Positions 1-64,000 of a DNA stretch of 64,000 nt are shown piece by piece. Both the position numbers and the translations under genes were made by a program. Source of the DNA: Parasporobacterium paucivorans DSM 15970. Its GTDB lineage: Bacteria > Bacillota > Clostridia > Lachnospirales > Lachnospiraceae. The notes below the pieces were generated by a model that saw nothing but the letters and a program-made list of their open reading frames with translations, was not told the origin of the DNA and did not search any database. The stretch spans positions 1 to 64,000 of the forward strand of contig NZ_FQYT01000009.1 of the NCBI RefSeq assembly GCF_900141895.1, given 5' to 3'. Each line of letters begins with the position of its first letter. The stretch's first letter is position 1.

Positions 1-209
1 TTTCCGGTGATGTCATGGCCATCAAACAGGATCTGTCCGCTTTTGGGCTTGTGGATCCCGCTTATAGTGTTCATGATGGTGGACTTTCCGGCTCCGTTGG
101 CTCCGATCAGGGAGACGATGGAGCCCTCTTCTATATTTAAGCTGATGTCCTTCACGGCCTTGAAATCCCCGTAATTCACATCCAGGTTCTTAATCTCCAA
201 TAATGACAT
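1..209 (-). CDS. livF: Branched-chain amino-acid type ABC transporter ATP-binding protein (LivF), partial
   Basis: The first ~69 residues of an ATP-binding subunit; the rest lies beyond the left edge. The protein begins MSLLEIKNLDVNYG and has a Walker A motif GANGAGKST near residues 36-44, followed by the usual GxI-x-FDGxDIT segment of the LivF family. Its ATG overlaps the stop codon of the upstream ATPase gene (TAATG), so the two are translationally coupled, as is typical of livG-livF pairs that power uptake of leucine, isoleucine and valine or related amides. Substrate is inferred from family only; the permease and binding-protein genes are not in the window. Confidence 0.85.
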   Translation of the reverse strand, partial: MSLLEIKNLDVNYGDFKAVKDISLNIEEGSIVSLIGANGAGKSTIMNTISGIHKPKSGQILFDGHDITG

Positions 210-949
210 TATTCCTCATCTCCTCCCATGTATACTGCCGACACTTCCTTGGACTGCATGACCTCCAGCGGCTTTCCGCAGATGACGTTCTCCCCTTCCG
301 CAAGCAGCAGAACCCGGTCCGTTCCTTCCAGCATCGTACGGATGATATGCTCGATCCAGATGACGCTTACGCCCCTTTCCTTGATGTGCTTTACCAAATC
401 GATGACATAGCCTACTTCCGTTTCCGTCAGGCCACCGCCTACTTCGTCCAGAAGCAGGATTTTGGGATTCGTGGCAAGGCCTCTTCCAATCTCCAGACGC
501 TTACGGTCCAGAAGTCCCAGCTTGGAGGCAAACAGAGGCAGCTTGTCCTGCAGGCCGATGGTCTCCGCTATCTCCACGGCCTTTTCCTTGGCCTGCTTTT
601 CTGTAAGCTTCGCACCGAATACTCCGCCGACCATGATATTTTCCAATACGGTCATTTTCTCAAAGGGCCTGGGCACCTGGAAGGTACGCCCGATCCCCTC
701 ATGGCACCTCCGGGGAACGCTGTGGTGGGAGATATCTTTTCCCTCATACAGGATAACGCCCTTGGTGGGCTTAAGGATTCCTGTAAGGATGTTCAGCATA
801 ACTGTCTTGCCGGCTCCGTTTGGTCCGATGACCCCCAGCACTTCATTTTTATATAACTCGAAGTTCACGCATTTCAGAACATGGTTATTTCCAAATGAAA
901 TGCCCAGATTCTTAGCTTCCAATATTACGTTATCATTTATTTCACTCAA
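209..949 (-). CDS. livG: Branched-chain amino-acid type ABC transporter ATP-binding protein (LivG)
   Basis: A 246-residue ABC ATPase with Walker A GPNGAGKT near residue 42, the LivG-type insert GIGRTFQVPRPFEKMTV and Walker B ILLLDE near residue 165. The signature segment is atypical (KLGLLDRKRLEIGRG instead of LSGGQ) and the residue after the Walker B glutamate is V rather than P, a pattern I know from part of the LivG family. The start is TTG at 949, chosen because AGGAGG sits 8 nt upstream and no in-frame ATG precedes the conserved N-terminus. It heads the visible livG-livF operon and lies downstream of the ilvA terminator, so it is transcribed separately from ilvA. Energises amino-acid uptake at the cytoplasmic membrane. 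Confidence 0.85.
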   Translation of the reverse strand: MSEINDNVILEAKNLGISFGNNHVLKCVNFELYKNEVLGVIGPNGAGKTVMLNILTGILKPTKGVILYEGKDISHHSVPRRCHEGIGRTFQVPRPFEKMTVLENIMVGGVFGAKLTEKQAKEKAVEIAETIGLQDKLPLFASKLGLLDRKRLEIGRGLATNPKILLLDEVGGGLTETEVGYVIDLVKHIKERGVSVIWIEHIIRTMLEGTDRVLLLAEGENVICGKPLEVMQSKEVSAVYMGGDEE

Positions 950-1002
950 TTATAGTTCCTCCTGACTGACTTTCATTCACATCGCTGCTGGCACTGTCTG
1001 TG

Positions 1003-1011
1003 ATTATATCA
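1003..1011 (-). promoter_or_regulatory. Probable livGF promoter, extended -10
   Basis: On the minus strand TGATATAAT forms an extended -10 element (TG at 1010-1011, TATAAT at 1003-1008), about 50 nt upstream of the livG start. No good -35 hexamer is present. It lies between the ilvA terminator and livG, where a promoter is expected. Confidence 0.4.
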
Positions 1012-1102
1012 TGAGCGACAGAATATATTTATCCATAAGGGTGATAGATTTATTGTGATTAAGGATAGGTTGATTTATGGGACTGCAACCATATTGCCTT
1101 AT

Positions 1103-1138
1103 AAAAAAAACAAGCCGGAACAAAACCGGCTTGTTTTT
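1103..1138 (-). terminator. Rho-independent terminator after ilvA
   Basis: Inverted repeat CAAGCCGG / CCGGCTTG (1111-1118 and 1126-1133) followed on the minus strand by eight T residues. The stem begins right after the ilvA stop codon and ends the plsX-to-ilvA transcription unit. Confidence 0.9.
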
Positions 1139-2357
1139 AGAGATTAGGTCTGACAAGTTTGGGACTGAATCCATTTTCTTTCAGTGCCTGGATGATTCTT
1201 TCCTTATGTTCATGGCCAAAGGCTTCCATCGTTACGGTAAGCTCAACGGCATCGTTTCTGTTGATGCTGACAAACTGGTTGTGTTCCAGCTTAATTACAT
1301 TGCCTTGTTCTTTGGCTATGACGTCTGCCACCCGCACCAGTTCACCCGGTTTGTCCGGCAAAAGCACAGATATGGTGAAGATTCTGCTTCGGGCAATCAG
1401 ACCGTGCTGTACCACGGAAGACATTGTTATCACATCCATGTTTCCGCCGCTCAATACAGACACGATTTTTTTGTTTTTGCAATCGAGCTGCTTAAGGGCA
1501 GCTACGGTAAGCAGTCCTGAATTTTCCACAATCATTTTATGGTTTTCGACAATATCAAGGAAAGCCACAATGAGTTCATCGTCTTCGACGGTGATTACCT
1601 CGTCGATGTTCTTCTGAAGATACGGAAAAATTTTTGATCCGGGTGTTTTAACAGCGGTGCCGTCTGCAATGGTATTTGCCGTGGGCAAGGTCACAACCCG
1701 GCCCTGTCTGATAGACTGCTGCAGGCAGTTTGCACGTGCGGGCTCTACTGCAATAATCTTAATATTGGGATTCAGCATTTTTGCAAAGGTGCTTACACCC
1801 GCCGCCAGACCGCCTCCTCCTACTGGGACAAGAATGTAGTCGACCGTTGGAAGCTCCTTGATGATTTCTATGGCAATGGAACCTTGGCCGGCCGCAACAT
1901 CCAGATCATCAAAGGGATGAATAAAAGTATACCCTTTTTCACTGGCAAGTTTCATGGCATACTCAGAGGCATCATCAAAAGTGGATCCGTAAAGGATGAC
2001 CTCTGCCCCATAATTTTTGGTACGGTTCACCTTCATCAGCGGAGTTGTGGTAGGCATAACGACGATAGACCTTGCATGGAAAAGACCAGCTGCATAGGCC
2101 ACGCCCTGGGCATGGTTTCCAGCCGAGGCTGTAATAAGCCCCTTGTCTTTTTCCTCCTGTGTAAGCGTGCTGATTTTATAGTATGCGCCCCTGACTTTAT
2201 ATGCACCGGTAAACTGCATGTTTTCGGGTTTCAAGTAAACACTGTTGCCGGTTTGAGCGCTCAGATAATCACTGTATATAAGTCTCGTATTTACCGTGAC
2301 TTTTTTTACCCTCTCAGCAGCTTCTTCAAATACTTCCATTGTGAGTTCCTTTGTCAT
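1137..2357 (-). CDS. ilvA: Threonine ammonia-lyase (threonine dehydratase)
   Basis: A 406-residue PLP enzyme that deaminates threonine to 2-oxobutanoate, for isoleucine synthesis or threonine fermentation. The PLP lysine lies in FTGAYKVRGA near residue 54 and the phosphate-binding glycine loop is VPVGGGGLAAG near residue 185. The catalytic fold is followed by a C-terminal ACT-like domain from about residue 325 (RIFTISVLLPDKPGEL onward), as in single-ACT clostridial enzymes. I chose ATG 2357 over the GTG 6 nt upstream because AGAGGA then has proper spacing. It is the last gene of the plsX-acpP-rnc-smc-ftsY run. Whether it is biosynthetic or catabolic cannot be decided here; no ilv genes are adjacent. 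Confidence 0.92.
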   Translation of the reverse strand: MTKELTMEVFEEAAERVKKVTVNTRLIYSDYLSAQTGNSVYLKPENMQFTGAYKVRGAYYKISTLTQEEKDKGLITASAGNHAQGVAYAAGLFHARSIVVMPTTTPLMKVNRTKNYGAEVILYGSTFDDASEYAMKLASEKGYTFIHPFDDLDVAAGQGSIAIEIIKELPTVDYILVPVGGGGLAAGVSTFAKMLNPNIKIIAVEPARANCLQQSIRQGRVVTLPTANTIADGTAVKTPGSKIFPYLQKNIDEVITVEDDELIVAFLDIVENHKMIVENSGLLTVAALKQLDCKNKKIVSVLSGGNMDVITMSSVVQHGLIARSRIFTISVLLPDKPGELVRVADVIAKEQGNVIKLEHNQFVSINRNDAVELTVTMEAFGHEHKERIIQALKENGFSPKLVRPNL

Positions 2358-2386
2358 ATCCACATCCTCTTTCCTGCGTTTGAATT

Positions 2387-3322
2387 TCAGCTGGCATCAG
2401 TTGAAAATAACGCATCTACAAATGCATCAGAGTCAAATTTCTGCAAATCTTCTATTTTTTCTCCGATACCGATATATTTTACTGGTATTCCCAGTTCTGC
2501 CTGGATGGCGATGGCGATTCCGCCTTTCGCAGTTCCATCCAGTTTGGTAAGTATGATTCCAGTAACATCCATAACTTCTTTAAACTGTCTGGCCTGGGCC
2601 AGGGCGTTCTGACCCGTGGTCCCGTCGAGTACAACCATATTTTCACGGGTGGCACCGGGATATTCTCTTTCTATAACCCTGTCAATTTTACGCAGTTCTT
2701 CCATCAGATTTTTTTTGTTGTGAAGCCTTCCGGCTGTGTCGCAGATAAGAATATCCACATTTCTGGATTTTGCCGCGGAAAGAGCGTCAAATATTACGGC
2801 AGCCGGGTCAGAACCTTCCTGACCGGACACTATTTCCACCCCTGCTCTTCCAGCCCATTCGGTAAGCTGTTCCACTGCGGCAGCCCTGAATGTATCCGCA
2901 GCAGCAATGAGAACTCTTTTGCCCTGACTTTTATATATTCCTGCCAACTTGCCCACGGAAGTGGTTTTTCCCACACCGTTCACTCCAATGACCAGGAGTA
3001 CCGTTTTTTTGTCTTCAAAGTCATAAGCATTTTCATCCGGCCGCATCTGATTCTTGATGCTGCTGATGAGCATCTCTTTGCATTGGGAAGGTTCCTTTAT
3101 CTTATTTTCTTTGATGTTTGCTTTCAATTCTTCGATGATTTTTGCGGTCGCATTGATGCCGATATCACCCATTATAAGTATTTCTTCGATTTCTTCAAAA
3201 AATTCCTCATCAATAGATGTGAATCTGCTGAAAATCGAATCCATGCCCGATACTATATTGTTCCTAGTTTTCGACAGTCCAGCTGCCAGTTTACTGAAAA
3301 AACCTTTTTTTTCTTCTTTCAT
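2387..3322 (-). CDS. ftsY: Signal recognition particle receptor FtsY
   Basis: A 311-residue SRP GTPase that docks SRP-ribosome complexes at the membrane. The N-terminal helical NG domain leads into the P-loop GVNGVGKTTSVGKLAG near residue 113. The G3 motif is DTAGRLHNK, G4 is TKLDGTAKGG, and the C-terminal amphipathic helix ends LQKFDSDAFVDALF. It lacks the long acidic A domain of E. coli FtsY, as usual in Firmicutes. It sits 14 nt downstream of smc, and AAGGAGAGGGAG precedes the ATG. Confidence 0.96.
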   Translation of the reverse strand: MKEEKKGFFSKLAAGLSKTRNNIVSGMDSIFSRFTSIDEEFFEEIEEILIMGDIGINATAKIIEELKANIKENKIKEPSQCKEMLISSIKNQMRPDENAYDFEDKKTVLLVIGVNGVGKTTSVGKLAGIYKSQGKRVLIAAADTFRAAAVEQLTEWAGRAGVEIVSGQEGSDPAAVIFDALSAAKSRNVDILICDTAGRLHNKKNLMEELRKIDRVIEREYPGATRENMVVLDGTTGQNALAQARQFKEVMDVTGIILTKLDGTAKGGIAIAIQAELGIPVKYIGIGEKIEDLQKFDSDAFVDALFSTDAS

Positions 3323-3336
3323 AATGCTCCCTCTCC

Positions 3337-6300
3337 TTATGTGACCAGTTGAAATTCTTCTAAATTGACAGAAACCTGAGTCGACACCCCTTTTTCCTGC
3401 ATGGTGATTCCATACAGGCGGTCGGCTGATGCCATGGTGCCTTTCCTATGGGTGATAACGATAAACTGGGTATTCACACACAGTTTATGAAGATATTGCG
3501 AGAAGCGGTCAATATTGGGATCGTCCAGTGCGGCTTCAATTTCATCCAGCAAACAGAACGGGGAAGGTTTCAGGTTCTGGATGGCAAAGAGCAGGGATAT
3601 TGCTGTTAGCGCCTTTTCACCACCGGACATGAGCTGGACATTCTGAAGTTTTTTGCCCGGAGGCTGGGCGGTTATGACGATACCCGCATCCAGAATATCC
3701 TCATTTTCAACCATTTCAAGAGTTCCGTATCCGCCTCCGAAAAGCTCCTGAAAGACTTTCCCGAATTCACTGCGGATCACATCAAACTGCTCTGAAAACT
3801 GCCTGCGCATCCCTTTATCCAGTTCCACTATGACTTTCACAAGTGACTCCTCAGCCTCAGCAAGATCATCGTGCTGGCCTTTCAGAAAGCTGTATCTTTC
3901 ACCCACATTCTTATATTCATCAATAGCGTTTATATTGATATCTCCAAGACTTCGGATTTCTGTACGGATGCTGTCCAGTTCCCTTTTTGCCTGGACAAGG
4001 CTGATTAATTCCTCAAGAGGATATTTTTGCGCCTCATTAAATGTGATTTCATATTCATTCCAGATATAATCCGCCCTGTTATCAAAGGATTCCTGCAGTT
4101 TTTCAAGTTGCCCGTCAAGACGGAGCAGTTCTTTGTCCAATTCGTTGATCCTGTCTGAAAATGCATCCCGTTTGTCAAGGAAGTCTTTATGCCCGGCAGA
4201 CAGGGACTTTTTCTCGTTTTCGAGGTTTTCTGTTTCAGCCTTAAGAAGACACGCTTCATCCTCGATCTTTTGGATGCAGCGTTTCAGTTCTTCTGTTTTG
4301 GTCAGCTTGTCGTGAAGTTCCAGAGCGGAATTCGAATGTTCCCTGTTGATGGCTGCCATCTCTTCCCCGAGGATTTTGATTTCATTTTCAATCCTTCGGA
4401 TATTGCTCGCGATAAAATCCTTTTTCTGCTTAATACCGGCATGGGAAAGACGGATTTCCTCATTTCCCCGGGCCTGCAGTGAAAGTGCATCCTGAAGTCC
4501 GTCCAGTTCACCGGATTTAAGGGTTATTTCATCTTCGATGGATGCACTTCGGGCATCCATAATACTCAGTTTTTGGGAAAGCTTGTTTTTTTCTTCTTCT
4601 ATTTCTTCAATCTGTTTTTTGAGTTCCGAATTTTCAAAATAAGAATTCTTCTGCTTGTCCTCGAGATCACGGATGCGTTCTTCTTTGAGTTTGAGATTCA
4701 TTTCTAATTTATTTATGAGAAGGAAATGCTCTTGCATGGTTTTTTTGTACATTTCGTAGGCTGACTCCAAATGAGCCAGTTTCTCATTAACCAGTTTGGT
4801 TTCCGAAAGTAATTCCTCGGAGCGGGATTTATGAACACGTACAGATTCTTCCAGCTCCTCCATTTCTCTTCGTCTTCCAAGAAGGCTTCCTGTATTTCTG
4901 AAAGCACCTCCTGAAATAGATCCCCCTGGATTGAGCTGTTCTCCTTCCAAAGTGACAATTCTAAGGCTGTATTTATATTTTGAGGCAATCTTCAGAGCAT
5001 TGTCGATATTATCAACTACAATGATTCTTCCAAGAAGAAATCTGGCAATATTCGAATATTTATCTTCTGTCCGAACCAGAGTGCTGGCAATACCAATAAA
5101 TCCAGGTTCTGATATAAGCTTCGAGTTGAAATTTTCAGATTTACCTTCAATGCTCTCCAATGGAAGAAAAGTGGCACGACCGAACTTGTTGCGCTTCAAA
5201 AATTCCACCATGGTTTTTGCTGTTTTTTCGGTATCTGTCACGATATTTCTAAGACTGCCACCCAGAGCCGTTTCGATAGCTGTTTCGTATTCCCTGTCTG
5301 CCTGGATGATGTCTGCCACAACTCCTATGATGCCAGAGGCGTGTTCTTTCTGTTCCATGACCTTTTGTATGCTGTTCCCGTATCCGTCGTATCTTTCTAT
5401 GATATTTTTCAGTGATTCCAGCCTTGATTTTTCCCTGTGGTATGAATTTTGTATATCCTGAAGGTTTTTGCCCAGGTTGTTCAATTGATTCTTGAGAGAC
5501 GCGATTTCCTCGTGGGCAGTTTCGGCTTCTTCCGTGGTCCGTTTCAGTGCAGAACCTTCTTTTTCATATTCTGAACGCAGCAGTTCTTTTGCTGCAATCG
5601 TATCTTCAAGATCGATGCTGCCTTTTTGTGCCAGGGAATTCAGTTCTGCTTTTCTTGCCAGAACTTGTTCAAGCATAGTGTCAAACCGCTGGATTTTTGA
5701 TCGCAAATTCGATTTTTCATTGAGATTTTCAATAATCTCGCCTTTCAGTTCATCCGTGCCTGAGCTTACTGCTGCTATAAGAGAACTGATTTTTGCGAAG
5801 TTTTCCTCAGCATTCTGCAGGCTGGCTGAGGCCTCGCTTAATTCCAGTTCTAATTCGTCCCTTTGCTGGTTAAATTCCCGCTTTTGATCCTCCAACAGAC
5901 CCATTTTTTTTGAAATACCGTTTAATCTCTCGTTTACATGTAAATCACTGGATCGAATGGAATTTATCTGTTCGTTTATGACATTGATTTCACCCTCGAA
6001 TTTTTCTTTTTCCAGGGTCTTGTCATGATGCAGCTTACGCTTTTCCTCGAGATGTATTGTAAGTTCTTCGATAAGACTGCAGGACTGCTCATATTCGGAT
6101 TTTGTTTTATCAAGGTTGCTTCTTGATTCTTCGATGTCTCCGCTTACTGCATCAAATTTTTCTGTCAGTCTTTCTTTTTTCTTTTGAATATCTGTGGCTT
6201 CACTCAAAAATATCTGAATATCCGCAATCTTTAGCCGGTCTTTCAGTTTCAGATAACTTTTGGCTGCTTCCGACTGTTTTCTTAAAGGTTCAAGCTGTCC

Positions 6301-6897
6301 ACCCAGCTCATTAAGGATATCCCGGACACGTACCAGATTTTGTCTCTCTTCTTCAAGTTTTTTTATGGTAACTGCTTTTCTTCTTTTGAATTTCACAATC
6401 CCGGCGGCTTCATCAAAAAGTTCTCTCCGGTCTTCCGGCTTTTCGCTTAAGATTTTCTCAATCTGCCCCTGTCCAATAATGGAATAACCTTCTTTGCCGA
6501 TACCTGTGTCATAAAAAAGTTCGCTGATATCCTTCAGTCTGCATGTAGATCCATTGATTTTATATTCACTTTCGCCCGAGCGGAATATCCGACGGGAAAT
6601 CTTCACCTCGTCGAAATCTATCTGAAGCTGAGAATCCGAATTATCCAGGGTGATTGCGACATACGCAAAACCGAGAGGCTTCCTGGATTCCGTACCGGAA
6701 AAAATAACATCCTCCATTTTGCTGCCTCTCAACTGTTTCACTTTTTGTTCCCCCAAAACCCAGCGGACTGCATCAGCCACGTTGCTCTTTCCGCTTCCAT
6801 TTGGTCCCACGATTGCAGTTATGCCGTTATGAAATTCAAATGACATCTTGTTGGCGAACGATTTAAACCCCTGTATTTCAATGCTTTTTAAATACAT
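3337..6897 (-). CDS. smc: Chromosome segregation protein SMC
   Basis: A full-length 1186-residue structural-maintenance-of-chromosomes ATPase. It has N-terminal Walker [20 protein letters not shown] (residues ~32-50), a long coiled coil (~170-500), a hinge with conserved GG..G turns ([11 protein letters not shown] near 655), the returning coiled coil (~680-1010), the signature [17 protein letters not shown] near 1090 and Walker [15 protein letters not shown] near 1115. With the kleisin ScpA and ScpB, both encoded in this window at 38-39 kb, it forms the bacterial condensin that compacts and segregates the nucleoid. It lies in the conserved rnc-smc-ftsY order. AAAGGGGAAAG precedes the ATG. Confidence 0.97.
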
Positions 6898-6907
6898 ACT
6901 TTCCCCT

Positions 6908-7579
6908 TTAGTCCCTTGCCTTAAGCCTGTTTATGGCATCATAAGCAGCAGCCTGTTCAGCCCCCTTTTTTGACTTGCCAGAACCATGACCGATTGGGTT
7001 GTCGCCCAGCATGGCTCTTACGTTGAATATTTTGCTGTGTTCCGGTCCTTCGCTGCTCACCAACTCATAGTTCAGTTTTTCAGCATGACGAGCCTGGATA
7101 TATTCCTGAAGAACTGTCTTAGAATCAAAAAAAAGCTGCTTTTGTTCAATGTTATTCAGTATATTTTCTAAAATAAACTTTTTCGCATTGTCCATGCCTC
7201 CGTCAAGATATACAGCCCCGATAAAAGCCTCCAGTGCGTCAGAAATCAGGGAATCTTTATCTCTTCCCCCACAGTGTTCTTCACCCTTTCCAAGAAGGAT
7301 ATGCTCGCCCAGGTTGATTTTACGTGCACATTCCGCAAGAGACTGTTCACATACTAAACCGGCCCTGAATTTTGAGAGTTCCCCTTCAGGCATTTCCGGA
7401 AAATTGAGATATAAAAATTCACTGCATACGACTTCCAGAACTGCATCCCCCAGAAATTCAAGCCTTTCATTATCATTTAATCTGTTGATTCTGTGTTCAT
7501 TGGCGTACGAGCTGTGCGTCATCGCCATAGTAAGATACTTCTGGTTTTTAAATGAATATAGCTTATCTAATGCGTCCAT
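6908..7579 (-). CDS. rnc: Ribonuclease III
   Basis: A 223-residue double-strand-specific endoribonuclease acting in rRNA maturation and dsRNA decay. The catalytic signature NERLEFLGDAVLEV lies near residue 37 and the second acidic cluster DALEAFIGAVYLDGG near 112. A C-terminal dsRNA-binding domain covers roughly residues 150-221 and ends in the typical KKGAEQAAAYDAINRL helix. ATG 7579 is preferred over an in-frame ATG at 7600 because AAAGAGGT precedes it. A hairpin with a T-tract lies between acpP and rnc and should reduce read-through. Confidence 0.95.
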   Translation of the reverse strand: MDALDKLYSFKNQKYLTMAMTHSSYANEHRINRLNDNERLEFLGDAVLEVVCSEFLYLNFPEMPEGELSKFRAGLVCEQSLAECARKINLGEHILLGKGEEHCGGRDKDSLISDALEAFIGAVYLDGGMDNAKKFILENILNNIEQKQLFFDSKTVLQEYIQARHAEKLNYELVSSEGPEHSKIFNVRAMLGDNPIGHGSGKSKKGAEQAAAYDAINRLKARD

Positions 7580-7606
7580 ATTACCTCTTTCGGTTGTCAT
7601 TTAGTG

Positions 7607-7632
7607 AAAAAAGCCCTTAACGCAGGGCTTTT
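7607..7632 (-). terminator. Intra-operon terminator or attenuator between acpP and rnc
   Basis: AAAAGCCCT / AGGGCTTTT inverted repeat (7609-7617 and 7624-7632), with a run of T on the minus strand reading toward rnc. It lies in the 79-nt acpP-rnc gap. rnc has no obvious promoter of its own there, so partial termination would set the acpP to rnc-smc-ftsY ratio. Confidence 0.8.
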
Positions 7633-7658
7633 GGATAATCACAAAGGAATTGAAGTGA

Positions 7659-7892
7659 TTAATTGTTAATTTTACTTTTTATCTGATCCACCGCGTCACT
7701 GACAGTATTAATATTTTCGACCTCATCATTATCTATCTGAACATCAAATTCTTCCTCGATGGCCATGATAATCTGAAAAATATCCAACGAATCGGCTCCC
7801 AGATCATCTACAAAAGCAGTATCCGCTTTGATTTCAGAAATATCCACGTTCAGTACCTCTGCAATAATTTTTTGTATTTTTTCAAATTCCAT
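7659..7892 (-). CDS. acpP: Acyl carrier protein
   Basis: A 77-residue acidic ACP. The phosphopantetheine serine is in the motif DLGADSLDIFQ near residue 36. It carries acyl intermediates in fatty-acid synthesis and supplies acyl chains to PlsX, encoded immediately upstream with a 17-nt gap. GGGAGAG precedes the ATG. Confidence 0.96.
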   Translation of the reverse strand: MEFEKIQKIIAEVLNVDISEIKADTAFVDDLGADSLDIFQIIMAIEEEFDVQIDNDEVENINTVSDAVDQIKSKINN

Positions 7893-7909
7893 TGTATCTC
7901 TCCCTCTCG

Positions 7910-8923
7910 TTACACTTCATTTTCAAATAAGCTTTCCTTGATTTTATCGCTAATACGCTGCTCGCAGAAGGTAACACATTGCAATATTGAATTAGATACT
8001 TCTTTTGCCTTGGAACTTCCATGGGTTTTTACCACAAGACCGTTCAGACCAAGCAGTGGAGCTCCTCCGTGTTCTTCCGAGCTGAATTTTTTGAAAGAAT
8101 TTTTAAGAGGCTTCATAATCAGCATGGCACCCAGTTTACTCTTTAATGAAGATTTGAGGACGTTTTTAAGGGTTCCCATGAACAGTGTTCCCATTCCTTC
8201 GTATAATTTCAGGATTACGTTGCCCACAAAAGCTTCGCATACAATTACATCTGCATAACCGGTTGGTATATCTCTGGCTTCAATACTGCCGATAAAGTTA
8301 ATGTCTTTCATTTCCTTCAAAAGGGGATAAGTTTCCCTCACCAGCGCGTTCCCTTTTTCTTCTTCAACGCCAATATTCACGATAGCGACTCTTGGATTTT
8401 CTATGCCGATGACATTTTCCATATATATGGAACCCATTTTTGCAAATTGAAGCAGATGGGCAGGACGCGCATCCACGTTAGCGCCGCAGTCTATAAGCAG
8501 AGACACGCCTTTTGACGTTGGGACGAGGGGAGCCAGAGGTGCCCTGTCTATACCCTTGATTCGTCCGACTATGATCTGCCCCCCTACCAGCAGAGCGCCG
8601 GAGTTTCCGGCGGAAACCAAAGCATCTGCCTGCTTATTCTTCACCAGCTTCATACCAACTACAATTGAAGAATCTTTCTTTGACCGGATTGTCTGCGCCG
8701 GATGTTCTCCTGTATGTATGATCTCAGTCGCATGAATGATTTCAATCTGTTCTGGGTTATATTTATATTTAGACAGTTCATCCTTGATGGCTGATTCAAG
8801 TCCGACTAAAACAACCTTAATCTCCGAAGATCTGGAAACGGCGTCTACGGCACCTTTTACGATTTCACCCGGTGCATTGTCACCACCCATTGCATCAACT
8901 GCTACTGTTATTTTGTTTAACAT
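7910..8923 (-). CDS. plsX: Phosphate acyltransferase PlsX
   Basis: A 337-residue soluble acyl-ACP:phosphate transacylase making acyl phosphate for phospholipid synthesis. The N-terminus TVAVDAMGGDNAPGEIVKGA is the family signature, and the core CGANVDARPAHLLQFA and GNSGALLVGG segments are intact. It is first in the plsX-acpP-rnc-smc-ftsY run. A strong SD (GGAGGA, 8931-8936) lies upstream. The att core of the integrated element begins only 20 nt upstream of the start codon, so its native promoter has been split (see the promoter features at both ends of the element). Confidence 0.96.
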   Translation of the reverse strand: MLNKITVAVDAMGGDNAPGEIVKGAVDAVSRSSEIKVVLVGLESAIKDELSKYKYNPEQIEIIHATEIIHTGEHPAQTIRSKKDSSIVVGMKLVKNKQADALVSAGNSGALLVGGQIIVGRIKGIDRAPLAPLVPTSKGVSLLIDCGANVDARPAHLLQFAKMGSIYMENVIGIENPRVAIVNIGVEEEKGNALVRETYPLLKEMKDINFIGSIEARDIPTGYADVIVCEAFVGNVILKLYEGMGTLFMGTLKNVLKSSLKSKLGAMLIMKPLKNSFKKFSSEEHGGAPLLGLNGLVVKTHGSSKAKEVSNSILQCVTFCEQRISDKIKESLFENEV

Positions 8924-8942
8924 TCTTGTCTCCTCCGGTCAA

Positions 8943-8957
8943 TATATAGTTAATATA
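8943..8957. repeat. attL core, left copy of a 15-bp direct repeat
   Basis: TATATAGTTAATATA here is identical to 20457-20471. In both copies a central TAGTTAA is flanked by inverted AT-rich arms, fitting a tyrosine-recombinase core with a ~7-bp crossover region. It lies just beyond the 3' end of the integrase gene and 20 bp from plsX. The low complexity of the repeat is the main reservation. Confidence 0.65.
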
Positions 8958-8980
8958 TCACAGCCCACATTAGGTGTCAT
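8952..8980 (-). promoter_or_regulatory. Hybrid plsX promoter at the left end of the element
   Basis: On the minus strand ATGACA (8975-8980), a 17-bp spacer, then TATATT (8952-8957). The -10 lies inside the att core, while the -35 lies in element DNA. The predicted start point is about 22 nt upstream of the plsX ATG. This would replace the native -35 left at the right end of the element. Confidence 0.5.
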
Positions 8981-9066
8981 TACTCTTCTTTACTTTCCCG
9001 TAAAATCGAGCTTTCTTGAAGAATTGATTTTATCATTACCTGTCATTCTTGCTGATTATCTCATTT

Positions 9067-9088
9067 TTTTGTATCAGATTTTGTATCA
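9067..9088 (+). repeat. Left integrase arm-type repeats
   Basis: Two direct copies of TTTTGTATCA spaced 12 bp apart, between the att core and the integrase stop codon. The same decamer recurs near the right end at 20377-20397. Likely binding sites for the N-terminal domain of the integrase; function inferred from position and repetition. Confidence 0.5.
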
Positions 9089-9098
9089 AATTCAGCCA

Positions 9099-10331
9099 TC
9101 AGCATATCTTGATTTTTCCGCTCAGGTTCTGCATTACCTCTTCCGCTTTTTCCTTCGTGACGTGGCTGTATATATCCATTGTTGTACTAATTTTAGCATG
9201 CCCCATAATCTGCTGGATCGCCTTGATATTGTTTTCGTTCTCACAGAACCTAGTGCAGAATGTATGTCTGAGTGTGTGTGAGGTAAATTTAGGCAGCAGG
9301 ACCGGTGTCCTTTTCTCTTCACTTGCCTTTTTCTGCTCTTGTCTATTATGGGCTTCAACGATACTAATAATAGTTCTATTTAGGCCGCTAATAGTAAATG
9401 GCCTCCCTACATGAGAAGTGAATACAAAGCCACTGTACCCATCTATCTTATAGCTCCTATCAATTCCCATCATGAACTGAGCTTCCTTCTGTTGTATAAG
9501 CTGCTTTCTCAGGTCTTCAATAATTGGGATATATCTATTACTGGATTCCGTTTTAGGTGTAGTGATATAAAAATCATATTTTCCAGTAATCTTTAAATAT
9601 GAAAGTGTATGATTTACATATACAGTGTTATTTTTCAAGTCAACATCATCCCACGTCAACCCTGTTGCTTCTCCAATTCTACACCCAGTCCCCAGCATAA
9701 ATGAGAAAAATGGAAGATATGTTTTATAATAATTACTATTCGAAATAAAGTCAATAAATTTTGCTTGTTCTTCCAGAGTTAATGATATTCTTTTTTGACA
9801 ATCATTCTTTTTAATCTTCTTTAAGGCTCCAGTGCATGGGTTATCAATAATAAGCTTGTCTTCAACCGCATCCTTTAGACAGGTATTCATAATCGCATTG
9901 ATATATTTTAATGTATTATAAGACAAGTTGTGTTTTTTTACTAGTGTTTCATATGTCTGGACTATGTTCGGTCTCTTTATCTTACTTATCTGAAGATTAC
10001 CGATTTCGCTATCCTTGATATATAAATCCCAATAATTTTGATAAGTTGTCCTTGTGGAAATTTTAATACGAGCCTTGTAAAGCGTCAACCACTTTTCAAA
10101 CCAATCATTTAAGGTTATCTTCTCGTAATTCCGGACTACGCCATTCTGTATATCGGCTTCCTTCTGGATCACTCTCTTTTTCAGTTCCCCCAGGTTGCTA
10201 TCGACTAATACATGAGACTTTCCATCAACGCTCTTTCTCCAAATATACCGTAAATCTGTAAGCTGACTAATGTTCTGAGGTAATACAACGCCCCTTTGAT
10301 CCTTTCTACTTGCTTTTTTGTTGGTAGCCAT
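9099..10331 (-). CDS. int: Tyrosine recombinase / phage-type integrase
   Basis: A 410-residue site-specific recombinase. An N-terminal arm-binding region is followed by a core-binding SAM-like domain (~60-165) and the catalytic domain (~185-405). The catalytic residues are visible: R in TGCRIGEATGL, K in TPKTESSNRYIPI, H-x-x-R in HTLRHTFCTRF, H in GHAKISTT and the nucleophile Y in MDIYSHV. Similar in size to Tn916-type integrases. ATG 10331 is preferred over GTG 10340 because GGAG is then 8 nt away. The gene is adjacent to attL, and no terminator separates it from plsX, so read-through into plsX is possible. Confidence 0.95.
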   Translation of the reverse strand: MATNKKASRKDQRGVVLPQNISQLTDLRYIWRKSVDGKSHVLVDSNLGELKKRVIQKEADIQNGVVRNYEKITLNDWFEKWLTLYKARIKISTRTTYQNYWDLYIKDSEIGNLQISKIKRPNIVQTYETLVKKHNLSYNTLKYINAIMNTCLKDAVEDKLIIDNPCTGALKKIKKNDCQKRISLTLEEQAKFIDFISNSNYYKTYLPFFSFMLGTGCRIGEATGLTWDDVDLKNNTVYVNHTLSYLKITGKYDFYITTPKTESSNRYIPIIEDLRKQLIQQKEAQFMMGIDRSYKIDGYSGFVFTSHVGRPFTISGLNRTIISIVEAHNRQEQKKASEEKRTPVLLPKFTSHTLRHTFCTRFCENENNIKAIQQIMGHAKISTTMDIYSHVTKEKAEEVMQNLSGKIKIC

Positions 10332-10396
10332 GATATCCACTCCATTCCCTTATTGTGGCAGGCAGTAAGTGTTACCTACCGCCCACCAATTAATTA

Positions 10397-10990
10397 TCAC
10401 AGTAACTTCAAGTACTCCGGAAGCTTCTTTTCTTTCTGCTCTGGCTCCATATTCATAATATAATCCATGAAGCTCTGTTTCCCCTGATACATTCTCATTA
10501 GCTCCATATTTGACATAAGCTCCACCAGGAAGCGAGAAACGTCCATGTTTCGATAATCCCACAAGAAAGAGAACGAATCACTTCCGATTGGTTTATCTGT
10601 GCCCAGCTCCTTAATTGCCTCCATTGTACTGAAATAATCCTTTACACCGTACCTCTCGCCATCGTATTCCTTGCATATAGGGAAAATCTCCATCAATTCC
10701 GCTGGTGTTAGCAGTCCCATTAAGTCAAGTGTAGCATTCAGTATATCAAGCCGCTTTATGGGGCTTTTTTCGTAAAATGAAATATCATATTCTTCACGCT
10801 TTGCCCGGTTGACCGCTCCGACATATTTGACATTAAGATATACCAGTTTTTTAATATTATCCTTTGTGAGCTCTCCTGATCCGGAATAATTGGCCGCAAA
10901 TCTCACTATGGCTCTTTCGTATATCTCGCATCTCATTTTTGAACTGGAAGGAATAACTTTCTTTTTTGGTCTAAATGCTACTATACCCAT
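10397..10990 (-). CDS. Hypothetical element protein, 197 aa
   Basis: Not recognised. A 197-residue, mostly helical soluble protein with a basic N-terminus (FRPKKKVIPSS) and charged helices; no membrane segment, cysteine cluster or catalytic motif is evident. A good SD (GATAGGGAG) precedes the ATG. It sits between the integrase and a 95-residue protein in the leftward module controlled by the XRE gene at 11.5 kb, a position where mobile islands often carry accessory or regulatory genes. Confidence 0.7.
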   Translation of the reverse strand: MGIVAFRPKKKVIPSSSKMRCEIYERAIVRFAANYSGSGELTKDNIKKLVYLNVKYVGAVNRAKREEYDISFYEKSPIKRLDILNATLDLMGLLTPAELMEIFPICKEYDGERYGVKDYFSTMEAIKELGTDKPIGSDSFSFLWDYRNMDVSRFLVELMSNMELMRMYQGKQSFMDYIMNMEPEQKEKKLPEYLKLL

Positions 10991-11001
10991 AATTACGCTC
11001 C

Positions 11002-11289
11002 CTATCTTGCTTCTCGTATCTGCTCGTGTCTTATACTCATATCATTTTTGAGTTCAGCAATATCTTTTTTAAGTGCAATCATATAATCTGTCGATATATC
11101 CAGAGCGCTTATGATTCTGCCTACTTCAAATTTCATCCGGTCACCAACTTCTAAATAGTTCCCCTGATATTCATCAAACAAGTTTGAAATCATAAAATAT
11201 GCCTTTTCGGCCTTATCCTCTATTAATGTCACTTTGTCAATTGTCTGTGCTAATTCTTTCACTGTCGCTTCTGTTGTTATGCTTTCCAT
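11002..11289 (-). CDS. Hypothetical helical element protein, 95 aa
   Basis: A 95-residue, acidic, predominantly helical protein with heptad-like hydrophobic spacing (VKELAQTIDKVTLIEDKAEK; IALKKDIAELKNDM), suggesting a coiled-coil dimer. Function not recognised. The start codon is preceded by AAGGGAG. It is 12 nt upstream of the 197-residue gene, so the two probably share a transcript. Confidence 0.7.
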   Translation of the reverse strand: MESITTEATVKELAQTIDKVTLIEDKAEKAYFMISNLFDEYQGNYLEVGDRMKFEVGRIISALDISTDYMIALKKDIAELKNDMSIRHEQIREAR

Positions 11290-11312
11290 TGTTTTATATT
11301 CTCCCTTATTAA

Positions 11313-11341
11313 TTGTGCCGGAGCTTAATTTATGTTATAAT
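11313..11341 (+). promoter_or_regulatory. Promoter with extended -10 for a candidate small RNA
   Basis: TTGTGC (11313-11318), 17-bp spacer, then TATAAT (11336-11341) preceded by TGT, giving an extended -10. It points rightward, against the surrounding genes, and lies immediately upstream of a 70-nt segment ending in an intrinsic terminator. Confidence 0.45.
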
Positions 11342-11347
11342 GTTATT

Positions 11348-11417
11348 TAAGAATTATCGGCTTGGTTGTCTGGTTGCGATTGCCTTTTACTTATGCAGAA
11401 GTAGGAGGCTTTTTTAT
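11348..11417 (+). ncRNA. Candidate ~70-nt antisense small RNA
   Basis: From the extended -10 promoter at 11336-11341 the predicted transcript runs to a GCCT..ACTT / AAGT..AGGC hairpin followed by six T (ending about 11416). It has no plausible reading frame of its own. It is complementary to the leftward mRNA between the 20-residue ORF (stop at 11414) and the 95-residue gene, so it could act as a cis antisense RNA. Purely a sequence prediction. Confidence 0.35.
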
Positions 11418-11476
11418 GTTCCTTCCTGCTGCTCCATACGCAGATCTTCCAGTAATTCAATCTGTTCTTTTGTCAT
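11414..11476 (-). CDS. Predicted 20-residue peptide
   Basis: A short reading frame MTKEQIELLEDLRMEQQEGT with an excellent ribosome-binding site (CGAAAGGAGAATGCT before the ATG). The peptide is acidic and helical with no membrane character, so it does not look like a type I toxin. It lies 60 nt downstream of the XRE gene and ends where the convergent candidate small RNA terminates. The quality of the SD is the main support. Confidence 0.4.
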   Translation of the reverse strand: MTKEQIELLEDLRMEQQEGT

Positions 11477-11536
11477 AGCATTCTCCTTTCGTGTCTTTTT
11501 TGTCTTTTTTTGTCTTGCATTATGTGATAAAATTAA

Positions 11537-11731
11537 TCAATTATCTACTTCAGACAAGAGATTAGTTATATCCTGTTTAAATATGTCCTGGAGCTTGATA
11601 ATTACGTCATAAGAAGGTTTTCTTTTTCCATGTTCGATATACTGATATGTTCTTACCGTAACACCCAACATATCGGCTAATTCATCTTGCGTGAGATTCC
11701 TTCCCAAACGTGCTTTTTTAAGATTTAGCAT
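11537..11731 (-). CDS. XRE/Cro-family transcriptional regulator (left switch, leftward)
   Basis: A 64-residue protein consisting of one HTH_3 domain; the helix-turn-helix is in QDELADMLGVTVRTYQYIEH. ATG 11731 is preferred over 11752 because GAAAGGAAGTG precedes it and because 11752 falls inside an operator repeat. It is transcribed from a consensus promoter that contains a palindromic operator in the spacer, so autoregulation is likely. It diverges from the XRE gene at 11834, forming a compact switch. Confidence 0.85.
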   Translation of the reverse strand: MLNLKKARLGRNLTQDELADMLGVTVRTYQYIEHGKRKPSYDVIIKLQDIFKQDITNLLSEVDN

Positions 11732-11750
11732 TGTATCACTTCCTTTCTCC

Positions 11751-11766
11751 ATGTACTATAGTTCAT
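11751..11766. promoter_or_regulatory. Operator O1 of the left switch
   Basis: ATGTACTATAGTTCAT, a near-perfect 16-bp palindrome; the same sequence with one change recurs 30 bp away. It overlaps the predicted transcription start of the leftward XRE gene. Confidence 0.6.
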
Positions 11767-11772
11767 ATGCAC

Positions 11773-11801
11773 ATATTATCATGTACTTTAGTTCATGTCA
11801 A
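11773..11801 (-). promoter_or_regulatory. Promoter of the leftward XRE gene
   Basis: TTGACA (11796-11801), 17-bp spacer, TAATAT (11773-11778) on the minus strand. Operator O2 fills the spacer, so a bound repressor would block RNA polymerase. Confidence 0.75.
11781..11796. promoter_or_regulatory. Operator O2 of the left switch
   Basis: ATGTACTTTAGTTCAT, the second 16-bp palindrome, exactly 30 bp (about three helical turns) from O1. This spacing would let two dimers bind on the same face of the DNA. Confidence 0.6.
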
Positions 11802-11833
11802 CTATATAAATAAAATTGTGAGGTATTGTATTT

Positions 11834-12073
11834 ATGAGCGATTTTGTATCACGTTTAAATGAATTAAGAGCTTCGTCTGCCTCTACAAATAAAGAAATTG
11901 CTGATAGTATTGGTATATCTGTTCGGGGCTTTCAATTCTATCTTAGTGGAACGAAAGAACCCACATTGTCAAAATTGATTGCCTTGGCTGATTTTTTTAA
12001 CGTATCTCTGGAATACCTAACTGGTAGATCAGATAATCCAGAAATAATTAACAGGGTCACAAGTAGAGATTAG
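11834..12073 (+). CDS. XRE-family transcriptional regulator (left switch, rightward)
   Basis: A 79-residue HTH_3 protein with the motif NKEIADSIGISVRGFQFYLSG and a C-terminal LEYLTGRSDNP, both typical of phage and ICE regulators. GTGAGG lies upstream of the ATG. It diverges from the XRE gene at 11537; the ~100-bp intergenic region carries two operators. With the excisionase-like gene that follows it is the only rightward gene pair in this half of the element. Confidence 0.85.
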   Translation: MSDFVSRLNELRASSASTNKEIADSIGISVRGFQFYLSGTKEPTLSKLIALADFFNVSLEYLTGRSDNPEIINRVTSRD

Positions 12074-12092
12074 CAACGTTTCAGAATATTAC

Positions 12093-12326
12093 ATGCCTCA
12101 GATGAAAGGAGTTGCTTTTATAGACTATCCAAAACCGCTAATGAGTATCCGGGAGTTGACTGACATGGGATTTCCGCGCAACACATTACAAGAGTGGGCA
12201 AGGGTTAAAGATGCACCAGTGATCTACTCGGCTGGGGGCGGAAAAGTGTTTTTTAAGACAGCCCAGCTTGACGAATTCGCCAAAGTAATGGCTATAAGGA
12301 CCCGCCGTGGAAAATTTGTGTACTAA
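12093..12326 (+). CDS. Excisionase-like helix-turn-helix protein
   Basis: A 77-residue protein with a winged-helix/excisionase-like core: SIRELTDMGFPRNTLQEWAR (recognition helix) followed by a GGGKVFFKTAQLDEFAKV segment, as in Tn916 Xis-like and MerR-like small proteins. It follows the rightward XRE gene by 19 nt. No convincing SD precedes the first ATG, and an AAAGGAG run lies inside the frame, so the true start is uncertain. Probably directs integrase toward excision, but it could be a regulator. Confidence 0.6.
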   Translation: MPQMKGVAFIDYPKPLMSIRELTDMGFPRNTLQEWARVKDAPVIYSAGGGKVFFKTAQLDEFAKVMAIRTRRGKFVY

Positions 12327-12497
12327 GGAATATCCTAGATGTGATTTCAAATCGCACCTATTGCCAAGCATCCGATAATATGATAAAATCTATAACTGGT
12401 ATCGGCTTGCTGATTACCACATTCGCCCGGTTGGTACTGCCTCAAATCTCCTAGAAATTTTTGTGGCTTGCCTCTGGGCGTTTTGCTATCTACTAAT

Positions 12498-13382
12498 CTA
12501 TTCGCCCATCTGCTTCCGCTCTAATTCAAATAACATGAATGCAGTTCTCTCTGTGCTGCTTGTCCATGTGTTACCGCCTCGCCATGCACTTGCCATAATC
12601 TCCTGGTACTTCTCTTTAAGCTTCCGTGTTGATTTATCCTTGCGGATTTTATTCAATGCCCTGCTCTCTTCTCCCCTGGCTTGTCCGGTAGTCATGCCGA
12701 CTGATTCTCCTGCTGCCTTTAAGGATATATCGCTAAAATATCTCAATATCAATATTTCCTTTTCCGTATCGGTGCAGGCCGTGTCGATTATTGCCATTAA
12801 ATCGGCTTTTAATTCTTCATTAAACAAAGTATCAATCACATTGTCTTCAAGGCTGAAATGGTCGCTCAGAGTGTCACAGAGGCACATATCATCCCCTTCG
12901 ACTTGCAGTGGTGCATCAAGGTAAGCTATTTGTATACGCATAGCAGTATCTTTGATGTTGTCAAGCTGTGCCTGGTTAATATCCAAGTGGCCTTTATATT
13001 CTGCATCTATGGGCTTACGATTGTATTCCCTGAGATAGGCCGCTGTCACTTTGTTATACTTCTGTATGGAGCTGTTCAGGTATCGAGGAATTTTAACATC
13101 ATTGCAATTTTCCAAATAAGAGAATAATGCCTGCCGAATCCACCAGATCGCATAAGTCATAAATAGGCATCCGCTCCCGGCATCGTATTTATCTACTGCA
13201 CTGTGGATTCCCAGAAAGGCCTCCTGCATCAGGTCATCCATTTCAGAATATCCCTGAAATCGTGAGCAGATTTTATATAATAGCTTTTCATTCTGCCTAT
13301 AAAGAGTTTCCATGTTATCCCTTACATTTATGCCCTGCTGAATTTCTGCCACTAGCTCCTCATTTGTTGCCACACGTTCCAT
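12498..13382 (-). CDS. Sigma-70-family RNA polymerase sigma factor, element-encoded
   Basis: A 294-residue sigma factor. Region 2 covers ~28-95 (NEKLLYKICSRFQGYSEMDD, then LMQEAFLGIHSAVDKYD and the WWIRQAL -10-recognition helix), and a degenerate region 3 lies in the middle. Region 4 is near 200-255 (DTEKEILILRYFSDISLKAA and a helix-turn-helix GMTTGQARGEESRALNKIRK). A C-terminal tail of ~40 residues is not part of the usual domain. ATG 13382 has AAGGGGG 6 nt upstream. It is the last gene of the leftward cassette and presumably drives late or host genes from non-housekeeping promoters. Its targets are unknown. Confidence 0.85.
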   Translation of the reverse strand: MERVATNEELVAEIQQGINVRDNMETLYRQNEKLLYKICSRFQGYSEMDDLMQEAFLGIHSAVDKYDAGSGCLFMTYAIWWIRQALFSYLENCNDVKIPRYLNSSIQKYNKVTAAYLREYNRKPIDAEYKGHLDINQAQLDNIKDTAMRIQIAYLDAPLQVEGDDMCLCDTLSDHFSLEDNVIDTLFNEELKADLMAIIDTACTDTEKEILILRYFSDISLKAAGESVGMTTGQARGEESRALNKIRKDKSTRKLKEKYQEIMASAWRGGNTWTSSTERTAFMLFELERKQMGE

Positions 13383-13498
13383 AAACACCCCCTTAAAGTA
13401 ATTTTATAATGTTCCCTTATAACTTTGCTTGCCTATACACAAAAAGCCTTAAATGGGCAAATTATGACGTTGCTATGTACCCACAGTGATTAGGTTGA

Positions 13499-13723
13499 TT
13501 ATAAGCCTGCTTCTGCTTCTGCCCTCTTCTTCGCTCTGTACTTGCGAACACGCTCCCTATTTTTGGCTTTGGCAATTTCCTCGGCACACTCTGGGCAATG
13601 GTCGGATGCATAGACGTTTCCGTTTGTATACACCTTATTGCACACCGGGCAGACTGCATGAGGCATATTTATAAATCCATACTTTTCACTTGGTACCTTC
13701 TTCCAAAAAACGCTATTTGCCAT
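13499..13723 (-). CDS. Small zinc-ribbon protein, 74 aa
   Basis: A 74-residue protein with two CxxC knuckles (CPVCNKVY and HCPECAEEI, ~20 residues apart) forming a probable zinc ribbon, then a strongly basic helix AKNRERVRKYRAKKRAEAEA likely to contact nucleic acid. ATG 13723 is chosen because AGAAAGGAAG precedes it. Function unknown; it belongs to the element's leftward cassette of small nucleic-acid-binding proteins. Confidence 0.7.
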   Translation of the reverse strand: MANSVFWKKVPSEKYGFINMPHAVCPVCNKVYTNGNVYASDHCPECAEEIAKAKNRERVRKYRAKKRAEAEAGL

Positions 13724-13772
13724 GAAATATCGCTTCCTTTCTGTAAAAAATCCTTTATGTTGCAAAATGTTT

Positions 13773-13910
13773 TTATATCCTTCTAAGTATCGTTGTAATG
13801 CTTACCTCGTAGGGGAGCTTGAAAATTGGCTGTGTGTTATAAAAAGGTTGACCGCCGGAAAGCCTACCTAGGATAAGCCATTCAAGGGCTGGGGGAGTAT
13901 GTATTACCAT
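13773..13910 (-). CDS. Predicted 45-residue protein
   Basis: A short frame starting MVIHTPPALEWLILGRLSGG with a strong SD (GGAAGGGTG) before the ATG and ending LRRI. It has a mixed hydrophobic and aromatic composition (LEWLILGRL, QPFYNTQPIF) without a clear transmembrane span. It lies 49 nt upstream of the zinc-ribbon gene. Two still shorter SD-preceded frames overlap or precede it (13882-13953, 23 aa; 13956-13988, 10 aa). A structured leader RNA is an alternative explanation. Confidence 0.35.
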   Translation of the reverse strand: MVIHTPPALEWLILGRLSGGQPFYNTQPIFKLPYEVSITTILRRI

Positions 13911-14183
13911 GTTCACACCCTTCCAAAAAATTCTTATGTTGCCTATGCGACATATTTAAACCCCACCACCGGTACCACGTTCAGCCATCAGCCTTCACAT
14001 GACAGGGGGCTGTAGTGTTTGCACTATCGACACGAACATAAAAATATTTCTGCAATAAATTATTATTATCTGTTGAATAAATCTGTAACGATATCCGCAA
14101 TGCATCAAGGCTCCTGCCTCTGCTCTGCCTTTAAGATAAGGCGGCTGCTAGTCTACCCAACACGCCGCCCATTGTCCTATTGA
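13911..14183. other. Poorly coding gap inside the element cassette
   Basis: About 270 bases between the coiled-coil gene and the 45-residue frame. It holds two tiny minus-strand frames with SD sequences: 23 residues from ATG 13953, and 10 residues from ATG 13988 beginning MAERGTGGGV. The remainder (14000-14183) shows no convincing frame, terminator or promoter. Possible roles are a leader RNA or decayed coding sequence. Confidence 0.4.
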
Positions 14184-14678
14184 TTAATAAGTGTAACTCT
14201 TAGCTACCATCTTCAAGCGTGTAGCCTGTGAGTATGGGTGTCTGTTCAGCTCCTGCCTGAGTTCCTGCACTCTGTCTTCTGCATCCTTCTCTATGGCTTT
14301 GATTTCATCGTGTAACATGCGCTGGTAGTTGGTGTACTCCTTGCCTGCTTCAAGTGCTTCCGGGCTTGCGTTCACATCATCCAGGGATGCTTTGATAATC
14401 CCTTTGAGGTTGGTGTTGTCAATGCTGCGTTCCAGTTTGATTTCCTTCTCGATTGCATCCGCTTTAAGTGTAAGTTCTTTGGTGGCTTCCGGGTCCAGCT
14501 CCATCATGATCTGGTACTGTACCTGTTCGAGATTGAATGAAAGTTCTTCGATTCTCCGGTGTACGATATCCCTTTTATCATCATAGGCTTTCTTTGTTTC
14601 AATAATCTTTTCCAATCTCTTTACATACACCTCGGCGTTGCTTGCTTTGTCCATGTTGAATACTAATTCTTTTTTCAT
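14184..14678 (-). CDS. Coiled-coil element protein, 164 aa
   Basis: A 164-residue highly charged protein that is almost entirely helical, with heptad-like stretches at ~12-60 (VYVKRLEKIIETKKAYDDKR) and ~110-150. It ends in a basic, aromatic tail (RLKMVAKSYTY). No enzymatic motif is visible. ATG 14678 has GAGG 9 nt upstream. It follows the cold-shock-like genes in the same direction. Not recognised as a named family; a structural or scaffold role is only a guess. Confidence 0.7.
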   Translation of the reverse strand: MKKELVFNMDKASNAEVYVKRLEKIIETKKAYDDKRDIVHRRIEELSFNLEQVQYQIMMELDPEATKELTLKADAIEKEIKLERSIDNTNLKGIIKASLDDVNASPEALEAGKEYTNYQRMLHDEIKAIEKDAEDRVQELRQELNRHPYSQATRLKMVAKSYTY

Positions 14679-14711
14679 TTGTGTTATCCTCATTCTTTCT
14701 ATTTGGTGTGG

Positions 14712-14930
14712 TTAGTTTATTGCAACTACGTTAACGGCTTCATTTCCTCGAATGGTTGTTGTCGTGTCATACTCAACGATCATGCCCTCTCTCAGGTCTT
14801 TCCAATCCGGGGTTAATACGTTGGCTGCCTGGAAGCTATAAGCCATAATATACCGGCCTTCTCTTCCTCTCGCTATCAGTCCGAATCCCTTATCTGTTAG
14901 CTTTATGATTCTGCCTATTTCCTTCTGCAT
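14712..14930 (-). CDS. Cold-shock-domain-like small protein, 72 aa
   Basis: A 72-residue protein with the beginning and end of an OB-fold cold-shock domain: EIGRIIKLTDKGFGLIARG matches the G-x-I-x-x-x-x-x-KGFGFI strand pair and EAVNVVAIN the terminal A-x-N-V strand. The central FVH RNA-binding motif of CspA is not conserved (IMAYSF), so binding may differ. ATG 14930 is chosen because the CSD starts there and GAGGG precedes it. It is one of two CSD-type genes in the element's leftward cassette. Confidence 0.6.
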   Translation of the reverse strand: MQKEIGRIIKLTDKGFGLIARGREGRYIMAYSFQAANVLTPDWKDLREGMIVEYDTTTTIRGNEAVNVVAIN

Positions 14931-14947
14931 TGCCGCCCTCTTCTCTC

Positions 14948-15160
14948 TTATACAGTTTTCTTTTTGAGTTCTTCGAGTTGCGCCCATGCCTCGTCCATTG
15001 CGGAAGCTGTGCAGCCTTCCCACTTATCAGACTTCATTTTATTAATTGATTCAATCATAACGGCTTCATTTTCTGTGATATAGCCGCCGGCCTTCTTAAC
15101 CTTTGCCCAGGCTTCAAGCTTAGATATTTCCTGTTTGGTCAATTTCTTTTTAAGATTCAT
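14948..15160 (-). CDS. Hypothetical element protein, 70 aa
   Basis: A 70-residue charged helical protein (KKLTKQEISKLEAWAKVKKA ... AWAQLEELKKKTV). Not recognised. ATG 15160 has AAGGAG 9 nt upstream and overlaps the stop of the tandem cold-shock-domain gene by 11 nt, implying translational coupling. It lies between the two cold-shock-type genes. Confidence 0.65.
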   Translation of the reverse strand: MNLKKKLTKQEISKLEAWAKVKKAGGYITENEAVMIESINKMKSDKWEGCTASAMDEAWAQLEELKKKTV

Positions 15161-15638
15161 TGTCTTCACTCCTTTCTGATTTTATTAACTTTATAGCAAT
15201 GGCTTCAGGTCCTTTTCTACCTTCCACGATATAAAATTGCATTATGTCGCCCTTGCACAGCTCCCTAAATTCGATATCAAGCAAGCTGTCTTGATGGAAG
15301 AACAGCGTTATAGGCCGTTCAGTCCTGTAATCTGCCTTTATAAAGCCGTATTTCCCTTCTGGCGATAGAAAGATAACCATGCCATGCTTTAAGCGTTCTT
15401 CTGGCTCTCTTCCTCGGACTATGTTTACGGCTATGGTGCCCTTCTCGGTATCCATAAGGTTAAATTCAACCGGGCATCCCCTGTAAAGAGTGTCAAAGTC
15501 CTGTGTGTCGCATGAGTGGAAGAAAGCCGATATAAAACCCTCTTCCGGTGTGATATCTGTTACGGCAATAAAGCCATATCCACCTGTTTCCTTTAGTGTC
15601 CGTATCAGTCCGCATCTGACTTCTGTCTGCATCTCCAT
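15150..15638 (-). CDS. Tandem cold-shock-domain protein, 162 aa
   Basis: Two cold-shock-like OB folds in one chain. Domain 1 (~8-78) has GLIRTLKETGGYGFIAV, a FFHSCDT RNA-binding strand and a closing GTIAVNIV. Domain 2 (~85-152) has GMVIFLSPEGKYGFIKAD, LFFHQDSL and EGRKGPEAIAIKLI. The F-F-H motifs correspond to the RNP2 region of CspA, so single-stranded RNA or DNA binding is likely. Most bacterial Csp proteins have a single domain, so the duplication is unusual. It starts 4 nt after the bS21-like gene and overlaps the next gene. Confidence 0.7.
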   Translation of the reverse strand: MEMQTEVRCGLIRTLKETGGYGFIAVTDITPEEGFISAFFHSCDTQDFDTLYRGCPVEFNLMDTEKGTIAVNIVRGREPEERLKHGMVIFLSPEGKYGFIKADYRTERPITLFFHQDSLLDIEFRELCKGDIMQFYIVEGRKGPEAIAIKLIKSERSEDNES

Positions 15639-15642
15639 TTCA

Positions 15643-15810
15643 TTAATTTCCTTTCGTATTTAATCGTTTCCACAGTGGTTGTTTGTGTCTGCGCATCGCA
15701 TCCATGTTCATATGTCGCAGAAAATCCCTTAATACCTTGCTGTCGGTGGTTTCTTTTGTAAAGCGTGTGATTAGTTCGTCCAGGCTCTCGCCATCTTTTC
15801 GATAAACCAT
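15643..15810 (-). CDS. Predicted bS21 (RpsU)-like small basic protein, 55 aa
   Basis: A 55-residue basic protein beginning MVYRKDGESLDELITRF. The N-terminal ESL-x4-RF segment and the following helix (KETTDSKVLRDFLRHM) match the layout of ribosomal protein bS21, whose consensus has NESLxxALRRFKR then SGxLxExRKRE. The C-terminus is shorter and less lysine-rich than in cellular S21. A very good SD (GAGAAGGGG) lies 5 nt before the ATG. It is first in the cassette with the cold-shock-domain genes, which supports a role at the ribosome or in mRNA handling. Homology is inferred by eye. Confidence 0.5.
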   Translation of the reverse strand: MVYRKDGESLDELITRFTKETTDSKVLRDFLRHMNMDAMRRHKQPLWKRLNTKGN

Positions 15811-16019
15811 GCTGCCCCTTCTCCCATCTGTCCATTTTTGTTTAAGTTTGAATCACTATATATATTTAAGCCGTACGGCATAATTCAATTATTTTGTTGC
15901 ATTCATTCAGGTAATCCGATTTGGATGCCCTGTTATAATAATCCTGTAATACCCTCCTAAAATATTACAAGCTTTGTTTCCTCCTCGATTCGTGCAGCGG
16001 ATCTGCAATAGTTGTTTTT

Positions 16020-16451
16020 CTATTCGCCTTTAGTACTGTCTACGATTTTTATTTTTTCAGGGCCTATCTTGTTTTTCAGCTCTTCTATCACATCATCCGA
16101 TACATCCCAGTCACAACGCATAACCCTTTTCTGCGCTTCATTTTGTAAATATACAATGATTTCGTTTTTTTCATTGGCATCTCCCCAATCTCTGTGGTTA
16201 TTATTATGAGAAATACCATCAAGATAATTCAAATGCTCTTCGGCTGCTTCCATGTCTTTGAACATTACCCATATTTGCCTTGTCCTTCTTATCACCGGTT
16301 CGGCTAATTCAACTAACACTTCTGCCAATGTCATGTTTCTTAACATGCATTTTTTGTTTTCCATTTTTAAAATACATCTGTCACAACTATCATATGAATC
16401 ACAGTGCTCCATGAGGTCCATGACCGTTGAGATTACTTGTTTATTCGTCAT
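16020..16451 (-). CDS. Hypothetical cysteine-containing element protein, 143 aa
   Basis: A 143-residue protein with four cysteines in the first 35 residues (CDSYDSCDRCILKMENKKC), a spacing that could bind zinc or an iron-sulfur cluster. A mixed charged C-terminal half follows. Function not recognised. AAAGGAG precedes the ATG. It lies between the iteron region and the bS21-like gene, reading leftward. Confidence 0.7.
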   Translation of the reverse strand: MTNKQVISTVMDLMEHCDSYDSCDRCILKMENKKCMLRNMTLAEVLVELAEPVIRRTRQIWVMFKDMEAAEEHLNYLDGISHNNNHRDWGDANEKNEIIVYLQNEAQKRVMRCDWDVSDDVIEELKNKIGPEKIKIVDSTKGE

Positions 16452-16478
16452 TCTAAATAGCTCCTTTCGTTTTTACAT

Positions 16479-16820
16479 TCTACATTTTCTCTGATTCTAC
16501 ATTTGTCTACATTTGTGTTTTTCACAATGTAGCCGCTATAACCATTGATTTTACTAGCTTTTTAGCAATTTTCTACATTCTACATTTACGGTTCCAAATC
16601 TAGTATATATACACATAATTATTTATATATTTTCTATTTATTAATGGGTATAAAGAATGTAGATTGTAGATTATTCATTTAATCAACGTATTTATAAGGC
16701 TTTGCGGCTCTACATTGTGCTCTACATTTGTACTTTTTCTACATTTGTAAATGTAGAATTATGAAATTTCCCCTGGATAACCTTATTCTCCTGGTTAAGG
16801 ACTGGCTCAGATTCTACATT
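16479..16820. repeat. Iteron array, probable replication origin of the element
   Basis: About twelve copies of TCTACATTTG or its core. Direct copies begin at 16479, 16496, 16506, 16572, 16579, 16709, 16721, 16738 and 16813; inverted copies lie at 16525-16532, 16656-16663 and 16750-16757. Copies at 16496 and 16506 are perfect tandem decamers. A very AT-rich stretch (about 16600-16650) lies within the array and could be the melting region. Several copies overlap the 3' end of the helicase gene; its stop codon is inside one. Next to a primase and SF3 helicase this is the layout of an iteron-controlled origin. Confidence 0.7.
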
Positions 16821-18260
16821 AATCCTTATATTGATAAACACATCTGCTTTTGAATCAAGGGCATTTAATTGTTTTCCGTATGACAGGTTTCGCTTGTAAT
16901 TCTCTTCCCCTATATATTTTTTCATTTCCGAGGTGAAAATATACTGTGTTATCTTGAAATTCGTTAGATCAGGAAGGTCTCCGTAGCCTGTCCTAAGATG
17001 CCCTTCCTTGACCAGGTAACTTGTATATTCGGTATATAGGTCCCGGTTGCTGATTCTATCCTCTTTGTTATCCGTGAAAACAATACACTCTTTGAAAAAT
17101 TTATAAATTGTATCGGATGACATAAGCATTTCTTCCTGGTTGCTATAAATTTCGTCCGGGACCGTGAACTCCTGGTTGTTATCGATAAATATTTGCAGCT
17201 GTTCAATTGCCCTCTGAATCACATACTCCATATTGATTTTCTTTTCCAGGCCCTTCACCTGTTTGCTTTTTGGAATCGCATTCTTAAATTTATAGATAAG
17301 CATCCGTTCGCTGATTGATGATTTATCACTTACAAAGAAGTTTGGTACTGTGTTCCCAGAAAATATCAGCATAGCCTTGTTAACAAACTCAACGGAAGCT
17401 TTAAACTTCATGCTAGCGTTTACGGTATCGCCTCCGCTGAGCTGTTTTAGAAGTGTATCATTTGATACGTTCATAGCTGGTGTTTCTGCACAGATATTTG
17501 CTCTCTTTCCAATAATCCCGGCAAATTCTTTTGATAGCTCATCGGTTAATACTCTTAGTCCTACGTTGCTATAATCCCTGCTGCCATCTGAATTCGTTAA
17601 TAAGTTTTCTGCCAGATGCATGAATACGCTCTTTCCGGAATCCTTTACGCCGCTAAAATAAAATATATTCTTGAAGCTTCTGTACCCTGATATCAGCACT
17701 CCTAATATTTGATAGAGGAAGTTAATATCTTCTATGGAACCATTTGTTACACAGTCAAAATAGGAATCTGCAAACTTGCACCTTGCTGCATTCGGGTTAT
17801 AGTTGTATCCAACTTGATTGATAAAAATCAGCTTGTCGGCTTCCTCATCATCATATGCCTTGAAGTCCATCTTTCTGGTATCCAAAACACCATTGGCAAA
17901 ACTGATGTAATTTTCCGGTGCTAAATCCTCATCATTTATGATTAAATCGTAATCCATGCATAGCAGCTCTTCACAGTCTCGAATATTTGAAGGAATCCGA
18001 TATTCTTCTGGAATCGCTTTGCTTATCAGCAACTTGATATCATCAATCTGTGAATAATAATGATTTTTGCGAATTCTGAATTGCCCTTTATAAACCTTGA
18101 TGTCATATTCGCTCTTCATAAACATCGATAACTGTGGAACTGAAACTTTATAGCCTTTTTCGGGCCGCTGCGGATCCTTTGGAATTATGAATGTTTTTCC
18201 ATACGGTTGTTCTATATTCGTTTTTCCAATCTGTTCATTTAGTTCTTGTTGCGTTATCAC
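16722..18260 (-). CDS. SF3-family replicative helicase (phage/plasmid primase P4-type, C-terminal half)
   Basis: A 512-residue protein. The N-terminal ~190 residues resemble the D5-like N domain. An SF3 AAA+ helicase follows, with Walker A SGVKDSGKSVFMH near residue 205, Walker B ICAETPAMN near 258 and motif C AMLIFSGNTVPNF near 300. A winged-helix-like C-terminal region follows. It would unwind the element's origin with the separate prim-pol protein encoded 7 nt upstream; in many relatives the two are fused. Its last codons are built from iteron repeats. No terminator follows. Confidence 0.9.
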   Translation of the reverse strand: MITQQELNEQIGKTNIEQPYGKTFIIPKDPQRPEKGYKVSVPQLSMFMKSEYDIKVYKGQFRIRKNHYYSQIDDIKLLISKAIPEEYRIPSNIRDCEELLCMDYDLIINDEDLAPENYISFANGVLDTRKMDFKAYDDEEADKLIFINQVGYNYNPNAARCKFADSYFDCVTNGSIEDINFLYQILGVLISGYRSFKNIFYFSGVKDSGKSVFMHLAENLLTNSDGSRDYSNVGLRVLTDELSKEFAGIIGKRANICAETPAMNVSNDTLLKQLSGGDTVNASMKFKASVEFVNKAMLIFSGNTVPNFFVSDKSSISERMLIYKFKNAIPKSKQVKGLEKKINMEYVIQRAIEQLQIFIDNNQEFTVPDEIYSNQEEMLMSSDTIYKFFKECIVFTDNKEDRISNRDLYTEYTSYLVKEGHLRTGYGDLPDLTNFKITQYIFTSEMKKYIGEENYKRNLSYGKQLNALDSKADVFINIRINVESEPVLNQENKVIQGKFHNSTFTNVEKVQM

Positions 18261-18267
18261 TTTTTTC

Positions 18268-19059
18268 TCACCTACCTTTCTCTCGTAGTCTTAATGCACT
18301 TTTCAGTTTTTTTCTAATTGTGTGTTCTGGTAATGGTGGTAAACAATTTTCCTGATTAACTTGGAACATAAGCATTAATGCCTTTTCATCATCAACTCCC
18401 TTTGCCAACAGTGAGCAGGCAAGCCTGAACATCACATCATCTCGTTCGCCCTGGAGTATCTGCTCCGGAAGTGTGAATCTGTTACCATTTGCTATCTTTT
18501 GTTCCTTTTTGTACTGCATTCCATCAATGATGAATTTGAACACTTGATCATCAGCCCTTGCCAGTCCATTGTCATATGAGGAACACTCAAAAATATATCT
18601 TTTTCCGCTTGGGCCAATGCTTGGCGGTGCGATTATGCATCCACCTTCGCCCCGGATGTCAACTCCTGAAGTCGAATCAAATAACCCTTGCGTACTATCT
18701 ACCACCAAATCACTCTGATAATATAAATGTGTTCCCCCAGAGGCTGATATAACTTCGATAGTCGGCGGCAGCTCTCCGTTTTGTCTTTCCCATTCTCTGA
18801 GATAATCAAGGCCGTTTATGTCCAGGTCCGGCTTTAAATCAAAATCTAGCACTATCAGCCCCTTAGACTTTTCTCCGGTTGCTATTGCAATGTTTGCATT
18901 AGGCCATCTCTGAAACCACTTTATTACCTGCTCCCGGTCCTTTGAAGCATCATTGAAACCATGCTCCGTCAAGAATCGGCTCTTGCTCCGGCTTTCAAGT
19001 GGTACAATGGAAAAACCTTGCTCAATATAAGATAATGCAAATTTCATCATGTAAACCAC
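18268..19059 (-). CDS. Bifunctional DNA primase/polymerase (prim-pol)
   Basis: A 263-residue AEP-type primase. The metal-binding motif is LDFDLKP near residue 71, the nucleotide-binding H lies in GGTHLYY near 108, and the third motif is VDIRGEGGCIIAPPS near 132. A PriCT-like C-terminal domain covers about 190-260 (LACSLLAKGVDDEKALMLM). The start is GTG 19059 with GGAG 5 nt upstream; ATG 19050 is an alternative. Primes replication of the element together with the SF3 helicase. Confidence 0.9.
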   Translation of the reverse strand: MVYMMKFALSYIEQGFSIVPLESRSKSRFLTEHGFNDASKDREQVIKWFQRWPNANIAIATGEKSKGLIVLDFDLKPDLDINGLDYLREWERQNGELPPTIEVISASGGTHLYYQSDLVVDSTQGLFDSTSGVDIRGEGGCIIAPPSIGPSGKRYIFECSSYDNGLARADDQVFKFIIDGMQYKKEQKIANGNRFTLPEQILQGERDDVMFRLACSLLAKGVDDEKALMLMFQVNQENCLPPLPEHTIRKKLKSALRLREKGR

Positions 19060-19086
19060 TTCAACTCCTGCCTTTAAGAGATCTCG

Positions 19087-19293
19087 TTATACAGATAATT
19101 CATCCAGGAGGAATTTATCAATCTTTTCCCGGTGAAATCTCCGGACCTTCCCGAATCTTATGTTTCCTTCACACATATCAGCGATCTTGGAGATTGAATT
19201 GGCTCCCATTGAATAACGCTGCTTTGCCTGCTCCAATGTTAATGCTATAACTTGATCTAAATTAACTTCCTGAGTTTCTAGTGCTCGTCCCAT
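19087..19293 (-). CDS. Small excisionase-like DNA-binding protein, 68 aa
   Basis: A 68-residue protein with a MerR/excisionase-like fold: a LTLEQAKQRYSMGANSISKI helix-turn-helix followed by a short wing and a C-terminal FHREKIDKFLLDEL helix, as in small proteins preceding replication genes in Firmicute mobile elements. AGGGAG precedes the ATG. It lies between the XRE gene and the prim-pol gene in one leftward operon. Could be a recombination directionality factor or a copy-control regulator. Confidence 0.65.
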   Translation of the reverse strand: MGRALETQEVNLDQVIALTLEQAKQRYSMGANSISKIADMCEGNIRFGKVRRFHREKIDKFLLDELSV

Positions 19294-19333
19294 ACTTACT
19301 CCCTTCTCCCCTGGTTAAGTCCAGGATAAATGC

Positions 19334-19531
19334 TTATGATTTAATTAAATCTTCAACTTGTACATTTAACGCTCTTGCTAATTTACCAATTGTCTGTATT
19401 CTTGGTTCCTGGGACCCTTTTAAAATTCTTGAGATTGTAACAGTATCAACACCAGATAACTTCGATATCTCAATCATTGATAAGCAAGATTTAGCTGCCA
19501 ATATATTTAGCTTGTTGCTATCTATTCTCAT
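19334..19531 (-). CDS. XRE-family regulator heading the replication operon (right switch)
   Basis: A 65-residue single HTH_3 protein: SMIEISKLSGVDTVTISRIL is the helix-turn-helix and ALNVQVEDLIK the closing helix. GGGAGGTG precedes the ATG. It is transcribed leftward from a consensus promoter overlapped by repeats and is followed by the excisionase-like, prim-pol and helicase genes. Likely an early Cro-like activator or repressor opposing the divergent 200-residue XRE protein. Confidence 0.85.
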   Translation of the reverse strand: MRIDSNKLNILAAKSCLSMIEISKLSGVDTVTISRILKGSQEPRIQTIGKLARALNVQVEDLIKS

Positions 19532-19550
19532 AGTTTCACCTCCCCTTCAT

Positions 19551-19630
19551 GCTTCATTTGTTATCTTAAGTATACGCTTCATTTGTTGTCATGTCAAGTC
19601 ATAAAAAACAATAAAGTTACACTTGTTGTC
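19551..19630. promoter_or_regulatory. Operator repeats of the right switch
   Basis: GCTTCATTTGTTATC (19551-19565) and GCTTCATTTGTTGTC (19576-19590) are near-identical direct repeats 25 bp apart. A partial copy ACTTGTTGTC lies at 19621-19630. The second copy lies in the spacer of the leftward promoter and the partial copy covers the -35 of the rightward promoter, so one repressor could control both directions. Confidence 0.6.
19569..19597 (-). promoter_or_regulatory. Promoter of the leftward replication operon
   Basis: TTGACA (19592-19597), 17-bp spacer, TATACT (19569-19574) on the minus strand, ~40 nt upstream of the XRE start at 19531. Confidence 0.75.
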
Positions 19631-19651
19631 TTAATTGATTTGTGTTAATAT
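19623..19651 (+). promoter_or_regulatory. Promoter of the rightward XRE repressor
   Basis: TTGTTG (19623-19628), 17-bp spacer, TAATAT (19646-19651), ~50 nt upstream of the ATG at 19702. The -35 overlaps a partial operator repeat. Confidence 0.5.
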
Positions 19652-19701
19652 TAGGTTGAACCTTAAACATATTTATATACCGGAAATTCGGAGGGAATAT
19701 T

Positions 19702-20304
19702 ATGAATCTAGGAGAAAAAATAAAAACCATTAGATTATATAAAGGAATGAAACAATCTGAATTAGCTGACAAAGCCTCTATTTCAAGAGTTTCAATTGGT
19801 AATTATGAGAGGGGAGATAGAATTCCAAGTACGGAAATTTTATTTAAGATTGCTGCAGCTCTAGAAGTACCTGTATGGGATTTACTTGGAATAGATAAAC
19901 AGCAAGCGATTAATGAAATCGATTCCCCTGATGAAAACAATGGATTGAATTATAAAAGTCTGCTGGATCAGGAAGAAAGACAGAAAAAAGATAAACTTAG
20001 GGAGAAACTCAAAGAAGGCGATAAAGGAATGGCTCAAGATGAATTATTTGATATTGTCGACAATCTTAGTCATTTTAATGTTCGTGAAGGTTTATCTGAA
20101 AGTGAACTAAAAAGGATAACTTGTTTTTTTAACAGCTATAATTGTGACTTTTCATATAACTATGCCAGTGAAAGATATATATTGAAAAACAATAAAACCG
20201 ACAAGGAAATACTTATTTCCGCAAGTGAATTGATTGACTTTGTAAGTGAGGTAATGTTCACGATTGAAGAGAAGATAAAGGAACTATTCTTCACATATGA
20301 ATAA
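19702..20304 (+). CDS. XRE-family repressor with C-terminal extension, 200 aa
   Basis: A 200-residue regulator. An N-terminal HTH_3 domain covers residues 1-65 (KQSELADKASISRVSIGNYE then VPVWDLLGID). A charged linker follows, then a ~100-residue C-terminal domain of mixed helix and strand that I do not recognise. No S24 peptidase (LexA/CI) motif is visible, so self-cleavage on SOS induction is not supported. Likely the master repressor, controlling both itself and the replication operon through the shared operators. Followed by a strong terminator. Confidence 0.85.
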   Translation: MNLGEKIKTIRLYKGMKQSELADKASISRVSIGNYERGDRIPSTEILFKIAAALEVPVWDLLGIDKQQAINEIDSPDENNGLNYKSLLDQEERQKKDKLREKLKEGDKGMAQDELFDIVDNLSHFNVREGLSESELKRITCFFNSYNCDFSYNYASERYILKNNKTDKEILISASELIDFVSEVMFTIEEKIKELFFTYE

Positions 20305-20339
20305 GGCCGCCCGGAAGAGCATCCAGAAGATATAAAGAA

Positions 20340-20372
20340 AGCCCCTGCATCTCTGCAAGGGCTATTTTTTTT
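20340..20372 (+). terminator. Terminator after the rightward XRE repressor
   Basis: AGCCC-c-TGCA / TGCA-a-GGGCT hairpin (20340-20363) followed by A and eight T. It lies ~35 nt beyond the stop codon and is the last gene-associated signal before the right arm repeats. Confidence 0.85.
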
Positions 20373-20376
20373 GGAA

Positions 20377-20397
20377 TTTTGTATCAAAGTTGTATCA
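20377..20397 (+). repeat. Right integrase arm-type repeats
   Basis: TTTTGTATCA (20377-20386) and GTTGTATCA (20389-20397), matching the two copies at the left end (9067-9088). Direct repetition at both ends suggests integrase arm sites. Confidence 0.5.
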
Positions 20398-20456
20398 AAA
20401 TCAATATTGAACGCTTGAAAACCTCGCAAAATAAGGGTTTCTTGCTCTAAATTTAG

Positions 20457-20471
20457 TATATAGTTAATATA
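20457..20471. repeat. attR core, right copy of the 15-bp direct repeat
   Basis: TATATAGTTAATATA, identical to 8943-8957. Here it is embedded in a larger inverted repeat, TTTAGTATA-TAGTTAA-TATACTAAA (20452-20476), with the same central 7 bp as the left copy. Confidence 0.65.
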
Positions 20472-20494
20472 CTAAATAATAAAATATAAATCAA
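20466..20494 (-). promoter_or_regulatory. Stranded native plsX promoter at the right end of the element
   Basis: TTGATT (20489-20494), 17-bp spacer, TATATT (20466-20471) on the minus strand, directly downstream of the gdhA terminator. Its -10 is part of the att core. In the empty chromosome it would start transcription ~22 nt before plsX. Now it points into the element, antisense to the XRE repressor gene. Confidence 0.55.
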
Positions 20495-20517
20495 TATAAA
20501 GTTTTCCCAAAACCACG

Positions 20518-20549
20518 ATAAAAAGGGGAAAGTAACGGTACTTTCCCCC
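20518..20549 (-). terminator. Rho-independent terminator after gdhA
   Basis: GGGGAAAGTA / TACTTTCCCC perfect 10-bp stem (20525-20534 and 20539-20548), followed on the minus strand by TTTTT. Confidence 0.9.
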
Positions 20550-20571
20550 TCAATCTGTTGTATTGAAATTA

Positions 20572-21909
<1,338 letters not shown>

Positions 21910-21934
21910 TCAGCCTCCTACAAATAATATTTTT

Positions 21935-21967
21935 CTTAAAAAAACGGGGCATATAAATATGCCCCGT
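21935..21967 (-). terminator. Rho-independent terminator after rpmF
   Basis: CGGGGCATAT / ATATGCCCCG (21945-21954 and 21957-21966) with an unbroken run of T on the minus strand. Confidence 0.9.
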
Positions 21968-21995
21968 CAGATTTTGTTGGAAATAATCTTACAGA

Positions 21996-22175
21996 CTAGT
22001 CAACGCTGATAATCTCTTTTTTATTGTATGAGCCACAAGCCTTGCACACTCTGTGGGGCATCATTAAAGTACCGCACTTGCTACATTTTACAAGGTTAGG
22101 AGCTGACATTTTCCAATTAGCCCTGCGCTTGTCCCTTCTGGCTTTTGAACTTTTATTCTTTGGACATATAGACAT
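21996..22175 (-). CDS. rpmF: Large ribosomal subunit protein bL32
   Basis: A 59-residue basic protein, too short for many gene finders, beginning MSICPKNKSSKARRDKRRA. It has the zinc-binding form of L32: CSKCG near residue 31 and CKACG near 44. It starts 2 nt after yceD, its invariant partner in bacteria, and GGAGGTG precedes the ATG. The N-terminus has an extra Cys-Pro (SICPKNK versus the common AVPKNK). Confidence 0.96.
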   Translation of the reverse strand: MSICPKNKSSKARRDKRRANWKMSAPNLVKCSKCGTLMMPHRVCKACGSYNKKEIISVD

Positions 22176-22177
22176 GG

Positions 22178-22696
22178 TTACACCTCCTTATATTCATTAA
22201 AAACATCAAGAATCTTGGACATCCTGGGGTCTAATGCAGCTGAATCGCATCCGCAGTCCGTAAAGTTACGGTTAGCGCCGCATTTTTTGCATATTCCCAA
22301 ACAGTCCGGCTTGCAAAGGACTTTCATGGGAACATCCGCCAAAATCTCTTCATGAATAAGCCGATCTAAATCCAGAGACTCTCCGACGATGAAATCTTTC
22401 TCGTCTAAAGGATCCGGTTCCGTCTCACTCAAGTCAATTTCCTTGGAAATGTTTACTTGAAATTTTGTTATAACTTCCTCTAGACATCTGTCACAAGGAA
22501 TTGCCAAAGAGATATCTGCCTGGACCTCCATAAGAATTTTCCTGATTCCGATATTCGTCAATTTCAGAACAAACGGACTCTTATGGTTAATTCTATACGA
22601 AGAATGACCGGTGTCAATATGATCCGTTTCAATTTCAACCGTTAATTCTTCAATTCTGGCATTTTCTGACAGAACACGTGAAAGGTCAATCAGCAT
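22178..22696 (-). CDS. yceD: YceD/DUF177 family protein
   Basis: A 172-residue protein of the DUF177 family, conserved beside rpmF and linked to 23S rRNA/50S maturation in other organisms. The family motif CDRCLEE lies near residue 70, and a cysteine cluster CKPDCLGICKKCG near 125 suggests metal binding. ATG 22696 is preferred over an upstream ATG at 22753 because AGAGGATAAC precedes it and because the upstream codon would overlap the promoter's -35. A consensus promoter lies just upstream. Confidence 0.92.
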   Translation of the reverse strand: MLIDLSRVLSENARIEELTVEIETDHIDTGHSSYRINHKSPFVLKLTNIGIRKILMEVQADISLAIPCDRCLEEVITKFQVNISKEIDLSETEPDPLDEKDFIVGESLDLDRLIHEEILADVPMKVLCKPDCLGICKKCGANRNFTDCGCDSAALDPRMSKILDVFNEYKEV

Positions 22697-22724
22697 GTTA
22701 TCCTCTTTTCTATAGCACTTAAGT

Positions 22725-22753
22725 ATTATAACTACGTAACCAATTTTTGTCAA
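22725..22753 (-). promoter_or_regulatory. Consensus promoter of yceD-rpmF
   Basis: TTGACA (22748-22753), 17-bp spacer, TATAAT (22725-22730) on the minus strand: a perfect sigma-A promoter ~28 nt before the yceD ATG. Confidence 0.9.
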
Positions 22754-22758
22754 TAATA

Positions 22759-23955
22759 TTATTTTGTTACGAGTTTAACTGTATCTCTTGCAATCATTAC
22801 CTCTTCGTTGGTTGGGATAACCATTGCTGTAACGGTCGAATCATCGGTTGTTACAATTGCCTCAACGCCTCTTACGTTGTTTTTGACTGGATCCAGCTTC
22901 ACGCCAGCGCAGGTTAAACCGTCGCACACAACCTGTCGGATATAAGAGTCATTTTCACCAAGTCCGGCCGTAAAGATAATTACATCCACGCCGTTTAATG
23001 CAGCTATGTAGGAACCAACATATTTAATCAGGTGGTATGCAAATACTTCCATTGCCCTAAGAGCATTTGGATCGCCTTTTTTCATGCCTTCTTCAAGATC
23101 CCTGAAATCGCTTGTAAATGTCGAAATACCAAGAACTCCTGATTCCTTATTCAGTACATTCATTACGCCTTGAAGGTCCAGGTTTTCTTTCTGCGCAATG
23201 AAATCAATGATGGCAGGATCGATGTCGCCGCTGCGGGTTCCCATGATAAGCCCTTCCAGAGGTGTAAGACCCATGCTTGTATCGATGGATTTGCCTCCTT
23301 CGATAGCACAGACACTGGCTCCGTTTCCAAGGTGGCATACGATTATTTTAAGATCTTCAATTGGCTTGCCAAGAATTTCCGCCGCGCGATGTGAAACATA
23401 GCTATGGGAAGTTCCGTGGAAACCATATCTTCTAACTTTATATTTCTCATAATATTTGTAAGGGATGCCATAAATGAATGCTTTTTCTGGCATAGTCTGA
23501 TGGAATGCAGTATCGAATACAGCAACCATTGGTGTTCCCGGCATTAATTCCTGGCAGGCATTGATACCGATTAAGTTAGCCGGATTATGCAGAGGAGCAA
23601 GGTCGTTGCATTCTTCAATTGCTTTAAGTACTTCTTCATTTATGATAGTGGATGATTTAAACTTTTCTCCGCCATGTACAACTCTGTGGCCGACTGCATC
23701 GATTTCTTTCAGGGATGTGATGACACCGTTCTGTGCATCTGTTAAGGAGGAAAGAACCAGTGCTATTGCTTCCTTATGCGTAGGCATAGGGGTTTCTGTT
23801 GTAATCTTAGCCTGACCTTCTTTATTATATACGATTCTGCTTCCTTCTATTCCGATTCTTTCACACAATCCTTTTGCGGTTACATTTTCCGTACCGGAAT
23901 CGATAAGCTGGAATTTAAGTGATGAGCTTCCGCAATTAATTACTAATATATTCAT
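22759..23955 (-). CDS. ackA: Acetate kinase
   Basis: A 398-residue enzyme that converts acetyl phosphate and ADP to acetate and ATP, the last step of acetate fermentation. N-terminal VINCGSSSLKFQL holds the phosphate-binding residues, the catalytic region has VGHRVVHGGEKF near residue 88, and the ATP-binding IIFTAGLGENDS lies near 325. It follows pta by 15 nt, GGAGG precedes the ATG, and the full family length is present. Confidence 0.97.
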   Translation of the reverse strand: MNILVINCGSSSLKFQLIDSGTENVTAKGLCERIGIEGSRIVYNKEGQAKITTETPMPTHKEAIALVLSSLTDAQNGVITSLKEIDAVGHRVVHGGEKFKSSTIINEEVLKAIEECNDLAPLHNPANLIGINACQELMPGTPMVAVFDTAFHQTMPEKAFIYGIPYKYYEKYKVRRYGFHGTSHSYVSHRAAEILGKPIEDLKIIVCHLGNGASVCAIEGGKSIDTSMGLTPLEGLIMGTRSGDIDPAIIDFIAQKENLDLQGVMNVLNKESGVLGISTFTSDFRDLEEGMKKGDPNALRAMEVFAYHLIKYVGSYIAALNGVDVIIFTAGLGENDSYIRQVVCDGLTCAGVKLDPVKNNVRGVEAIVTTDDSTVTAMVIPTNEEVMIARDTVKLVTK

Positions 23956-23970
23956 GATTTTCCTCCAATA

Positions 23971-24966
23971 TTATTCTGCCTGTGCCTGAACTACTGTTAT
24001 TGCAATAACTCCAACGATATCAGCTGAGCTGCATCCTCTTGACAAGTCATTTATAGGACTTGCGATACCCTGCAATACAGGTCCGAAAGCTTCTGCTTTG
24101 GCAAGTCTCTGTACAAGTTTATATCCGATATTTCCTGCATCAAGGTCGGGGAACACTAAAACATTCGCCTGTCCGGCCACTCTGCTTCCCGGAGCTTTCA
24201 TGTCAGCTACAGAAGGAACTATTGCGGCATCCAGCTGTAATTCACCGTCAATTAAATATTCTGGATGATTCTCTTTTGCAAGCTTAACGGCTTCAGCAAC
24301 TTTCGTTACATCTGCATGTTTAGCACTTCCCATAGTTGAATGGGACAGCATGGCAACTTTAGCTTCTGAACCCATAAGGTGCTGGAAAGATGCTGCAGTG
24401 CTTGCAGCAATTTCAGAAAGTTCTTCAGATGTAGGGTTTTGAACAAGCCCGCAGTCTGAGAACATGAAAATTCCGTTATCCCCAAATTCGCAATCAGGAA
24501 CTTCAAGGAGTATATATGAAGACACCAGTTTTGTACCAGGTTTTGTCTTAATAATCTGTAATGCAGGACGTAACGTATTTGCCGTAGAATGGCAAGCGCC
24601 GGACACAACACCATCAGCAGCCCCATCTTTTACCATAAGGCAGGCATAAAACATATAATCTTCCATTATAAGTTTTCTGGCTTCTTCCGGAGTCATACCT
24701 TTGCTCTTTCTGAGCTCTACTAAAAGATCAATATATCTTTCAGTATCTTTTGATGTGGCAGGATCAATGATTTCCGCTTTTGAAAAATCAAGTCCCTCCC
24801 CATATTTTTTAATGTCCGCATCTGTTCCGATAATTACGATATCGGCAAAATCCTCTTTTAATGCGACAGCAGCAGCTTCAAAGGTCCTTCTGTCCATAGA
24901 CTCAGGTAATACGATTCTTTTCTTATTTGCTTTGGCTTTTTGTTTCAGACTTTCTATGCAATTCAT
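23971..24966 (-). CDS. pta: Phosphate acetyltransferase
   Basis: A 331-residue short-form Pta converting acetyl-CoA and phosphate to acetyl phosphate. It begins with RIVLPESMDRRTFEAA; the CoA and phosphate-binding segment is MLSHSTMGSAKH, and the C-terminus ends DLSRGCSSADIVGVIAITV, all characteristic. First gene of the pta-ackA operon and transcribed from a promoter divergent to tmcAL. With PFOR at 42 kb it forms the pyruvate-to-acetate route. Confidence 0.96.
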   Translation of the reverse strand: MNCIESLKQKAKANKKRIVLPESMDRRTFEAAAVALKEDFADIVIIGTDADIKKYGEGLDFSKAEIIDPATSKDTERYIDLLVELRKSKGMTPEEARKLIMEDYMFYACLMVKDGAADGVVSGACHSTANTLRPALQIIKTKPGTKLVSSYILLEVPDCEFGDNGIFMFSDCGLVQNPTSEELSEIAASTAASFQHLMGSEAKVAMLSHSTMGSAKHADVTKVAEAVKLAKENHPEYLIDGELQLDAAIVPSVADMKAPGSRVAGQANVLVFPDLDAGNIGYKLVQRLAKAEAFGPVLQGIASPINDLSRGCSSADIVGVIAITVVQAQAE

Positions 24967-25011
24967 CTTAACAAATTCCTTTCCATATTAATATAGTAAT
25001 GCGCAACACAC

Positions 25012-25040
25012 ATTATAACGCAGATTTAAATTGTATACAA
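25012..25040 (-). promoter_or_regulatory. Promoter of pta-ackA
   Basis: TTGTAT (25035-25040), 17-bp spacer, TATAAT (25012-25017) on the minus strand, ~45 nt before the pta ATG. Confidence 0.6.
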
Positions 25041-25121
25041 GTTTACATTCGCCATTTCATTGTACTAAATTAAAAACAATGTGACTTTTATTCAAAATTT
25101 GGTAATATATTGTCCTTTTCG

Positions 25122-25139
25122 TGATTAACATGGTAGAAT
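25122..25139 (+). promoter_or_regulatory. Probable tmcAL promoter -10 region
   Basis: TAGAAT at 25134-25139 with TTGTCC about 18 bp upstream (25110-25115). If correct, the -10 overlaps the in-frame ATG at 25138, which supports the TTG at 25171 as the true start of tmcAL. Confidence 0.35.
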
Positions 25140-25170
25140 GTATTCATTACATTTTTTTGGGGGTTACGCC

Positions 25171-26412
25171 TTGAGCTGTGTCGGTATAGTAGTTGAATTC
25201 AATCCGTTCCATAACGGACATTTGTATCTGATAGATAAGGCCCGCGAAGTGACGGGGGCTGATTTTGTAGTGGTAGTAATGAGTGGAAACTATGTCCAGA
25301 GGGGGGGGCCGGCATTTATTGACAAATACAGCCGTGCCCGAGCCTGCCTCGAAAACGGTGTGGATCTTGTCATAGAGCTGCCGGTTTATTATGCAACGGC
25401 CAGTGCGGAATATTTTGCTTCCGGAGCCATAAGCCTTTTAGATAATTTGGGAATAGTTGATTATATCGCGTTCGGGAGTGAATGCGGCAATCAGGAAGAT
25501 CTTCACGACATATCTGCCATCCTCTCCGGAGAGCCGGAAGAATTCAAACGCACGCTGAAAGAATGTTTAAGCAGGGGCATGACTTTTCCTTCTGCCCGGG
25601 TTCAAGCCCTTCTGCACTGTGCTGCAACGGAGAAGAAAGCATCCTTTGCAGAGATTCTTTCCAGTCCCAACAACATCCTGTCTATCGAATATCTGAAGGC
25701 ATTAAGTAAACGAAATAGCAAAATCACACCGGTCAGCATTCCAAGAATAGGGGCAGGCTACCATGATGAAGCACTTTCCTCATGCTATTCCAGCGCCACA
25801 TCTATCCGCCGTCATATTCTGTCTGGATCCGATACGCACATTCTGAAAGATTGTATGCCTCCTGTTTCCTATAATATACTTTCAGAAAGTATGAAAAGGA
25901 CTGGGCCAATCGTGGAAAATGACTTCTCCTCCATTTTGGGAGAAAAAATACTCCTGACCTCCGCCGCCTGGCTTTCTGACTATTTCGATGTTTCCGATGA
26001 GATTGCCAGGCGCATGGAAAACAACCGCTACAGCTTCATCAACTATAATCAGTTTACATCCCTGCTGAAAACCAGGGACATAACCGAAGCACATGTTCGA
26101 AGGGCGCTTCTTCACATCCTGCTTGGGATCAGAAGGAATAAGGTGGAGGCCTGCATACAGGAGGATTATGTGTCCTATATCCGAATTCTAGGATTCAAAA
26201 AAGCCTCGTCCTCCCTTTTAACCTTGTTAAAAGAAAAAACGAAGCTCCCGATTATAACTAAAACAGCGGATGCTTTTGAATACCTGGGACCAAACGGCCG
26301 AATCATGTTTGAGGACGGACTTAATGCAGATCATCTGTACCGTCTCATAGCCATGGACAGGTCTGAAACACTCCTGCCTAACGAGTTCACGAACGGGCTG
26401 GTTATACTTTAA
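25171..26412 (+). CDS. tmcAL: tRNA(Met) cytidine acetate ligase TmcAL
   Basis: A 413-residue nucleotidyltransferase-fold enzyme that acetylates the wobble cytidine of elongator tRNA-Met using acetate and ATP. The signature [17 protein letters not shown], with the HxGH-like element, lies at residues 5-21; [15 protein letters not shown] and [19 protein letters not shown] are also typical. Start chosen as TTG 25171 (preceded by GGGGG), giving the usual short N-terminus; an ATG at 25138 is in frame but overlaps the promoter. Neighbourhood with ackA-pta, which makes or uses acetate, is common in Firmicutes. Its stop overlaps the convergent gene by 4 nt. Confidence 0.93.
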
Positions 26413-27773
26413 TTTTTAAAGCTGTGTATTGGAGCGGGAATCCTTCCGGCACGGTTCACGAATGCATCGCAGGAAAACGGATTCACCTGCATAATTGGTG
26501 CATATCCAAGAAGACCGCCAAAATGAGCCACCTCTCCTACCCCTTTTCCTATAACCGGAATCAATCTGACCGCGGTTGTTTTTTGGTTGATCATCCCAAT
26601 TGCAGACTCGTCAGCTATAATGCCGGAAATAGTGGATGCTTTTGTATCGCCAGGGATGGCAATCATGTCCAATCCAACCGAACACACACAGGTCATGGCC
26701 TCAAGCTTCTCGATTGTGAGGGCACCTGCCTGCACGGCGTCAATCATACCCTGGTCCTCACTGACGGGAATGAATGCACCGCTCAATCCTCCGACGTAGG
26801 AAGATGCCATTACGCCGCCCTTTTTGACCTGGTCATTAAGCAAGGCAAGTGCAGCTGTTGTTCCCGGGGCACCAACCCTTTCCAGTCCGATTTCCTGAAG
26901 GATATCGGCAACACTATCACCGATAGCCGGAGTCGGAGCCAGTGATAAATCAACAATCCCAAAAGGTATATTGAGTCTGCGAGACGCTTCCCTGGCAACC
27001 AGCTGACCTACCCTGGTAACCTTGAAGGATGTTTTCTTAATCGTTTCACACAAAACCTCAAAACTTTCTCCCCTGACTTTTTCCAGAGCTTTTTTTACAA
27101 CGCCGGGACCGCTTACACCCACATTAATAACGGCATCCGCTTCAGTTACACCGTGGAAAGCACCTGCCATAAAAGGATTGTCATCTGGCGCATTGCAGAA
27201 CACTACCAGTTTGGCACAGCCGATGGAATCCTCATCTTTAGTAAGCTGGGCTGTTTCAAGTATGATTTCGCCCATCAGACGTACTGCGTCCATGTTAATA
27301 CCGGTTCTGGTGGAACCCAGATTCACGGAGCTGCACACTCTTTCCGTAACGGATAAAGCCTCTGGTATGGATTTCATAAGCAACTCATCGGCTTTGGTCG
27401 ACCCTTTTGATACCAGAGCTGAATATCCGCCAATGAAATTTACACCCGTCTGCTTTGCGGCCTTATCAAGCACTCTGGCAATTTCTACGAAGTCCTGTGT
27501 TGTTTTGCATGCCGAGGCACCGATTATAGCAATCGGTGTAATTGAAATTCGTTTGTTGACAATGGGTACGCCAAATTCTTTACCGATTTCATCGCCAGTT
27601 GCCACGAGGTTTTCAGCGATTCTTGTTATTTTTTCATAAATATTTGTCTTAAGAGTCTCCAGATTACCATCGATACAATCCAGAAGACTAATTCCCAGGG
27701 TGATTGTCCGGACGTCCAGATTCTCCTGGTCAATCATTTTGTTCGTTTCATTGACTTCAAAAATATTAAGCAT
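26409..27773 (-). CDS. PFL family protein (DUF711/UPF0210)
   Basis: A 454-residue protein of UPF0210, a family structurally related to glycyl-radical enzymes but lacking proven activity. Typical stretches are [18 protein letters not shown] (~res 367) and [19 protein letters not shown] (~res 276). It is paired with the upstream ACT-domain gene, a conserved two-gene unit in Firmicutes and some archaea. No glycyl-radical loop (RVxGY) is visible at the C-terminus. Cytoplasmic; function unknown. Confidence 0.9.
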
Positions 27774-27784
27774 ATATCCTCCGA

Positions 27785-28057
27785 TTATATCCTGTGCATT
27801 GAATTAAAGATTTTTTCGCTCTGCATTCTTATCTGAACACCGATTTCTTCTCCAACATGTGAAATTTCCTCTGACAGTTCTAAGATAGATTTAGCTGAAC
27901 CGGATATGTCCGCAATCATCATCATGTTGAAATAACCTTCCACAATTGTCTGTGAAATGTCCAGTACATTTACATTGTTGTCTGCCAGATATGTGCAGAC
28001 CTTCGCGATAATTCCGACAGTATCCCTGCCGATAACGGTAATAATTGTTTTTTCCAT
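27785..28057 (-). CDS. ACT domain protein (UPF0237)
   Basis: A 90-residue stand-alone ACT domain (residues 3-75: [20 protein letters not shown], then [15 protein letters not shown]), the UPF0237 family. Such proteins bind amino acids and regulate a partner; here the partner is presumably the UPF0210 protein 11 nt downstream. AGTGAGGG precedes the ATG. Confidence 0.92.
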
Positions 28058-28073
28058 TTTTCATTCCCTCACT

Positions 28074-28874
28074 TTAAAATTCGATTAATTCAGATACACA
28101 GTTATATTTTGCAATATGAATCGGAAAATCATCCGCTTTATATTCGTTGTCTGCGGACATAATCTCTGTGCGCACAGTTTCATAAGCCAGCATGTCATAG
28201 TTGTTTTCCCGGCTCAGATGCCCCAGAACTATATGTCTCACTTTATCATGCAAAAATCCGGACAGAAGTTTTCCGGCATTTTCATTGGATAAATGTCCTT
28301 TGTCACTAAGTATTCTCTGTTTCAGGTAATACGGATAGCTTCCGGTCTGCACCATATTGACATCATGATTTGCCTCCAGAAGGATGGCATCCGCACCAGC
28401 TATATTCTCCATGATGTAATCATCATATCGGCCCAGATCCGTGAGTACAGCCAGGGTCCTGTCCTTATCTTCCAGACGGAATGCTACTGGATTTGCGGCA
28501 TCATGGGAAATCATAAAAGGCTTTATTCGTAGGTCATCCACGTGGAAAAACTCATCGGGCCGTATGGTGTTGAAATGTTCGCTCTGCATTTTCCCCAGAG
28601 ATCCGATTGTTAATATTTCCTGGACAGTTTCCTGCGTGGCATAAACAGGGATGTCGTATTTACGCAAAACAACCCCCAGACCATTTGTATGGTCAATGTG
28701 TTCATGCGTTATTAGAATGGCGCTGATATCCTTCAAAGAAATCCCTACAGAGTTCATGAGCCCTTCTTCGATTCTCTTCTTGCTGATTCCGGCGTCAATC
28801 AGTATATGAGTGTCACCTGAACCCACATATATACAGTTTCCGGTACTGCCGCTCGCTATGGTCGTAATATTCAT
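28074..28874 (-). CDS. Metallo-beta-lactamase fold hydrolase (YycJ/WalJ-like)
   Basis: A 266-residue MBL-fold protein starting MNITTIASGSTGNCIYVGSG with the metal-binding THEHIDHTNGL near residue 55. DLGRYDDYI, LLEANHD and VLGHLSREN match the YycJ/WalJ family of putative exonucleases or phosphodiesterases. It lies in a minus-strand run between asnB and the ACT/UPF0210 pair. The walRK operon where yycJ usually resides is not in this window. Confidence 0.88.
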   Translation of the reverse strand: MNITTIASGSTGNCIYVGSGDTHILIDAGISKKRIEEGLMNSVGISLKDISAILITHEHIDHTNGLGVVLRKYDIPVYATQETVQEILTIGSLGKMQSEHFNTIRPDEFFHVDDLRIKPFMISHDAANPVAFRLEDKDRTLAVLTDLGRYDDYIMENIAGADAILLEANHDVNMVQTGSYPYYLKQRILSDKGHLSNENAGKLLSGFLHDKVRHIVLGHLSRENNYDMLAYETVRTEIMSADNEYKADDFPIHIAKYNCVSELIEF

Positions 28875-28906
28875 AAGTCCCTGCCTTTAAATCAGATTTA
28901 GCTCCA

Positions 28907-30748
28907 TTATGCTTCTGACTGGAAATGTTTCTCGTACCACAATAGAAAAGCGTAAACAGTCCAGATTCTTCTTGCATTGTCACATTTTCCCTCATAATGG
29001 TCCCTTAACAGCTTATCCAGCTCCGAAATATTGAATATGCCGGCGGAAGTCCCCGAGAGGAGGGTTGCACGTATCATATCATAGTATTGCTTTTCGCGGA
29101 GCCAATGCTTTACAGGAACCGGGAATCCCAGTTTCTTCCGGTCAGCCGTAATTTCCGGCATGAACTTGCGGGCTGCTTTTCTGAAATAGGCTTTGGTTTC
29201 TGTTTTTGTAATCCGATACCGTACCGGTACAGAAAAAGCAAATTTCGCAACCTCTCTGTCCAAAAACGGTACTCGTACTTCCAGCGAATGAGCCATGCTC
29301 ATCGTATCAGCCTTGTTCAATATATCCCCCCAGAGCCAGGTGTTAATATCGATATACTGCATTTTAGTAACATCATCTTTGTTCTTGACTTTTTCGTATA
29401 ATGGCCTGGTGATATCAAATGGGGTACGTTTCTTAAGCGGGTTACGTACCAACCGGTTAACTTCTTTTGTCGAAAACATAAAAGCATTTCCGATGAACCT
29501 TTCAGATATGTCCTTGCCTGCTCTGATTAAATATTGCTTTCCCTTGAAAGATACGGGAACCGCCTCCAACATTTTTGCAACTGCCCGCCGTACCCCTTTT
29601 GGTACAGCGCCCATAGGGCCTAAGGCCATAGGGGTCCTGTAAATATTATATCCCCCAAAAAGCTCGTCTGAACCCTCCCCCGAAAGAACAACCTTAACCT
29701 GTTTTGCAGCAAGCCTGCATACAAAATACAAAGCAATAGCGGAAGGGTCTGCTATTGGTTCATCCGCATGTGCCATGATACGCGGAAGTTCTTCGAAATA
29801 CTCCTCTGTGGATATCAGATGTTCATAATTCTTCACACCGACATATTCAGACAGTTTCTTTGCTTTATCTATTTCGGAATAATCCTGATAATCAAAACCA
29901 ACACTGAAGGTTTTATCGAGATTGCTTCTCGCCACGATATATCCTGAGTCGACTCCGCCGGATAAGAATCCGCCTACTTCTGTATCACTGATCTTATGAG
30001 CTTCTATGGAATCTTTCATCACCTCATTGACGCCTTCGATGCATTCTTCAAAGGTACGGCTGTCATCCTCATTAAATACGGCCTCCCAGTATCTGTGGAT
30101 TTTCACATCGCCATTCTTTAGGAGCAGGTAGTGAGCTGGGGGCAGACGAAAGATATTTTTGTAGAAGGTTTCTTCCAATACGGAATACTGAAAGGAGAGA
30201 TAGCTTTCCAATGCTTCCTGGTTCAATTCTTTTTTTATGGTCGGGAATTTGAGAATGGCCTTTATCTCGGAACCAAAAACAAATTCGTTTCCTGTATTGC
30301 TGTAATATAAAGGCTTGATGCCAAAAATATCCCGTGCAATGAACAGCTGGTTTTGCTTGACATCCCTAATTGCAAAGGCATACATGCCCCTGAGACGGCT
30401 CAATATTTTTATGCCGTACTCTTCATATCCATGCACTAAGACTTCCGTATCCGCATCCGTTTTAAATATATGCCCCTTTTCAACAAGATCGCTTTTTATG
30501 TCCATATAATTATAAATTTCCCCATTGAAAACAACTGTAATGGTTCCATCCTCATTGCACATGGGCTGCTTGCCGTTTGTAATGCCGATGATGGATAGTC
30601 TTCTGAAGCCAAGACCGCACACATCATCCATATATCTTCCTTCATCATCAGGGCCTCTGTGCCTGATGGAATCCATCATTGCCGTTAGATTTTCACTGAA
30701 CATCTCCGCTCTGGGGCCGACAGTGACATATCCCGTAAATCCACACAT
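28907..30748 (-). CDS. asnB: Asparagine synthase (glutamine-hydrolysing)
   Basis: A 613-residue AsnB. Cys2 of MCGFTGYV is the glutaminase nucleophile; the class II amidotransferase domain covers about 1-210 with RHRGPDDEG and FNGEIYNY. The synthase domain has the PP-loop GGFLSGGVDSGYIVARSN near residue 260 and DKTDxMS-like ADTMSMAHSLEVRVPFLD near 480. AAAGGAG precedes the ATG. Length matches the 600+ residue clostridial AsnB group. Confidence 0.94.
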   Translation of the reverse strand: MCGFTGYVTVGPRAEMFSENLTAMMDSIRHRGPDDEGRYMDDVCGLGFRRLSIIGITNGKQPMCNEDGTITVVFNGEIYNYMDIKSDLVEKGHIFKTDADTEVLVHGYEEYGIKILSRLRGMYAFAIRDVKQNQLFIARDIFGIKPLYYSNTGNEFVFGSEIKAILKFPTIKKELNQEALESYLSFQYSVLEETFYKNIFRLPPAHYLLLKNGDVKIHRYWEAVFNEDDSRTFEECIEGVNEVMKDSIEAHKISDTEVGGFLSGGVDSGYIVARSNLDKTFSVGFDYQDYSEIDKAKKLSEYVGVKNYEHLISTEEYFEELPRIMAHADEPIADPSAIALYFVCRLAAKQVKVVLSGEGSDELFGGYNIYRTPMALGPMGAVPKGVRRAVAKMLEAVPVSFKGKQYLIRAGKDISERFIGNAFMFSTKEVNRLVRNPLKKRTPFDITRPLYEKVKNKDDVTKMQYIDINTWLWGDILNKADTMSMAHSLEVRVPFLDREVAKFAFSVPVRYRITKTETKAYFRKAARKFMPEITADRKKLGFPVPVKHWLREKQYYDMIRATLLSGTSAGIFNISELDKLLRDHYEGKCDNARRIWTVYAFLLWYEKHFQSEA

Positions 30749-30781
30749 AATGATTTCTCCTTTAATTATTTCTAAATTATT

Positions 30782-32221
30782 CTACTTAATACGTCTTAAT
30801 ATTTCAATCAGATAATCATACATCCTGTCCACAGAGGAGATGCTCATGCGTTCTTCTGTTGTATGGATATCATACATCTGGGGACCGAATGAAACTATAT
30901 CCAGTCCTGGTTTCTTTTCGAGAATGTAACCACATTCTAAACCGGCATGAATCGAGGTGACCTCCGGCTTCTTATTGAACATTTCCTGATAAATATCGGA
31001 CATGACGGATAGAAGCTTTGATCCGGGCGAAAGCCGCCATGCAGGATAATCTCCCTGCACCCGGATGGAACCACCCAGGAATGTAGTTAAAGATTCCAAT
31101 CTTTCCTTCAATCCCATTTTTCTTTCCGGCAGAGAACTTCTGACGGAAAAGGTGAAGGCGACCATGTCCCCTTCCATGTGCATAATCCCAAGATTCAGTG
31201 ATGTTTCAACCACTTCGGGAATATTCAAATCATGAAAATATACGCCATTGGGACAGTTCATCAGGAAGAATATAATTCTGTCCCTGCCGTCCCTGTTCAT
31301 GACTTCTCCATCTTCACTGGAGCATTTTTCATCAATATATATTTCAATAATTATATCCGGATCCGCCAACGCATATTCAGTTTGAAATGATATGTTTGAC
31401 TCTTTCACCAGCGATTTCAGTTTTTGTATATCCTGTGGATGAACCAAAAGTACAGCTTCCGCTTTTCGAGGTATAGCATTGTCTTTCGTACCGCCCTCTA
31501 AATGCTTGAGGCTGAAAACAACATCCTTTGTCAATCTGAATAAGATTCTTCCCAGAAGGATATCGGCGTTTGCTCTTTCCTTGTCGATTTCAGCACCTGA
31601 ATGACCACCTTTCAGGCCCTCCACAGAAATGCGGACAGGGACTCCTGAAGCTGATATCATCTGCGTTTTCAAAGTGCAGATGACCGTAAGGCCTCCGGCG
31701 CATCCCCCCAGCAGTATGTCCTCCTCATCCGAGTCAATATTAAGCAGGTACTTCCCTGTCAGGGCACTTAAATCTATTGCTTTTGCTCCAAGCATTCCGA
31801 TTTCTTCATCAACCGTAAATACAGCTTCTAAAGCGGGGTGGGAAATCGTGTCATCATCCAAAACAGCCAGAGCGTATGCGATGGCTATTCCATTATCTCC
31901 GCCAAGGGTTGTTCCTTCTGCCCCAATAAAATCACCATTTTTCACGAGCTTAATGCCATCTTTTGAGAAATCGTGTTCCGACTCAGGCTTTTTTTCAGCT
32001 ACCATATCAAGGTGGCCCTGGATGATTACACCGCCATCATTTTCCCGTCCCGGCGAAGCAGGCTTTCGTATTATTATATTATTCCATTCATCCTGGCAGT
32101 ATTCAAATGCTCTTTTTCTTGCAAAAGATGCACAATAATCACTGATTCGTTTTGTGTTGCCAGATCCTCTCGGAATCGCGGAAATTTCTTCAAAATATTT
32201 AAATACCTTTACGCTGTTCAT
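30782..32221 (-). CDS. pepD: Aminoacyl-histidine dipeptidase (M20 family)
   Basis: A 479-residue cytosolic dipeptidase of the PepD group. Metal-ligand segments: QGHLDMVAEK near residue 74, GGDNGIAIAYAL near 112, DEEIGMLGAKA near 142 and IHAGLECGYI near 430. Hydrolyses dipeptides such as Xaa-His in peptide utilisation. The start is set at ATG 32221; a TTG 12 nt upstream is possible but abuts the GAAGGG SD. Separated from the upstream coiled-coil gene by a terminator. Confidence 0.93.
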   Translation of the reverse strand: MNSVKVFKYFEEISAIPRGSGNTKRISDYCASFARKRAFEYCQDEWNNIIIRKPASPGRENDGGVIIQGHLDMVAEKKPESEHDFSKDGIKLVKNGDFIGAEGTTLGGDNGIAIAYALAVLDDDTISHPALEAVFTVDEEIGMLGAKAIDLSALTGKYLLNIDSDEEDILLGGCAGGLTVICTLKTQMISASGVPVRISVEGLKGGHSGAEIDKERANADILLGRILFRLTKDVVFSLKHLEGGTKDNAIPRKAEAVLLVHPQDIQKLKSLVKESNISFQTEYALADPDIIIEIYIDEKCSSEDGEVMNRDGRDRIIFFLMNCPNGVYFHDLNIPEVVETSLNLGIMHMEGDMVAFTFSVRSSLPERKMGLKERLESLTTFLGGSIRVQGDYPAWRLSPGSKLLSVMSDIYQEMFNKKPEVTSIHAGLECGYILEKKPGLDIVSFGPQMYDIHTTEERMSISSVDRMYDYLIEILRRIK

Positions 32222-32248
32222 TCTGAGTATCAACCCTTCTTTTTTATA

Positions 32249-32290
32249 AAAAAGACATCAGGTTATAGAGATACTAACCTGACGTCTTAT
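32249..32290 (-). terminator. Terminator after the coiled-coil gene
   Basis: AAGACATCAGGTTA / TAACCTGACGTCTT (32252-32265 and 32275-32288, one G-U pair), then TTTTTTAT on the minus strand. Ends the rsmD-coaD unit before pepD. Confidence 0.88.
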
Positions 32291-32291
32291 A

Positions 32292-32930
32292 TTAGTCAAG
32301 ATTTATTGAGATATCCTCGTCTTCATATTCTTCAAGATCTTCGATGTCTTCATCCAATATTGCGAGGTTATCATAATCATCTTCTTCCACTTCATCTTCC
32401 GGATATAATTCTTCCCGGTTGGATGTTACGATGGAAAGATTTTCGTTGAGGGATCTCATTAGTTCTTCATATCTGCCCCCCACGCCGTTGAGCATATGCG
32501 TCATAAGATTCTGAAGATTGGCGAGCATGTCGTCCGTATACTGCATGGCAGCCACCTTTACACTGTTCGCCTCATGTGTGGCATCATCAAGAATTTCCTG
32601 TGCCTGGTTCGTGGCATTCTGAACAATTTCATTAGCCTGGATATAGGCCTTCTGCATAATTTCATGTTCACTTACAAGCTCTGCAGTCATTGAATTTGCC
32701 TGTCTGATTATTTCATCAGCTTTTTCGTTTGCATCGTTCAAAATTGCGTTTTTATTTACAATGATTTTCTGGTATTTCTTGATCTCGTCAGGAATCTTTA
32801 GCCTCAGTTCGGCCAGCAGTTCCTCGATTTCATCTTTGTTTACTGTAATTTTGGTGCTTGATAATGGCTGATACTTGCAACCGTCAATGTACTCTTCGAT
32901 TTCTGTTATTATCTGCTCAATTTTACTCAT
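32292..32930 (-). CDS. Coiled-coil protein next to coaD (V-ATPase subunit H/DivIVA-like)
   Basis: A 212-residue, highly charged protein: a helical N-terminal region, a coiled coil (~55-130, ANEKADEIIRQANSMTAELV) and an extremely acidic C-terminal tail (EDEVEEDDYDNLAILDEDIE). Proteins like this are encoded beside coaD in many Clostridia and often named ATPase subunit H-like because of the coiled coil. The sequence does not support an ATPase role. It starts 8 nt after the coaD stop. Function unknown; possibly a cell-envelope or division scaffold. Confidence 0.8.
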   Translation of the reverse strand: MSKIEQIITEIEEYIDGCKYQPLSSTKITVNKDEIEELLAELRLKIPDEIKKYQKIIVNKNAILNDANEKADEIIRQANSMTAELVSEHEIMQKAYIQANEIVQNATNQAQEILDDATHEANSVKVAAMQYTDDMLANLQNLMTHMLNGVGGRYEELMRSLNENLSIVTSNREELYPEDEVEEDDYDNLAILDEDIEDLEEYEDEDISINLD

Positions 32931-32940
32931 TCATCTCACC

Positions 32941-33441
32941 TCATACTTTAGAAAATTCCTGCCCATCTTCAAGTTTCCTGTATACCATTTCTGCAACGGC
33001 CGGAGGAACAAATTTTTCAATTTTACCACCAAACATAGCCACTTCCTTGACCGTACTGGAACTTAAATATGCATATTCCAGACTCGTCGTTAGAAAAACA
33101 GTATCAATTTCACTGTTGATCACACGGTTTGTCTGAGACAGCATCAGCTCGTATTCAAAATCCGTGACCGCCCTCAGCCCTCGCACTACTGCCTTGGCTC
33201 CCATTTCCTTGGCAAAATCCACCGAAAATCCCTCAAAGGATCTCACCGTTACGTTAGGAAGATGTGTAGTTGCATCTATGAGCATTTTAACACGTTCCTC
33301 TGCAGAAAACAACGGAGTTTTAAGGCGGTTTATCAGGACTGCAACGATAATTTCATCAAATATTTTCGCAGCTCGTTCAATGACATCCAGGTGACCGTAT
33401 GTCACTGGATCAAAGCTTCCTGGGTAGATTGCTCTTATCAT
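32941..33441 (-). CDS. coaD: Pantetheine-phosphate adenylyltransferase
   Basis: A 166-residue PPAT, the fourth step of CoA synthesis. The nucleotidyltransferase motif [18 protein letters not shown] is at the N-terminus, and [20 protein letters not shown] (~res 90) and [12 protein letters not shown] (~res 127) complete the active site. Its ATG overlaps the rsmD stop by 4 nt, the standard rsmD-coaD arrangement. Confidence 0.97.
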
Positions 33442-34004
33442 TTCCTCTCCTGTTCCAAGCTTATAAATACGTGCTTATTTGTTTTGTATTTTTTTTCTCT
33501 GATGATTTCAAAACCAAGATCTGAAAGATAAGTAAACTCTGTCTTCAAATCGGCTTCAACGATAATAAGGCTATCCGTGTGTATGATTCCTGATTCTGAC
33601 AACGCCTCAAGCACTTTCACCTCCGCGCCCGTTTTATAGGGTGGGTCCATGAAGACAATATCAAACTGTAAATCTGAGCTGCTCAGCCGTTTAATGGCCG
33701 CTGAAGCATCGGATCTCAGGATTACTGCCCTGTCTTTTAATTTTGTGAAAATCAGATTTTCCTCTATACATTTGGCTGCCTGGGCAGATTCATCAACAAA
33801 ATAACAGGAATCGGCGCCTCTGCTTAAGGCTTCAATTCCTATTGCGCCACTTCCGGCAAATACATCCAGAAAACGGCATCCATATATATCATTATGAATC
33901 ATATTAAATAATGTTTCTTTAATTCTGTCTGTCGTAGGTCTTACGTCTGGTCCATCCAGAGTTTTCAACCTAAGGCTTCTCGCGCTTCCTGCAATGACCC
34001 TCAT
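33438..34004 (-). CDS. rsmD: 16S rRNA (guanine966-N2)-methyltransferase
   Basis: A 188-residue SAM-dependent methyltransferase. [18 protein letters not shown] start, SAM-binding [18 protein letters not shown] near residue 44 and catalytic DPPYKTG near 118. Translationally coupled to coaD. TTGGAG precedes the ATG. Confidence 0.95.
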
Positions 34005-34038
34005 GTAATTGTCTCCAAAGTATTAATCCCTAAAAATA

Positions 34039-34074
34039 AGATTTTGAATGCATTTGTGTGCATTCAAAATCTAA
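34039..34074 (-). terminator. Terminator after the S1-domain gene
   Basis: Perfect 14-bp stem AGATTTTGAATGCA / TGCATTCAAAATCT (34039-34052 and 34059-34072), followed on the minus strand by TATTTTTA. Separates the scpA-to-rpsA run from rsmD. Confidence 0.88.
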
Positions 34075-34083
34075 ATTCAGGTC

Positions 34084-35187
34084 TTATTCCTGATTTTCTG
34101 TATTTTGGTAATTTTCGTAATCTTCCTGTTCAGCTCTTATTTCCAGTGCTTTTGTGCTTAAGCTGATTTTCTTTTCGTCTGCGTTGAAATCAACAACTTC
34201 TGCTTCAATTTCCTGTCCGATTTGAAGAACATCTGAAGGCTTATTTACATGAGTTTTGGAAATCTGGGAAACATGCAGAAGTGCATCTATTCCTGGTTCC
34301 AACTCAATGAATGCGCCAAAATCTGTCATCCTGGCAACACTTCCTTTAACAATATTTCCCACAGCATATTTTTCGGAAGCGTCTTTCCAAGGATTTGTAT
34401 CATCGAATTTTAAACTTAAGGCAATTTTGTTGCCGTTTACTTCTTTGATAAGAACTCTTATGGCATCACCTACATTAAATAATTTCTTGGAGTTATCAAT
34501 TCTTCCCCAGGACATTTCTGAAATGTGAAGTAGTCCGTCCAATCCGCCAAGATCAACGAAGGCACCAAAATCTGTGATGTTTTTAATGGTACCATCTACA
34601 ATCATTCCAGGCTCGATTTTTTCAAGAAGATCTTTTTGTTTTCCTCTTTTCGCTTCGATGATCAGGTGTTTTCTGTCTCCGATGACTCTTCTCTTCTTCG
34701 GATTGTATTCTGTAATGGTGAATTCGATTTCCTGGCCTTCATATTTTGCAAGGTCTTTCTCATATACATCTGACACGAGGCTTGCAGGAATGAATACTCT
34801 GCTTTCTTCTACGGCAACTGTAAGTCCGCCGGACATTACTTTTACAACTTTTCCTTTGAGCACTTCCTTGTTGTTAAATGCATCTTCCAGTTCCTTGAAT
34901 CCTTTTTCTGCCTGAAGTCTTTTATAAGACAGAAGAACCTGCCCGTCGCCATCGTTGACTTTCAGGATTTTAACATCCATTTTGTCACCTAAGGTAACAA
35001 GAGTTCTGAGATCGACATTTGATTCGTTAGTGTATTCGCTTCTTGTGATGATGCCGTCTGATTTATAACCTATATTTAAAACGATTTCGTCCTCTTTAAC
35101 ACTTATAACCGTGCCTTCTACAACCTCTCCTGTACGTATAGTTTTTAATGAATCTTCAAGCATTTGTTCAAAACTTAATTCTGACAT
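34084..35187 (-). CDS. rpsA: S1-domain RNA-binding protein (ribosomal protein bS1-like)
   Basis: A 367-residue protein with four S1 OB-fold repeats at about 18-85, 100-170, 188-255 and 273-340. The third (GMIVDGTIKNITDFGAFVDL) and fourth (GNIVKGSVARMTDFGAFIEL) have the best consensus. It is the short S1 type of Firmicutes. ATG 35187 has GAGGAGG 8 nt upstream. It overlaps the ispH 3' end by 20 nt in a different frame. In many Clostridia these two are fused into one polypeptide; here they are separate but coupled. Confidence 0.93.
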   Translation of the reverse strand: MSELSFEQMLEDSLKTIRTGEVVEGTVISVKEDEIVLNIGYKSDGIITRSEYTNESNVDLRTLVTLGDKMDVKILKVNDGDGQVLLSYKRLQAEKGFKELEDAFNNKEVLKGKVVKVMSGGLTVAVEESRVFIPASLVSDVYEKDLAKYEGQEIEFTITEYNPKKRRVIGDRKHLIIEAKRGKQKDLLEKIEPGMIVDGTIKNITDFGAFVDLGGLDGLLHISEMSWGRIDNSKKLFNVGDAIRVLIKEVNGNKIALSLKFDDTNPWKDASEKYAVGNIVKGSVARMTDFGAFIELEPGIDALLHVSQISKTHVNKPSDVLQIGQEIEAEVVDFNADEKKISLSTKALEIRAEQEDYENYQNTENQE

Positions 35188-36022
35188 TAGTATGAACCTC
35201 CTCAATAATATTATTTGGGGTCGATGCCCCCGCTGTTATACCTACGCAACTAGTGGATTGCAGTGAACTTAAATCCAAATCTTCCAGTGTCTGTATATGG
35301 TAAGTATCCTTACATCTTTCTTTGCATATCTCATATAGCTTTCTGGTGTTCGAACTTTCTTTGCCACCAATCACAATCATGGCATCCACCTCGGAAGCTA
35401 TCTGTTCTGCCTCAGTCTGTCTGTCATGAGTTGCATTGCAGATGGTGTTTAAAACAGTTATATCATAACCTTTTTTTGAAATTATTTCAACCAAATCTTT
35501 AAATTTTGCCTGATTAAATGTCGTTTGGGCGACTATGAACAGAGGTTTCCCAGAATTATTCACATATTTCAGTGCCTCATCCTTCGTTTCGATAATAACA
35601 GGAGGCGTTTTTGACCATCCGGCTATGCCAACAATCTCCGGGTGATTGCGATCACCGATTATGATTATTTCCTTCTCCTGGCTTTCCTTATCCACTTCTT
35701 TTTGTATCCTTCTGACATATGGACAGGTGGCATCAACCATCGTTGCTCCGGAAGATTCAATGATATCATAAGCTGATTTAGGTGCTCCATGAGAGCGGAT
35801 GATTATGATACCACCTTTAATGCTTTTCAATTCCTCTTCGTCATTAATCACTTTTACGCCCAATTTGGAAAATTCATCTACAACCTGTTCATTGTGAATA
35901 ATCGGTCCATACGTGTAAACCTGTTTTCCATCCGGATTATTTTTTATTTGTTCCCAGACGCAATCCACGGCACGTTTTACACCGAAACAAAAGCCGGCAG
36001 TCTTTGCTAATTTAACTTTCAT
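35168..36022 (-). CDS. ispH: 4-hydroxy-3-methylbut-2-enyl diphosphate reductase
   Basis: A 284-residue [4Fe-4S] enzyme, last step of the MEP isoprenoid pathway. Cluster cysteines are in AGFCFGVKRA, DATCPYVRR and NTICNATHDRQ. The proton-relay TTFNQ (~res 165) and the end segment CVGITAGASTPNNIIEEV are conserved. ATG 36022 is chosen because GAGGTG then precedes it and it no longer overlaps cmk. It ends 20 nt inside the S1-domain gene. Confidence 0.95.
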   Translation of the reverse strand: MKVKLAKTAGFCFGVKRAVDCVWEQIKNNPDGKQVYTYGPIIHNEQVVDEFSKLGVKVINDEEELKSIKGGIIIIRSHGAPKSAYDIIESSGATMVDATCPYVRRIQKEVDKESQEKEIIIIGDRNHPEIVGIAGWSKTPPVIIETKDEALKYVNNSGKPLFIVAQTTFNQAKFKDLVEIISKKGYDITVLNTICNATHDRQTEAEQIASEVDAMIVIGGKESSNTRKLYEICKERCKDTYHIQTLEDLDLSSLQSTSCVGITAGASTPNNIIEEVHTNVRIKF

Positions 36023-36027
36023 CTTTT

Positions 36028-36693
36028 TCACCTCACTCTGTCATGGATTATTTCTGTGATAGTGCTGATGGCTTCTTCTATGGATAAATTGGACGTATCA
36101 ACCAGAACAGCATTTTCTGCTATCTTTAAAGGTGCGATTTTTCGGTTCATGTCTCTATTATCCCTTTCAATTATCTCCTTTTCAATCGCATCGATGGATA
36201 GTTCCGAGTCTTTGTTTCGCAGCTGTTCGAAACGTCTTTTTGCCCGGATTTCTGTTCTCGCTGTCAGATAGATTTTCACATCCGCATCCGGCAGAACCGC
36301 CGTCCCAATGTCCCTGCCATCCATAATGACGTTATTGTTTCTGGCCAGATTCCGCTGGAGGTTCAAAAGCATACTTCGAATTTCCCCGTATGCGGATATG
36401 GAGGATGACATTTTACTCACCTCTTCTGAACGAATGTAGGGGTTAACGTTTTCACCATTCAACTGGACACACTGTTCACCATTGACATATTCGATGGTGA
36501 CCGAAGCGTTTTCACATGATTTGACGACCCCTTCTTTATCCTCGGCAGACACGCCATCACGTATGCACGCCAAAGCCAGTGCTCTGTACATCGCGCCTGT
36601 GTCTACGTATATGAACGAAAGCCTGTGAGCCACTTCTTTTGCAATCGTACTTTTGCCGGCTCCCGCAGGACCGTCTATAGCGATATTAATCAT
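36028..36693 (-). CDS. cmk: Cytidylate kinase
   Basis: A 221-residue (d)CMP kinase. P-loop AIDGPAGAGKSTIAKEVA at residues 5-20, VDTGAMYRALAL, and DGRDIGTAVLPDADVKIYLT near 124. cmk followed by ispH and S1 is a common Firmicute order. AGACGGGG precedes the ATG. Confidence 0.95.
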   Translation of the reverse strand: MINIAIDGPAGAGKSTIAKEVAHRLSFIYVDTGAMYRALALACIRDGVSAEDKEGVVKSCENASVTIEYVNGEQCVQLNGENVNPYIRSEEVSKMSSSISAYGEIRSMLLNLQRNLARNNNVIMDGRDIGTAVLPDADVKIYLTARTEIRAKRRFEQLRNKDSELSIDAIEKEIIERDNRDMNRKIAPLKIAENAVLVDTSNLSIEEAISTITEIIHDRVR

Positions 36694-36709
36694 GATTTAC
36701 CCCGTCTTT

Positions 36710-37939
36710 TTATTTTATGCTTATGCCGGCCAGCCAGCCTGTCGACCAGGCCAGCTGCAGATTATATCCTCCGGTCATAGCGTCTATGTCGATGACTTCA
36801 CCGGCAAAATAAACACCTTCAACTCTTTTTGACTGCATGGTCGAGGGGTTTATCTCCCTGACGCTGACTCCGCCCTTTGTAATCACAGCCTCCGAGTACC
36901 CTCTTTTTCCCGTAACCGTCATTGGGAAGGACTTAAGAAGGACTGCCAGTCCGAGCCTTTGGGCTTTCGTTATTTCATTGATTTTTTTGTCTGCAGGAAT
37001 ACCAGACAGCTCGATCATAACCGGAATCAGTTTTTTGGGAAGCAGCCTGTCCAAAGCATTTTTAAATGATTTGTTCACATTTTCACTGAAATCCTTTAAG
37101 ATTCTATGATCCAGCTGCTCCATGTCCAGGGCTGGTTTTAAATCGATTTTCAATGTCAGTTTTTTGTCGGCATTCTTTTCGACAAGAAATGCACTTGCCG
37201 AAAGAATCAACGGACCGCTTACTCCAAAATGGGTGAAAAGCATTTCTCCGAAATCGCTGAATATCAGCTTCTCATCCGCATATAAAGATGCCCGCACATT
37301 TTTCAGTGACAGACCCTGCAGGTCTTTTACGAACTCTTCCTGGATAAGAAGAGGTACCAGGGAAGGCTGTGTCGAAATGATGGTATGCCCCATTTTTCCG
37401 GCAAACTCGAATCCGTCGCCGGTTGAGCCGGTGGTCGGATACGAGAGTCCTCCCGTGGCAATAACCAGAGCATCCCCATGAAGTTTGGATTTATCCCCCA
37501 GCACGACATAACGGAATTTGCCGTCATCACAGACAACTTTATCAATCCTTGTGTTCAGTATAACGTGTATGTTCAGCCTGTTGATTTCCCTTGAAAGGGC
37601 CTGTATCAGATCGGAGGACTTATCCGACGCGGGAAAAACGCGATTGCCGCGTTCCACCTTCGTCCGCATTCCAATATTTTCAAAAAAATTGATTACATCC
37701 TGATTGTTCATGCAGTTTAATGCAGCATAAAGAAATTTCGGATTGGAATTGATATTGGAAAAGACTACGTCCATATCGGACGAATTCGTCAGGTTACACC
37801 TTCCTTTTCCCGTAATATAAAGCTTTTTACCAAGCTTCTCGTTTCTTTCTACCAGAAAAACATTATGGCCGTTTCCGGCTGCGGCGATAGCGGCAAACAT
37901 TCCTGCCGCTCCACCTCCGGCAACTATCACATTACTCAT
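36710..37939 (-). CDS. HI0933-family NAD(P)/FAD-dependent oxidoreductase
   Basis: A 409-residue flavoprotein. The dinucleotide-binding VIVAGGGAAGMFAAIAAAGN is at the N-terminus, GKKLYITGKGRCNLTN near 47 and GGYNLQLAWSTGWLAG at the C-terminus, all typical of the HI0933/YhiN family. Physiological substrate unknown. Located between scpB and cmk. Confidence 0.9.
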   Translation of the reverse strand: MSNVIVAGGGAAGMFAAIAAAGNGHNVFLVERNEKLGKKLYITGKGRCNLTNSSDMDVVFSNINSNPKFLYAALNCMNNQDVINFFENIGMRTKVERGNRVFPASDKSSDLIQALSREINRLNIHVILNTRIDKVVCDDGKFRYVVLGDKSKLHGDALVIATGGLSYPTTGSTGDGFEFAGKMGHTIISTQPSLVPLLIQEEFVKDLQGLSLKNVRASLYADEKLIFSDFGEMLFTHFGVSGPLILSASAFLVEKNADKKLTLKIDLKPALDMEQLDHRILKDFSENVNKSFKNALDRLLPKKLIPVMIELSGIPADKKINEITKAQRLGLAVLLKSFPMTVTGKRGYSEAVITKGGVSVREINPSTMQSKRVEGVYFAGEVIDIDAMTGGYNLQLAWSTGWLAGISIK

Positions 37940-37958
37940 TCTTTTTATCCCTCTTAAA

Positions 37959-38528
37959 TCAGGTATCCAGTTTCAGCTGTAACTCCTTCTGAAATTCCTG
38001 TTTAATATCCTCTTCTTTATCTTGATGGATACTGGGCAAATCGTCGACTGACCGTATCCCGAACTGCCGCAAAAACTCTTCAGTCGTTCCAAATAAAATT
38101 GGTTTTCCCGGAGCATCCAGTCTTCCTGTTTCTCTTACAAGGTCATATTCAATCAGTTTGTTGATGGCATGGTCAGATTTCACACCCCTGATTTTTTCAA
38201 TATCCAGTCTGGTCACCGGCTGTTTATATGCAATGATGGACAACGTCTCCAGCATAACATTGGTCATTGTGTGGTTTTTCCTACTGCTTACAAGATTAAT
38301 CAGATATGGGTAATATTCATTTTTTGTGCACATCTGAAAGGAAGTATCTATTTCCATAATTCGGATACCGCGGTCCTCGGAATCATATTTATCCATAAGA
38401 TTATTAATTATTTTGCGGGTAGTTCCTTCATCGTGTTCTATGGCCGCCGCAATCTGTTTCAATTCAACCGAACCGCCCATTGTAAATAATATCGCTTCAA
38501 TAACTGCTTCCAGTCTTTGTATCTCCAA
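37959..38528 (-). CDS. scpB: Segregation and condensation protein B
   Basis: A 189-residue winged-helix protein. Starting at TTG 38528 gives the family N-terminus (M)EIQRLEAVIEAILFTMGG, with AAGGGGAG upstream. Earlier in-frame ATGs (up to 38594) would overlap scpA and add a non-family extension. The core ETLSIIAYKQPVTRLDIEKI and IRGVKSD near 100-125 is conserved. Partners with ScpA and SMC in condensin. Confidence 0.92.
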   Translation of the reverse strand: MEIQRLEAVIEAILFTMGGSVELKQIAAAIEHDEGTTRKIINNLMDKYDSEDRGIRIMEIDTSFQMCTKNEYYPYLINLVSSRKNHTMTNVMLETLSIIAYKQPVTRLDIEKIRGVKSDHAINKLIEYDLVRETGRLDAPGKPILFGTTEEFLRQFGIRSVDDLPSIHQDKEEDIKQEFQKELQLKLDT

Positions 38529-38544
38529 AACCGTTCTCCCCTTT

Positions 38545-39279
38545 TTAAGCTGCTGAAATAATGATGTCATCGAAAACCTGTTCCTGAACAGCACTGATTT
38601 TCCCGGTTTTAATCAGCTCCAGTATTGCCAGAAAACTCACTATAAGATGCGATTTCCCAGACTGCCGGGAAAGAAACTTTCTAAAACTGAATTTAGTGTG
38701 ATTATTGGTAAAGCACAATATCTCTTTGATTTTATCATCTATAGTGACTTCATCTTTTTCAATTCGTCCAAATCCCGAACGGACCGTATCTACTTTGTTG
38801 CTCTGTCTGCGTAATACCTGGCTGTAGATTTCTGACAATTTGTCCAGTGTCAGCTTGTCCATCAGCTTGTCCAGATCAACTGGCGGTTCATAGCTTTTAA
38901 CTTCTTCCGGAATGGAAGGCTCCTTATAATAGGTTTTTTGTGCTTGCGTTTGACGATTCCTGAGTTCGGAGGACACACACTTGAACATCTTATATTCCAG
39001 AAGCTGTTCAACCAGTTCGGCGCGGGGGTCCGTCTCTTCCGTTTCTTCCTCCTTTGGCAAAAGCATTCTGGACTTAATATCCAAAAGGGTGGCCGCCATT
39101 ACAAGGAATTCACTCATTATATTGAGGTCTTTTTTTTCCATGGAACCAATATACGCTAAATACTGATTCGTAATCTCAACAATAGGTATATCATAAATAT
39201 TCACTTTGTTTCGTTCAATCAGATGCAGCAGTAAATTCAAAGGACCCTCAAATGCTTCCAGTTTGACGGACAGTGCCAT
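38545..39279 (-). CDS. scpA: Segregation and condensation protein A
   Basis: A 244-residue kleisin. KLEAFEGPLNLLLHLIERNK at the N-terminus binds the SMC neck; EFLVMAATLLDIKSRMLLP is diagnostic, and the C-terminal winged helix (FLAILELIKTGKISAVQE) binds the SMC cap. Sits 16 nt upstream of scpB. Confidence 0.95.
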   Translation of the reverse strand: MALSVKLEAFEGPLNLLLHLIERNKVNIYDIPIVEITNQYLAYIGSMEKKDLNIMSEFLVMAATLLDIKSRMLLPKEEETEETDPRAELVEQLLEYKMFKCVSSELRNRQTQAQKTYYKEPSIPEEVKSYEPPVDLDKLMDKLTLDKLSEIYSQVLRRQSNKVDTVRSGFGRIEKDEVTIDDKIKEILCFTNNHTKFSFRKFLSRQSGKSHLIVSFLAILELIKTGKISAVQEQVFDDIIISAA

Positions 39280-39282
39280 AGT

Positions 39283-40143
39283 TTACCCTCTTTTATTCTT
39301 GATTTCCAATTCCAGTACTTCCGGATGATTACAAACCCTTATATTCAGTGTATGGGATCCGGTTCCTCTGCTTACAGCCATATTCGAACCATTCTTTTGA
39401 TACAGACCAGCATCATACTTCGGGAACAAAACACATTGGGGGGATATTACACCGCCTAGAAACGGCAGTCGTATTAGACCGCCATGCAGATGGCCTGATA
39501 CAGTCAAATCCGCACCCCAATCCGCATAACTATCAAAATATACGGGAGTGTGTGACAGCAGGATATTATATTTACTTCTGTCCGGGGCACCAAGCCGGTC
39601 GCTGACATAGGAGTCCCCTATTTTATTGCCATAGGAAAACCTTCTGTATACTTCCACTGCTGTCTCGAATCCATAGATGTCTACTTCGTCATTCCAAGTG
39701 AACATTCCATTTTCCAAATAGCTTATGCCATGATTTTCCAGGTTTTTTTTGTATTCCTGAAAATAAGCATTTCCGTCAGGTTTCGATTTCAGGAACTGCT
39801 CGTGGTTGCCATTGACACAAAAAACCTTATATTCCCGTGAAAGCGCAATCAAAAGATTCTGTGCGTTGTCGGAAACCATAGGTTTTTCATTATTGATTGT
39901 ATCTCCAGCAACCAGCACCAGATCCGGAGAAATTTTGGCCACTGCATCAATCAGTACCCGATTGTTTTTTCCACATAATCTGTTGTGCAGATCAGAGATG
40001 ACGGCGATTTTCAGTCCGGATGAAATTTTTTCACTCTCGATATAATATTTCGTGATTCTCAAACCACGGTTTTCCCTGGCACTTTCCAGCAATACGAATA
40101 CCAATATGAGTACCAGAAGAATGATTATCAGTTTTATAATCAT
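39283..40143 (-). CDS. Membrane-anchored metallophosphoesterase
   Basis: A 286-residue calcineurin-like phosphoesterase. One N-terminal transmembrane helix (IIKLIIILLVLILVFVLLES) anchors it; metal ligands are in AVISDLHNR, VAGDTINN, VNGNHEQF and VSGHLHGG, in canonical order. Its ATG overlaps the upstream LTA-synthase-like gene by 4 nt, so the two are coupled, hinting at a role in cell-envelope polymer or lipid turnover. Substrate unknown. Confidence 0.88.
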   Translation of the reverse strand: MIIKLIIILLVLILVFVLLESARENRGLRITKYYIESEKISSGLKIAVISDLHNRLCGKNNRVLIDAVAKISPDLVLVAGDTINNEKPMVSDNAQNLLIALSREYKVFCVNGNHEQFLKSKPDGNAYFQEYKKNLENHGISYLENGMFTWNDEVDIYGFETAVEVYRRFSYGNKIGDSYVSDRLGAPDRSKYNILLSHTPVYFDSYADWGADLTVSGHLHGGLIRLPFLGGVISPQCVLFPKYDAGLYQKNGSNMAVSRGTGSHTLNIRVCNHPEVLELEIKNKRG

Positions 40144-42158
40144 TGGTTATATACATACTCCTCCGTAAATCCCAGAGGAACTCCATCTGAACCCTGCTGG
40201 CTGACCTTGAATATGTCCTGATATTGAAGGTTGGAGTAATAAACCCGTAGATGATTCGGGTCAATGTATTCTGTTTTCTGTTTTTTGTCGTTAACGTAGG
40301 CAACACTGGAGTCCGTAAAGTTTTCACCGGTTATGATGAGTGTGTCGTCCCTGCCCTCTTCAGTCAGAAGACCAGTAATGCTGATTTTGTCGATTCCATA
40401 CTGAATATTCGTAGCAACGTATGGATTGAGGCCGCCGTAAGCAGTCCTTCCTCCATAAAGAATATCATATTCCAGGTTCTGGAGGCCATTCAAATACTCC
40501 TCGCTGCCGCTATAAGTCTGGTGATAGTTGTTAATCACGCCCGTGCTAATGTTCAGGGAGTCCAGAATCTTAGATGAGAGCTGAAAAGCTTCCACATCCC
40601 CAAAATCAAAGTTCATCCCCATATTGTTCCAGATTATATAATCCGTCTGCATGCTCGTACCTGAAGATAAATCCGAATCACTATAGCCCAGACTTGGAAG
40701 ATGGTCACCATAAAAAACCAAAATGGTATCTTCATCACGGGAAGATACTGCACTAACCATTTCGCCGATGGTCTGATCCATGGAATGCAAAAGATTAACG
40801 TAATATTGTGTTGCATTCAGTTTGCCCGGATCGGAACAGGACAATACTGAAACTGCAGAATTTTCCGGCAACTGATCGTTCGGATAACTTCCATGACCTT
40901 CGACGGAAACTGTAAATACATAATCCTGGCCTGGCGAAGAATCCAGGCATTTCAATATTTCTCCAGTCAGAATCTTGTCCGTCGCCCAATTTTTCGGTGT
41001 AAAGTCTGTCACGTGCATATATTCGATTGGTGTGAATGTATCAAATCCCAACTGGGAAAACACTGTATGCCGCTGGTAGAAAGTACCGTCATTGTTGTGG
41101 ATTGCATGTGTGCTCCAGCCGTTTGCTTTAAGATTATAGGCAACACTTTCACAAGTTGTAGACTGCAATACTGTTTTGTATGGGTATTCACCCGGACCGA
41201 AATCATCCAGATTCATTCCGGTTAGAACTTCGAATTCGGTATTTGCTGTACCCGCACCTATAACAGGTACATTAAAAAATCCAGAAGAACACTCTTCCTT
41301 CAGCTTCGTGAAATTTGGAATTGGATTTTCGGACAATACCAGACTGCTGATTCTGTTGATGTCAAAAAACGACTCCAGCTGTACATAGATAATGTTGGGT
41401 GTTTTTATCGGCACATTAGTGTCGGCTTCTGTTTCGGACTGTGTTACTTCATTTTGAATTATTTCACTGATCTTCTCCGGAGAATAATTTTCCGGCTTGC
41501 TTACACCCATGTTGAAAACACTGTTTGCAAAACAGTATGCGAATCCATAGGATTTATATGCATTTGCCAGGTTATCGAAATTTTTTGCCAGCACACCTGT
41601 ATTAATTCCCAGATTGACCGTTCCGAGAGTCATGAAAACTACGACTGCCGTAATGCAGGCATTTCTTATATACTTAATTTTATAACGAAGCTTTGGAGCT
41701 TTGAACCAAAGAGAAACAATGAATAAAAGCACCACTACGAAGAAGGCCACAACTCCGGCAATTGCAAGAGAAGAGTAATATTTTTGGATGACCGCAATAG
41801 CTGGTTTCATCAATAAAATATCAGTTGCATTGAACGGAGTAACACGATTGCTGAGAAGTATGAAATTGGCAAATCCAAGCATCAGCCAGGCAAAGGATAC
41901 AAGAGAGAGCCAGAAAATACGCCTTCTTGAAAATACCGTAATCATAAATGTTAGCAGGATTATCATTGCGTTGATAAAAAAAGCATTCGGGTGGGCAAAA
42001 ATATATTTTAAGCCTTTAGCCAAAGATTTTCTGTTAAAAATCTCAATTACAATATTAAGGAGGAACGGCAGACATATATATGTTATAAGTGTAATCCTCT
42101 TTGTTTTGTTTATAAACAAGTCCACAATCCACGCCTTGATGTTTTTGATGTATTCCAT
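40140..42158 (-). CDS. LTA synthase family sulfatase with C-terminal Ig-like region
   Basis: A 672-residue membrane enzyme. About five transmembrane helices lie in residues 20-185, followed by an extracellular alkaline-phosphatase-type sulfatase domain (~255-560). The catalytic-threonine segment is GTANTEFEVLTGM, preceded by PNIIYVQLESFFD; metal-binding VFYGDHLP lies near 503. Likely transfers glycerol phosphate in lipoteichoic-acid-type polymer synthesis. Residues ~585-672 (ITGENFTDSSVAYV ...) look like an IPT/Ig-like beta domain, an addition not found in typical LtaS. GAAAGG precedes the ATG. Confidence 0.88.
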   Translation of the reverse strand: MEYIKNIKAWIVDLFINKTKRITLITYICLPFLLNIVIEIFNRKSLAKGLKYIFAHPNAFFINAMIILLTFMITVFSRRRIFWLSLVSFAWLMLGFANFILLSNRVTPFNATDILLMKPAIAVIQKYYSSLAIAGVVAFFVVVLLFIVSLWFKAPKLRYKIKYIRNACITAVVVFMTLGTVNLGINTGVLAKNFDNLANAYKSYGFAYCFANSVFNMGVSKPENYSPEKISEIIQNEVTQSETEADTNVPIKTPNIIYVQLESFFDINRISSLVLSENPIPNFTKLKEECSSGFFNVPVIGAGTANTEFEVLTGMNLDDFGPGEYPYKTVLQSTTCESVAYNLKANGWSTHAIHNNDGTFYQRHTVFSQLGFDTFTPIEYMHVTDFTPKNWATDKILTGEILKCLDSSPGQDYVFTVSVEGHGSYPNDQLPENSAVSVLSCSDPGKLNATQYYVNLLHSMDQTIGEMVSAVSSRDEDTILVFYGDHLPSLGYSDSDLSSGTSMQTDYIIWNNMGMNFDFGDVEAFQLSSKILDSLNISTGVINNYHQTYSGSEEYLNGLQNLEYDILYGGRTAYGGLNPYVATNIQYGIDKISITGLLTEEGRDDTLIITGENFTDSSVAYVNDKKQKTEYIDPNHLRVYYSNLQYQDIFKVSQQGSDGVPLGFTEEYVYNQ

Positions 42159-42193
42159 TTTAAGACCTTTCTGAAACTTTTGAATTTATTTGA

Positions 42194-42216
42194 AGCTGGC
42201 TCATTCGAGCCAGCTC
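42194..42216 (-). terminator. Hairpin after the PFOR gene
   Basis: AGCTGGCTC / GAGCCAGCT (42194-42202 and 42207-42215), a strong stem with a 4-nt loop, 30 nt beyond the PFOR stop. The minus-strand tail is AT-rich but lacks a T-run, so termination may be incomplete. Confidence 0.45.
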
Positions 42217-42247
42217 CATCAAGTTTGAAGTTATTATATTACTTTTC

Positions 42248-45200
42248 TTACATATTTGCAAGTTTTTCTAAATGTGAATATTTCTCCATTGCATTCTTTT
42301 CTGCTTCCGCAAATAATCTTTCTGCCTTCTCAGGATCTTTCCTCATAAGAGAGCTGAATCGAACTTCGTTGGTAAGGAAGTCTCTGTAGGGAGTAGAAGG
42401 CTGCTTGCTGTCTACAACCAGAGGATTCAGTCCTTCCTCTTTACGTCTTGGATCAAACCTGAAAAGATTCCAGTATCCGCTGGTAACTGCAGTCTTTTCA
42501 ACAAGCTGTGCATTTTTCATGCCGCCTCTGATGCCGTGATTAATACAAGGAGCATATGCAATAACCAAAGATGGTCCGTTATAGCTTTCTGCTTCTGCCA
42601 ATGCCTTGATACACTGGTTGTAATCTGCACCCTGTGAAATCTGGGCTACATATACGTATCCGTAGCTCATCGCAATAGCAGCAAGATCTTTTTGCTTAAT
42701 CGGTTTTCCGCCTGCCGCAAACTGTGCAACCGCTCCGAGAGGTGTTGCCTTAGAAGACTGTCCGCCTGTGTTTGAGTATACCTCGGTATCCATAACAAGA
42801 ATGTTCACATCCTGTCCGCTGGCGATTACATGATCCACTCCGCCAAAACCGATATCGTATGCCCAACCGTCTCCACCGAAAATCCATTGTGATTTTTTGG
42901 AGATGAAATCTTTATTTTTAAGGATGTCTTTTCCTTCACTGCATCCACAAGCTTCAAGTGCTTTAATAAGTCTGTTGGAAGCTTTCCTGTTAAGGGATCC
43001 TTCATTGTATGTATCGAAATATTCAGTAATAGCAGCTTTGACATCAGTGTTGTCAGTTCCTGCCGCTAATGTTTCCAGTTTTTTGCTGATGCCTTTTCTC
43101 AAAGCGTCCTGTGCCAGCTTCATACCAAAACCGAATTCCGCATTATCCTCAAATAATGAGTTTGACCATGCTGGACCTTTACCTTCGCTGTTGCATGTGT
43201 ATGGAGTGGAAGGTGATGAGTTGCCCCAGATAGAAGAACATCCGGTTGCATTTGCAATGTACATTCTGTCACCGAACAGCTGGGTAACAAGCTTGGCGTA
43301 AGGAGTTTCACCACATCCGGCACATGCGCCCGAAAATTCTAAAAGCGGCTGTTTAAACTGGCTTCCCTTAACGGTGGTTTCTTTGAATTTATCAGTAACA
43401 TCTTCCTTGGCAGGAATAGTCTGTGCATAAGCAAATACTTCCTGTTGCGCCATCTGTGATTCCAGTGGCTGCAGCTTCAGAGTCTGGGCTTTTTTGTTGC
43501 CTGGACATACAGCTACACAGGATCCACATCCGGTACAATCCATTGGTGTAATAGTAATAGCAAATTTATACCCCGGCATTCCTGTCATATCTTTTGCTTT
43601 CATTGCAGCAGGAGCTGACGCATATTCTGCTTCCGTCATTACAACCGGACGGATACAGGCATGAGGACACACATAGGAACATTGGTTGCACTGGATGCAG
43701 GTTTCCGCATCCCATTCAGGAACATCCACGGCAATACCACGTTTCTCGTAAGCAGCCGTTCCTAATGGAGTGTTTCCTTCTGCGTATTCTGTAAATGCTG
43801 AAACAGGGAGACTGTTTCCATTCTGACTGTTTACTGCACTCTGGATATTATTTACAAAATCAATAACGTCTTTTCTGCCACTTGCAACTTTGTTTCCAAG
43901 TTCTTCATCTGCGGCATTTTTCCAGGATGCTGGAATCTCTATTTTATGAACATCCTGAGCGCCTCTTTCGATGGCTTTGTAGTTCATGTTAACGATATCC
44001 TCACCTTTGTTTCCGTAGCTGGACAGAGCGGCGGCCTTCATAAGTTCAATCGCTTTTTCTTCCGGTATGATATTAGAAAGTTTAAAGAATGCGGACTGAA
44101 GCACTGTGTTAATACGTCCTCCCAGACCGATTTCCTTACCAACTTTAATTCCATCAATTGTATAGAACTGAATATTGTTTTCAGCCATGTATCTCTTTGC
44201 CTGACCTGGAAGATGCTCTTCGAGTTCGTTCATGTCCCAGCTGCAGTTTAAAAGGAATGCTCCTCCTTCTTTCAGATCCTGAACCATGTTGTACTTACGA
44301 ACATAGGAAGGGTTATGGCATGCTACAAAGTTTGCCTTATCGATCAGATAGGTTGACTTAATAGGAACATTTCCAAATCTGAGATGGGAAATGGTGACTC
44401 CGCCTGATTTTTTAGAGTCATAATCAAAATATGCCTGTGCGTACATATCTGTATTATCCCCAATAATCTTGATGGAGTTTTTGTTTGCTCCTACGGTACC
44501 GTCAGCACCCAGTCCCCAGAATTTACAGTTGATAATGGAATCCGGAGCTGTCAGGGGAGCTTCCGTTATATCCAGGGAAAGCCCGGTAATATCGTCATTA
44601 ATTCCAAGAGTGAACTGAGGCTTTTCGTTGTTTTTAAATACGGAAATTATCTGTGCAGAATTTGTATCTTTTGAACCAAGTCCATATCTGCCTCTGAATA
44701 TAGTAAGATCATTGAATTTTGTTCCTTTGAGGGCGGTTACAACGTCCATGTAGAGAGGTTCGCCAACAGCACCAGGTTCTTTGGACTTGTCCAGAACGCT
44801 TATCTTTTTGACAGAATCCGGAATTGCATTCAACAAATGTTCTGCGCTGAACGGTCTGAAGACACGAACCTTGATTACACCTACTTTATGTCCTTGTTTT
44901 ACAAGGTAGTCGATTGTTTCTTCTATGGTTTCACAAACAGACCCCATAGCAATTATCACATGCTCTGCATCTTCTGCACCGTAATAATTAAAGAATTTAT
45001 AGTCTGTTCCAATTTTCTCGTTTACTTTTTTCATCTGATCTTCAATAACAGGAATCAGGTTGGAATAATGTGTGTTTGCAGCTTCCCTGACCTGGAAGAA
45101 AATATCAGGATTCTGTGCAGATCCCATCTGAACCGGATGATTTGGATTTAATGCACCGTTTCTAAACGCTTCAACTGCTTCCATATCCATCATGTCTTTT

Positions 45201-45772
45201 AACTGCTCGTAATCCCATACCTGAATTTTCTGGAGTTCATGGGATGTCCTGAAACCGTCAAAAAAGTTGATGAAAGGCATTCTTCCCTTGATTGCAGAGA
45301 GATGGGATACAGGTGTCAAATCCATTACTTCCTGTACGCTTGAACAGCAAAGAATCGCACTTCCGGTCTGACGGCAAGCATAAATATCCGACTGATCTCC
45401 AAATATTGACAAGGCATGTGTTGCAATTGCTCTGGCTGAAACATCAAAAACTGCCGGCAGTCTTTCACCAGCCATTTTATAAAGATTTGGAATCATAAGA
45501 AGCAGACCCTGGGAACAGGTAAATGTTGTTGTCAATGCGCCGGCTGTCAATGAACCGTGTACCGCTCCTGCGGCTCCCGCCTCTGATTGCATTTCCGTAA
45601 CTGCTACTTCCTGGCCGAATATGTTCTCTCTTTCTTCAGTTGACCACTTGTCGGCTAATTCAGCCATTACTGAAGATGGTGTGATTGGATAGATAGCCGC
45701 AACGTCTGAATAAGCATACGATACGTGAGCTGCCGCTGTGTTTCCATCCATGGTTTTCATTTTTCTTGCCAT
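42248..45772 (-). CDS. nifJ: Pyruvate:ferredoxin (flavodoxin) oxidoreductase
   Basis: A 1174-residue single-chain PFOR, oxidising pyruvate to acetyl-CoA and CO2 with reduction of ferredoxin. Domain order: pyruvate-binding (AAIYPITPSS near residue 30), gamma domain (~415-600), ferredoxin domain with two clusters (CIQCNQCSYVCPHAC near 685; CTGCGSCVAVCPG near 740) and a C-terminal TPP domain (CAGCGETPY, GDGWAYDIGFGG). ATG 45772 has AGGAGG upstream and gives the canonical MARKMKTMDGNTAAAH start. Feeds acetyl-CoA into Pta-AckA. Monocistronic, with its own promoter. Confidence 0.97.
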   Translation of the reverse strand: MARKMKTMDGNTAAAHVSYAYSDVAAIYPITPSSVMAELADKWSTEERENIFGQEVAVTEMQSEAGAAGAVHGSLTAGALTTTFTCSQGLLLMIPNLYKMAGERLPAVFDVSARAIATHALSIFGDQSDIYACRQTGSAILCCSSVQEVMDLTPVSHLSAIKGRMPFINFFDGFRTSHELQKIQVWDYEQLKDMMDMEAVEAFRNGALNPNHPVQMGSAQNPDIFFQVREAANTHYSNLIPVIEDQMKKVNEKIGTDYKFFNYYGAEDAEHVIIAMGSVCETIEETIDYLVKQGHKVGVIKVRVFRPFSAEHLLNAIPDSVKKISVLDKSKEPGAVGEPLYMDVVTALKGTKFNDLTIFRGRYGLGSKDTNSAQIISVFKNNEKPQFTLGINDDITGLSLDITEAPLTAPDSIINCKFWGLGADGTVGANKNSIKIIGDNTDMYAQAYFDYDSKKSGGVTISHLRFGNVPIKSTYLIDKANFVACHNPSYVRKYNMVQDLKEGGAFLLNCSWDMNELEEHLPGQAKRYMAENNIQFYTIDGIKVGKEIGLGGRINTVLQSAFFKLSNIIPEEKAIELMKAAALSSYGNKGEDIVNMNYKAIERGAQDVHKIEIPASWKNAADEELGNKVASGRKDVIDFVNNIQSAVNSQNGNSLPVSAFTEYAEGNTPLGTAAYEKRGIAVDVPEWDAETCIQCNQCSYVCPHACIRPVVMTEAEYASAPAAMKAKDMTGMPGYKFAITITPMDCTGCGSCVAVCPGNKKAQTLKLQPLESQMAQQEVFAYAQTIPAKEDVTDKFKETTVKGSQFKQPLLEFSGACAGCGETPYAKLVTQLFGDRMYIANATGCSSIWGNSSPSTPYTCNSEGKGPAWSNSLFEDNAEFGFGMKLAQDALRKGISKKLETLAAGTDNTDVKAAITEYFDTYNEGSLNRKASNRLIKALEACGCSEGKDILKNKDFISKKSQWIFGGDGWAYDIGFGGVDHVIASGQDVNILVMDTEVYSNTGGQSSKATPLGAVAQFAAGGKPIKQKDLAAIAMSYGYVYVAQISQGADYNQCIKALAEAESYNGPSLVIAYAPCINHGIRGGMKNAQLVEKTAVTSGYWNLFRFDPRRKEEGLNPLVVDSKQPSTPYRDFLTNEVRFSSLMRKDPEKAERLFAEAEKNAMEKYSHLEKLANM

Positions 45773-45806
45773 TATATTTCCTCCTAAAATCATTCATAAA
45801 TGTTGT

Positions 45807-45822
45807 GTACTAAAATCAGTAC
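45807..45822. promoter_or_regulatory. Palindrome in the PFOR leader
   Basis: GTACTAAAATCAGTAC, a 5+5 dyad extended by TTGTGTACT on one side and TTTGTACT on the other. It lies ~15 bp downstream of the promoter -10, where a repressor would block transcription. The regulator is not identifiable; the half site is not the canonical Rex box. Confidence 0.35.
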
Positions 45823-45838
45823 AAAAGACAATGGTAGT

Positions 45839-45867
45839 ATTATAACACCATATTTTTTTAAAAACAA
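45839..45867 (-). promoter_or_regulatory. PFOR promoter
   Basis: TTGTTT (45862-45867), 17-bp spacer ending TGT, TATAAT (45839-45844): sigma-A type with extended -10. Confidence 0.7.
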
Positions 45868-45922
45868 GAACTAATGTATGAATTATAATATTTTTTTTAA
45901 ACTGTATAAGTATTATGGCATA

Positions 45923-45931
45923 TGATATAAT
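45923..45931 (+). promoter_or_regulatory. Probable promoter of the AlkD-like gene
   Basis: Extended -10 TGATATAAT at 45923-45931, ~35 nt before the ATG; no clear -35. Confidence 0.4.
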
Positions 45932-45966
45932 AGTTTTAATGATTTTATATAAAATAGGAGTTAATT

Positions 45967-46704
45967 ATGAACTTTATATGTAAAAAATGGACAAATGATA
46001 ATTATAATGTATTTTTGGCTTTCCTATTGAACAAACAGGACAGTCAATACCGTCAGTTTATGGAAAAACTTCTGCCAGGTGTTTCAAACTTGATTGGAAT
46101 ACGCATGCCGGTTCTGCATGAAGCTGCAAAACAAATCGCAAAAGGAGATGTGCTGTCATTCCTTAGTGTAGCCCGGGACACAAATTATGAGGAAGTTCTT
46201 GTGCAGGGATTGGTAATCGGCCGCTATAAAACAGATTACCAGGAATTTATGGTTTTGTTTGCCAATCATATCGACAAAATAAACAGCTGGGGTGCATGTG
46301 ATTCGTTCTGTTCTGGTCTGAAGAATTTCGGAAATCATAAAGAGGATTTTTTTGGAGAAATACCCGGATTTCTAAAATCTGAAAATGTCTGGCACATACG
46401 TATTGGTCTGGTTATGATGATTTATTACTATTTGGATGATATTTATATAGAAGAAGTGCTTCGTCTCTGCGACCATGTTTCAGACGAAAATTATTATGTA
46501 AAGATGGCGCAGGCATGGCTTATCAGCTCTGCCTGCACAAAATATCCGTCTCAGACACTCATGTACCTGGAAAATTCTACAGGTTTGGACATATGGACAT
46601 ATAATAAATCATTGCAGAAGATACGTGAATCCAGGAAGGTTTCTGATGAAACCAAATCCCGGATTAGGATGCTCAAAAAGCTGAATCAACGGGAAATCTC
46701 ATGA
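45967..46704 (+). CDS. DNA alkylation repair protein (AlkD-like)
   Basis: A 245-residue all-helical HEAT-like protein of the AlkC/AlkD superfamily. The region YEEVLVQGLVIGRYKTD (~res 72) and the DNA-facing INSWGACDSFCSGLK (~res 106) and SENVWHIRIGLVMMI are characteristic. AlkD excises bulky or positively charged alkylpurines. TAGGAG precedes the ATG. It is one of few plus-strand genes, and its 3' end overlaps the convergent pdp gene by 19 nt. Confidence 0.85.
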   Translation: MNFICKKWTNDNYNVFLAFLLNKQDSQYRQFMEKLLPGVSNLIGIRMPVLHEAAKQIAKGDVLSFLSVARDTNYEEVLVQGLVIGRYKTDYQEFMVLFANHIDKINSWGACDSFCSGLKNFGNHKEDFFGEIPGFLKSENVWHIRIGLVMMIYYYLDDIYIEEVLRLCDHVSDENYYVKMAQAWLISSACTKYPSQTLMYLENSTGLDIWTYNKSLQKIRESRKVSDETKSRIRMLKKLNQREIS

Positions 46705-48017
46705 ATCCCATCTTTTGTCAGTATCCATTTAATCAGAGACGGTTTTTCCACCGGTAAATCGCTGAAGGAATAAGCATCCAAAAGTTTTCTGGCCGCCTGA
46801 CTGACTTTGTCAGGATCGTTTCCATGCATGACGGCAATAGTCTCACCGGATTCTGTCCAGTCGCCTATCTTTTTGCTCAGGACTACTCCTACAGAAAGGT
46901 CAATCACGCTTTCCTTTGTCTCTCTACCTCCGCCCAAGGCAAGGGAAACCAGACCGATTTCACTTGTTTTGATTCCGCATACATATCCAGAAACCTCTGA
47001 CTTGATTTCCTGGATTATGGATGCACTTGGCAATCTTGCAGTATCAAAAACCGGAGATGAATCTCCTCCCTGGGCCTCGATAAATTGAGCCAGCTTTCGA
47101 AGGGCGCTTTTATCTCTGATTGAATTTTCTAATTTCACTCTGGCCTCTTCGGTTGTATCTGCTTTCCTGGCGAGAAGCAGCATGTACGAACCAAGAGTCA
47201 GGCACAATTCCCTTAGCTCTTTATCGCCCTCTCCAGCAAGAGTCTCAATGGCCTCCCGGACTTCCAGTGCGTTGCCGACTGCGCGCCCCAGGGGCTGGTT
47301 CATATCGGATATTATGGCGATTGTGTTTCTGCCAGCCCCATTTCCGATTTCGACCATTTCCCTGGCAAGAGCAATGGCATCATCTTCCTTTTCCATAAAC
47401 GCTCCATTGCCGACCTTAACATCCAGCACGATGGCATCTGCACCTGCCGCCAGTTTTTTACTCATTATGCTGCTTGCAATCAATGATATCTGATCGACTG
47501 TAGCCGTCACATCCCGGAGGGCATAAATCTTCTTGTCCGCCGGAGCAAGATCCTTGCTTTGGCCGATGATGGATATTTTGATTTCATTAACATTTTTTAC
47601 AAATTGTGCCGGCGACATTTCTGTAGAAAAACCTCGGAAACTCTCCAATTTGTCTATCGTACCTCCCGTATGTCCCAATCCCCGGCCTGACATTTTTGCC
47701 ACAGGAACACCGCAGGCTGCCACCATCGGTCCCAATGCCAGGGAAGTTTTATCCCCTACACCGCCTGTACTGTGTTTATCAACCTTAATGCCATCTATTC
47801 CTGACAGATCAACAATTTCACCGCTGTTAGCCATCGCCATCGTCAGATGGATTGTTTCGTCTTCAGTCATACCCCTGAAATAAACCGCCATCAGAAAAGC
47901 GGACATTTGATAGTCTGGTATCCGTCCCTCAGTATAGTCCGTAACGATAAAACCAATTTCTTCTTTGGACAAAATCTCTCCATCACGCTTTTTTTGAATC
48001 AAATCGATCATCCGCAT
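46686..48017 (-). CDS. pdp: Pyrimidine-nucleoside phosphorylase
   Basis: A 443-residue enzyme splitting thymidine, uridine or deoxyuridine with phosphate. The signature DKHSTGGVGDKTSLALGP is near residue 80 and SGRGLGHTGGTIDKLES near 108. ATG 48017 is chosen because AAGGGGTG precedes it and the usual MRMxDxIxKKRDG N-terminus results; upstream ATGs would enter deoB. Follows deoB by 16 nt, so nucleoside phosphorolysis and pentose phosphate isomerisation are co-expressed. Confidence 0.94.
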   Translation of the reverse strand: MRMIDLIQKKRDGEILSKEEIGFIVTDYTEGRIPDYQMSAFLMAVYFRGMTEDETIHLTMAMANSGEIVDLSGIDGIKVDKHSTGGVGDKTSLALGPMVAACGVPVAKMSGRGLGHTGGTIDKLESFRGFSTEMSPAQFVKNVNEIKISIIGQSKDLAPADKKIYALRDVTATVDQISLIASSIMSKKLAAGADAIVLDVKVGNGAFMEKEDDAIALAREMVEIGNGAGRNTIAIISDMNQPLGRAVGNALEVREAIETLAGEGDKELRELCLTLGSYMLLLARKADTTEEARVKLENSIRDKSALRKLAQFIEAQGGDSSPVFDTARLPSASIIQEIKSEVSGYVCGIKTSEIGLVSLALGGGRETKESVIDLSVGVVLSKKIGDWTESGETIAVMHGNDPDKVSQAARKLLDAYSFSDLPVEKPSLIKWILTKDGIHEISR

Positions 48018-48033
48018 AAACAGCACCCCTTTT

Positions 48034-49209
48034 TTATTCAAATATTTCATTTTTGAAGCTTTTCCCAATCCGAAGTGAACTTAATCCAAAAATATCCGCA
48101 ATAGTCTGGCCTGCATCAGCAAAGGTAGCCCTGATCCCTAAATCAACCCCTTTTTTCAGGCCATGTCCGTACAAAAGAAGGGGAACGTATTCCCTTGTAT
48201 GATCTGTTCCGGCAGTGGTCGGGTCACACCCGTGGTCGGCTGTTATCATCAAAATGTCTGTACTTTTCATGCGGTCAAGGATCTCAGTCAGGCGGGCATC
48301 GAAATCCTCCAGCCCCCTTCCGTAACCTTCATAATCATTCCGGTGTCCCCATTTTGAGTCAAATTCAACCAGATTGGTAAATATGAAGCCACTTTCAACT
48401 GTGTCCATCATGTCGAGAGTTTTGTCTATTCCGTCCATATTATCTTTCGTGTGGACCGCTTTCGTCAGTCCGACACCAGCAAATATATCTTCGATTTTCC
48501 CTACTCCAGCAACTTCTCGTCCGCTTTCTGATATTCTCACCATCAGATTGTCTTTATCCGGCGCAATGGAATAATCCCTCCTTCTGTATGTTCTTTCAAA
48601 ATGTCCTTCTGATCCAATAAATGGCCTTGCTATTACACGCCCTACATTATATTCACCCGTAAGGATTTCTCTGGCCTTCCTGCACATTTCATAAATTTCT
48701 TCAATTGGATAAATTTCTTCATGACAGGCAATCTGAAATACACTGTCCGCAGAAGTATAGATGATTGGCTTGCGGGTTTCCATATGCTCTTTTCCCAACA
48801 GCTCTATTATCTCTGTCCCGGAGGCTGGGTAGTTCCCCAGAATTCCTGGAAGATTGCATTCCTTTATAAATCTTTCGATGATTTCTTCCGGGAAACCATT
48901 TGGATAAACTGGAAACTGAGTTTTTGTATGTATACCCATCAGCTCCCAATGGCCGGTCGTCGTATCCTTTCCTGCAGATAATTCAGCCATTTTCCCAAAA
49001 CAGCCTGCAGGTGAAACAGCCTGTTGGAGTACGTCAACTCCTTCGATATTTCCGATGCCCAATTTAATCAGATTAGGTATATTAAGTCCGTTTCTTGCTT
49101 TCGCGACATGGCTGAGAGTATTAGCACCCACATCGCCATATTTTTCGGCATCCGGGAGATATCCGGCTCCAACGCTGTCAAGGATTATCATTATTATTCG
49201 GCTTGTCAT
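48034..49209 (-). CDS. deoB: Phosphopentomutase
   Basis: A 391-residue manganese enzyme of the alkaline phosphatase superfamily interconverting (deoxy)ribose 1- and 5-phosphate. IMIILDSVGAGYLPDA at the N-terminus, GKDTTTGHWELMG with the phosphothreonine near residue 84, and TADHGCDPTTAGTDHTRE near 320 bear the metal and catalytic residues. TGGAGG precedes the ATG. Lies between xerD and pdp. Confidence 0.96.
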   Translation of the reverse strand: MTSRIIMIILDSVGAGYLPDAEKYGDVGANTLSHVAKARNGLNIPNLIKLGIGNIEGVDVLQQAVSPAGCFGKMAELSAGKDTTTGHWELMGIHTKTQFPVYPNGFPEEIIERFIKECNLPGILGNYPASGTEIIELLGKEHMETRKPIIYTSADSVFQIACHEEIYPIEEIYEMCRKAREILTGEYNVGRVIARPFIGSEGHFERTYRRRDYSIAPDKDNLMVRISESGREVAGVGKIEDIFAGVGLTKAVHTKDNMDGIDKTLDMMDTVESGFIFTNLVEFDSKWGHRNDYEGYGRGLEDFDARLTEILDRMKSTDILMITADHGCDPTTAGTDHTREYVPLLLYGHGLKKGVDLGIRATFADAGQTIADIFGLSSLRIGKSFKNEIFE

Positions 49210-49241
49210 AATTATATACCTCCATTTTATTTGAGTAAATC

Positions 49242-49272
49242 AAAGCCCATCCTACCCTCTAGGATGGGCTTT
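49242..49272 (-). terminator. Hairpin overlapping the xerD stop
   Basis: AAAGCCCATCCTA / TAGGATGGGCTTT perfect 13-bp stem (49242-49254 and 49260-49272). It includes the xerD stop codon and is followed on the minus strand by GATTTAC. Likely a partial terminator between xerD and deoB. Confidence 0.6.
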
Positions 49273-50136
49273 CGCATATACATCGCGTATTTTGTTGTTG
49301 GTCAGGTTGGCGTAGATTTGAGTCGTGGAAATGTCTGAATGCCCCATCATTTCCTGTACCGCTTTTAAATCGGCTCCATTTGCCACTAAATGAGCAGCAA
49401 AGGAGTGTCTAAGCGTATGGGGGGTAATATCCGAAGATATCCCGGCTTTTTCCCCATAATGTTTGATCAGTTTCCAGAATCCCTGTCTGCTCATCGGTTT
49501 TCCTGAACAGTTCACAAAAAGAGCATCAATGGACTGGTCTTTAACCATGGAACTCCTCGTATTATAAATATATTTTGTAAGAGCCTGCTTGGCAGCCCTC
49601 CCGAAAGGGACGGCCCTTTCCCCATTGTTCTCGTGACAGGAAATATACCCAAGCTGCATGTTGACATCGTTTACCTTTAAATTAATCAGTTCGCTGACCC
49701 GCATTCCGGTCGCATACAAAAGTTCGAGCATTGCCTTGTCCCTATGGTCTTTCAGAGACTTTCCAGATGGCTGGCTCAGAAGAAGATCTACTTCCTCAAT
49801 GCTGAGGATGCCCGGTAATTGTTTGACAACCTTAGGCGGTTTAATCAGGTCCGTGGGTTCCCTGGCAATCTTACCTTCCTGATTCAGATAGTGAAAAAAT
49901 GATTTCATAGATGCAATATTTCTCGAAATAGTGGAAGGTGCACTCCCTTTTCTCTCAAGATACAGGATGTAGGAATTCACATTTGTGCCGACCGCACCGC
50001 TGAAATTCCTTATGTCCATCCCTTCAAAATATTCTGCCATTTTATACAAATCCCTTTTGTATGAAATGACTGTGTTTTCCGATTTCTTCTTAACCCCTCG
50101 TAAATAAGAAATGAAATTGTCAATTTCTGTCCTCAT
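49252..50136 (-). CDS. xerD: Tyrosine recombinase XerD
   Basis: A 294-residue chromosome-dimer-resolution recombinase. Catalytic R in TGMRVSELINLK, K in NNGERAVPFGRAAK, HTLRHSFAAHLVANGADLKA, GHSDISTTQIYANLT with nucleophile Y. ATG 50136 is preferred because GAGGGG precedes it and the length then matches XerD. It is chromosomal: it lies 29 kb from the integrated element in the common xerD-deoB-pdp order, and is not the element's integrase. Confidence 0.92.
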   Translation of the reverse strand: MRTEIDNFISYLRGVKKKSENTVISYKRDLYKMAEYFEGMDIRNFSGAVGTNVNSYILYLERKGSAPSTISRNIASMKSFFHYLNQEGKIAREPTDLIKPPKVVKQLPGILSIEEVDLLLSQPSGKSLKDHRDKAMLELLYATGMRVSELINLKVNDVNMQLGYISCHENNGERAVPFGRAAKQALTKYIYNTRSSMVKDQSIDALFVNCSGKPMSRQGFWKLIKHYGEKAGISSDITPHTLRHSFAAHLVANGADLKAVQEMMGHSDISTTQIYANLTNNKIRDVYAKAHPRG

Positions 50137-50192
50137 ATAACCCCTCATTCTTTGTAAACATAATCCGTCCTTATCAATCATGACTACCTACC

Positions 50193-50221
50193 ATTATATA
50201 TGTAAACTCAAAGAAAATCAA
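50193..50221 (-). promoter_or_regulatory. Promoter of xerD-deoB-pdp
   Basis: TTGATT (50216-50221), 17-bp spacer, TATAAT (50193-50198) on the minus strand, ~55 nt before xerD. Confidence 0.7.
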
Positions 50222-50284
50222 ATATAAATAGGTTACATAAAATACAAGATATTGTTACATGGTTATACGAAGTCCCGTATATTG

Positions 50285-50815
50285 TTATGCGTTATATGCA
50301 TAGGCAAAAATTGAGCTGATTGTCTTGGCATCTTCTATTTGTCCTTCATAAATCATCTGAATGATATCCTTTAATCTGAACTCCTCGATTTCTATGAATT
50401 CATCCGGATCCAGATTCTGGTGGGTTCTGGTAAGGTTCCGGGCAACATACACATCAATGTTTTCGTTCGTAAAGGCTACAGCGGTTTTTAACCGGATCAG
50501 AAACTCCATGCTTCCGGCTGTAAATCCTGTTTCTTCTTCTAACTCCCGTGCAGCGCAGATCATTGTTGAGGTATCTCCTGGGTTGATGCCGCCGGCAGGT
50601 ATTTCCAGCGTTGCCCTGTCCAGGGAATTTCTGTACTGCCTCACTAAAAGAATATTATTATCATCATTGACCGGAACAACGGCGGCTGCTCCGTTGTGAG
50701 TGACATGATCCCATTTTGCAGTCCTCCCGTCCGGCAGCTGAATCGTATCTGTGTAAAAATCGATGATGGAACCTCTGTGGACCAGTTCTCTTTTTAATCG
50801 CTTGAAATTAATCAT
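50285..50815 (-). CDS. nudF: NUDIX hydrolase, ADP-ribose pyrophosphatase type
   Basis: A 176-residue Nudix enzyme. The Nudix helix AARELEEETGF is near residue 82, preceded by LEIPAGGINPGD, the ADP-ribose pyrophosphatase signature. The start is ATG 50815: it has AAGGATATAGGG upstream and lies 14 nt after proC, whereas upstream ATGs lie inside proC. Hydrolyses ADP-ribose to AMP and ribose 5-phosphate. Confidence 0.9.
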   Translation of the reverse strand: MINFKRLKRELVHRGSIIDFYTDTIQLPDGRTAKWDHVTHNGAAAVVPVNDDNNILLVRQYRNSLDRATLEIPAGGINPGDTSTMICAARELEEETGFTAGSMEFLIRLKTAVAFTNENIDVYVARNLTRTHQNLDPDEFIEIEEFRLKDIIQMIYEGQIEDAKTISSIFAYAYNA

Positions 50816-50828
50816 CCCTATATCCTTC

Positions 50829-51632
50829 TCATTCTCCCTGAAGCTTTTGATTTTTTTCATAACATGCATCTGTAGCTTTGAATACGGCATTTCTGAACCC
50901 ATATTCCTCCAAGGCCGCCACTCCTGCAATCGTAGTCCCGCCCGGAGAACAGACCCTGTCTTTTAATATGCCCGGATGTTCACCTGTTTCCAGCACCATC
51001 TTTGCGGAACCCAATACGGATGAAGCCGCAAATTTATAGGCCATATCCCTTGGCATTCCATATTTAACGACACTATCCGCCAATGCCTCAATAAACATAT
51101 AAACATAGGCAGGGGAACTTCCGCTGGCACATACGACTGCATTCATTAATGCTTCATCTACCCGAACCATTTCACCAATGGAACGGAATATATTTTCTAT
51201 CAGTTTTTCTTCATCTGAGGAAAAACGATCTTTCTGATATGCGACACCTGTTATACCCGCGCCAACAAGGGCTGGTGTATTGGGCATCACCCGGACGATC
51301 CGGGGATTAAATTCTAGTTTGGAACTAAGATAATCAATACGGATACCAGGTGCAAGAGATATTACAATATCATCTTCCTTTACGATATTGCTTATGTCTT
51401 GCAGAACACTTTCATAGTATTGAGGCTTGACGGCAAGGATGATTACTTTGGCCAGCTTGGCACATTCAGCATTTGTATTGACATATTTTACATTTGTAAT
51501 TTTTTCTACGTTTTCCATTCTTTCCTGAGATGCATCGGTAAACACGATACCGGATGCATCAAAACAGCTCAGCATTCCTTTAAGCATTGCATATCCCATG
51601 TTTCCCATTCCAATAAAACCAATATCAGCCAT
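50829..51632 (-). CDS. proC: Pyrroline-5-carboxylate reductase
   Basis: A 267-residue NADPH-dependent enzyme, last step of proline synthesis. N-terminal IGFIGMGNMGYAMLKGML binds NADP; MPNTPALVGAGITG and the signature GSAKMVLETGEHPGILKDRV with CSPGGTTIAGVAALEEYGFR are intact. AAGGGAG precedes the ATG. Confidence 0.95.
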   Translation of the reverse strand: MADIGFIGMGNMGYAMLKGMLSCFDASGIVFTDASQERMENVEKITNVKYVNTNAECAKLAKVIILAVKPQYYESVLQDISNIVKEDDIVISLAPGIRIDYLSSKLEFNPRIVRVMPNTPALVGAGITGVAYQKDRFSSDEEKLIENIFRSIGEMVRVDEALMNAVVCASGSSPAYVYMFIEALADSVVKYGMPRDMAYKFAASSVLGSAKMVLETGEHPGILKDRVCSPGGTTIAGVAALEEYGFRNAVFKATDACYEKNQKLQGE

Positions 51633-51650
51633 TATATGTTCTCCCTTGTA

Positions 51651-52853
51651 TTATTTTTCCAGGCTTTTGACAAAATCTGCAATACGCCCCATACCTTTTT
51701 CTATCTGTTCCCGAGAAATGGCATATGAAAGGCGCATATACTCGGGTGCACCGAAGTCAGCACATGGAATGACTGCAAGCAGAAAATCTTCTATCAGAAT
51801 TCGTGCCACTTTAGCAGCTGATTCCAGAGTCTCCCCTTTATATTTCATATCCAGTATGCCAGACAAATCTACAAAAAGATAAAAAGCTCCTTGCGGCTCT
51901 AATGCAGAAAGATAATCTATTTCCCCAAGAAGACGATAAATCAGTTTTTTCCTTTCTTCAAACTCATTTTTCATATCCAGTACTGGCTGCTGGTCGCCTT
52001 CTAAAGCAGCTATTGCCGCCTTCTGCGCAATGGAATTTGGATTTGAGGTCTGATGACTCTGAATGCCGGACATCAATTTTGCAATCGCCAGTGATGAACC
52101 AGTAAAGCCAATCCTCCACCCTGTCATGGCATAGCTCTTTGATAAACCATTTACTGTGATGGTTCTTTCATATATATCGTTTCCAAGCGAGGCAATGCTG
52201 ATATGCTTATTATCCCCATATGTCAGTTTTTCATAAATTTCGTCGGAAATGACATAAATATTATTCTTTACAGCATAATCGGCAATAGCCTGCAGTTCAT
52301 CTCTGGAGTACATCATTCCAGTAGGGTTATTCGGAGAATTGAGAACCAATACTTTCGTCTTGTCTGTCGTCACTGCCTGCAGTTTTTCGGGTGTCACTTT
52401 AAATCCGTCTAACTTTTCACCTTTCACAAATACTGGTACTCCTGAGGCCAGTCGAACAATTTCCGGATAGCTCAGCCAGTAAGGCACCGGAATGATCACC
52501 TCGTCACCGGGATTCAACAATGCCGTGAATATATTTGTCAGAGAGTGCTTTCCGCCATTGCTTATGACAATTTGGTCAGGCTTATATTCAAGATTATTAT
52601 CGGCCTTGAATTTTTCGGAAATGGCAGCTTTAAGTTCAGGCATTCCTGAAGCATTTGTGTATTTTGTAAAGCCTTCACGAATAGACGTAATGGCTGCTTC
52701 GCATATATAGTCTGGTGTATTATAATCCGGTTCCCCCGCCACGAAACCTACTATATCCAATCCTTTTGACTTCAATTCTTTTGATTTTGCAGTTATAGCA
52801 AGGGTGGAAGATGGTTTTACCTCTAAAGCTTTTCTTGAAAATTCCAATGACAT
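51651..52853 (-). CDS. aspC: PLP-dependent aminotransferase (aspartate aminotransferase type)
   Basis: A 400-residue class I aminotransferase of the Bacillus-type AspB subgroup. NSPNNPTGMMYSRDEL near residue 175, the PLP lysine in NGLSKSYAMTGWRIG near 238, and the C-terminal arginine segment YMRLSYAIS. TTGGAGG precedes the ATG. Makes aspartate from oxaloacetate and glutamate; related specificities are possible. Confidence 0.9.
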   Translation of the reverse strand: MSLEFSRKALEVKPSSTLAITAKSKELKSKGLDIVGFVAGEPDYNTPDYICEAAITSIREGFTKYTNASGMPELKAAISEKFKADNNLEYKPDQIVISNGGKHSLTNIFTALLNPGDEVIIPVPYWLSYPEIVRLASGVPVFVKGEKLDGFKVTPEKLQAVTTDKTKVLVLNSPNNPTGMMYSRDELQAIADYAVKNNIYVISDEIYEKLTYGDNKHISIASLGNDIYERTITVNGLSKSYAMTGWRIGFTGSSLAIAKLMSGIQSHQTSNPNSIAQKAAIAALEGDQQPVLDMKNEFEERKKLIYRLLGEIDYLSALEPQGAFYLFVDLSGILDMKYKGETLESAAKVARILIEDFLLAVIPCADFGAPEYMRLSYAISREQIEKGMGRIADFVKSLEK

Positions 52854-52889
52854 ACAGTGCCTCCAATAAAATTATTATATTTTATATTA

Positions 52890-52924
52890 ACAAAAAAGCG
52901 CGATATAATCACGCTTTTTTTGTT
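52890..52924 (-). terminator. Bidirectional terminator after rny
   Basis: AAAAAAGCG / CGCTTTTTT (52892-52900 and 52912-52920) with T-rich sequence on both strands. Placed 3' of rny; the gene beyond it is the aminotransferase gene, which reads away in the same direction. Confidence 0.85.
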
Positions 52925-52925
52925 T

Positions 52926-54473
52926 TTATTTTGCATAATCGACTACTCTTGATTCTCTTATTACATTAATTTTAATATTACCAGGATATTCAAGCTCAGC
53001 TTCAACCTGTTTGGAAATGTCTCTCGCCAGCAATACCATGTCGGCATCGCTAATCTGCTCCGGAACAACCATAACTCTGATTTCCCTGCCCGCCTGAATA
53101 GCAAAAGATTTTTCAACGCCTTTAAATGAGGTGGCTATATCCTCCAACTGGGTCAGTCTCTTAGTATAAGTTTCAAGAGTCTCTCTTCTGGCTCCTGGTC
53201 TTGCCGCTGATATTGCATCAGCCGCCTGTACAAGGCATGCTATCAGAGATTCGGGCTCCACATCACCATGATGTGAGGCGACTGCGTTAATTACTATTGC
53301 AGATTCCTTGTATTTCTTACATAAATCGACGCCAATCTGAATGTGGGATCCTTCCATGTCATGATCAACCGATTTTCCAATGTCATGTAAAAGTCCCGCT
53401 CTTTTGGTCATCCTGATATCTTCGCCAACCTCTGAGGCTAAAAGCCCCGCAAGATATGCAACTTCAATCGAATGTTTCAATGCATTCTGACCGTAACTTG
53501 TACGATATCTCATCCTGCCCAGTAATCTGATTAATTCCGGATGAATACCATGCACGCCAACTTCCAGTGTGGCAGCCTCTCCTTCTTCACGTATCGTTGC
53601 ATCGACTTCCTTCTGTGCCTTTTCAACCATCTCTTCAATCCTTGCCGGATGAATACGTCCGTCTACGATTAGTTTTTCCAGAGCAATTCTGGCTATTTCT
53701 CGTCTTATCGGATCAAACGATGATAAGATAACAGCTTCCGGTGTATCGTCAATAATGAGATCTACGCCGGTCAATGTCTCTAAGGTACGGATATTGCGTC
53801 CTTCCCTGCCAATGATTCTTCCCTTCATTTCATCATTAGGCAGCTGTACAACCGATATCGTTGTTTCAGATACGTGGTCAACAGCACATCGCTGTATCGC
53901 TGTAACAACGTATTCTTTGGCTTTTTTATTAGCCTCATCTTTAGCTTTGTTTTCAAGTTCTTTCACTAGTTTAGCAGTTTCAGTCTTCACTTCTTCTTCG
54001 ACTGATTTTAACAGAATATCTTTTGCTTGTTCGGAGGTCAGACCAGAGATTCTCTCCAGTTCCTGTGTCAGCTGTTTTGCCTGTTCTTCAATTTCAGCCT
54101 GCTTTGTGACAATATCCTCTTCCCTTTTTGCGAATAATGTTTCTTTCTTCTCCAGGTTTTCGGATTTTTTGTCCAAAGACTCCTCTTTCTGAAGAACTCT
54201 GCGTTCGTAACGTTGTAATTCTGCCCGTCTTTCCTTGGTTTCCTTTTCCAGCTCATTTTTGGTTTTCAAAGATTCCTCTTTGGCTTCCAAAAGAGCCTCC
54301 CTCTTCTTAGTTTCAGCAGTTTTCAATGCCTCATCTATGATTTCTCTTGATTTCTCTTCCGCACTACCTATTTTCGTTTCGACATATTTCTTTCTGTAGT
54401 TTTGGGAAAGAAGCCAGGCAACAGGAGCAACAATACATACAGTTATCACAACTGCTATAATCGTTTCCAGCAC
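52926..54473 (-). CDS. rny: Ribonuclease Y
   Basis: A 515-residue membrane-bound endoribonuclease that starts bulk mRNA decay. An N-terminal transmembrane helix ([19 protein letters not shown]), a long coiled coil (~25-190), a KH domain (~205-265, [19 protein letters not shown]), and an HD domain with [10 protein letters not shown] near 363. The start is GTG 54473 with GGGGG 7 nt upstream. It has its own promoter in the recX-rny gap. Confidence 0.96.
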
Positions 54474-54520
54474 AGGTGCACCCCCTTATCTAGTTTTCAT
54501 TGTACAAATACAACATATTA

Positions 54521-54549
54521 ATTTTATACCGTTTTATAAGTTATGTCAA
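54521..54549 (-). promoter_or_regulatory. Promoter of rny
   Basis: TTGACA (54544-54549), 17-bp spacer, TAAAAT (54521-54526) on the minus strand, ~48 nt before the GTG start. Confidence 0.8.
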
Positions 54550-54565
54550 GCGGATAAAGATGTTT

Positions 54566-55042
54566 TCACCTAGGTATTTCAAGCTTTTCAAGCCCTTTGA
54601 TTACAAGGTTAATCTGTTCATATCGGAAGCCTTTTCTCATAAGAGAAGCAATAGATTTCTGCTTTGATTTTTCATCCGCTTCCTGCCATATAATTTTCTT
54701 TTTCAAAAGGAGGCTGAGTATTGTTTCCGTCTGGTCCGAATCGAACTGACATATCACCTCTCTGACGATATCCCGGTCTATCCCCTTGGCGATCAGTTCG
54801 AATTCAATCTGTTTATAACTCTTCTTTACAGACCTTCCATTGATATATATTTCTGCATATCTGAAGTCATCAATATATTTATATTCTTTAAGAAAGGAGA
54901 TTATCGAATCGATAATCTCCCTCTCGTAGTCTTCCGCCATCAACTTGCTTCTCATTTCAAATTCCGTTTTGGCAGAATGCTGCAGTATAAAAAGAGCACG
55001 TTCCTTCCCGGTTTTAAGACTGTTGGTTTTATTCGTTTTCAT
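54566..55042 (-). CDS. recX: Regulatory protein RecX
   Basis: A 158-residue RecA modulator made of three-helix repeats ([35 protein letters not shown], then [16 protein letters not shown]). ATG 55042 lies inside the last codons of recA (recA stop at 55029), implying translational coupling without a strong SD. The upstream in-frame ATGs lie further inside recA and give a non-family N-terminus. Confidence 0.9.
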
Positions 55043-56072
55043 TAGATTCTGCGACCGTATTCGCTGCATTGGTTCCGGAGGCAATACCATACTTTTCACG
55101 TACAGCCCGATCGATATTCTCGAGTATTTCCGGATTTGCCTGAAGGAAAGTTTTGGAATTCTCGCGTCCCTGTCCTATTTTTTCGCCATTGTATGCGTAC
55201 CATGCGCCGCTTTTATTGATAATATCGACCTCGGCGGCAAGATCCAGAATCTCACCTACCTTGGAAATTCCTTTTCCGTACATAATATCAAATTCAGCTT
55301 CTTTGAAAGGAGGTGCAATCTTGTTCTTTACAATTTTAACCCTTGTCCTGTTGCCGATCATCTCACCGCCCTGCTTCAGCGTCTCGATTCTTCTGACGTC
55401 CATACGGATCGATGAATAAAACTTCAACGCCCTTCCACCAGTGGTCGTTTCCGGATTCCCGAACATCACGCCGATTTTTTCCCTGAGCTGATTGATAAAT
55501 ATGACGATGCAGTTTGTTTTTCCAACTACGGCTGTTAATTTCCTTAAAGCCTGGGACATAAGCCTTGCCTGCAGTCCCATGTGGGAATCACCCATTTCGC
55601 CGTCGATTTCTGCTTTTGGAACCAGGGCTGCTACTGAATCGATTACAACAATATCCACGGCACCAGATCGAACCAACGTCTCCGTGATTTCCAAGGCCTG
55701 TTCTCCGTAGTCCGGCTGTGAAATATAAAGATTATCAATATCTACGCCTATCGATTTTGCATACACAGGATCCAGGGCATGTTCCGCATCAATAAAGCCG
55801 GCTATTCCACCAAGTTTCTGAACCTCGGCAATCATATGCAGTGCGACCGTAGTCTTACCGCTGGATTCCGGTCCATATATTTCTATGATACGGCCTTTGG
55901 GTATTCCTCCAAGACCAAGTGCTATATCTAATCCAAGTGAACCTGTTGGAACTGTCGCTACATTCATGGAAGTTCTGTTTTCTCCCAGTTTCATAATAGA
56001 GCCTTTGCCGTGCTGTTTTTCAATCTGCGAAACCGCAGCATCCAATACTTTAATCTTATCGTTTTTCTCCAT
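55029..56072 (-). CDS. recA: Recombinase RecA
   Basis: A 347-residue recombinase. Walker [16 protein letters not shown] near residue 63, Walker [19 protein letters not shown] near 138, loop 2 region [21 protein letters not shown]-terminal [16 protein letters not shown] 56072 follows AAAAGGAGAG. Induction by DNA damage is predicted from a perfect LexA box just upstream. Confidence 0.98.
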
Positions 56073-56091
56073 TATATCTCTCCTTTTCAAT

Positions 56092-56105
56092 CGAACTTAT
56101 GTTCG
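56092..56105. promoter_or_regulatory. LexA (SOS) box upstream of recA
   Basis: CGAACTTATGTTCG, matching the Gram-positive LexA/DinR consensus GAAC-N4-GTTC with symmetrical C/G flanks. It lies 6 bp downstream of the recA -10, so LexA would block initiation. Confidence 0.85.
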
Positions 56106-56110
56106 TTTTA

Positions 56111-56139
56111 ATGATAAACTAATTTTGGATGAATGTCAA
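56111..56139 (-). promoter_or_regulatory. recA promoter
   Basis: TTGACA (56134-56139), 17-bp spacer, TATCAT (56111-56116) on the minus strand. Confidence 0.8.
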
Positions 56140-56242
56140 TACAATTTAAATCATATAATAGTGGGAAAATGCCAGAATATCGGCAAAATAGAAGAATCGA
56201 TAGAATCCTTTTAAATTATATCATTATAGATATTTCAATTCA

Positions 56243-56283
56243 AGAAAAAACGGCACATATCTATATCAAAAGATATGTGCCAT
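56243..56283 (-). terminator. Terminator after cinA
   Basis: GGCACATATCT / AGATATGTGCC perfect 11-bp stem (56252-56262 and 56271-56281), then GTTTTTTC on the minus strand. Ends the yicC-to-cinA operon before recA. Confidence 0.9.
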
Positions 56284-56288
56284 CCACC

Positions 56289-57521
56289 TTATCCTAAAAT
56301 CTTTCTTATAAGATCAAGGGCCCTGATTATTGTCTGCTCCCTTACCCTGTCTCTGCTTCCCTTGAAAAAATATTCTTCAACAACAGTATTGCCCCCGAAT
56401 GAGCATGCTATATATACGAGACCAACTGGTTTATGGATGGTTCCGCCATCAGGACCTGCAATCCCTGTGGTTGCTATTGCCACATCCGTTCCAGTTGCTC
56501 TGGCGCAGCCCTGAGCCATGGCTTTGGCAGTCTCTACGCTTACGGCACCGAATTCTTCCAAGGTCGCAGTGGGAACGCCCAGCCTTTTCACTTTCGCTTC
56601 ATTCGAGTACGTGACAAACCCTTCTTTGAAAATCTCCGAGACCCCTGATACGTTAATTATCCTGCCAGCCAGAAGACCTCCTGTGCAGGATTCAGCCGAA
56701 GACAGAGATAGACCCGCCTTTTTGAGGAGACCGACTACGATTTCTTCCAGCGATTCATCCGGATTCTCAGTCAGGATATATCCAGTAAAACGCTTTCTTG
56801 TTTCTTCCTGAAGAGGTTTCAGCATATCCATGGCATCTTCACGGGTCGTGGCCTTCGCTGTGAGACGGAGCATTACCTCTCCCTCTTTGGCGTAGGTGGC
56901 CATGGTTGGATTCTTGCCGTTTATCAGGTCATCCACCATTTCTGCAACTTTGCTCTCTCCGATTCCGATGAGTCTTATGACTGACGAAAATATTGTCCCG
57001 TCTGTTTTGCCTACCAGGTATGGATATGCTTTGTTCCTAAACATTTCCGTCATTTCTTTAGGTGGACCAGGCAGCAGTATGATGATTTTCCCCTCATGTT
57101 CGACAATCAGTCCAGGGGCTGTGCCATCATCATTATCTAAAACAATAGAACCTTCAATGATATCGGCCTGCTTGTAATTATTGCATGCAATATCCTTAAT
57201 GTTTCTCCCCGAAAAGTAGGATTTAATCCTTTGGAAGGATCGTTCGTCACGGACCAGGTTTCTTTTCAGAAGCCCGGCGGTGGTCTCCTTGGTCAAATCA
57301 TCCCGTGTGGGTCCCAATCCGCCCGTCAGTATCACTATATCCGATCTTTCAAGGGCCGTCTGCAGGGCGTCCGCAAGGCGGGGTTCATTGTCGCCGACAA
57401 CCGTCTGATTAAATGCCGAAAAGCCCAGTTCTGCACACTGCGTGGCCAGATACCGGGCATTCGTATTAACAATGTTTCCTAATAAAAGTTCAGTCCCAAC
57501 ACTTATCAGTTCAGCAGTCAT
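56289..57521 (-). CDS. cinA: CinA family protein (competence/damage-inducible; NMN amidohydrolase domain)
   Basis: A 410-residue two-domain protein. The N-terminal COG1058/MoCF-like domain (AELISVGTELLLGNIVNTNA; LTGGLGPTRDDLTKE) is an ADP-ribose pyrophosphatase-type fold. The C-terminal PncC domain (SAESCTGGLLAGRI near residue 257; TGIAGPDGGT) deamidates NMN. It precedes recA downstream, as in many Firmicutes, but a terminator and the SOS promoter separate them. Confidence 0.94.
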   Translation of the reverse strand: MTAELISVGTELLLGNIVNTNARYLATQCAELGFSAFNQTVVGDNEPRLADALQTALERSDIVILTGGLGPTRDDLTKETTAGLLKRNLVRDERSFQRIKSYFSGRNIKDIACNNYKQADIIEGSIVLDNDDGTAPGLIVEHEGKIIILLPGPPKEMTEMFRNKAYPYLVGKTDGTIFSSVIRLIGIGESKVAEMVDDLINGKNPTMATYAKEGEVMLRLTAKATTREDAMDMLKPLQEETRKRFTGYILTENPDESLEEIVVGLLKKAGLSLSSAESCTGGLLAGRIINVSGVSEIFKEGFVTYSNEAKVKRLGVPTATLEEFGAVSVETAKAMAQGCARATGTDVAIATTGIAGPDGGTIHKPVGLVYIACSFGGNTVVEEYFFKGSRDRVREQTIIRALDLIRKILG

Positions 57522-57523
57522 AG

Positions 57524-58069
57524 CTATCGGCTTCCCTCTTTAAGAATATCCTGATTTTTAACAAGATAGTCGATCAATGATATAATGGTCAGTATCGTTG
57601 ACAGATAGATGAAAATCTGTTCCAATACATTAAACGCAGCATTATTCAGATTCAGCGACAAAAGTATTACCATGATCATCTGTGCCACTGTCTTGTATTT
57701 GCCCCACCATCCGGCGGCAATAACTGTTCCTTTTGTGGATGCAACCAGTCTGAACCCGCTGATAATGAATTCACGGCTGATTATAATAATTACAATCCAA
57801 GCCGGCAGCAGCTGCATGGATGCAAAACAAATCAGACCAGAGCTGACTAAAAGCTTATCTGCAAGCGGATCCATGAATTTTCCAAAATCCGTTACCAGAT
57901 TATCCCTTCTGGCAAGGTACCCGTCCAGCCAGTCCGTTGCGGAAGCGACTATGAACAGAATTGTAGCAATGTATTTTCCAGCATCCCCGAACATCCCGGA
58001 AAGCAGGAAGAATACATAAAAAGGTATGAAACAGACCCTTATAATCGTTAGTTTATTTGGTAAATTCAT
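57524..58069 (-). CDS. pgsA: CDP-diacylglycerol-glycerol-3-phosphate 3-phosphatidyltransferase
   Basis: A 181-residue integral membrane enzyme, first step of phosphatidylglycerol synthesis. The CDP-alcohol phosphotransferase motif is complete: DWLDGYLAR, then GKFMDPLADK, near residues 48-75. Four or five transmembrane helices. ATG 58069 follows GGGG and gives the typical MNLPNKLTIIRV start. Two nt separate it from cinA. Confidence 0.95.
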   Translation of the reverse strand: MNLPNKLTIIRVCFIPFYVFFLLSGMFGDAGKYIATILFIVASATDWLDGYLARRDNLVTDFGKFMDPLADKLLVSSGLICFASMQLLPAWIVIIIISREFIISGFRLVASTKGTVIAAGWWGKYKTVAQMIMVILLSLNLNNAAFNVLEQIFIYLSTILTIISLIDYLVKNQDILKEGSR

Positions 58070-58097
58070 TTCAACCCCATTTCCGGCAATCAATAAC

Positions 58098-59420
58098 CTA
58101 CATGATTTCTCCTATAAGATCATAGCCCGATGCACCTGTTATATCTACAGTCACAAAATCTCCGGTCATTAATTCCCAATTTGTATTCACAAAAACATTT
58201 CCATCTACATTGGGACTGTCCATGTAGGACCTGCCCACATAAACATCTTCATCGGTCAGCTTTCCTTCAATCATAACCAGAAGTTTCTTGCCCTTCATTG
58301 CTTCCGCATTTTCGAAAACAATTTCCTGCTGCAGCTGCATTATTTCGTCTCTTCTCTGCAGCTTGACTTCGTCATCTACCTGATCTGGCATAGTGGCTGC
58401 GGGGGTATCCTCTTCCTGGGAATAAGCAAAAACACCGAGCCTGTCAAATTCCATCCGGTCAACAAATTCCAGCAGTTCTTCATGATCTTCACTGGTCTCA
58501 CCGGGAAAACCGCTAATCAGTGTAGTACGCAGCACAATTTCTGGTATTTCTTTCCTTATGGATGCAATGATGTCTATAAGCTGCTGTTTATTGGTTCTTC
58601 GTCCCATTCTTTTTAACACATTATCGCTGGCATGCTGTATTGGCATGTCGATATATTTACATATTTTTTCTTCTGTTTTAATGGTTTGGATCAGTTCTCC
58701 GGTAATCTCCTCCGGGTAGCAGTATAGCAGCCTGATCCATACAAGATCCTGTATTTCGCAAAGCTTCTTCAGAAGCTCATGAAGCATTTTCTTTCCATAG
58801 ATATCCGTTCCATACAAGGTAGTTTCCTGAGCAACCAATATAAGTTCCTTTACGCCCTTTTCAGCCAAAGTTCTGGCTTCATCCACCAGTTCTTCCATCG
58901 GACGGCTGCGGTAAGCCCCCCTTATCGACGGGATGATACAGTATGTGCAATATTTATCGCAGCCTTCTGCAATTTTAAGGTACGCAAAATGACCACCCGT
59001 AGTGAGCACTCTTCCGCTTTTCGTCACCGGATGCCTGCTGTCTGCCTCAAAGCGCATGGTTCTGTCGCCATTCATGGCAGCGTCCAGAGCAGCACCTATT
59101 TCATTATAGGCATCCGTTCCAACAAGTGCATCCACTTCAGGTATTTCATTAGTGATTTCATCTTTGTATCGCTGGGCAAGGCAGCCGGTCACTATGAGGG
59201 CTTTACACCTTCCGTTTTTCTTCAGTCTGGCCATCTCACAGATCGTGTTAATGCTTTCTTCCTTCGCATCATTTATAAAGCAGCAGGTATTGACAATAAC
59301 TGCATCTGCTTCCTCCTCGTCATCCGTGAATGAATAGCCCCTGCTGTTAAGGATCCCCAGCATCTCTTCCGAATCTACCAGGTTCTTATCACAGCCAAGG
59401 GATATAAATAATAAATTCAT
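58098..59420 (-). CDS. rimO: Ribosomal protein uS12 methylthiotransferase RimO
   Basis: A 440-residue radical SAM enzyme methylthiolating Asp88 of S12. UPF0004 domain cysteines in SLGCDKNLVDSE, NTCCFI and TGCLAQRY; radical SAM motif CDKYCTYCIIPSIRG near residue 153; C-terminal TRAM domain. It starts directly after the rpoZ stop. Confidence 0.95.
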   Translation of the reverse strand: MNLLFISLGCDKNLVDSEEMLGILNSRGYSFTDDEEEADAVIVNTCCFINDAKEESINTICEMARLKKNGRCKALIVTGCLAQRYKDEITNEIPEVDALVGTDAYNEIGAALDAAMNGDRTMRFEADSRHPVTKSGRVLTTGGHFAYLKIAEGCDKYCTYCIIPSIRGAYRSRPMEELVDEARTLAEKGVKELILVAQETTLYGTDIYGKKMLHELLKKLCEIQDLVWIRLLYCYPEEITGELIQTIKTEEKICKYIDMPIQHASDNVLKRMGRRTNKQQLIDIIASIRKEIPEIVLRTTLISGFPGETSEDHEELLEFVDRMEFDRLGVFAYSQEEDTPAATMPDQVDDEVKLQRRDEIMQLQQEIVFENAEAMKGKKLLVMIEGKLTDEDVYVGRSYMDSPNVDGNVFVNTNWELMTGDFVTVDITGASGYDLIGEIM

Positions 59421-59672
59421 CTATACATTTTCCTTTGTATCTTCGTCACTGACAATCTTAACCTTTGACTGATATAATTCGTCAATAGCGATAGACAGGG
59501 GTTTCATACCGCAAGCTCCGCTTATGTGAGGCTCTTCTCCGGCAATGATCTGTCTCGCTCTTTTTGAAGTAGCGTTCACGATAGAATATCTGCTCTGTAC
59601 TACCGGCTGCTCTCCTACTTCCACATCACTATTTACAACTTCCATTAAATCCGTATATGATGGATGTAACAT
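59421..59672 (-). CDS. rpoZ: DNA-directed RNA polymerase omega subunit
   Basis: An 83-residue omega subunit. RYSIVNATSKRARQIIAG is the conserved core and KPLSIAIDELYQSKVKI the C-terminal helix. Located directly after gmk in the standard gmk-rpoZ order; AGGAGG precedes the ATG. Confidence 0.92.
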   Translation of the reverse strand: MLHPSYTDLMEVVNSDVEVGEQPVVQSRYSIVNATSKRARQIIAGEEPHISGACGMKPLSIAIDELYQSKVKIVSDEDTKENV

Positions 59673-59683
59673 ATTTGTTCCTC

Positions 59684-60307
59684 CTATAAGCTTTTAAGCT
59701 CTTCTTTGATAGTATTTATCCGGTCAATATTTCTGAATGTCCTGCAGTGTTCACTCTGGATGACCCTGTGGATTTCATTCACGCTTTCATCCAAAACACC
59801 ATTTTCGATGATATAGTCATACTTTTCCATTTCTGTTGACTCTTCACATGCACGCGCAAGCCTTGCCTGTATAGTCGCCTCGTCCTCCGTTCCACGGGAA
59901 ACGAGCCGTCTTCTCAACTCTTCGGCACTGGGAGGCAATACGAAAACCAGCACAGTATCCGGATATTTTTCTTTCACCTTCAAGGCACCCTGAATCTCTA
60001 TTTCCAGGATAATATCTTTCCCGTTATCCATTTCATTCATGATAAAGTTTTTGGGCGTTCCATAAAAATTGTCGACGTATTGTGCATGCTCCAGAAGTTC
60101 GTCTTTTTCAATCATTTCCTGAAACTCTTCTACGGACTTAAAGAAATATTCCTTTCCTTCGATTTCACCGGGTCTTGGTTTCCTGGTTGTGGCTGACACA
60201 GAGAGAGTATAACGACTTCCGTAAGAACTTATAAGTCTCTTGATGATTGTTCCTTTACCGGTGCCGGCAAATCCGGAAATTACCGTTAATATCCCTTTTT
60301 TACTCAT
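59684..60307 (-). CDS. gmk: Guanylate kinase
   Basis: A 207-residue GMP kinase. P-loop VISGFAGTGKGTIIKRL at the N-terminus; GMP-binding SATTRKPRPGEIEGKEYFF near 38; EIEIQGALKVKEKYPD near 98. The P-loop has GFAGTGKGT where most Gmk have GPSGAGKGT. ATG 60307 has AAAGGGG upstream and overlaps the remA stop by 8 nt. Confidence 0.95.
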   Translation of the reverse strand: MSKKGILTVISGFAGTGKGTIIKRLISSYGSRYTLSVSATTRKPRPGEIEGKEYFFKSVEEFQEMIEKDELLEHAQYVDNFYGTPKNFIMNEMDNGKDIILEIEIQGALKVKEKYPDTVLVFVLPPSAEELRRRLVSRGTEDEATIQARLARACEESTEMEKYDYIIENGVLDESVNEIHRVIQSEHCRTFRNIDRINTIKEELKSL

Positions 60308-60572
60308 TGCTTTCCCCTTTTGGCATTTCATTATGATTTTCATTAAAACGTCCGGCTATGGTGTCCGGCATAAGAGCAGACAGAATGACATAATTCCCGT
60401 CTGCGATTATCACAGACCGGGTGCGTCTGCCCTGGGTCGCATCCACTGCATTTCCATTGTCCTTTGCAGACTGGATCAGTCTTTTTATAGGCGCGGAATC
60501 CGGATTCAATACAGAGACTACTTTCCCGGAATTAACAACATTCCCATAACCAATGTTAATTAATCTTTCCAT
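60300..60572 (-). CDS. remA: Extracellular matrix regulator RemA (DUF370)
   Basis: A 90-residue DUF370 protein: LINIGYGNVVNSGKVVSVL at the N-terminus, and TQGRRTRSVIIADGNYVILS near residue 46. In Bacillus RemA binds DNA and activates biofilm matrix and osmoprotection genes; that role is from the family. Located in the usual yicC-remA-gmk-rpoZ order. Confidence 0.95.
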   Translation of the reverse strand: MERLINIGYGNVVNSGKVVSVLNPDSAPIKRLIQSAKDNGNAVDATQGRRTRSVIIADGNYVILSALMPDTIAGRFNENHNEMPKGESNE

Positions 60573-60584
60573 ACATCTCCTTTG

Positions 60585-61463
60585 TTATTCAATATTTTGT
60601 ATCTGTTCCCTGACTTTTTCAATCTCTGTTTTTAATTCAATCCCGATGCTGGATATTTCCATGTCGTTTGTCTTGGATAAAATGGTGTTGGCTTCCCGGT
60701 TCATTTCCTGGGCAATGAAGTCCAATTTCCTTCCCATTCCGTCCCCAGATTCAAGTACATCTTTTGTATTCATAATATGACTTTTAAGTCTGACAATTTC
60801 TTCATCTACACAGACCTTGTCGGCAAAAATAACCACTTCAGCCGCCAGTCTTGACTCGTCAATCTGGACATTCTCAACAAGTTCCCTGATTTTCTCATCA
60901 ATTTTCTTACGATAGTCCGAAACAATCTGTGGAGAACGTTCTTCTATAAATACAACATGTGCAAGCATTATGTCAAGCTTTTCCGAAATATTTATTTTCA
61001 GTGAAGTCCCTTCCTTCAATCTTGATTCGACAAAGTTATCCAAAGCTTCCTGCAGTGCCTTTTGAATGGCACCCCAAAGCTCATCCTCATCGGGGCTCTG
61101 TTCTTCCATAATAAGCACTTCCGGACATCTCAAAAGCACGGAAGCCTTCATATCGTTATCCAGACCAAATGATTCTTCCACTCTTTTATAATAGGAAATA
61201 TATTCTTCCGCAAGAACTTCGTTATACTTAAGGCTTGTGTTGCCGGACCCTGAATCTTCATAGGAAATATACAGATCTATCTTACCTCTTTGAATCTGTT
61301 GTTTCACGGTATTTCGAACTGCGGTCTCCAGCAGATTCAATTTTTTTGGCATTTTCAGGCTTAAATCAAAGTATTTGTGGTTCACAGATTTGATCTCCAC
61401 AATCACTTTGCGGTTATTCTCAAAAATCTCCGCCCGGCCAAATCCTGTCATACTTTTAATCAT
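60585..61463 (-). CDS. yicC: YicC/YloC family endoribonuclease
   Basis: A 292-residue protein of the YicC family, recently assigned endoribonuclease activity. MIKSMTGFGRAEIFENN start and the C-terminal DFIAQEMNREANTILSKTND are family signatures. ATG 61463 with GTGGG upstream is chosen over the 9-nt longer form. First gene of the yicC-remA-gmk-rpoZ-rimO-pgsA-cinA operon. Confidence 0.94.
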   Translation of the reverse strand: MIKSMTGFGRAEIFENNRKVIVEIKSVNHKYFDLSLKMPKKLNLLETAVRNTVKQQIQRGKIDLYISYEDSGSGNTSLKYNEVLAEEYISYYKRVEESFGLDNDMKASVLLRCPEVLIMEEQSPDEDELWGAIQKALQEALDNFVESRLKEGTSLKINISEKLDIMLAHVVFIEERSPQIVSDYRKKIDEKIRELVENVQIDESRLAAEVVIFADKVCVDEEIVRLKSHIMNTKDVLESGDGMGRKLDFIAQEMNREANTILSKTNDMEISSIGIELKTEIEKVREQIQNIE

Positions 61464-61509
61464 AAATCCCACTTTCCAGATTCACGTCTTTTTTGATATT
61501 TAAAGAGCT

Positions 61510-61538
61510 ATTATAATTCATTTACTGAAATCAGTCAA
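61510..61538 (-). promoter_or_regulatory. Promoter of the yicC operon
   Basis: TTGACT (61533-61538), 17-bp spacer, TATAAT (61510-61515) on the minus strand, ~47 nt before yicC. Confidence 0.8.
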
Positions 61539-61573
61539 GCAGACGGAAGTCCCGGAGACCGGTCAGTTAACGG

Positions 61574-61602
61574 TTGACTTAAAGTGATTAAGATTATAGA
61601 AT
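61574..61602 (+). promoter_or_regulatory. Promoter of rqcH
   Basis: TTGACT (61574-61579), 17-bp spacer, TAGAAT (61597-61602), ~30 nt before the ATG. Divergent from the yicC promoter. Confidence 0.75.
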
Positions 61603-61632
61603 CATCTAATATAAAAGATATAGGAGGTTATT

Positions 61633-63363
61633 ATGGCTTTAGATGGAATTACTGTCAGCGCCCTGGTTCATGAACTGGACTCCACCCTTACGGGCGGCAG
61701 GATAACAAAAATATCCCAACCAGAAAAAGATGAGCTGCTGCTTACAATAAAAAATAATGCATCCCAATACAGACTTTTGATTTCTGCAGGAGCATCCCTG
61801 CCCCTAATGTATCTCACAGACAAAAACAAACAAAACCCCATGACAGCGCCAAACTTCTGCATGCTCCTCCGCAAGCATATCAACAACGCCAAAATCACAG
61901 GCATCACCCAGCCTGGGCTGGAGCGTGTAATAAATATCAGCCTGGAACATTTTGATGATTTGGGCGACAAAAGAAGAAAAACCCTCATCGTGGAATTAAT
62001 GGGGAAACACAGCAACATCATTTTTTGCAATGAAGAAAACCGTATTGTCGACAGCATTAAACATATATCCTCCAATGTCAGTTCCGTCCGGGAAGTTCTT
62101 CCAGGCAGGGATTATTTTATCCCCAATACGGCTGATAAAATAAATCCATTGGAGATGACCGCAGAGAAGTTTGAAGAAATATCACAAAAGCCAATGGAAG
62201 CCTACAAGGCACTATATACCTCCATGACGGGTTTAAGCCCAGTTGTGGCCCAGGAAATCTGCCACAGAGCATCCATTGAGCCTTTCAGGACAATAAATGA
62301 GCTTATGCCTGAAGAGAAAATGCGGCTGCTCGGCTCCATCACTTCCATGATGAAAGATGTGAAAAATAAAATCTTTGCTCCCTGCATATTCTACGAAAAA
62401 AAAATTCCTGTGGAGTTTTCTGCCATACCCCTGTCTGTTTACGAGGGACTTCCTGTAAAGCAGAGCGAAAGCATCAGTGAAATACTTGAAACATACTTCA
62501 GTGAAAAAGATGAAGTGACCCGTATCCGTCAGAAAACTATCGAATTAAGGCAGATAATACAGAACACCCTCCAGAAGGATTATAAAAAATACGATCTTCA
62601 GCTTAAGCAATTGCAGGATACCGAAAAAAGAGATAAATTCAAGATTTACGGGGAGCTCATAACAGCTTATGGATATAACCTTAAGCCTGGTTCAGATAAA
62701 CTCGTAACCGTAAATTATTATGATGATGAAGAAATAGCCATACCCCTGGATCCAACAATGTCTCCCATTGAAAATGCCAAGAGGTATTTTGATAAATACG
62801 GAAAAATGAAACGGACAAATGAAGCCCTTGCAGAAATCATCAAGCAGACTTCAGATGAAATAACACACCTGGAATCAGTCAGCATGGCACTCGATATGGC
62901 CCAGGATGAAGGAGACATTTCCGAAATCAGGGAAGAGCTGGTTCAGAGTGGATATATCCGAAGGAGATCCGAAAAGAATAAAAGACGTACAGAGAGCAAC
63001 CCGCTGCATTTCATTTCGTCAGAAGGCTATCATATTTATGTTGGAAAAAACAACCTGCAGAATGAATACATTACATTCAAGCTTGCCGGAGGAAATGACT
63101 GGTGGTTTCATGCGAAAGGAATACCCGGCTCTCATGTTATTGTGAAGTCTGAAGGAAGGGAACTGCCCGATCTGGTATTTGAGGAAGCGGCCAGACTGGC
63201 AGCCTATTATTCAAAGGGAAGAAGTCTGGAAAAAGTTGAAGTCGATTACTCCCTGAAAAAGAATATACGTAAACCTGGCGGCTCAAAACCGGGGTTTGTA
63301 ATTTACCACACAAACTTTTCCATGATAATCGAGCCCGACATAACAGGTATCAGACAGGGGTAA
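61633..63363 (+). CDS. rqcH: Ribosome quality control factor RqcH (NFACT/FbpA family)
   Basis: A 576-residue NFACT protein that adds alanine tails to nascent chains stalled on 50S subunits. NFACT-N (1-~205) with LLRKHINNAKI and RVINISLEHFDDLG; a helix-hairpin-helix region (SMTGLSPVVAQEICHRA); coiled coil (~285-440); NFACT-R (~450-560) with GGNDWWFHAKGIPGSHVI. TAGGAGG precedes the ATG. The stop overlaps the convergent recN gene by 14 nt. Confidence 0.95.
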   Translation: MALDGITVSALVHELDSTLTGGRITKISQPEKDELLLTIKNNASQYRLLISAGASLPLMYLTDKNKQNPMTAPNFCMLLRKHINNAKITGITQPGLERVINISLEHFDDLGDKRRKTLIVELMGKHSNIIFCNEENRIVDSIKHISSNVSSVREVLPGRDYFIPNTADKINPLEMTAEKFEEISQKPMEAYKALYTSMTGLSPVVAQEICHRASIEPFRTINELMPEEKMRLLGSITSMMKDVKNKIFAPCIFYEKKIPVEFSAIPLSVYEGLPVKQSESISEILETYFSEKDEVTRIRQKTIELRQIIQNTLQKDYKKYDLQLKQLQDTEKRDKFKIYGELITAYGYNLKPGSDKLVTVNYYDDEEIAIPLDPTMSPIENAKRYFDKYGKMKRTNEALAEIIKQTSDEITHLESVSMALDMAQDEGDISEIREELVQSGYIRRRSEKNKRRTESNPLHFISSEGYHIYVGKNNLQNEYITFKLAGGNDWWFHAKGIPGSHVIVKSEGRELPDLVFEEAARLAAYYSKGRSLEKVEVDYSLKKNIRKPGGSKPGFVIYHTNFSMIIEPDITGIRQG

Positions 63364-64000
63364 ATGATTTCTTGAGCTTTTCAGCCTCATCGAGCATTTC
63401 AGATGCGTTATGTCTTACCGTATCCGTAATATGGATTCCACCGAGGATTCTGGAAAGCTCATCAATGGACTCTTCTCTGTCCAGCCGGTTGACTTCAACA
63501 ATTGTGGCACCCTCATTTACTCGTTTATCAATTCGAAAATGCAGGTCAGCCATAGATGCAATCTGCGGCAGATGTGTGATGCAAATAACCTGATGGTTTC
63601 TGGAAACGTGACTGAGCTTCCGGGCAACCTGCCCTGCGGTGCGTCCACTGATACCTGTGTCGATTTCATCAAATATCAGCGTGTTTATATTATCCTTCTG
63701 TGCCATGATGGTCTTGATCGCCAGCATGATCCTGGAAAGCTCACCGCCGGAAGCTACGTCCTTAAGGGGGCGTATTGGTTCCCCCGGATTTGTGGAAATC
63801 ATAAATTCCACCCCATCTATCCCCTTTTGTGATGCCTCCGCTAATGGGACAAATTCGATTTCGAACCGCACATCATTGAAGTTCAGGTCCTCAAGAGATT
63901 TTCTTATTTCTTTTTCAAGTCTTTCTGCAGCTTCTTTACGGAGTACAGATAAGCTTATGGCAATTTCAGTGAGTTTGGCCATTTCTTTTTCAATCACATT
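63350..64000 (-). CDS. recN: DNA repair protein RecN, C-terminal part
   Basis: The last ~216 residues of an SMC-like ATPase; the start is beyond the right edge. The ABC signature VASGGELSRIMLAIKTIM and Walker B NTLIFDEIDTGISG are present, followed by ICITHLPQIASMADLHF. RecN gathers broken DNA ends in recombinational repair. Convergent with rqcH. Confidence 0.95.
   Translation of the reverse strand, partial: NVIEKEMAKLTEIAISLSVLRKEAAERLEKEIRKSLEDLNFNDVRFEIEFVPLAEASQKGIDGVEFMISTNPGEPIRPLKDVASGGELSRIMLAIKTIMAQKDNINTLIFDEIDTGISGRTAGQVARKLSHVSRNHQVICITHLPQIASMADLHFRIDKRVNEGATIVEVNRLDREESIDELSRILGGIHITDTVRHNASEMLDEAEKLKKSFTPV

Follow-up and report, generated by a model that had tools for sequence, protein, structure and literature searches.

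The window analysed here is a stretch of 64 kb (64,000 nucleotides) and contains a small integrative element of 11.5 kb, which has an integrase, terminal direct repeats, a primase/helicase and a repressor, and which carries the 55-aa gene that is the subject of this report. The terminal repeat is TATATAGTTAATATA, 15 bp, a putative att site with its left copy at 8943–8957 and its right copy at 20457–20471; only these two copies occur within the 64-kb window, and 300 Markov shuffles of both end regions gave a longest repeat of 13 bp as compared to the 15 bp observed. Two repeats of the TTGTATCAAA type are located near each end of the element, just inside. The element has a GC content of 38.5%, as compared to 42.5% in the remainder of the window, and the flanking genes are, as recognised from their translations, presumably plsX and gdhA.

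On the minus strand the element encodes a tyrosine integrase (9099–10340, PF00589 E 3.6e-28), a sigma-70 family factor with regions 2 and 4 (12498–13388, PF04542 E 2.7e-17, PF04545 E 3.2e-7), a small zinc-ribbon-like protein with weak sub-threshold matches (13499–13765), and a 169-aa ORF (14184–14693) which has no match at E <= 1e-4 in the other 298 of the 299 family genomes and a weak tail-needle match in PHROGs (E 0.067). The cold-shock genes and the 55-aa ORF come next and are treated below, followed, on the same strand, by a 143-aa ORF (16020–16451) upstream of the 55-aa ORF, a D5/P4-type primase-helicase (16722–18260, PF19263, PF03288, phrog_864 E 2.5e-50), a Prim-Pol primase-polymerase (18268–19059, PF09250 E 1.1e-32, PF08708) and an excisionase-like DNA-binding protein (DUF6462, 19087–19293). 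An XRE-type repressor is encoded on the plus strand (19702–20304), and the element in total has four XRE-type regulators and three cold-shock domains. No capsid, terminase, packaging or relaxase family was found among the 19 element ORFs searched against Pfam and the 10 searched against PHROGs; helper-hijacking or packaging genes could be present among the unassigned ORFs.

The repeat TCTACATT forms an iteron-like cluster at 16479–16820, which lies around the point where the D5 helicase gene ends, reaching into its 3' end, and around the space between this gene and the 143-aa ORF. The 64-kb window has ten direct copies, of which nine fall here, together with both copies of the inverse form AATGTAGA, and the array is possibly the replication origin of the element. 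A plain σ70 promoter scan returned 26 sites where 24.7 were expected, and nothing in the element scored above the gathering score in an Rfam scan. OLE RNA, described as a known partner of ribosomal protein bS21 (PMC12054373), has no match in the host genome or in any of the control genomes, so that this negative carries little weight.

The 55-aa ORF starts with an ATG at 15810 on the minus strand, and its 55 codons fill the span 15643–15810. It is a real small gene of the integrative element. The basic frame of 55 residues reported in the earlier note thus exists, with a net charge of +5 (residues 30–55 contribute +6 and residues 1–29 -1), but it is on the minus strand; forward frame 1 of the same span meets three stops. 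The codon score is 0.15 with host usage and 0.23 with element usage, which is better than 53 of 55 and 54 of 55, respectively, of same-size frames nested in known genes. An overlapping rival frame of 76 codons (15605–15835) is not far behind with 0.09 and 0.17, and the host-usage score of the 55-codon frame is lower than those of all ten host and nine element comparison genes (at least 0.17), so that the codon support is only moderate. The Shine-Dalgarno sequence GAGAAGGGGCAGCATG (GAAGGGG) is located 4 nt ahead of the ATG and was graded as fair, not excellent as had been proposed. In the upstream gap, 15811–16019, two strong AGGAGG-like motifs, GAGGAGGAAAC and TAGGAGGGTATT, were seen by eye, and no evident ATG frame was seen behind them.

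Only 4 nt separate the stop of the 55-codon frame from the ATG of the next gene, 15638–15150 on the minus strand, which encodes a tandem cold-shock-domain (CSD) protein of 162 aa with two PF00313 stretches (E 5e-19) and has its Shine-Dalgarno sequence AAAGGA overlapping the final codons of the 55-aa ORF. From this geometry the two genes are probably translationally coupled, and the placing of the 55-aa gene on an island in the company of cold-shock genes is borne out. The same gene run includes a 73-aa ORF with a good codon score (14948–15169, minus strand), and a single cold-shock domain is found in the ORF at 14712–15023 on the minus strand, where PF00313 matches residues 43–101 with E 1.4e-4, under the Pfam cut-off. 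A CSD model from which this ORF had been left out recovered it as well, and its translation probably begins at an internal ATG, giving about 72 aa. The CSD profile detects 13 of 13 known CSD loci, as compared to 2 of 13 with a motif search, and also a held-out third CSD of the window. With this profile no cold-shock domain was detected within 2.5 kb of rpsU at any of the 8 places inspected in plasmid records (best E 1.7), and none was detected next to 31 rpsU genes of the family (best E 0.28, with flanks of up to about 1.5 kb), indicating that a pairing of rpsU with cold-shock genes is not general.

The earlier note had identified the 55-aa product as a bS21-like ribosomal protein. The resemblance lies in about residues 2–33, and bS21 ranks first among the families of two curated libraries. 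PF01165 of Pfam gives 18.6 bits (E 0.0015; gathering score 27), with protein residues 2–33 aligned in register to model positions 2–33, and in NCBIfam TIGR00030 gives 15.7 bits (E 0.0096; equivalog cut-off 28.95); both scores fall short of the curated cut-offs, and a profile-profile comparison by hhalign gave a probability of 25% with E 7.6e-4 for one comparison over 30 columns. When the host genome is ranked by PF01165 its rpsU comes first with 83.7 bits, the 55-aa ORF second with 16.4 bits (E 0.02) and the third frame has E 0.44. The motif had been read as ESL-x4-RF, but the actual spacing is ESL-x5-RF (E8 S9 L10 and R16 F17), as in the ETL-x5-RF of host bS21, and this E-S/T-L-x5-R-F segment leading into helix 1 is common to rpsU of other genomes. 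Among 23,187 frames (19,104 distinct), the 55-aa frame ranked first of the non-rpsU frames, which have no EKPS segment, with both bS21 models built here, scoring 10.1 bits with one model (next such frame 8.8) and 12.0 bits with the other (next 8.9).

The resemblance is also recovered in the reverse direction. With the 55-aa protein alone as query in the collected loci, a sample rich in rpsU in which 31 of the searched loci had been chosen for this gene, the six best non-self frames were rpsU and the seventh was not. A search of 391 genomes of the class, drawn without regard to bS21, gave 11 weak non-self matches at E <= 0.05, five of them chromosomal rpsU genes (L121, L124, L126, L127 and L128) and the others three ABC-ATPase-like proteins, two matches to a different long protein and a single broken frame. 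The five rpsU matches align to residues 4–45 (4–44 in one case) and depend on one shared motif, and as they come from only two bacterial families they amount to about two independent observations.

Beyond the first part of the protein the likeness disappears. With host bS21 the 55-aa protein has 7 of 32 residues identical up to residue 32 and 0 of 23 beyond it, and with the rpsU product of L128 the corresponding figures are 11 of 32 and 1 of 23. None of the five columns that are invariant among nine bacterial and phage bS21s (A15, K20, G27, K40 and P41 in host numbering) is kept, and the basic C-terminal segment EKPSxKRKKK is absent. The bS21 resemblance accordingly holds up for about the first 32 residues, which give the top match in two curated libraries and recover rpsU, but not as membership of the family, and since the ribosome-anchoring part of S21 is missing it is not yet justified to name the protein a copy of S21.

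Searches for close relatives of the 55-aa protein gave none in viral contigs, also with a small alignment as query, none in genome contigs or the 298 other family genomes, and none in phage and plasmid records, where only unrelated genes with E 4 or worse appeared. A search at the genus level, which covered one genome, that of the host itself, was also empty. The tandem-CSD gene has no match at E <= 1e-12 among the 298 other genomes of the family set (299 in all). In 13 viral loci with CSD matches, and in 40 stretches surrounding some of the distant D5-helicase matches, no frame other than rpsU and the candidate itself scored above 8.9 bits with the bS21 models.

Tentatively, and at somewhat under an even chance, we favour the reading that the 55-aa protein is a bS21-like protein which has diverged strongly and lost the anchor, and which works with the cold-shock proteins in association with RNA. 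The N-terminal part of bS21 would be the source of the first 32 residues or so, with the remainder diverged into a different basic tail. Made jointly with the tandem cold-shock protein, such a product might be an accessory associated with RNA or with the 30S subunit that acts on element mRNAs at initiation, and would not be an exchangeable copy of bS21. PMC9578407 places one of the bS21 paralogues of Francisella downstream of cspC in what appears to be an operon, which is a precedent for the pairing of the 55-aa ORF with a CSD gene.

Nearly as likely as this diverged bS21-like reading is a chance resemblance, a serious contender in which the element encodes a small basic orphan protein with a fortuitous KDGESLD-x4-RF stretch and a function unrelated to ribosomes, perhaps as an RNA or protein cofactor of its neighbours. 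The bS21 scores are sub-threshold only, and the C-terminal half is unrelated to bS21. Composition-matched shuffles reached the candidate's score in 2 of 20,000 cases (19,220 scored) with one bS21 model and in 4 of 20,000 (19,491 scored) with the other, and many ORFs compared with many families will occasionally yield such matches. In 36 whole genomes of the family, most of which had been picked for multiple hits (33 with three or more PF01165 hits, and three odd ones), 4 places had chance PF01165 scores of at least 16.4 bits, a count that omits the pieces in G005 and a presumed rpsU fragment with 23.8 bits (G245:C155). A frame that overlaps a kinase gene in another reading frame scores 9.6 bits with the 55-aa protein as query. 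A PDB sequence search up to E 10 returned four unrelated chains (E 0.37–1.1) and no bS21, although the control search with host bS21 found 29 distinct bS21 sequences, and in PHROGs there was no match to a ribosomal protein. Against chance stand the top rank of bS21 in two libraries, the register of the alignment from the N-terminus, the right size, the blind recovery of rpsU, and the result that none of 60 shuffles of the protein matched any Pfam family at E <= 0.01.

When 11 weak PF01165 places were inspected, one was a duplicated and interrupted rpsU (G005), one lay off-frame in the kinase gene, and the remaining nine were judged spurious by eye from their translations. The G005 genome, with 6% contamination, has two extra rpsU copies on one short contig (L142, G005:C11), each split over two frames. 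Equally good sub-threshold Pfam hits are also given by two ORFs neighbouring the 55-aa ORF, EAD9 and DUF7564, both with E 0.0018, and these are probably meaningless.

A working bS21 paralogue that enters the host 30S subunit and biases translation towards mRNAs of the element or a helper, as proposed for phage bS21, appears improbable. In its favour, E. coli ribosomes can take up phage bS21 according to PMC6375957, with in vitro translation then at about 5%, and translation is altered by the Francisella bS21 paralogues in the account of PMC9578407. The placing of bS21 near the anti-Shine-Dalgarno region, on which the earlier note relied, agrees with PMC9723584, where the N-terminal helix is described as lying over this region, where mRNA would bind. 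The same source, however, has bS21 anchored to 16S rRNA by the C-terminal helix, and the entire EKPS/basic segment is absent here. It describes bacterial and phage bS21 as highly divergent in their C-terminal regions, and phage bS21s as resembling the bacterial proteins at the ribosome-binding part and differing at the mRNA side, which is the reverse of what is seen in the 55-aa protein. Host bS21, moreover, is intact and normal, with 58 aa. As the whole EKPS/basic segment is missing, the 55-aa protein is not expected to replace bS21 in the subunit, and a module that retunes host ribosomes is for this reason unlikely in the form first stated.

Equally improbable is a DNA-binding regulator of the operon of the ribbon-helix-helix type (strand, helix, helix). 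Small regulators are common on such elements, and the single-sequence AlphaFold2 model has this order of extended segment and helices, with a short extended start and helices at residues 10–20, 24–42 and 46–52 (mean pLDDT 69.6). The strand would be very short, however, being confined to residues 1–9, and the four Pfam hits of the protein up to E 10, a list from which the HMMER filters drop most weak matches, include DUF7557 (E 0.029) and no recognised ribbon-helix-helix family. Nor was any such protein among the fold hits: Foldseek against PDB and BFVD up to E 10 found nothing significant and no bS21, which is weak evidence with a low-confidence model of a tiny protein, and VIA-align on the seven chains from Foldseek gave nothing at Z >= 2. 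The predicted structure has two main helices, like bS21, but matched no bS21 in the fold searches. A coupling or leader frame that mainly carries ribosomes onto the tandem-CSD gene, with a peptide of little importance, would suit the 4-nt gap and the Shine-Dalgarno sequence inside the last codons but is highly unlikely in view of the coding-like codon usage and the family-like sequence.

To return to the diverged bS21-like reading, the element might, more speculatively, have an RNA-control module composed of the anchor-less bS21-derived peptide, the tandem-CSD protein, the further CSD protein and its own sigma factor, which would steer transcription and translation initiation of the host to element genes; we consider this doubtful. 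If the homology is real, the mobile-element relatives of bS21, so far those of large phages and plasmids, would come to include one on a small integrative element, and a variant with the N-terminal mRNA-side segment but without the rRNA anchor would be a natural test of that half alone. If the resemblance is due to chance, it is a caution against naming proteins of 55 residues from one short motif.

The presence of bS21 on phages (PMC6375957, PMC9723584) and of rpsU in plasmid records is already known, in line with the statement in the earlier note that phage-encoded homologues occur. In titles and abstract openings among the literature matches listed, most subscription papers being outside this scope, none reported bS21 on a small integrative element. 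Compared to bS21 itself (PF01165, TIGR00030), the 55-aa protein has the same N-terminal K-D/E-G/N-E-S-L-D-x4-R-F segment, a basic C-terminal half, two main predicted helices and a similar length (55 aa, and 58 aa in the host), but differs in scoring under both curated cut-offs, in lacking A15, K20, G27, K40, P41 and the EKPSxKRKKK segment, and in being less basic (+5 as compared to +12). With the bS21 of pelagiphage HTVC008M and of large freshwater phages (PMC6375957, PMC9723584) it shares the location of a bS21-related sequence on a mobile element; HTVC008M bS21 retains a YEKPSEKK segment (L118) whereas the 55-aa protein has no such segment, and the phage genes are described in PMC6375957 from large cultivated phage genomes above 130 kb, mostly of lytic viruses, in contrast to an integrated element of 11.5 kb. 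Plasmid rpsU genes, for example in Acinetobacter, Nostoc and Burkholderia, are similar in that bS21 is found in records filed as plasmids, some of them chromosome-sized, but these are true bS21 sequences, and the CSD profile detected no cold-shock domain within 2.5 kb at any of the 8 places inspected. Francisella bS21-1, downstream of cspC, likewise has a bS21-type gene beside a cold-shock-protein gene, but is a true bS21: in PMC9578407 the Francisella homologues are given as 51–60% identical to E. coli bS21 and as incorporated into ribosomes.
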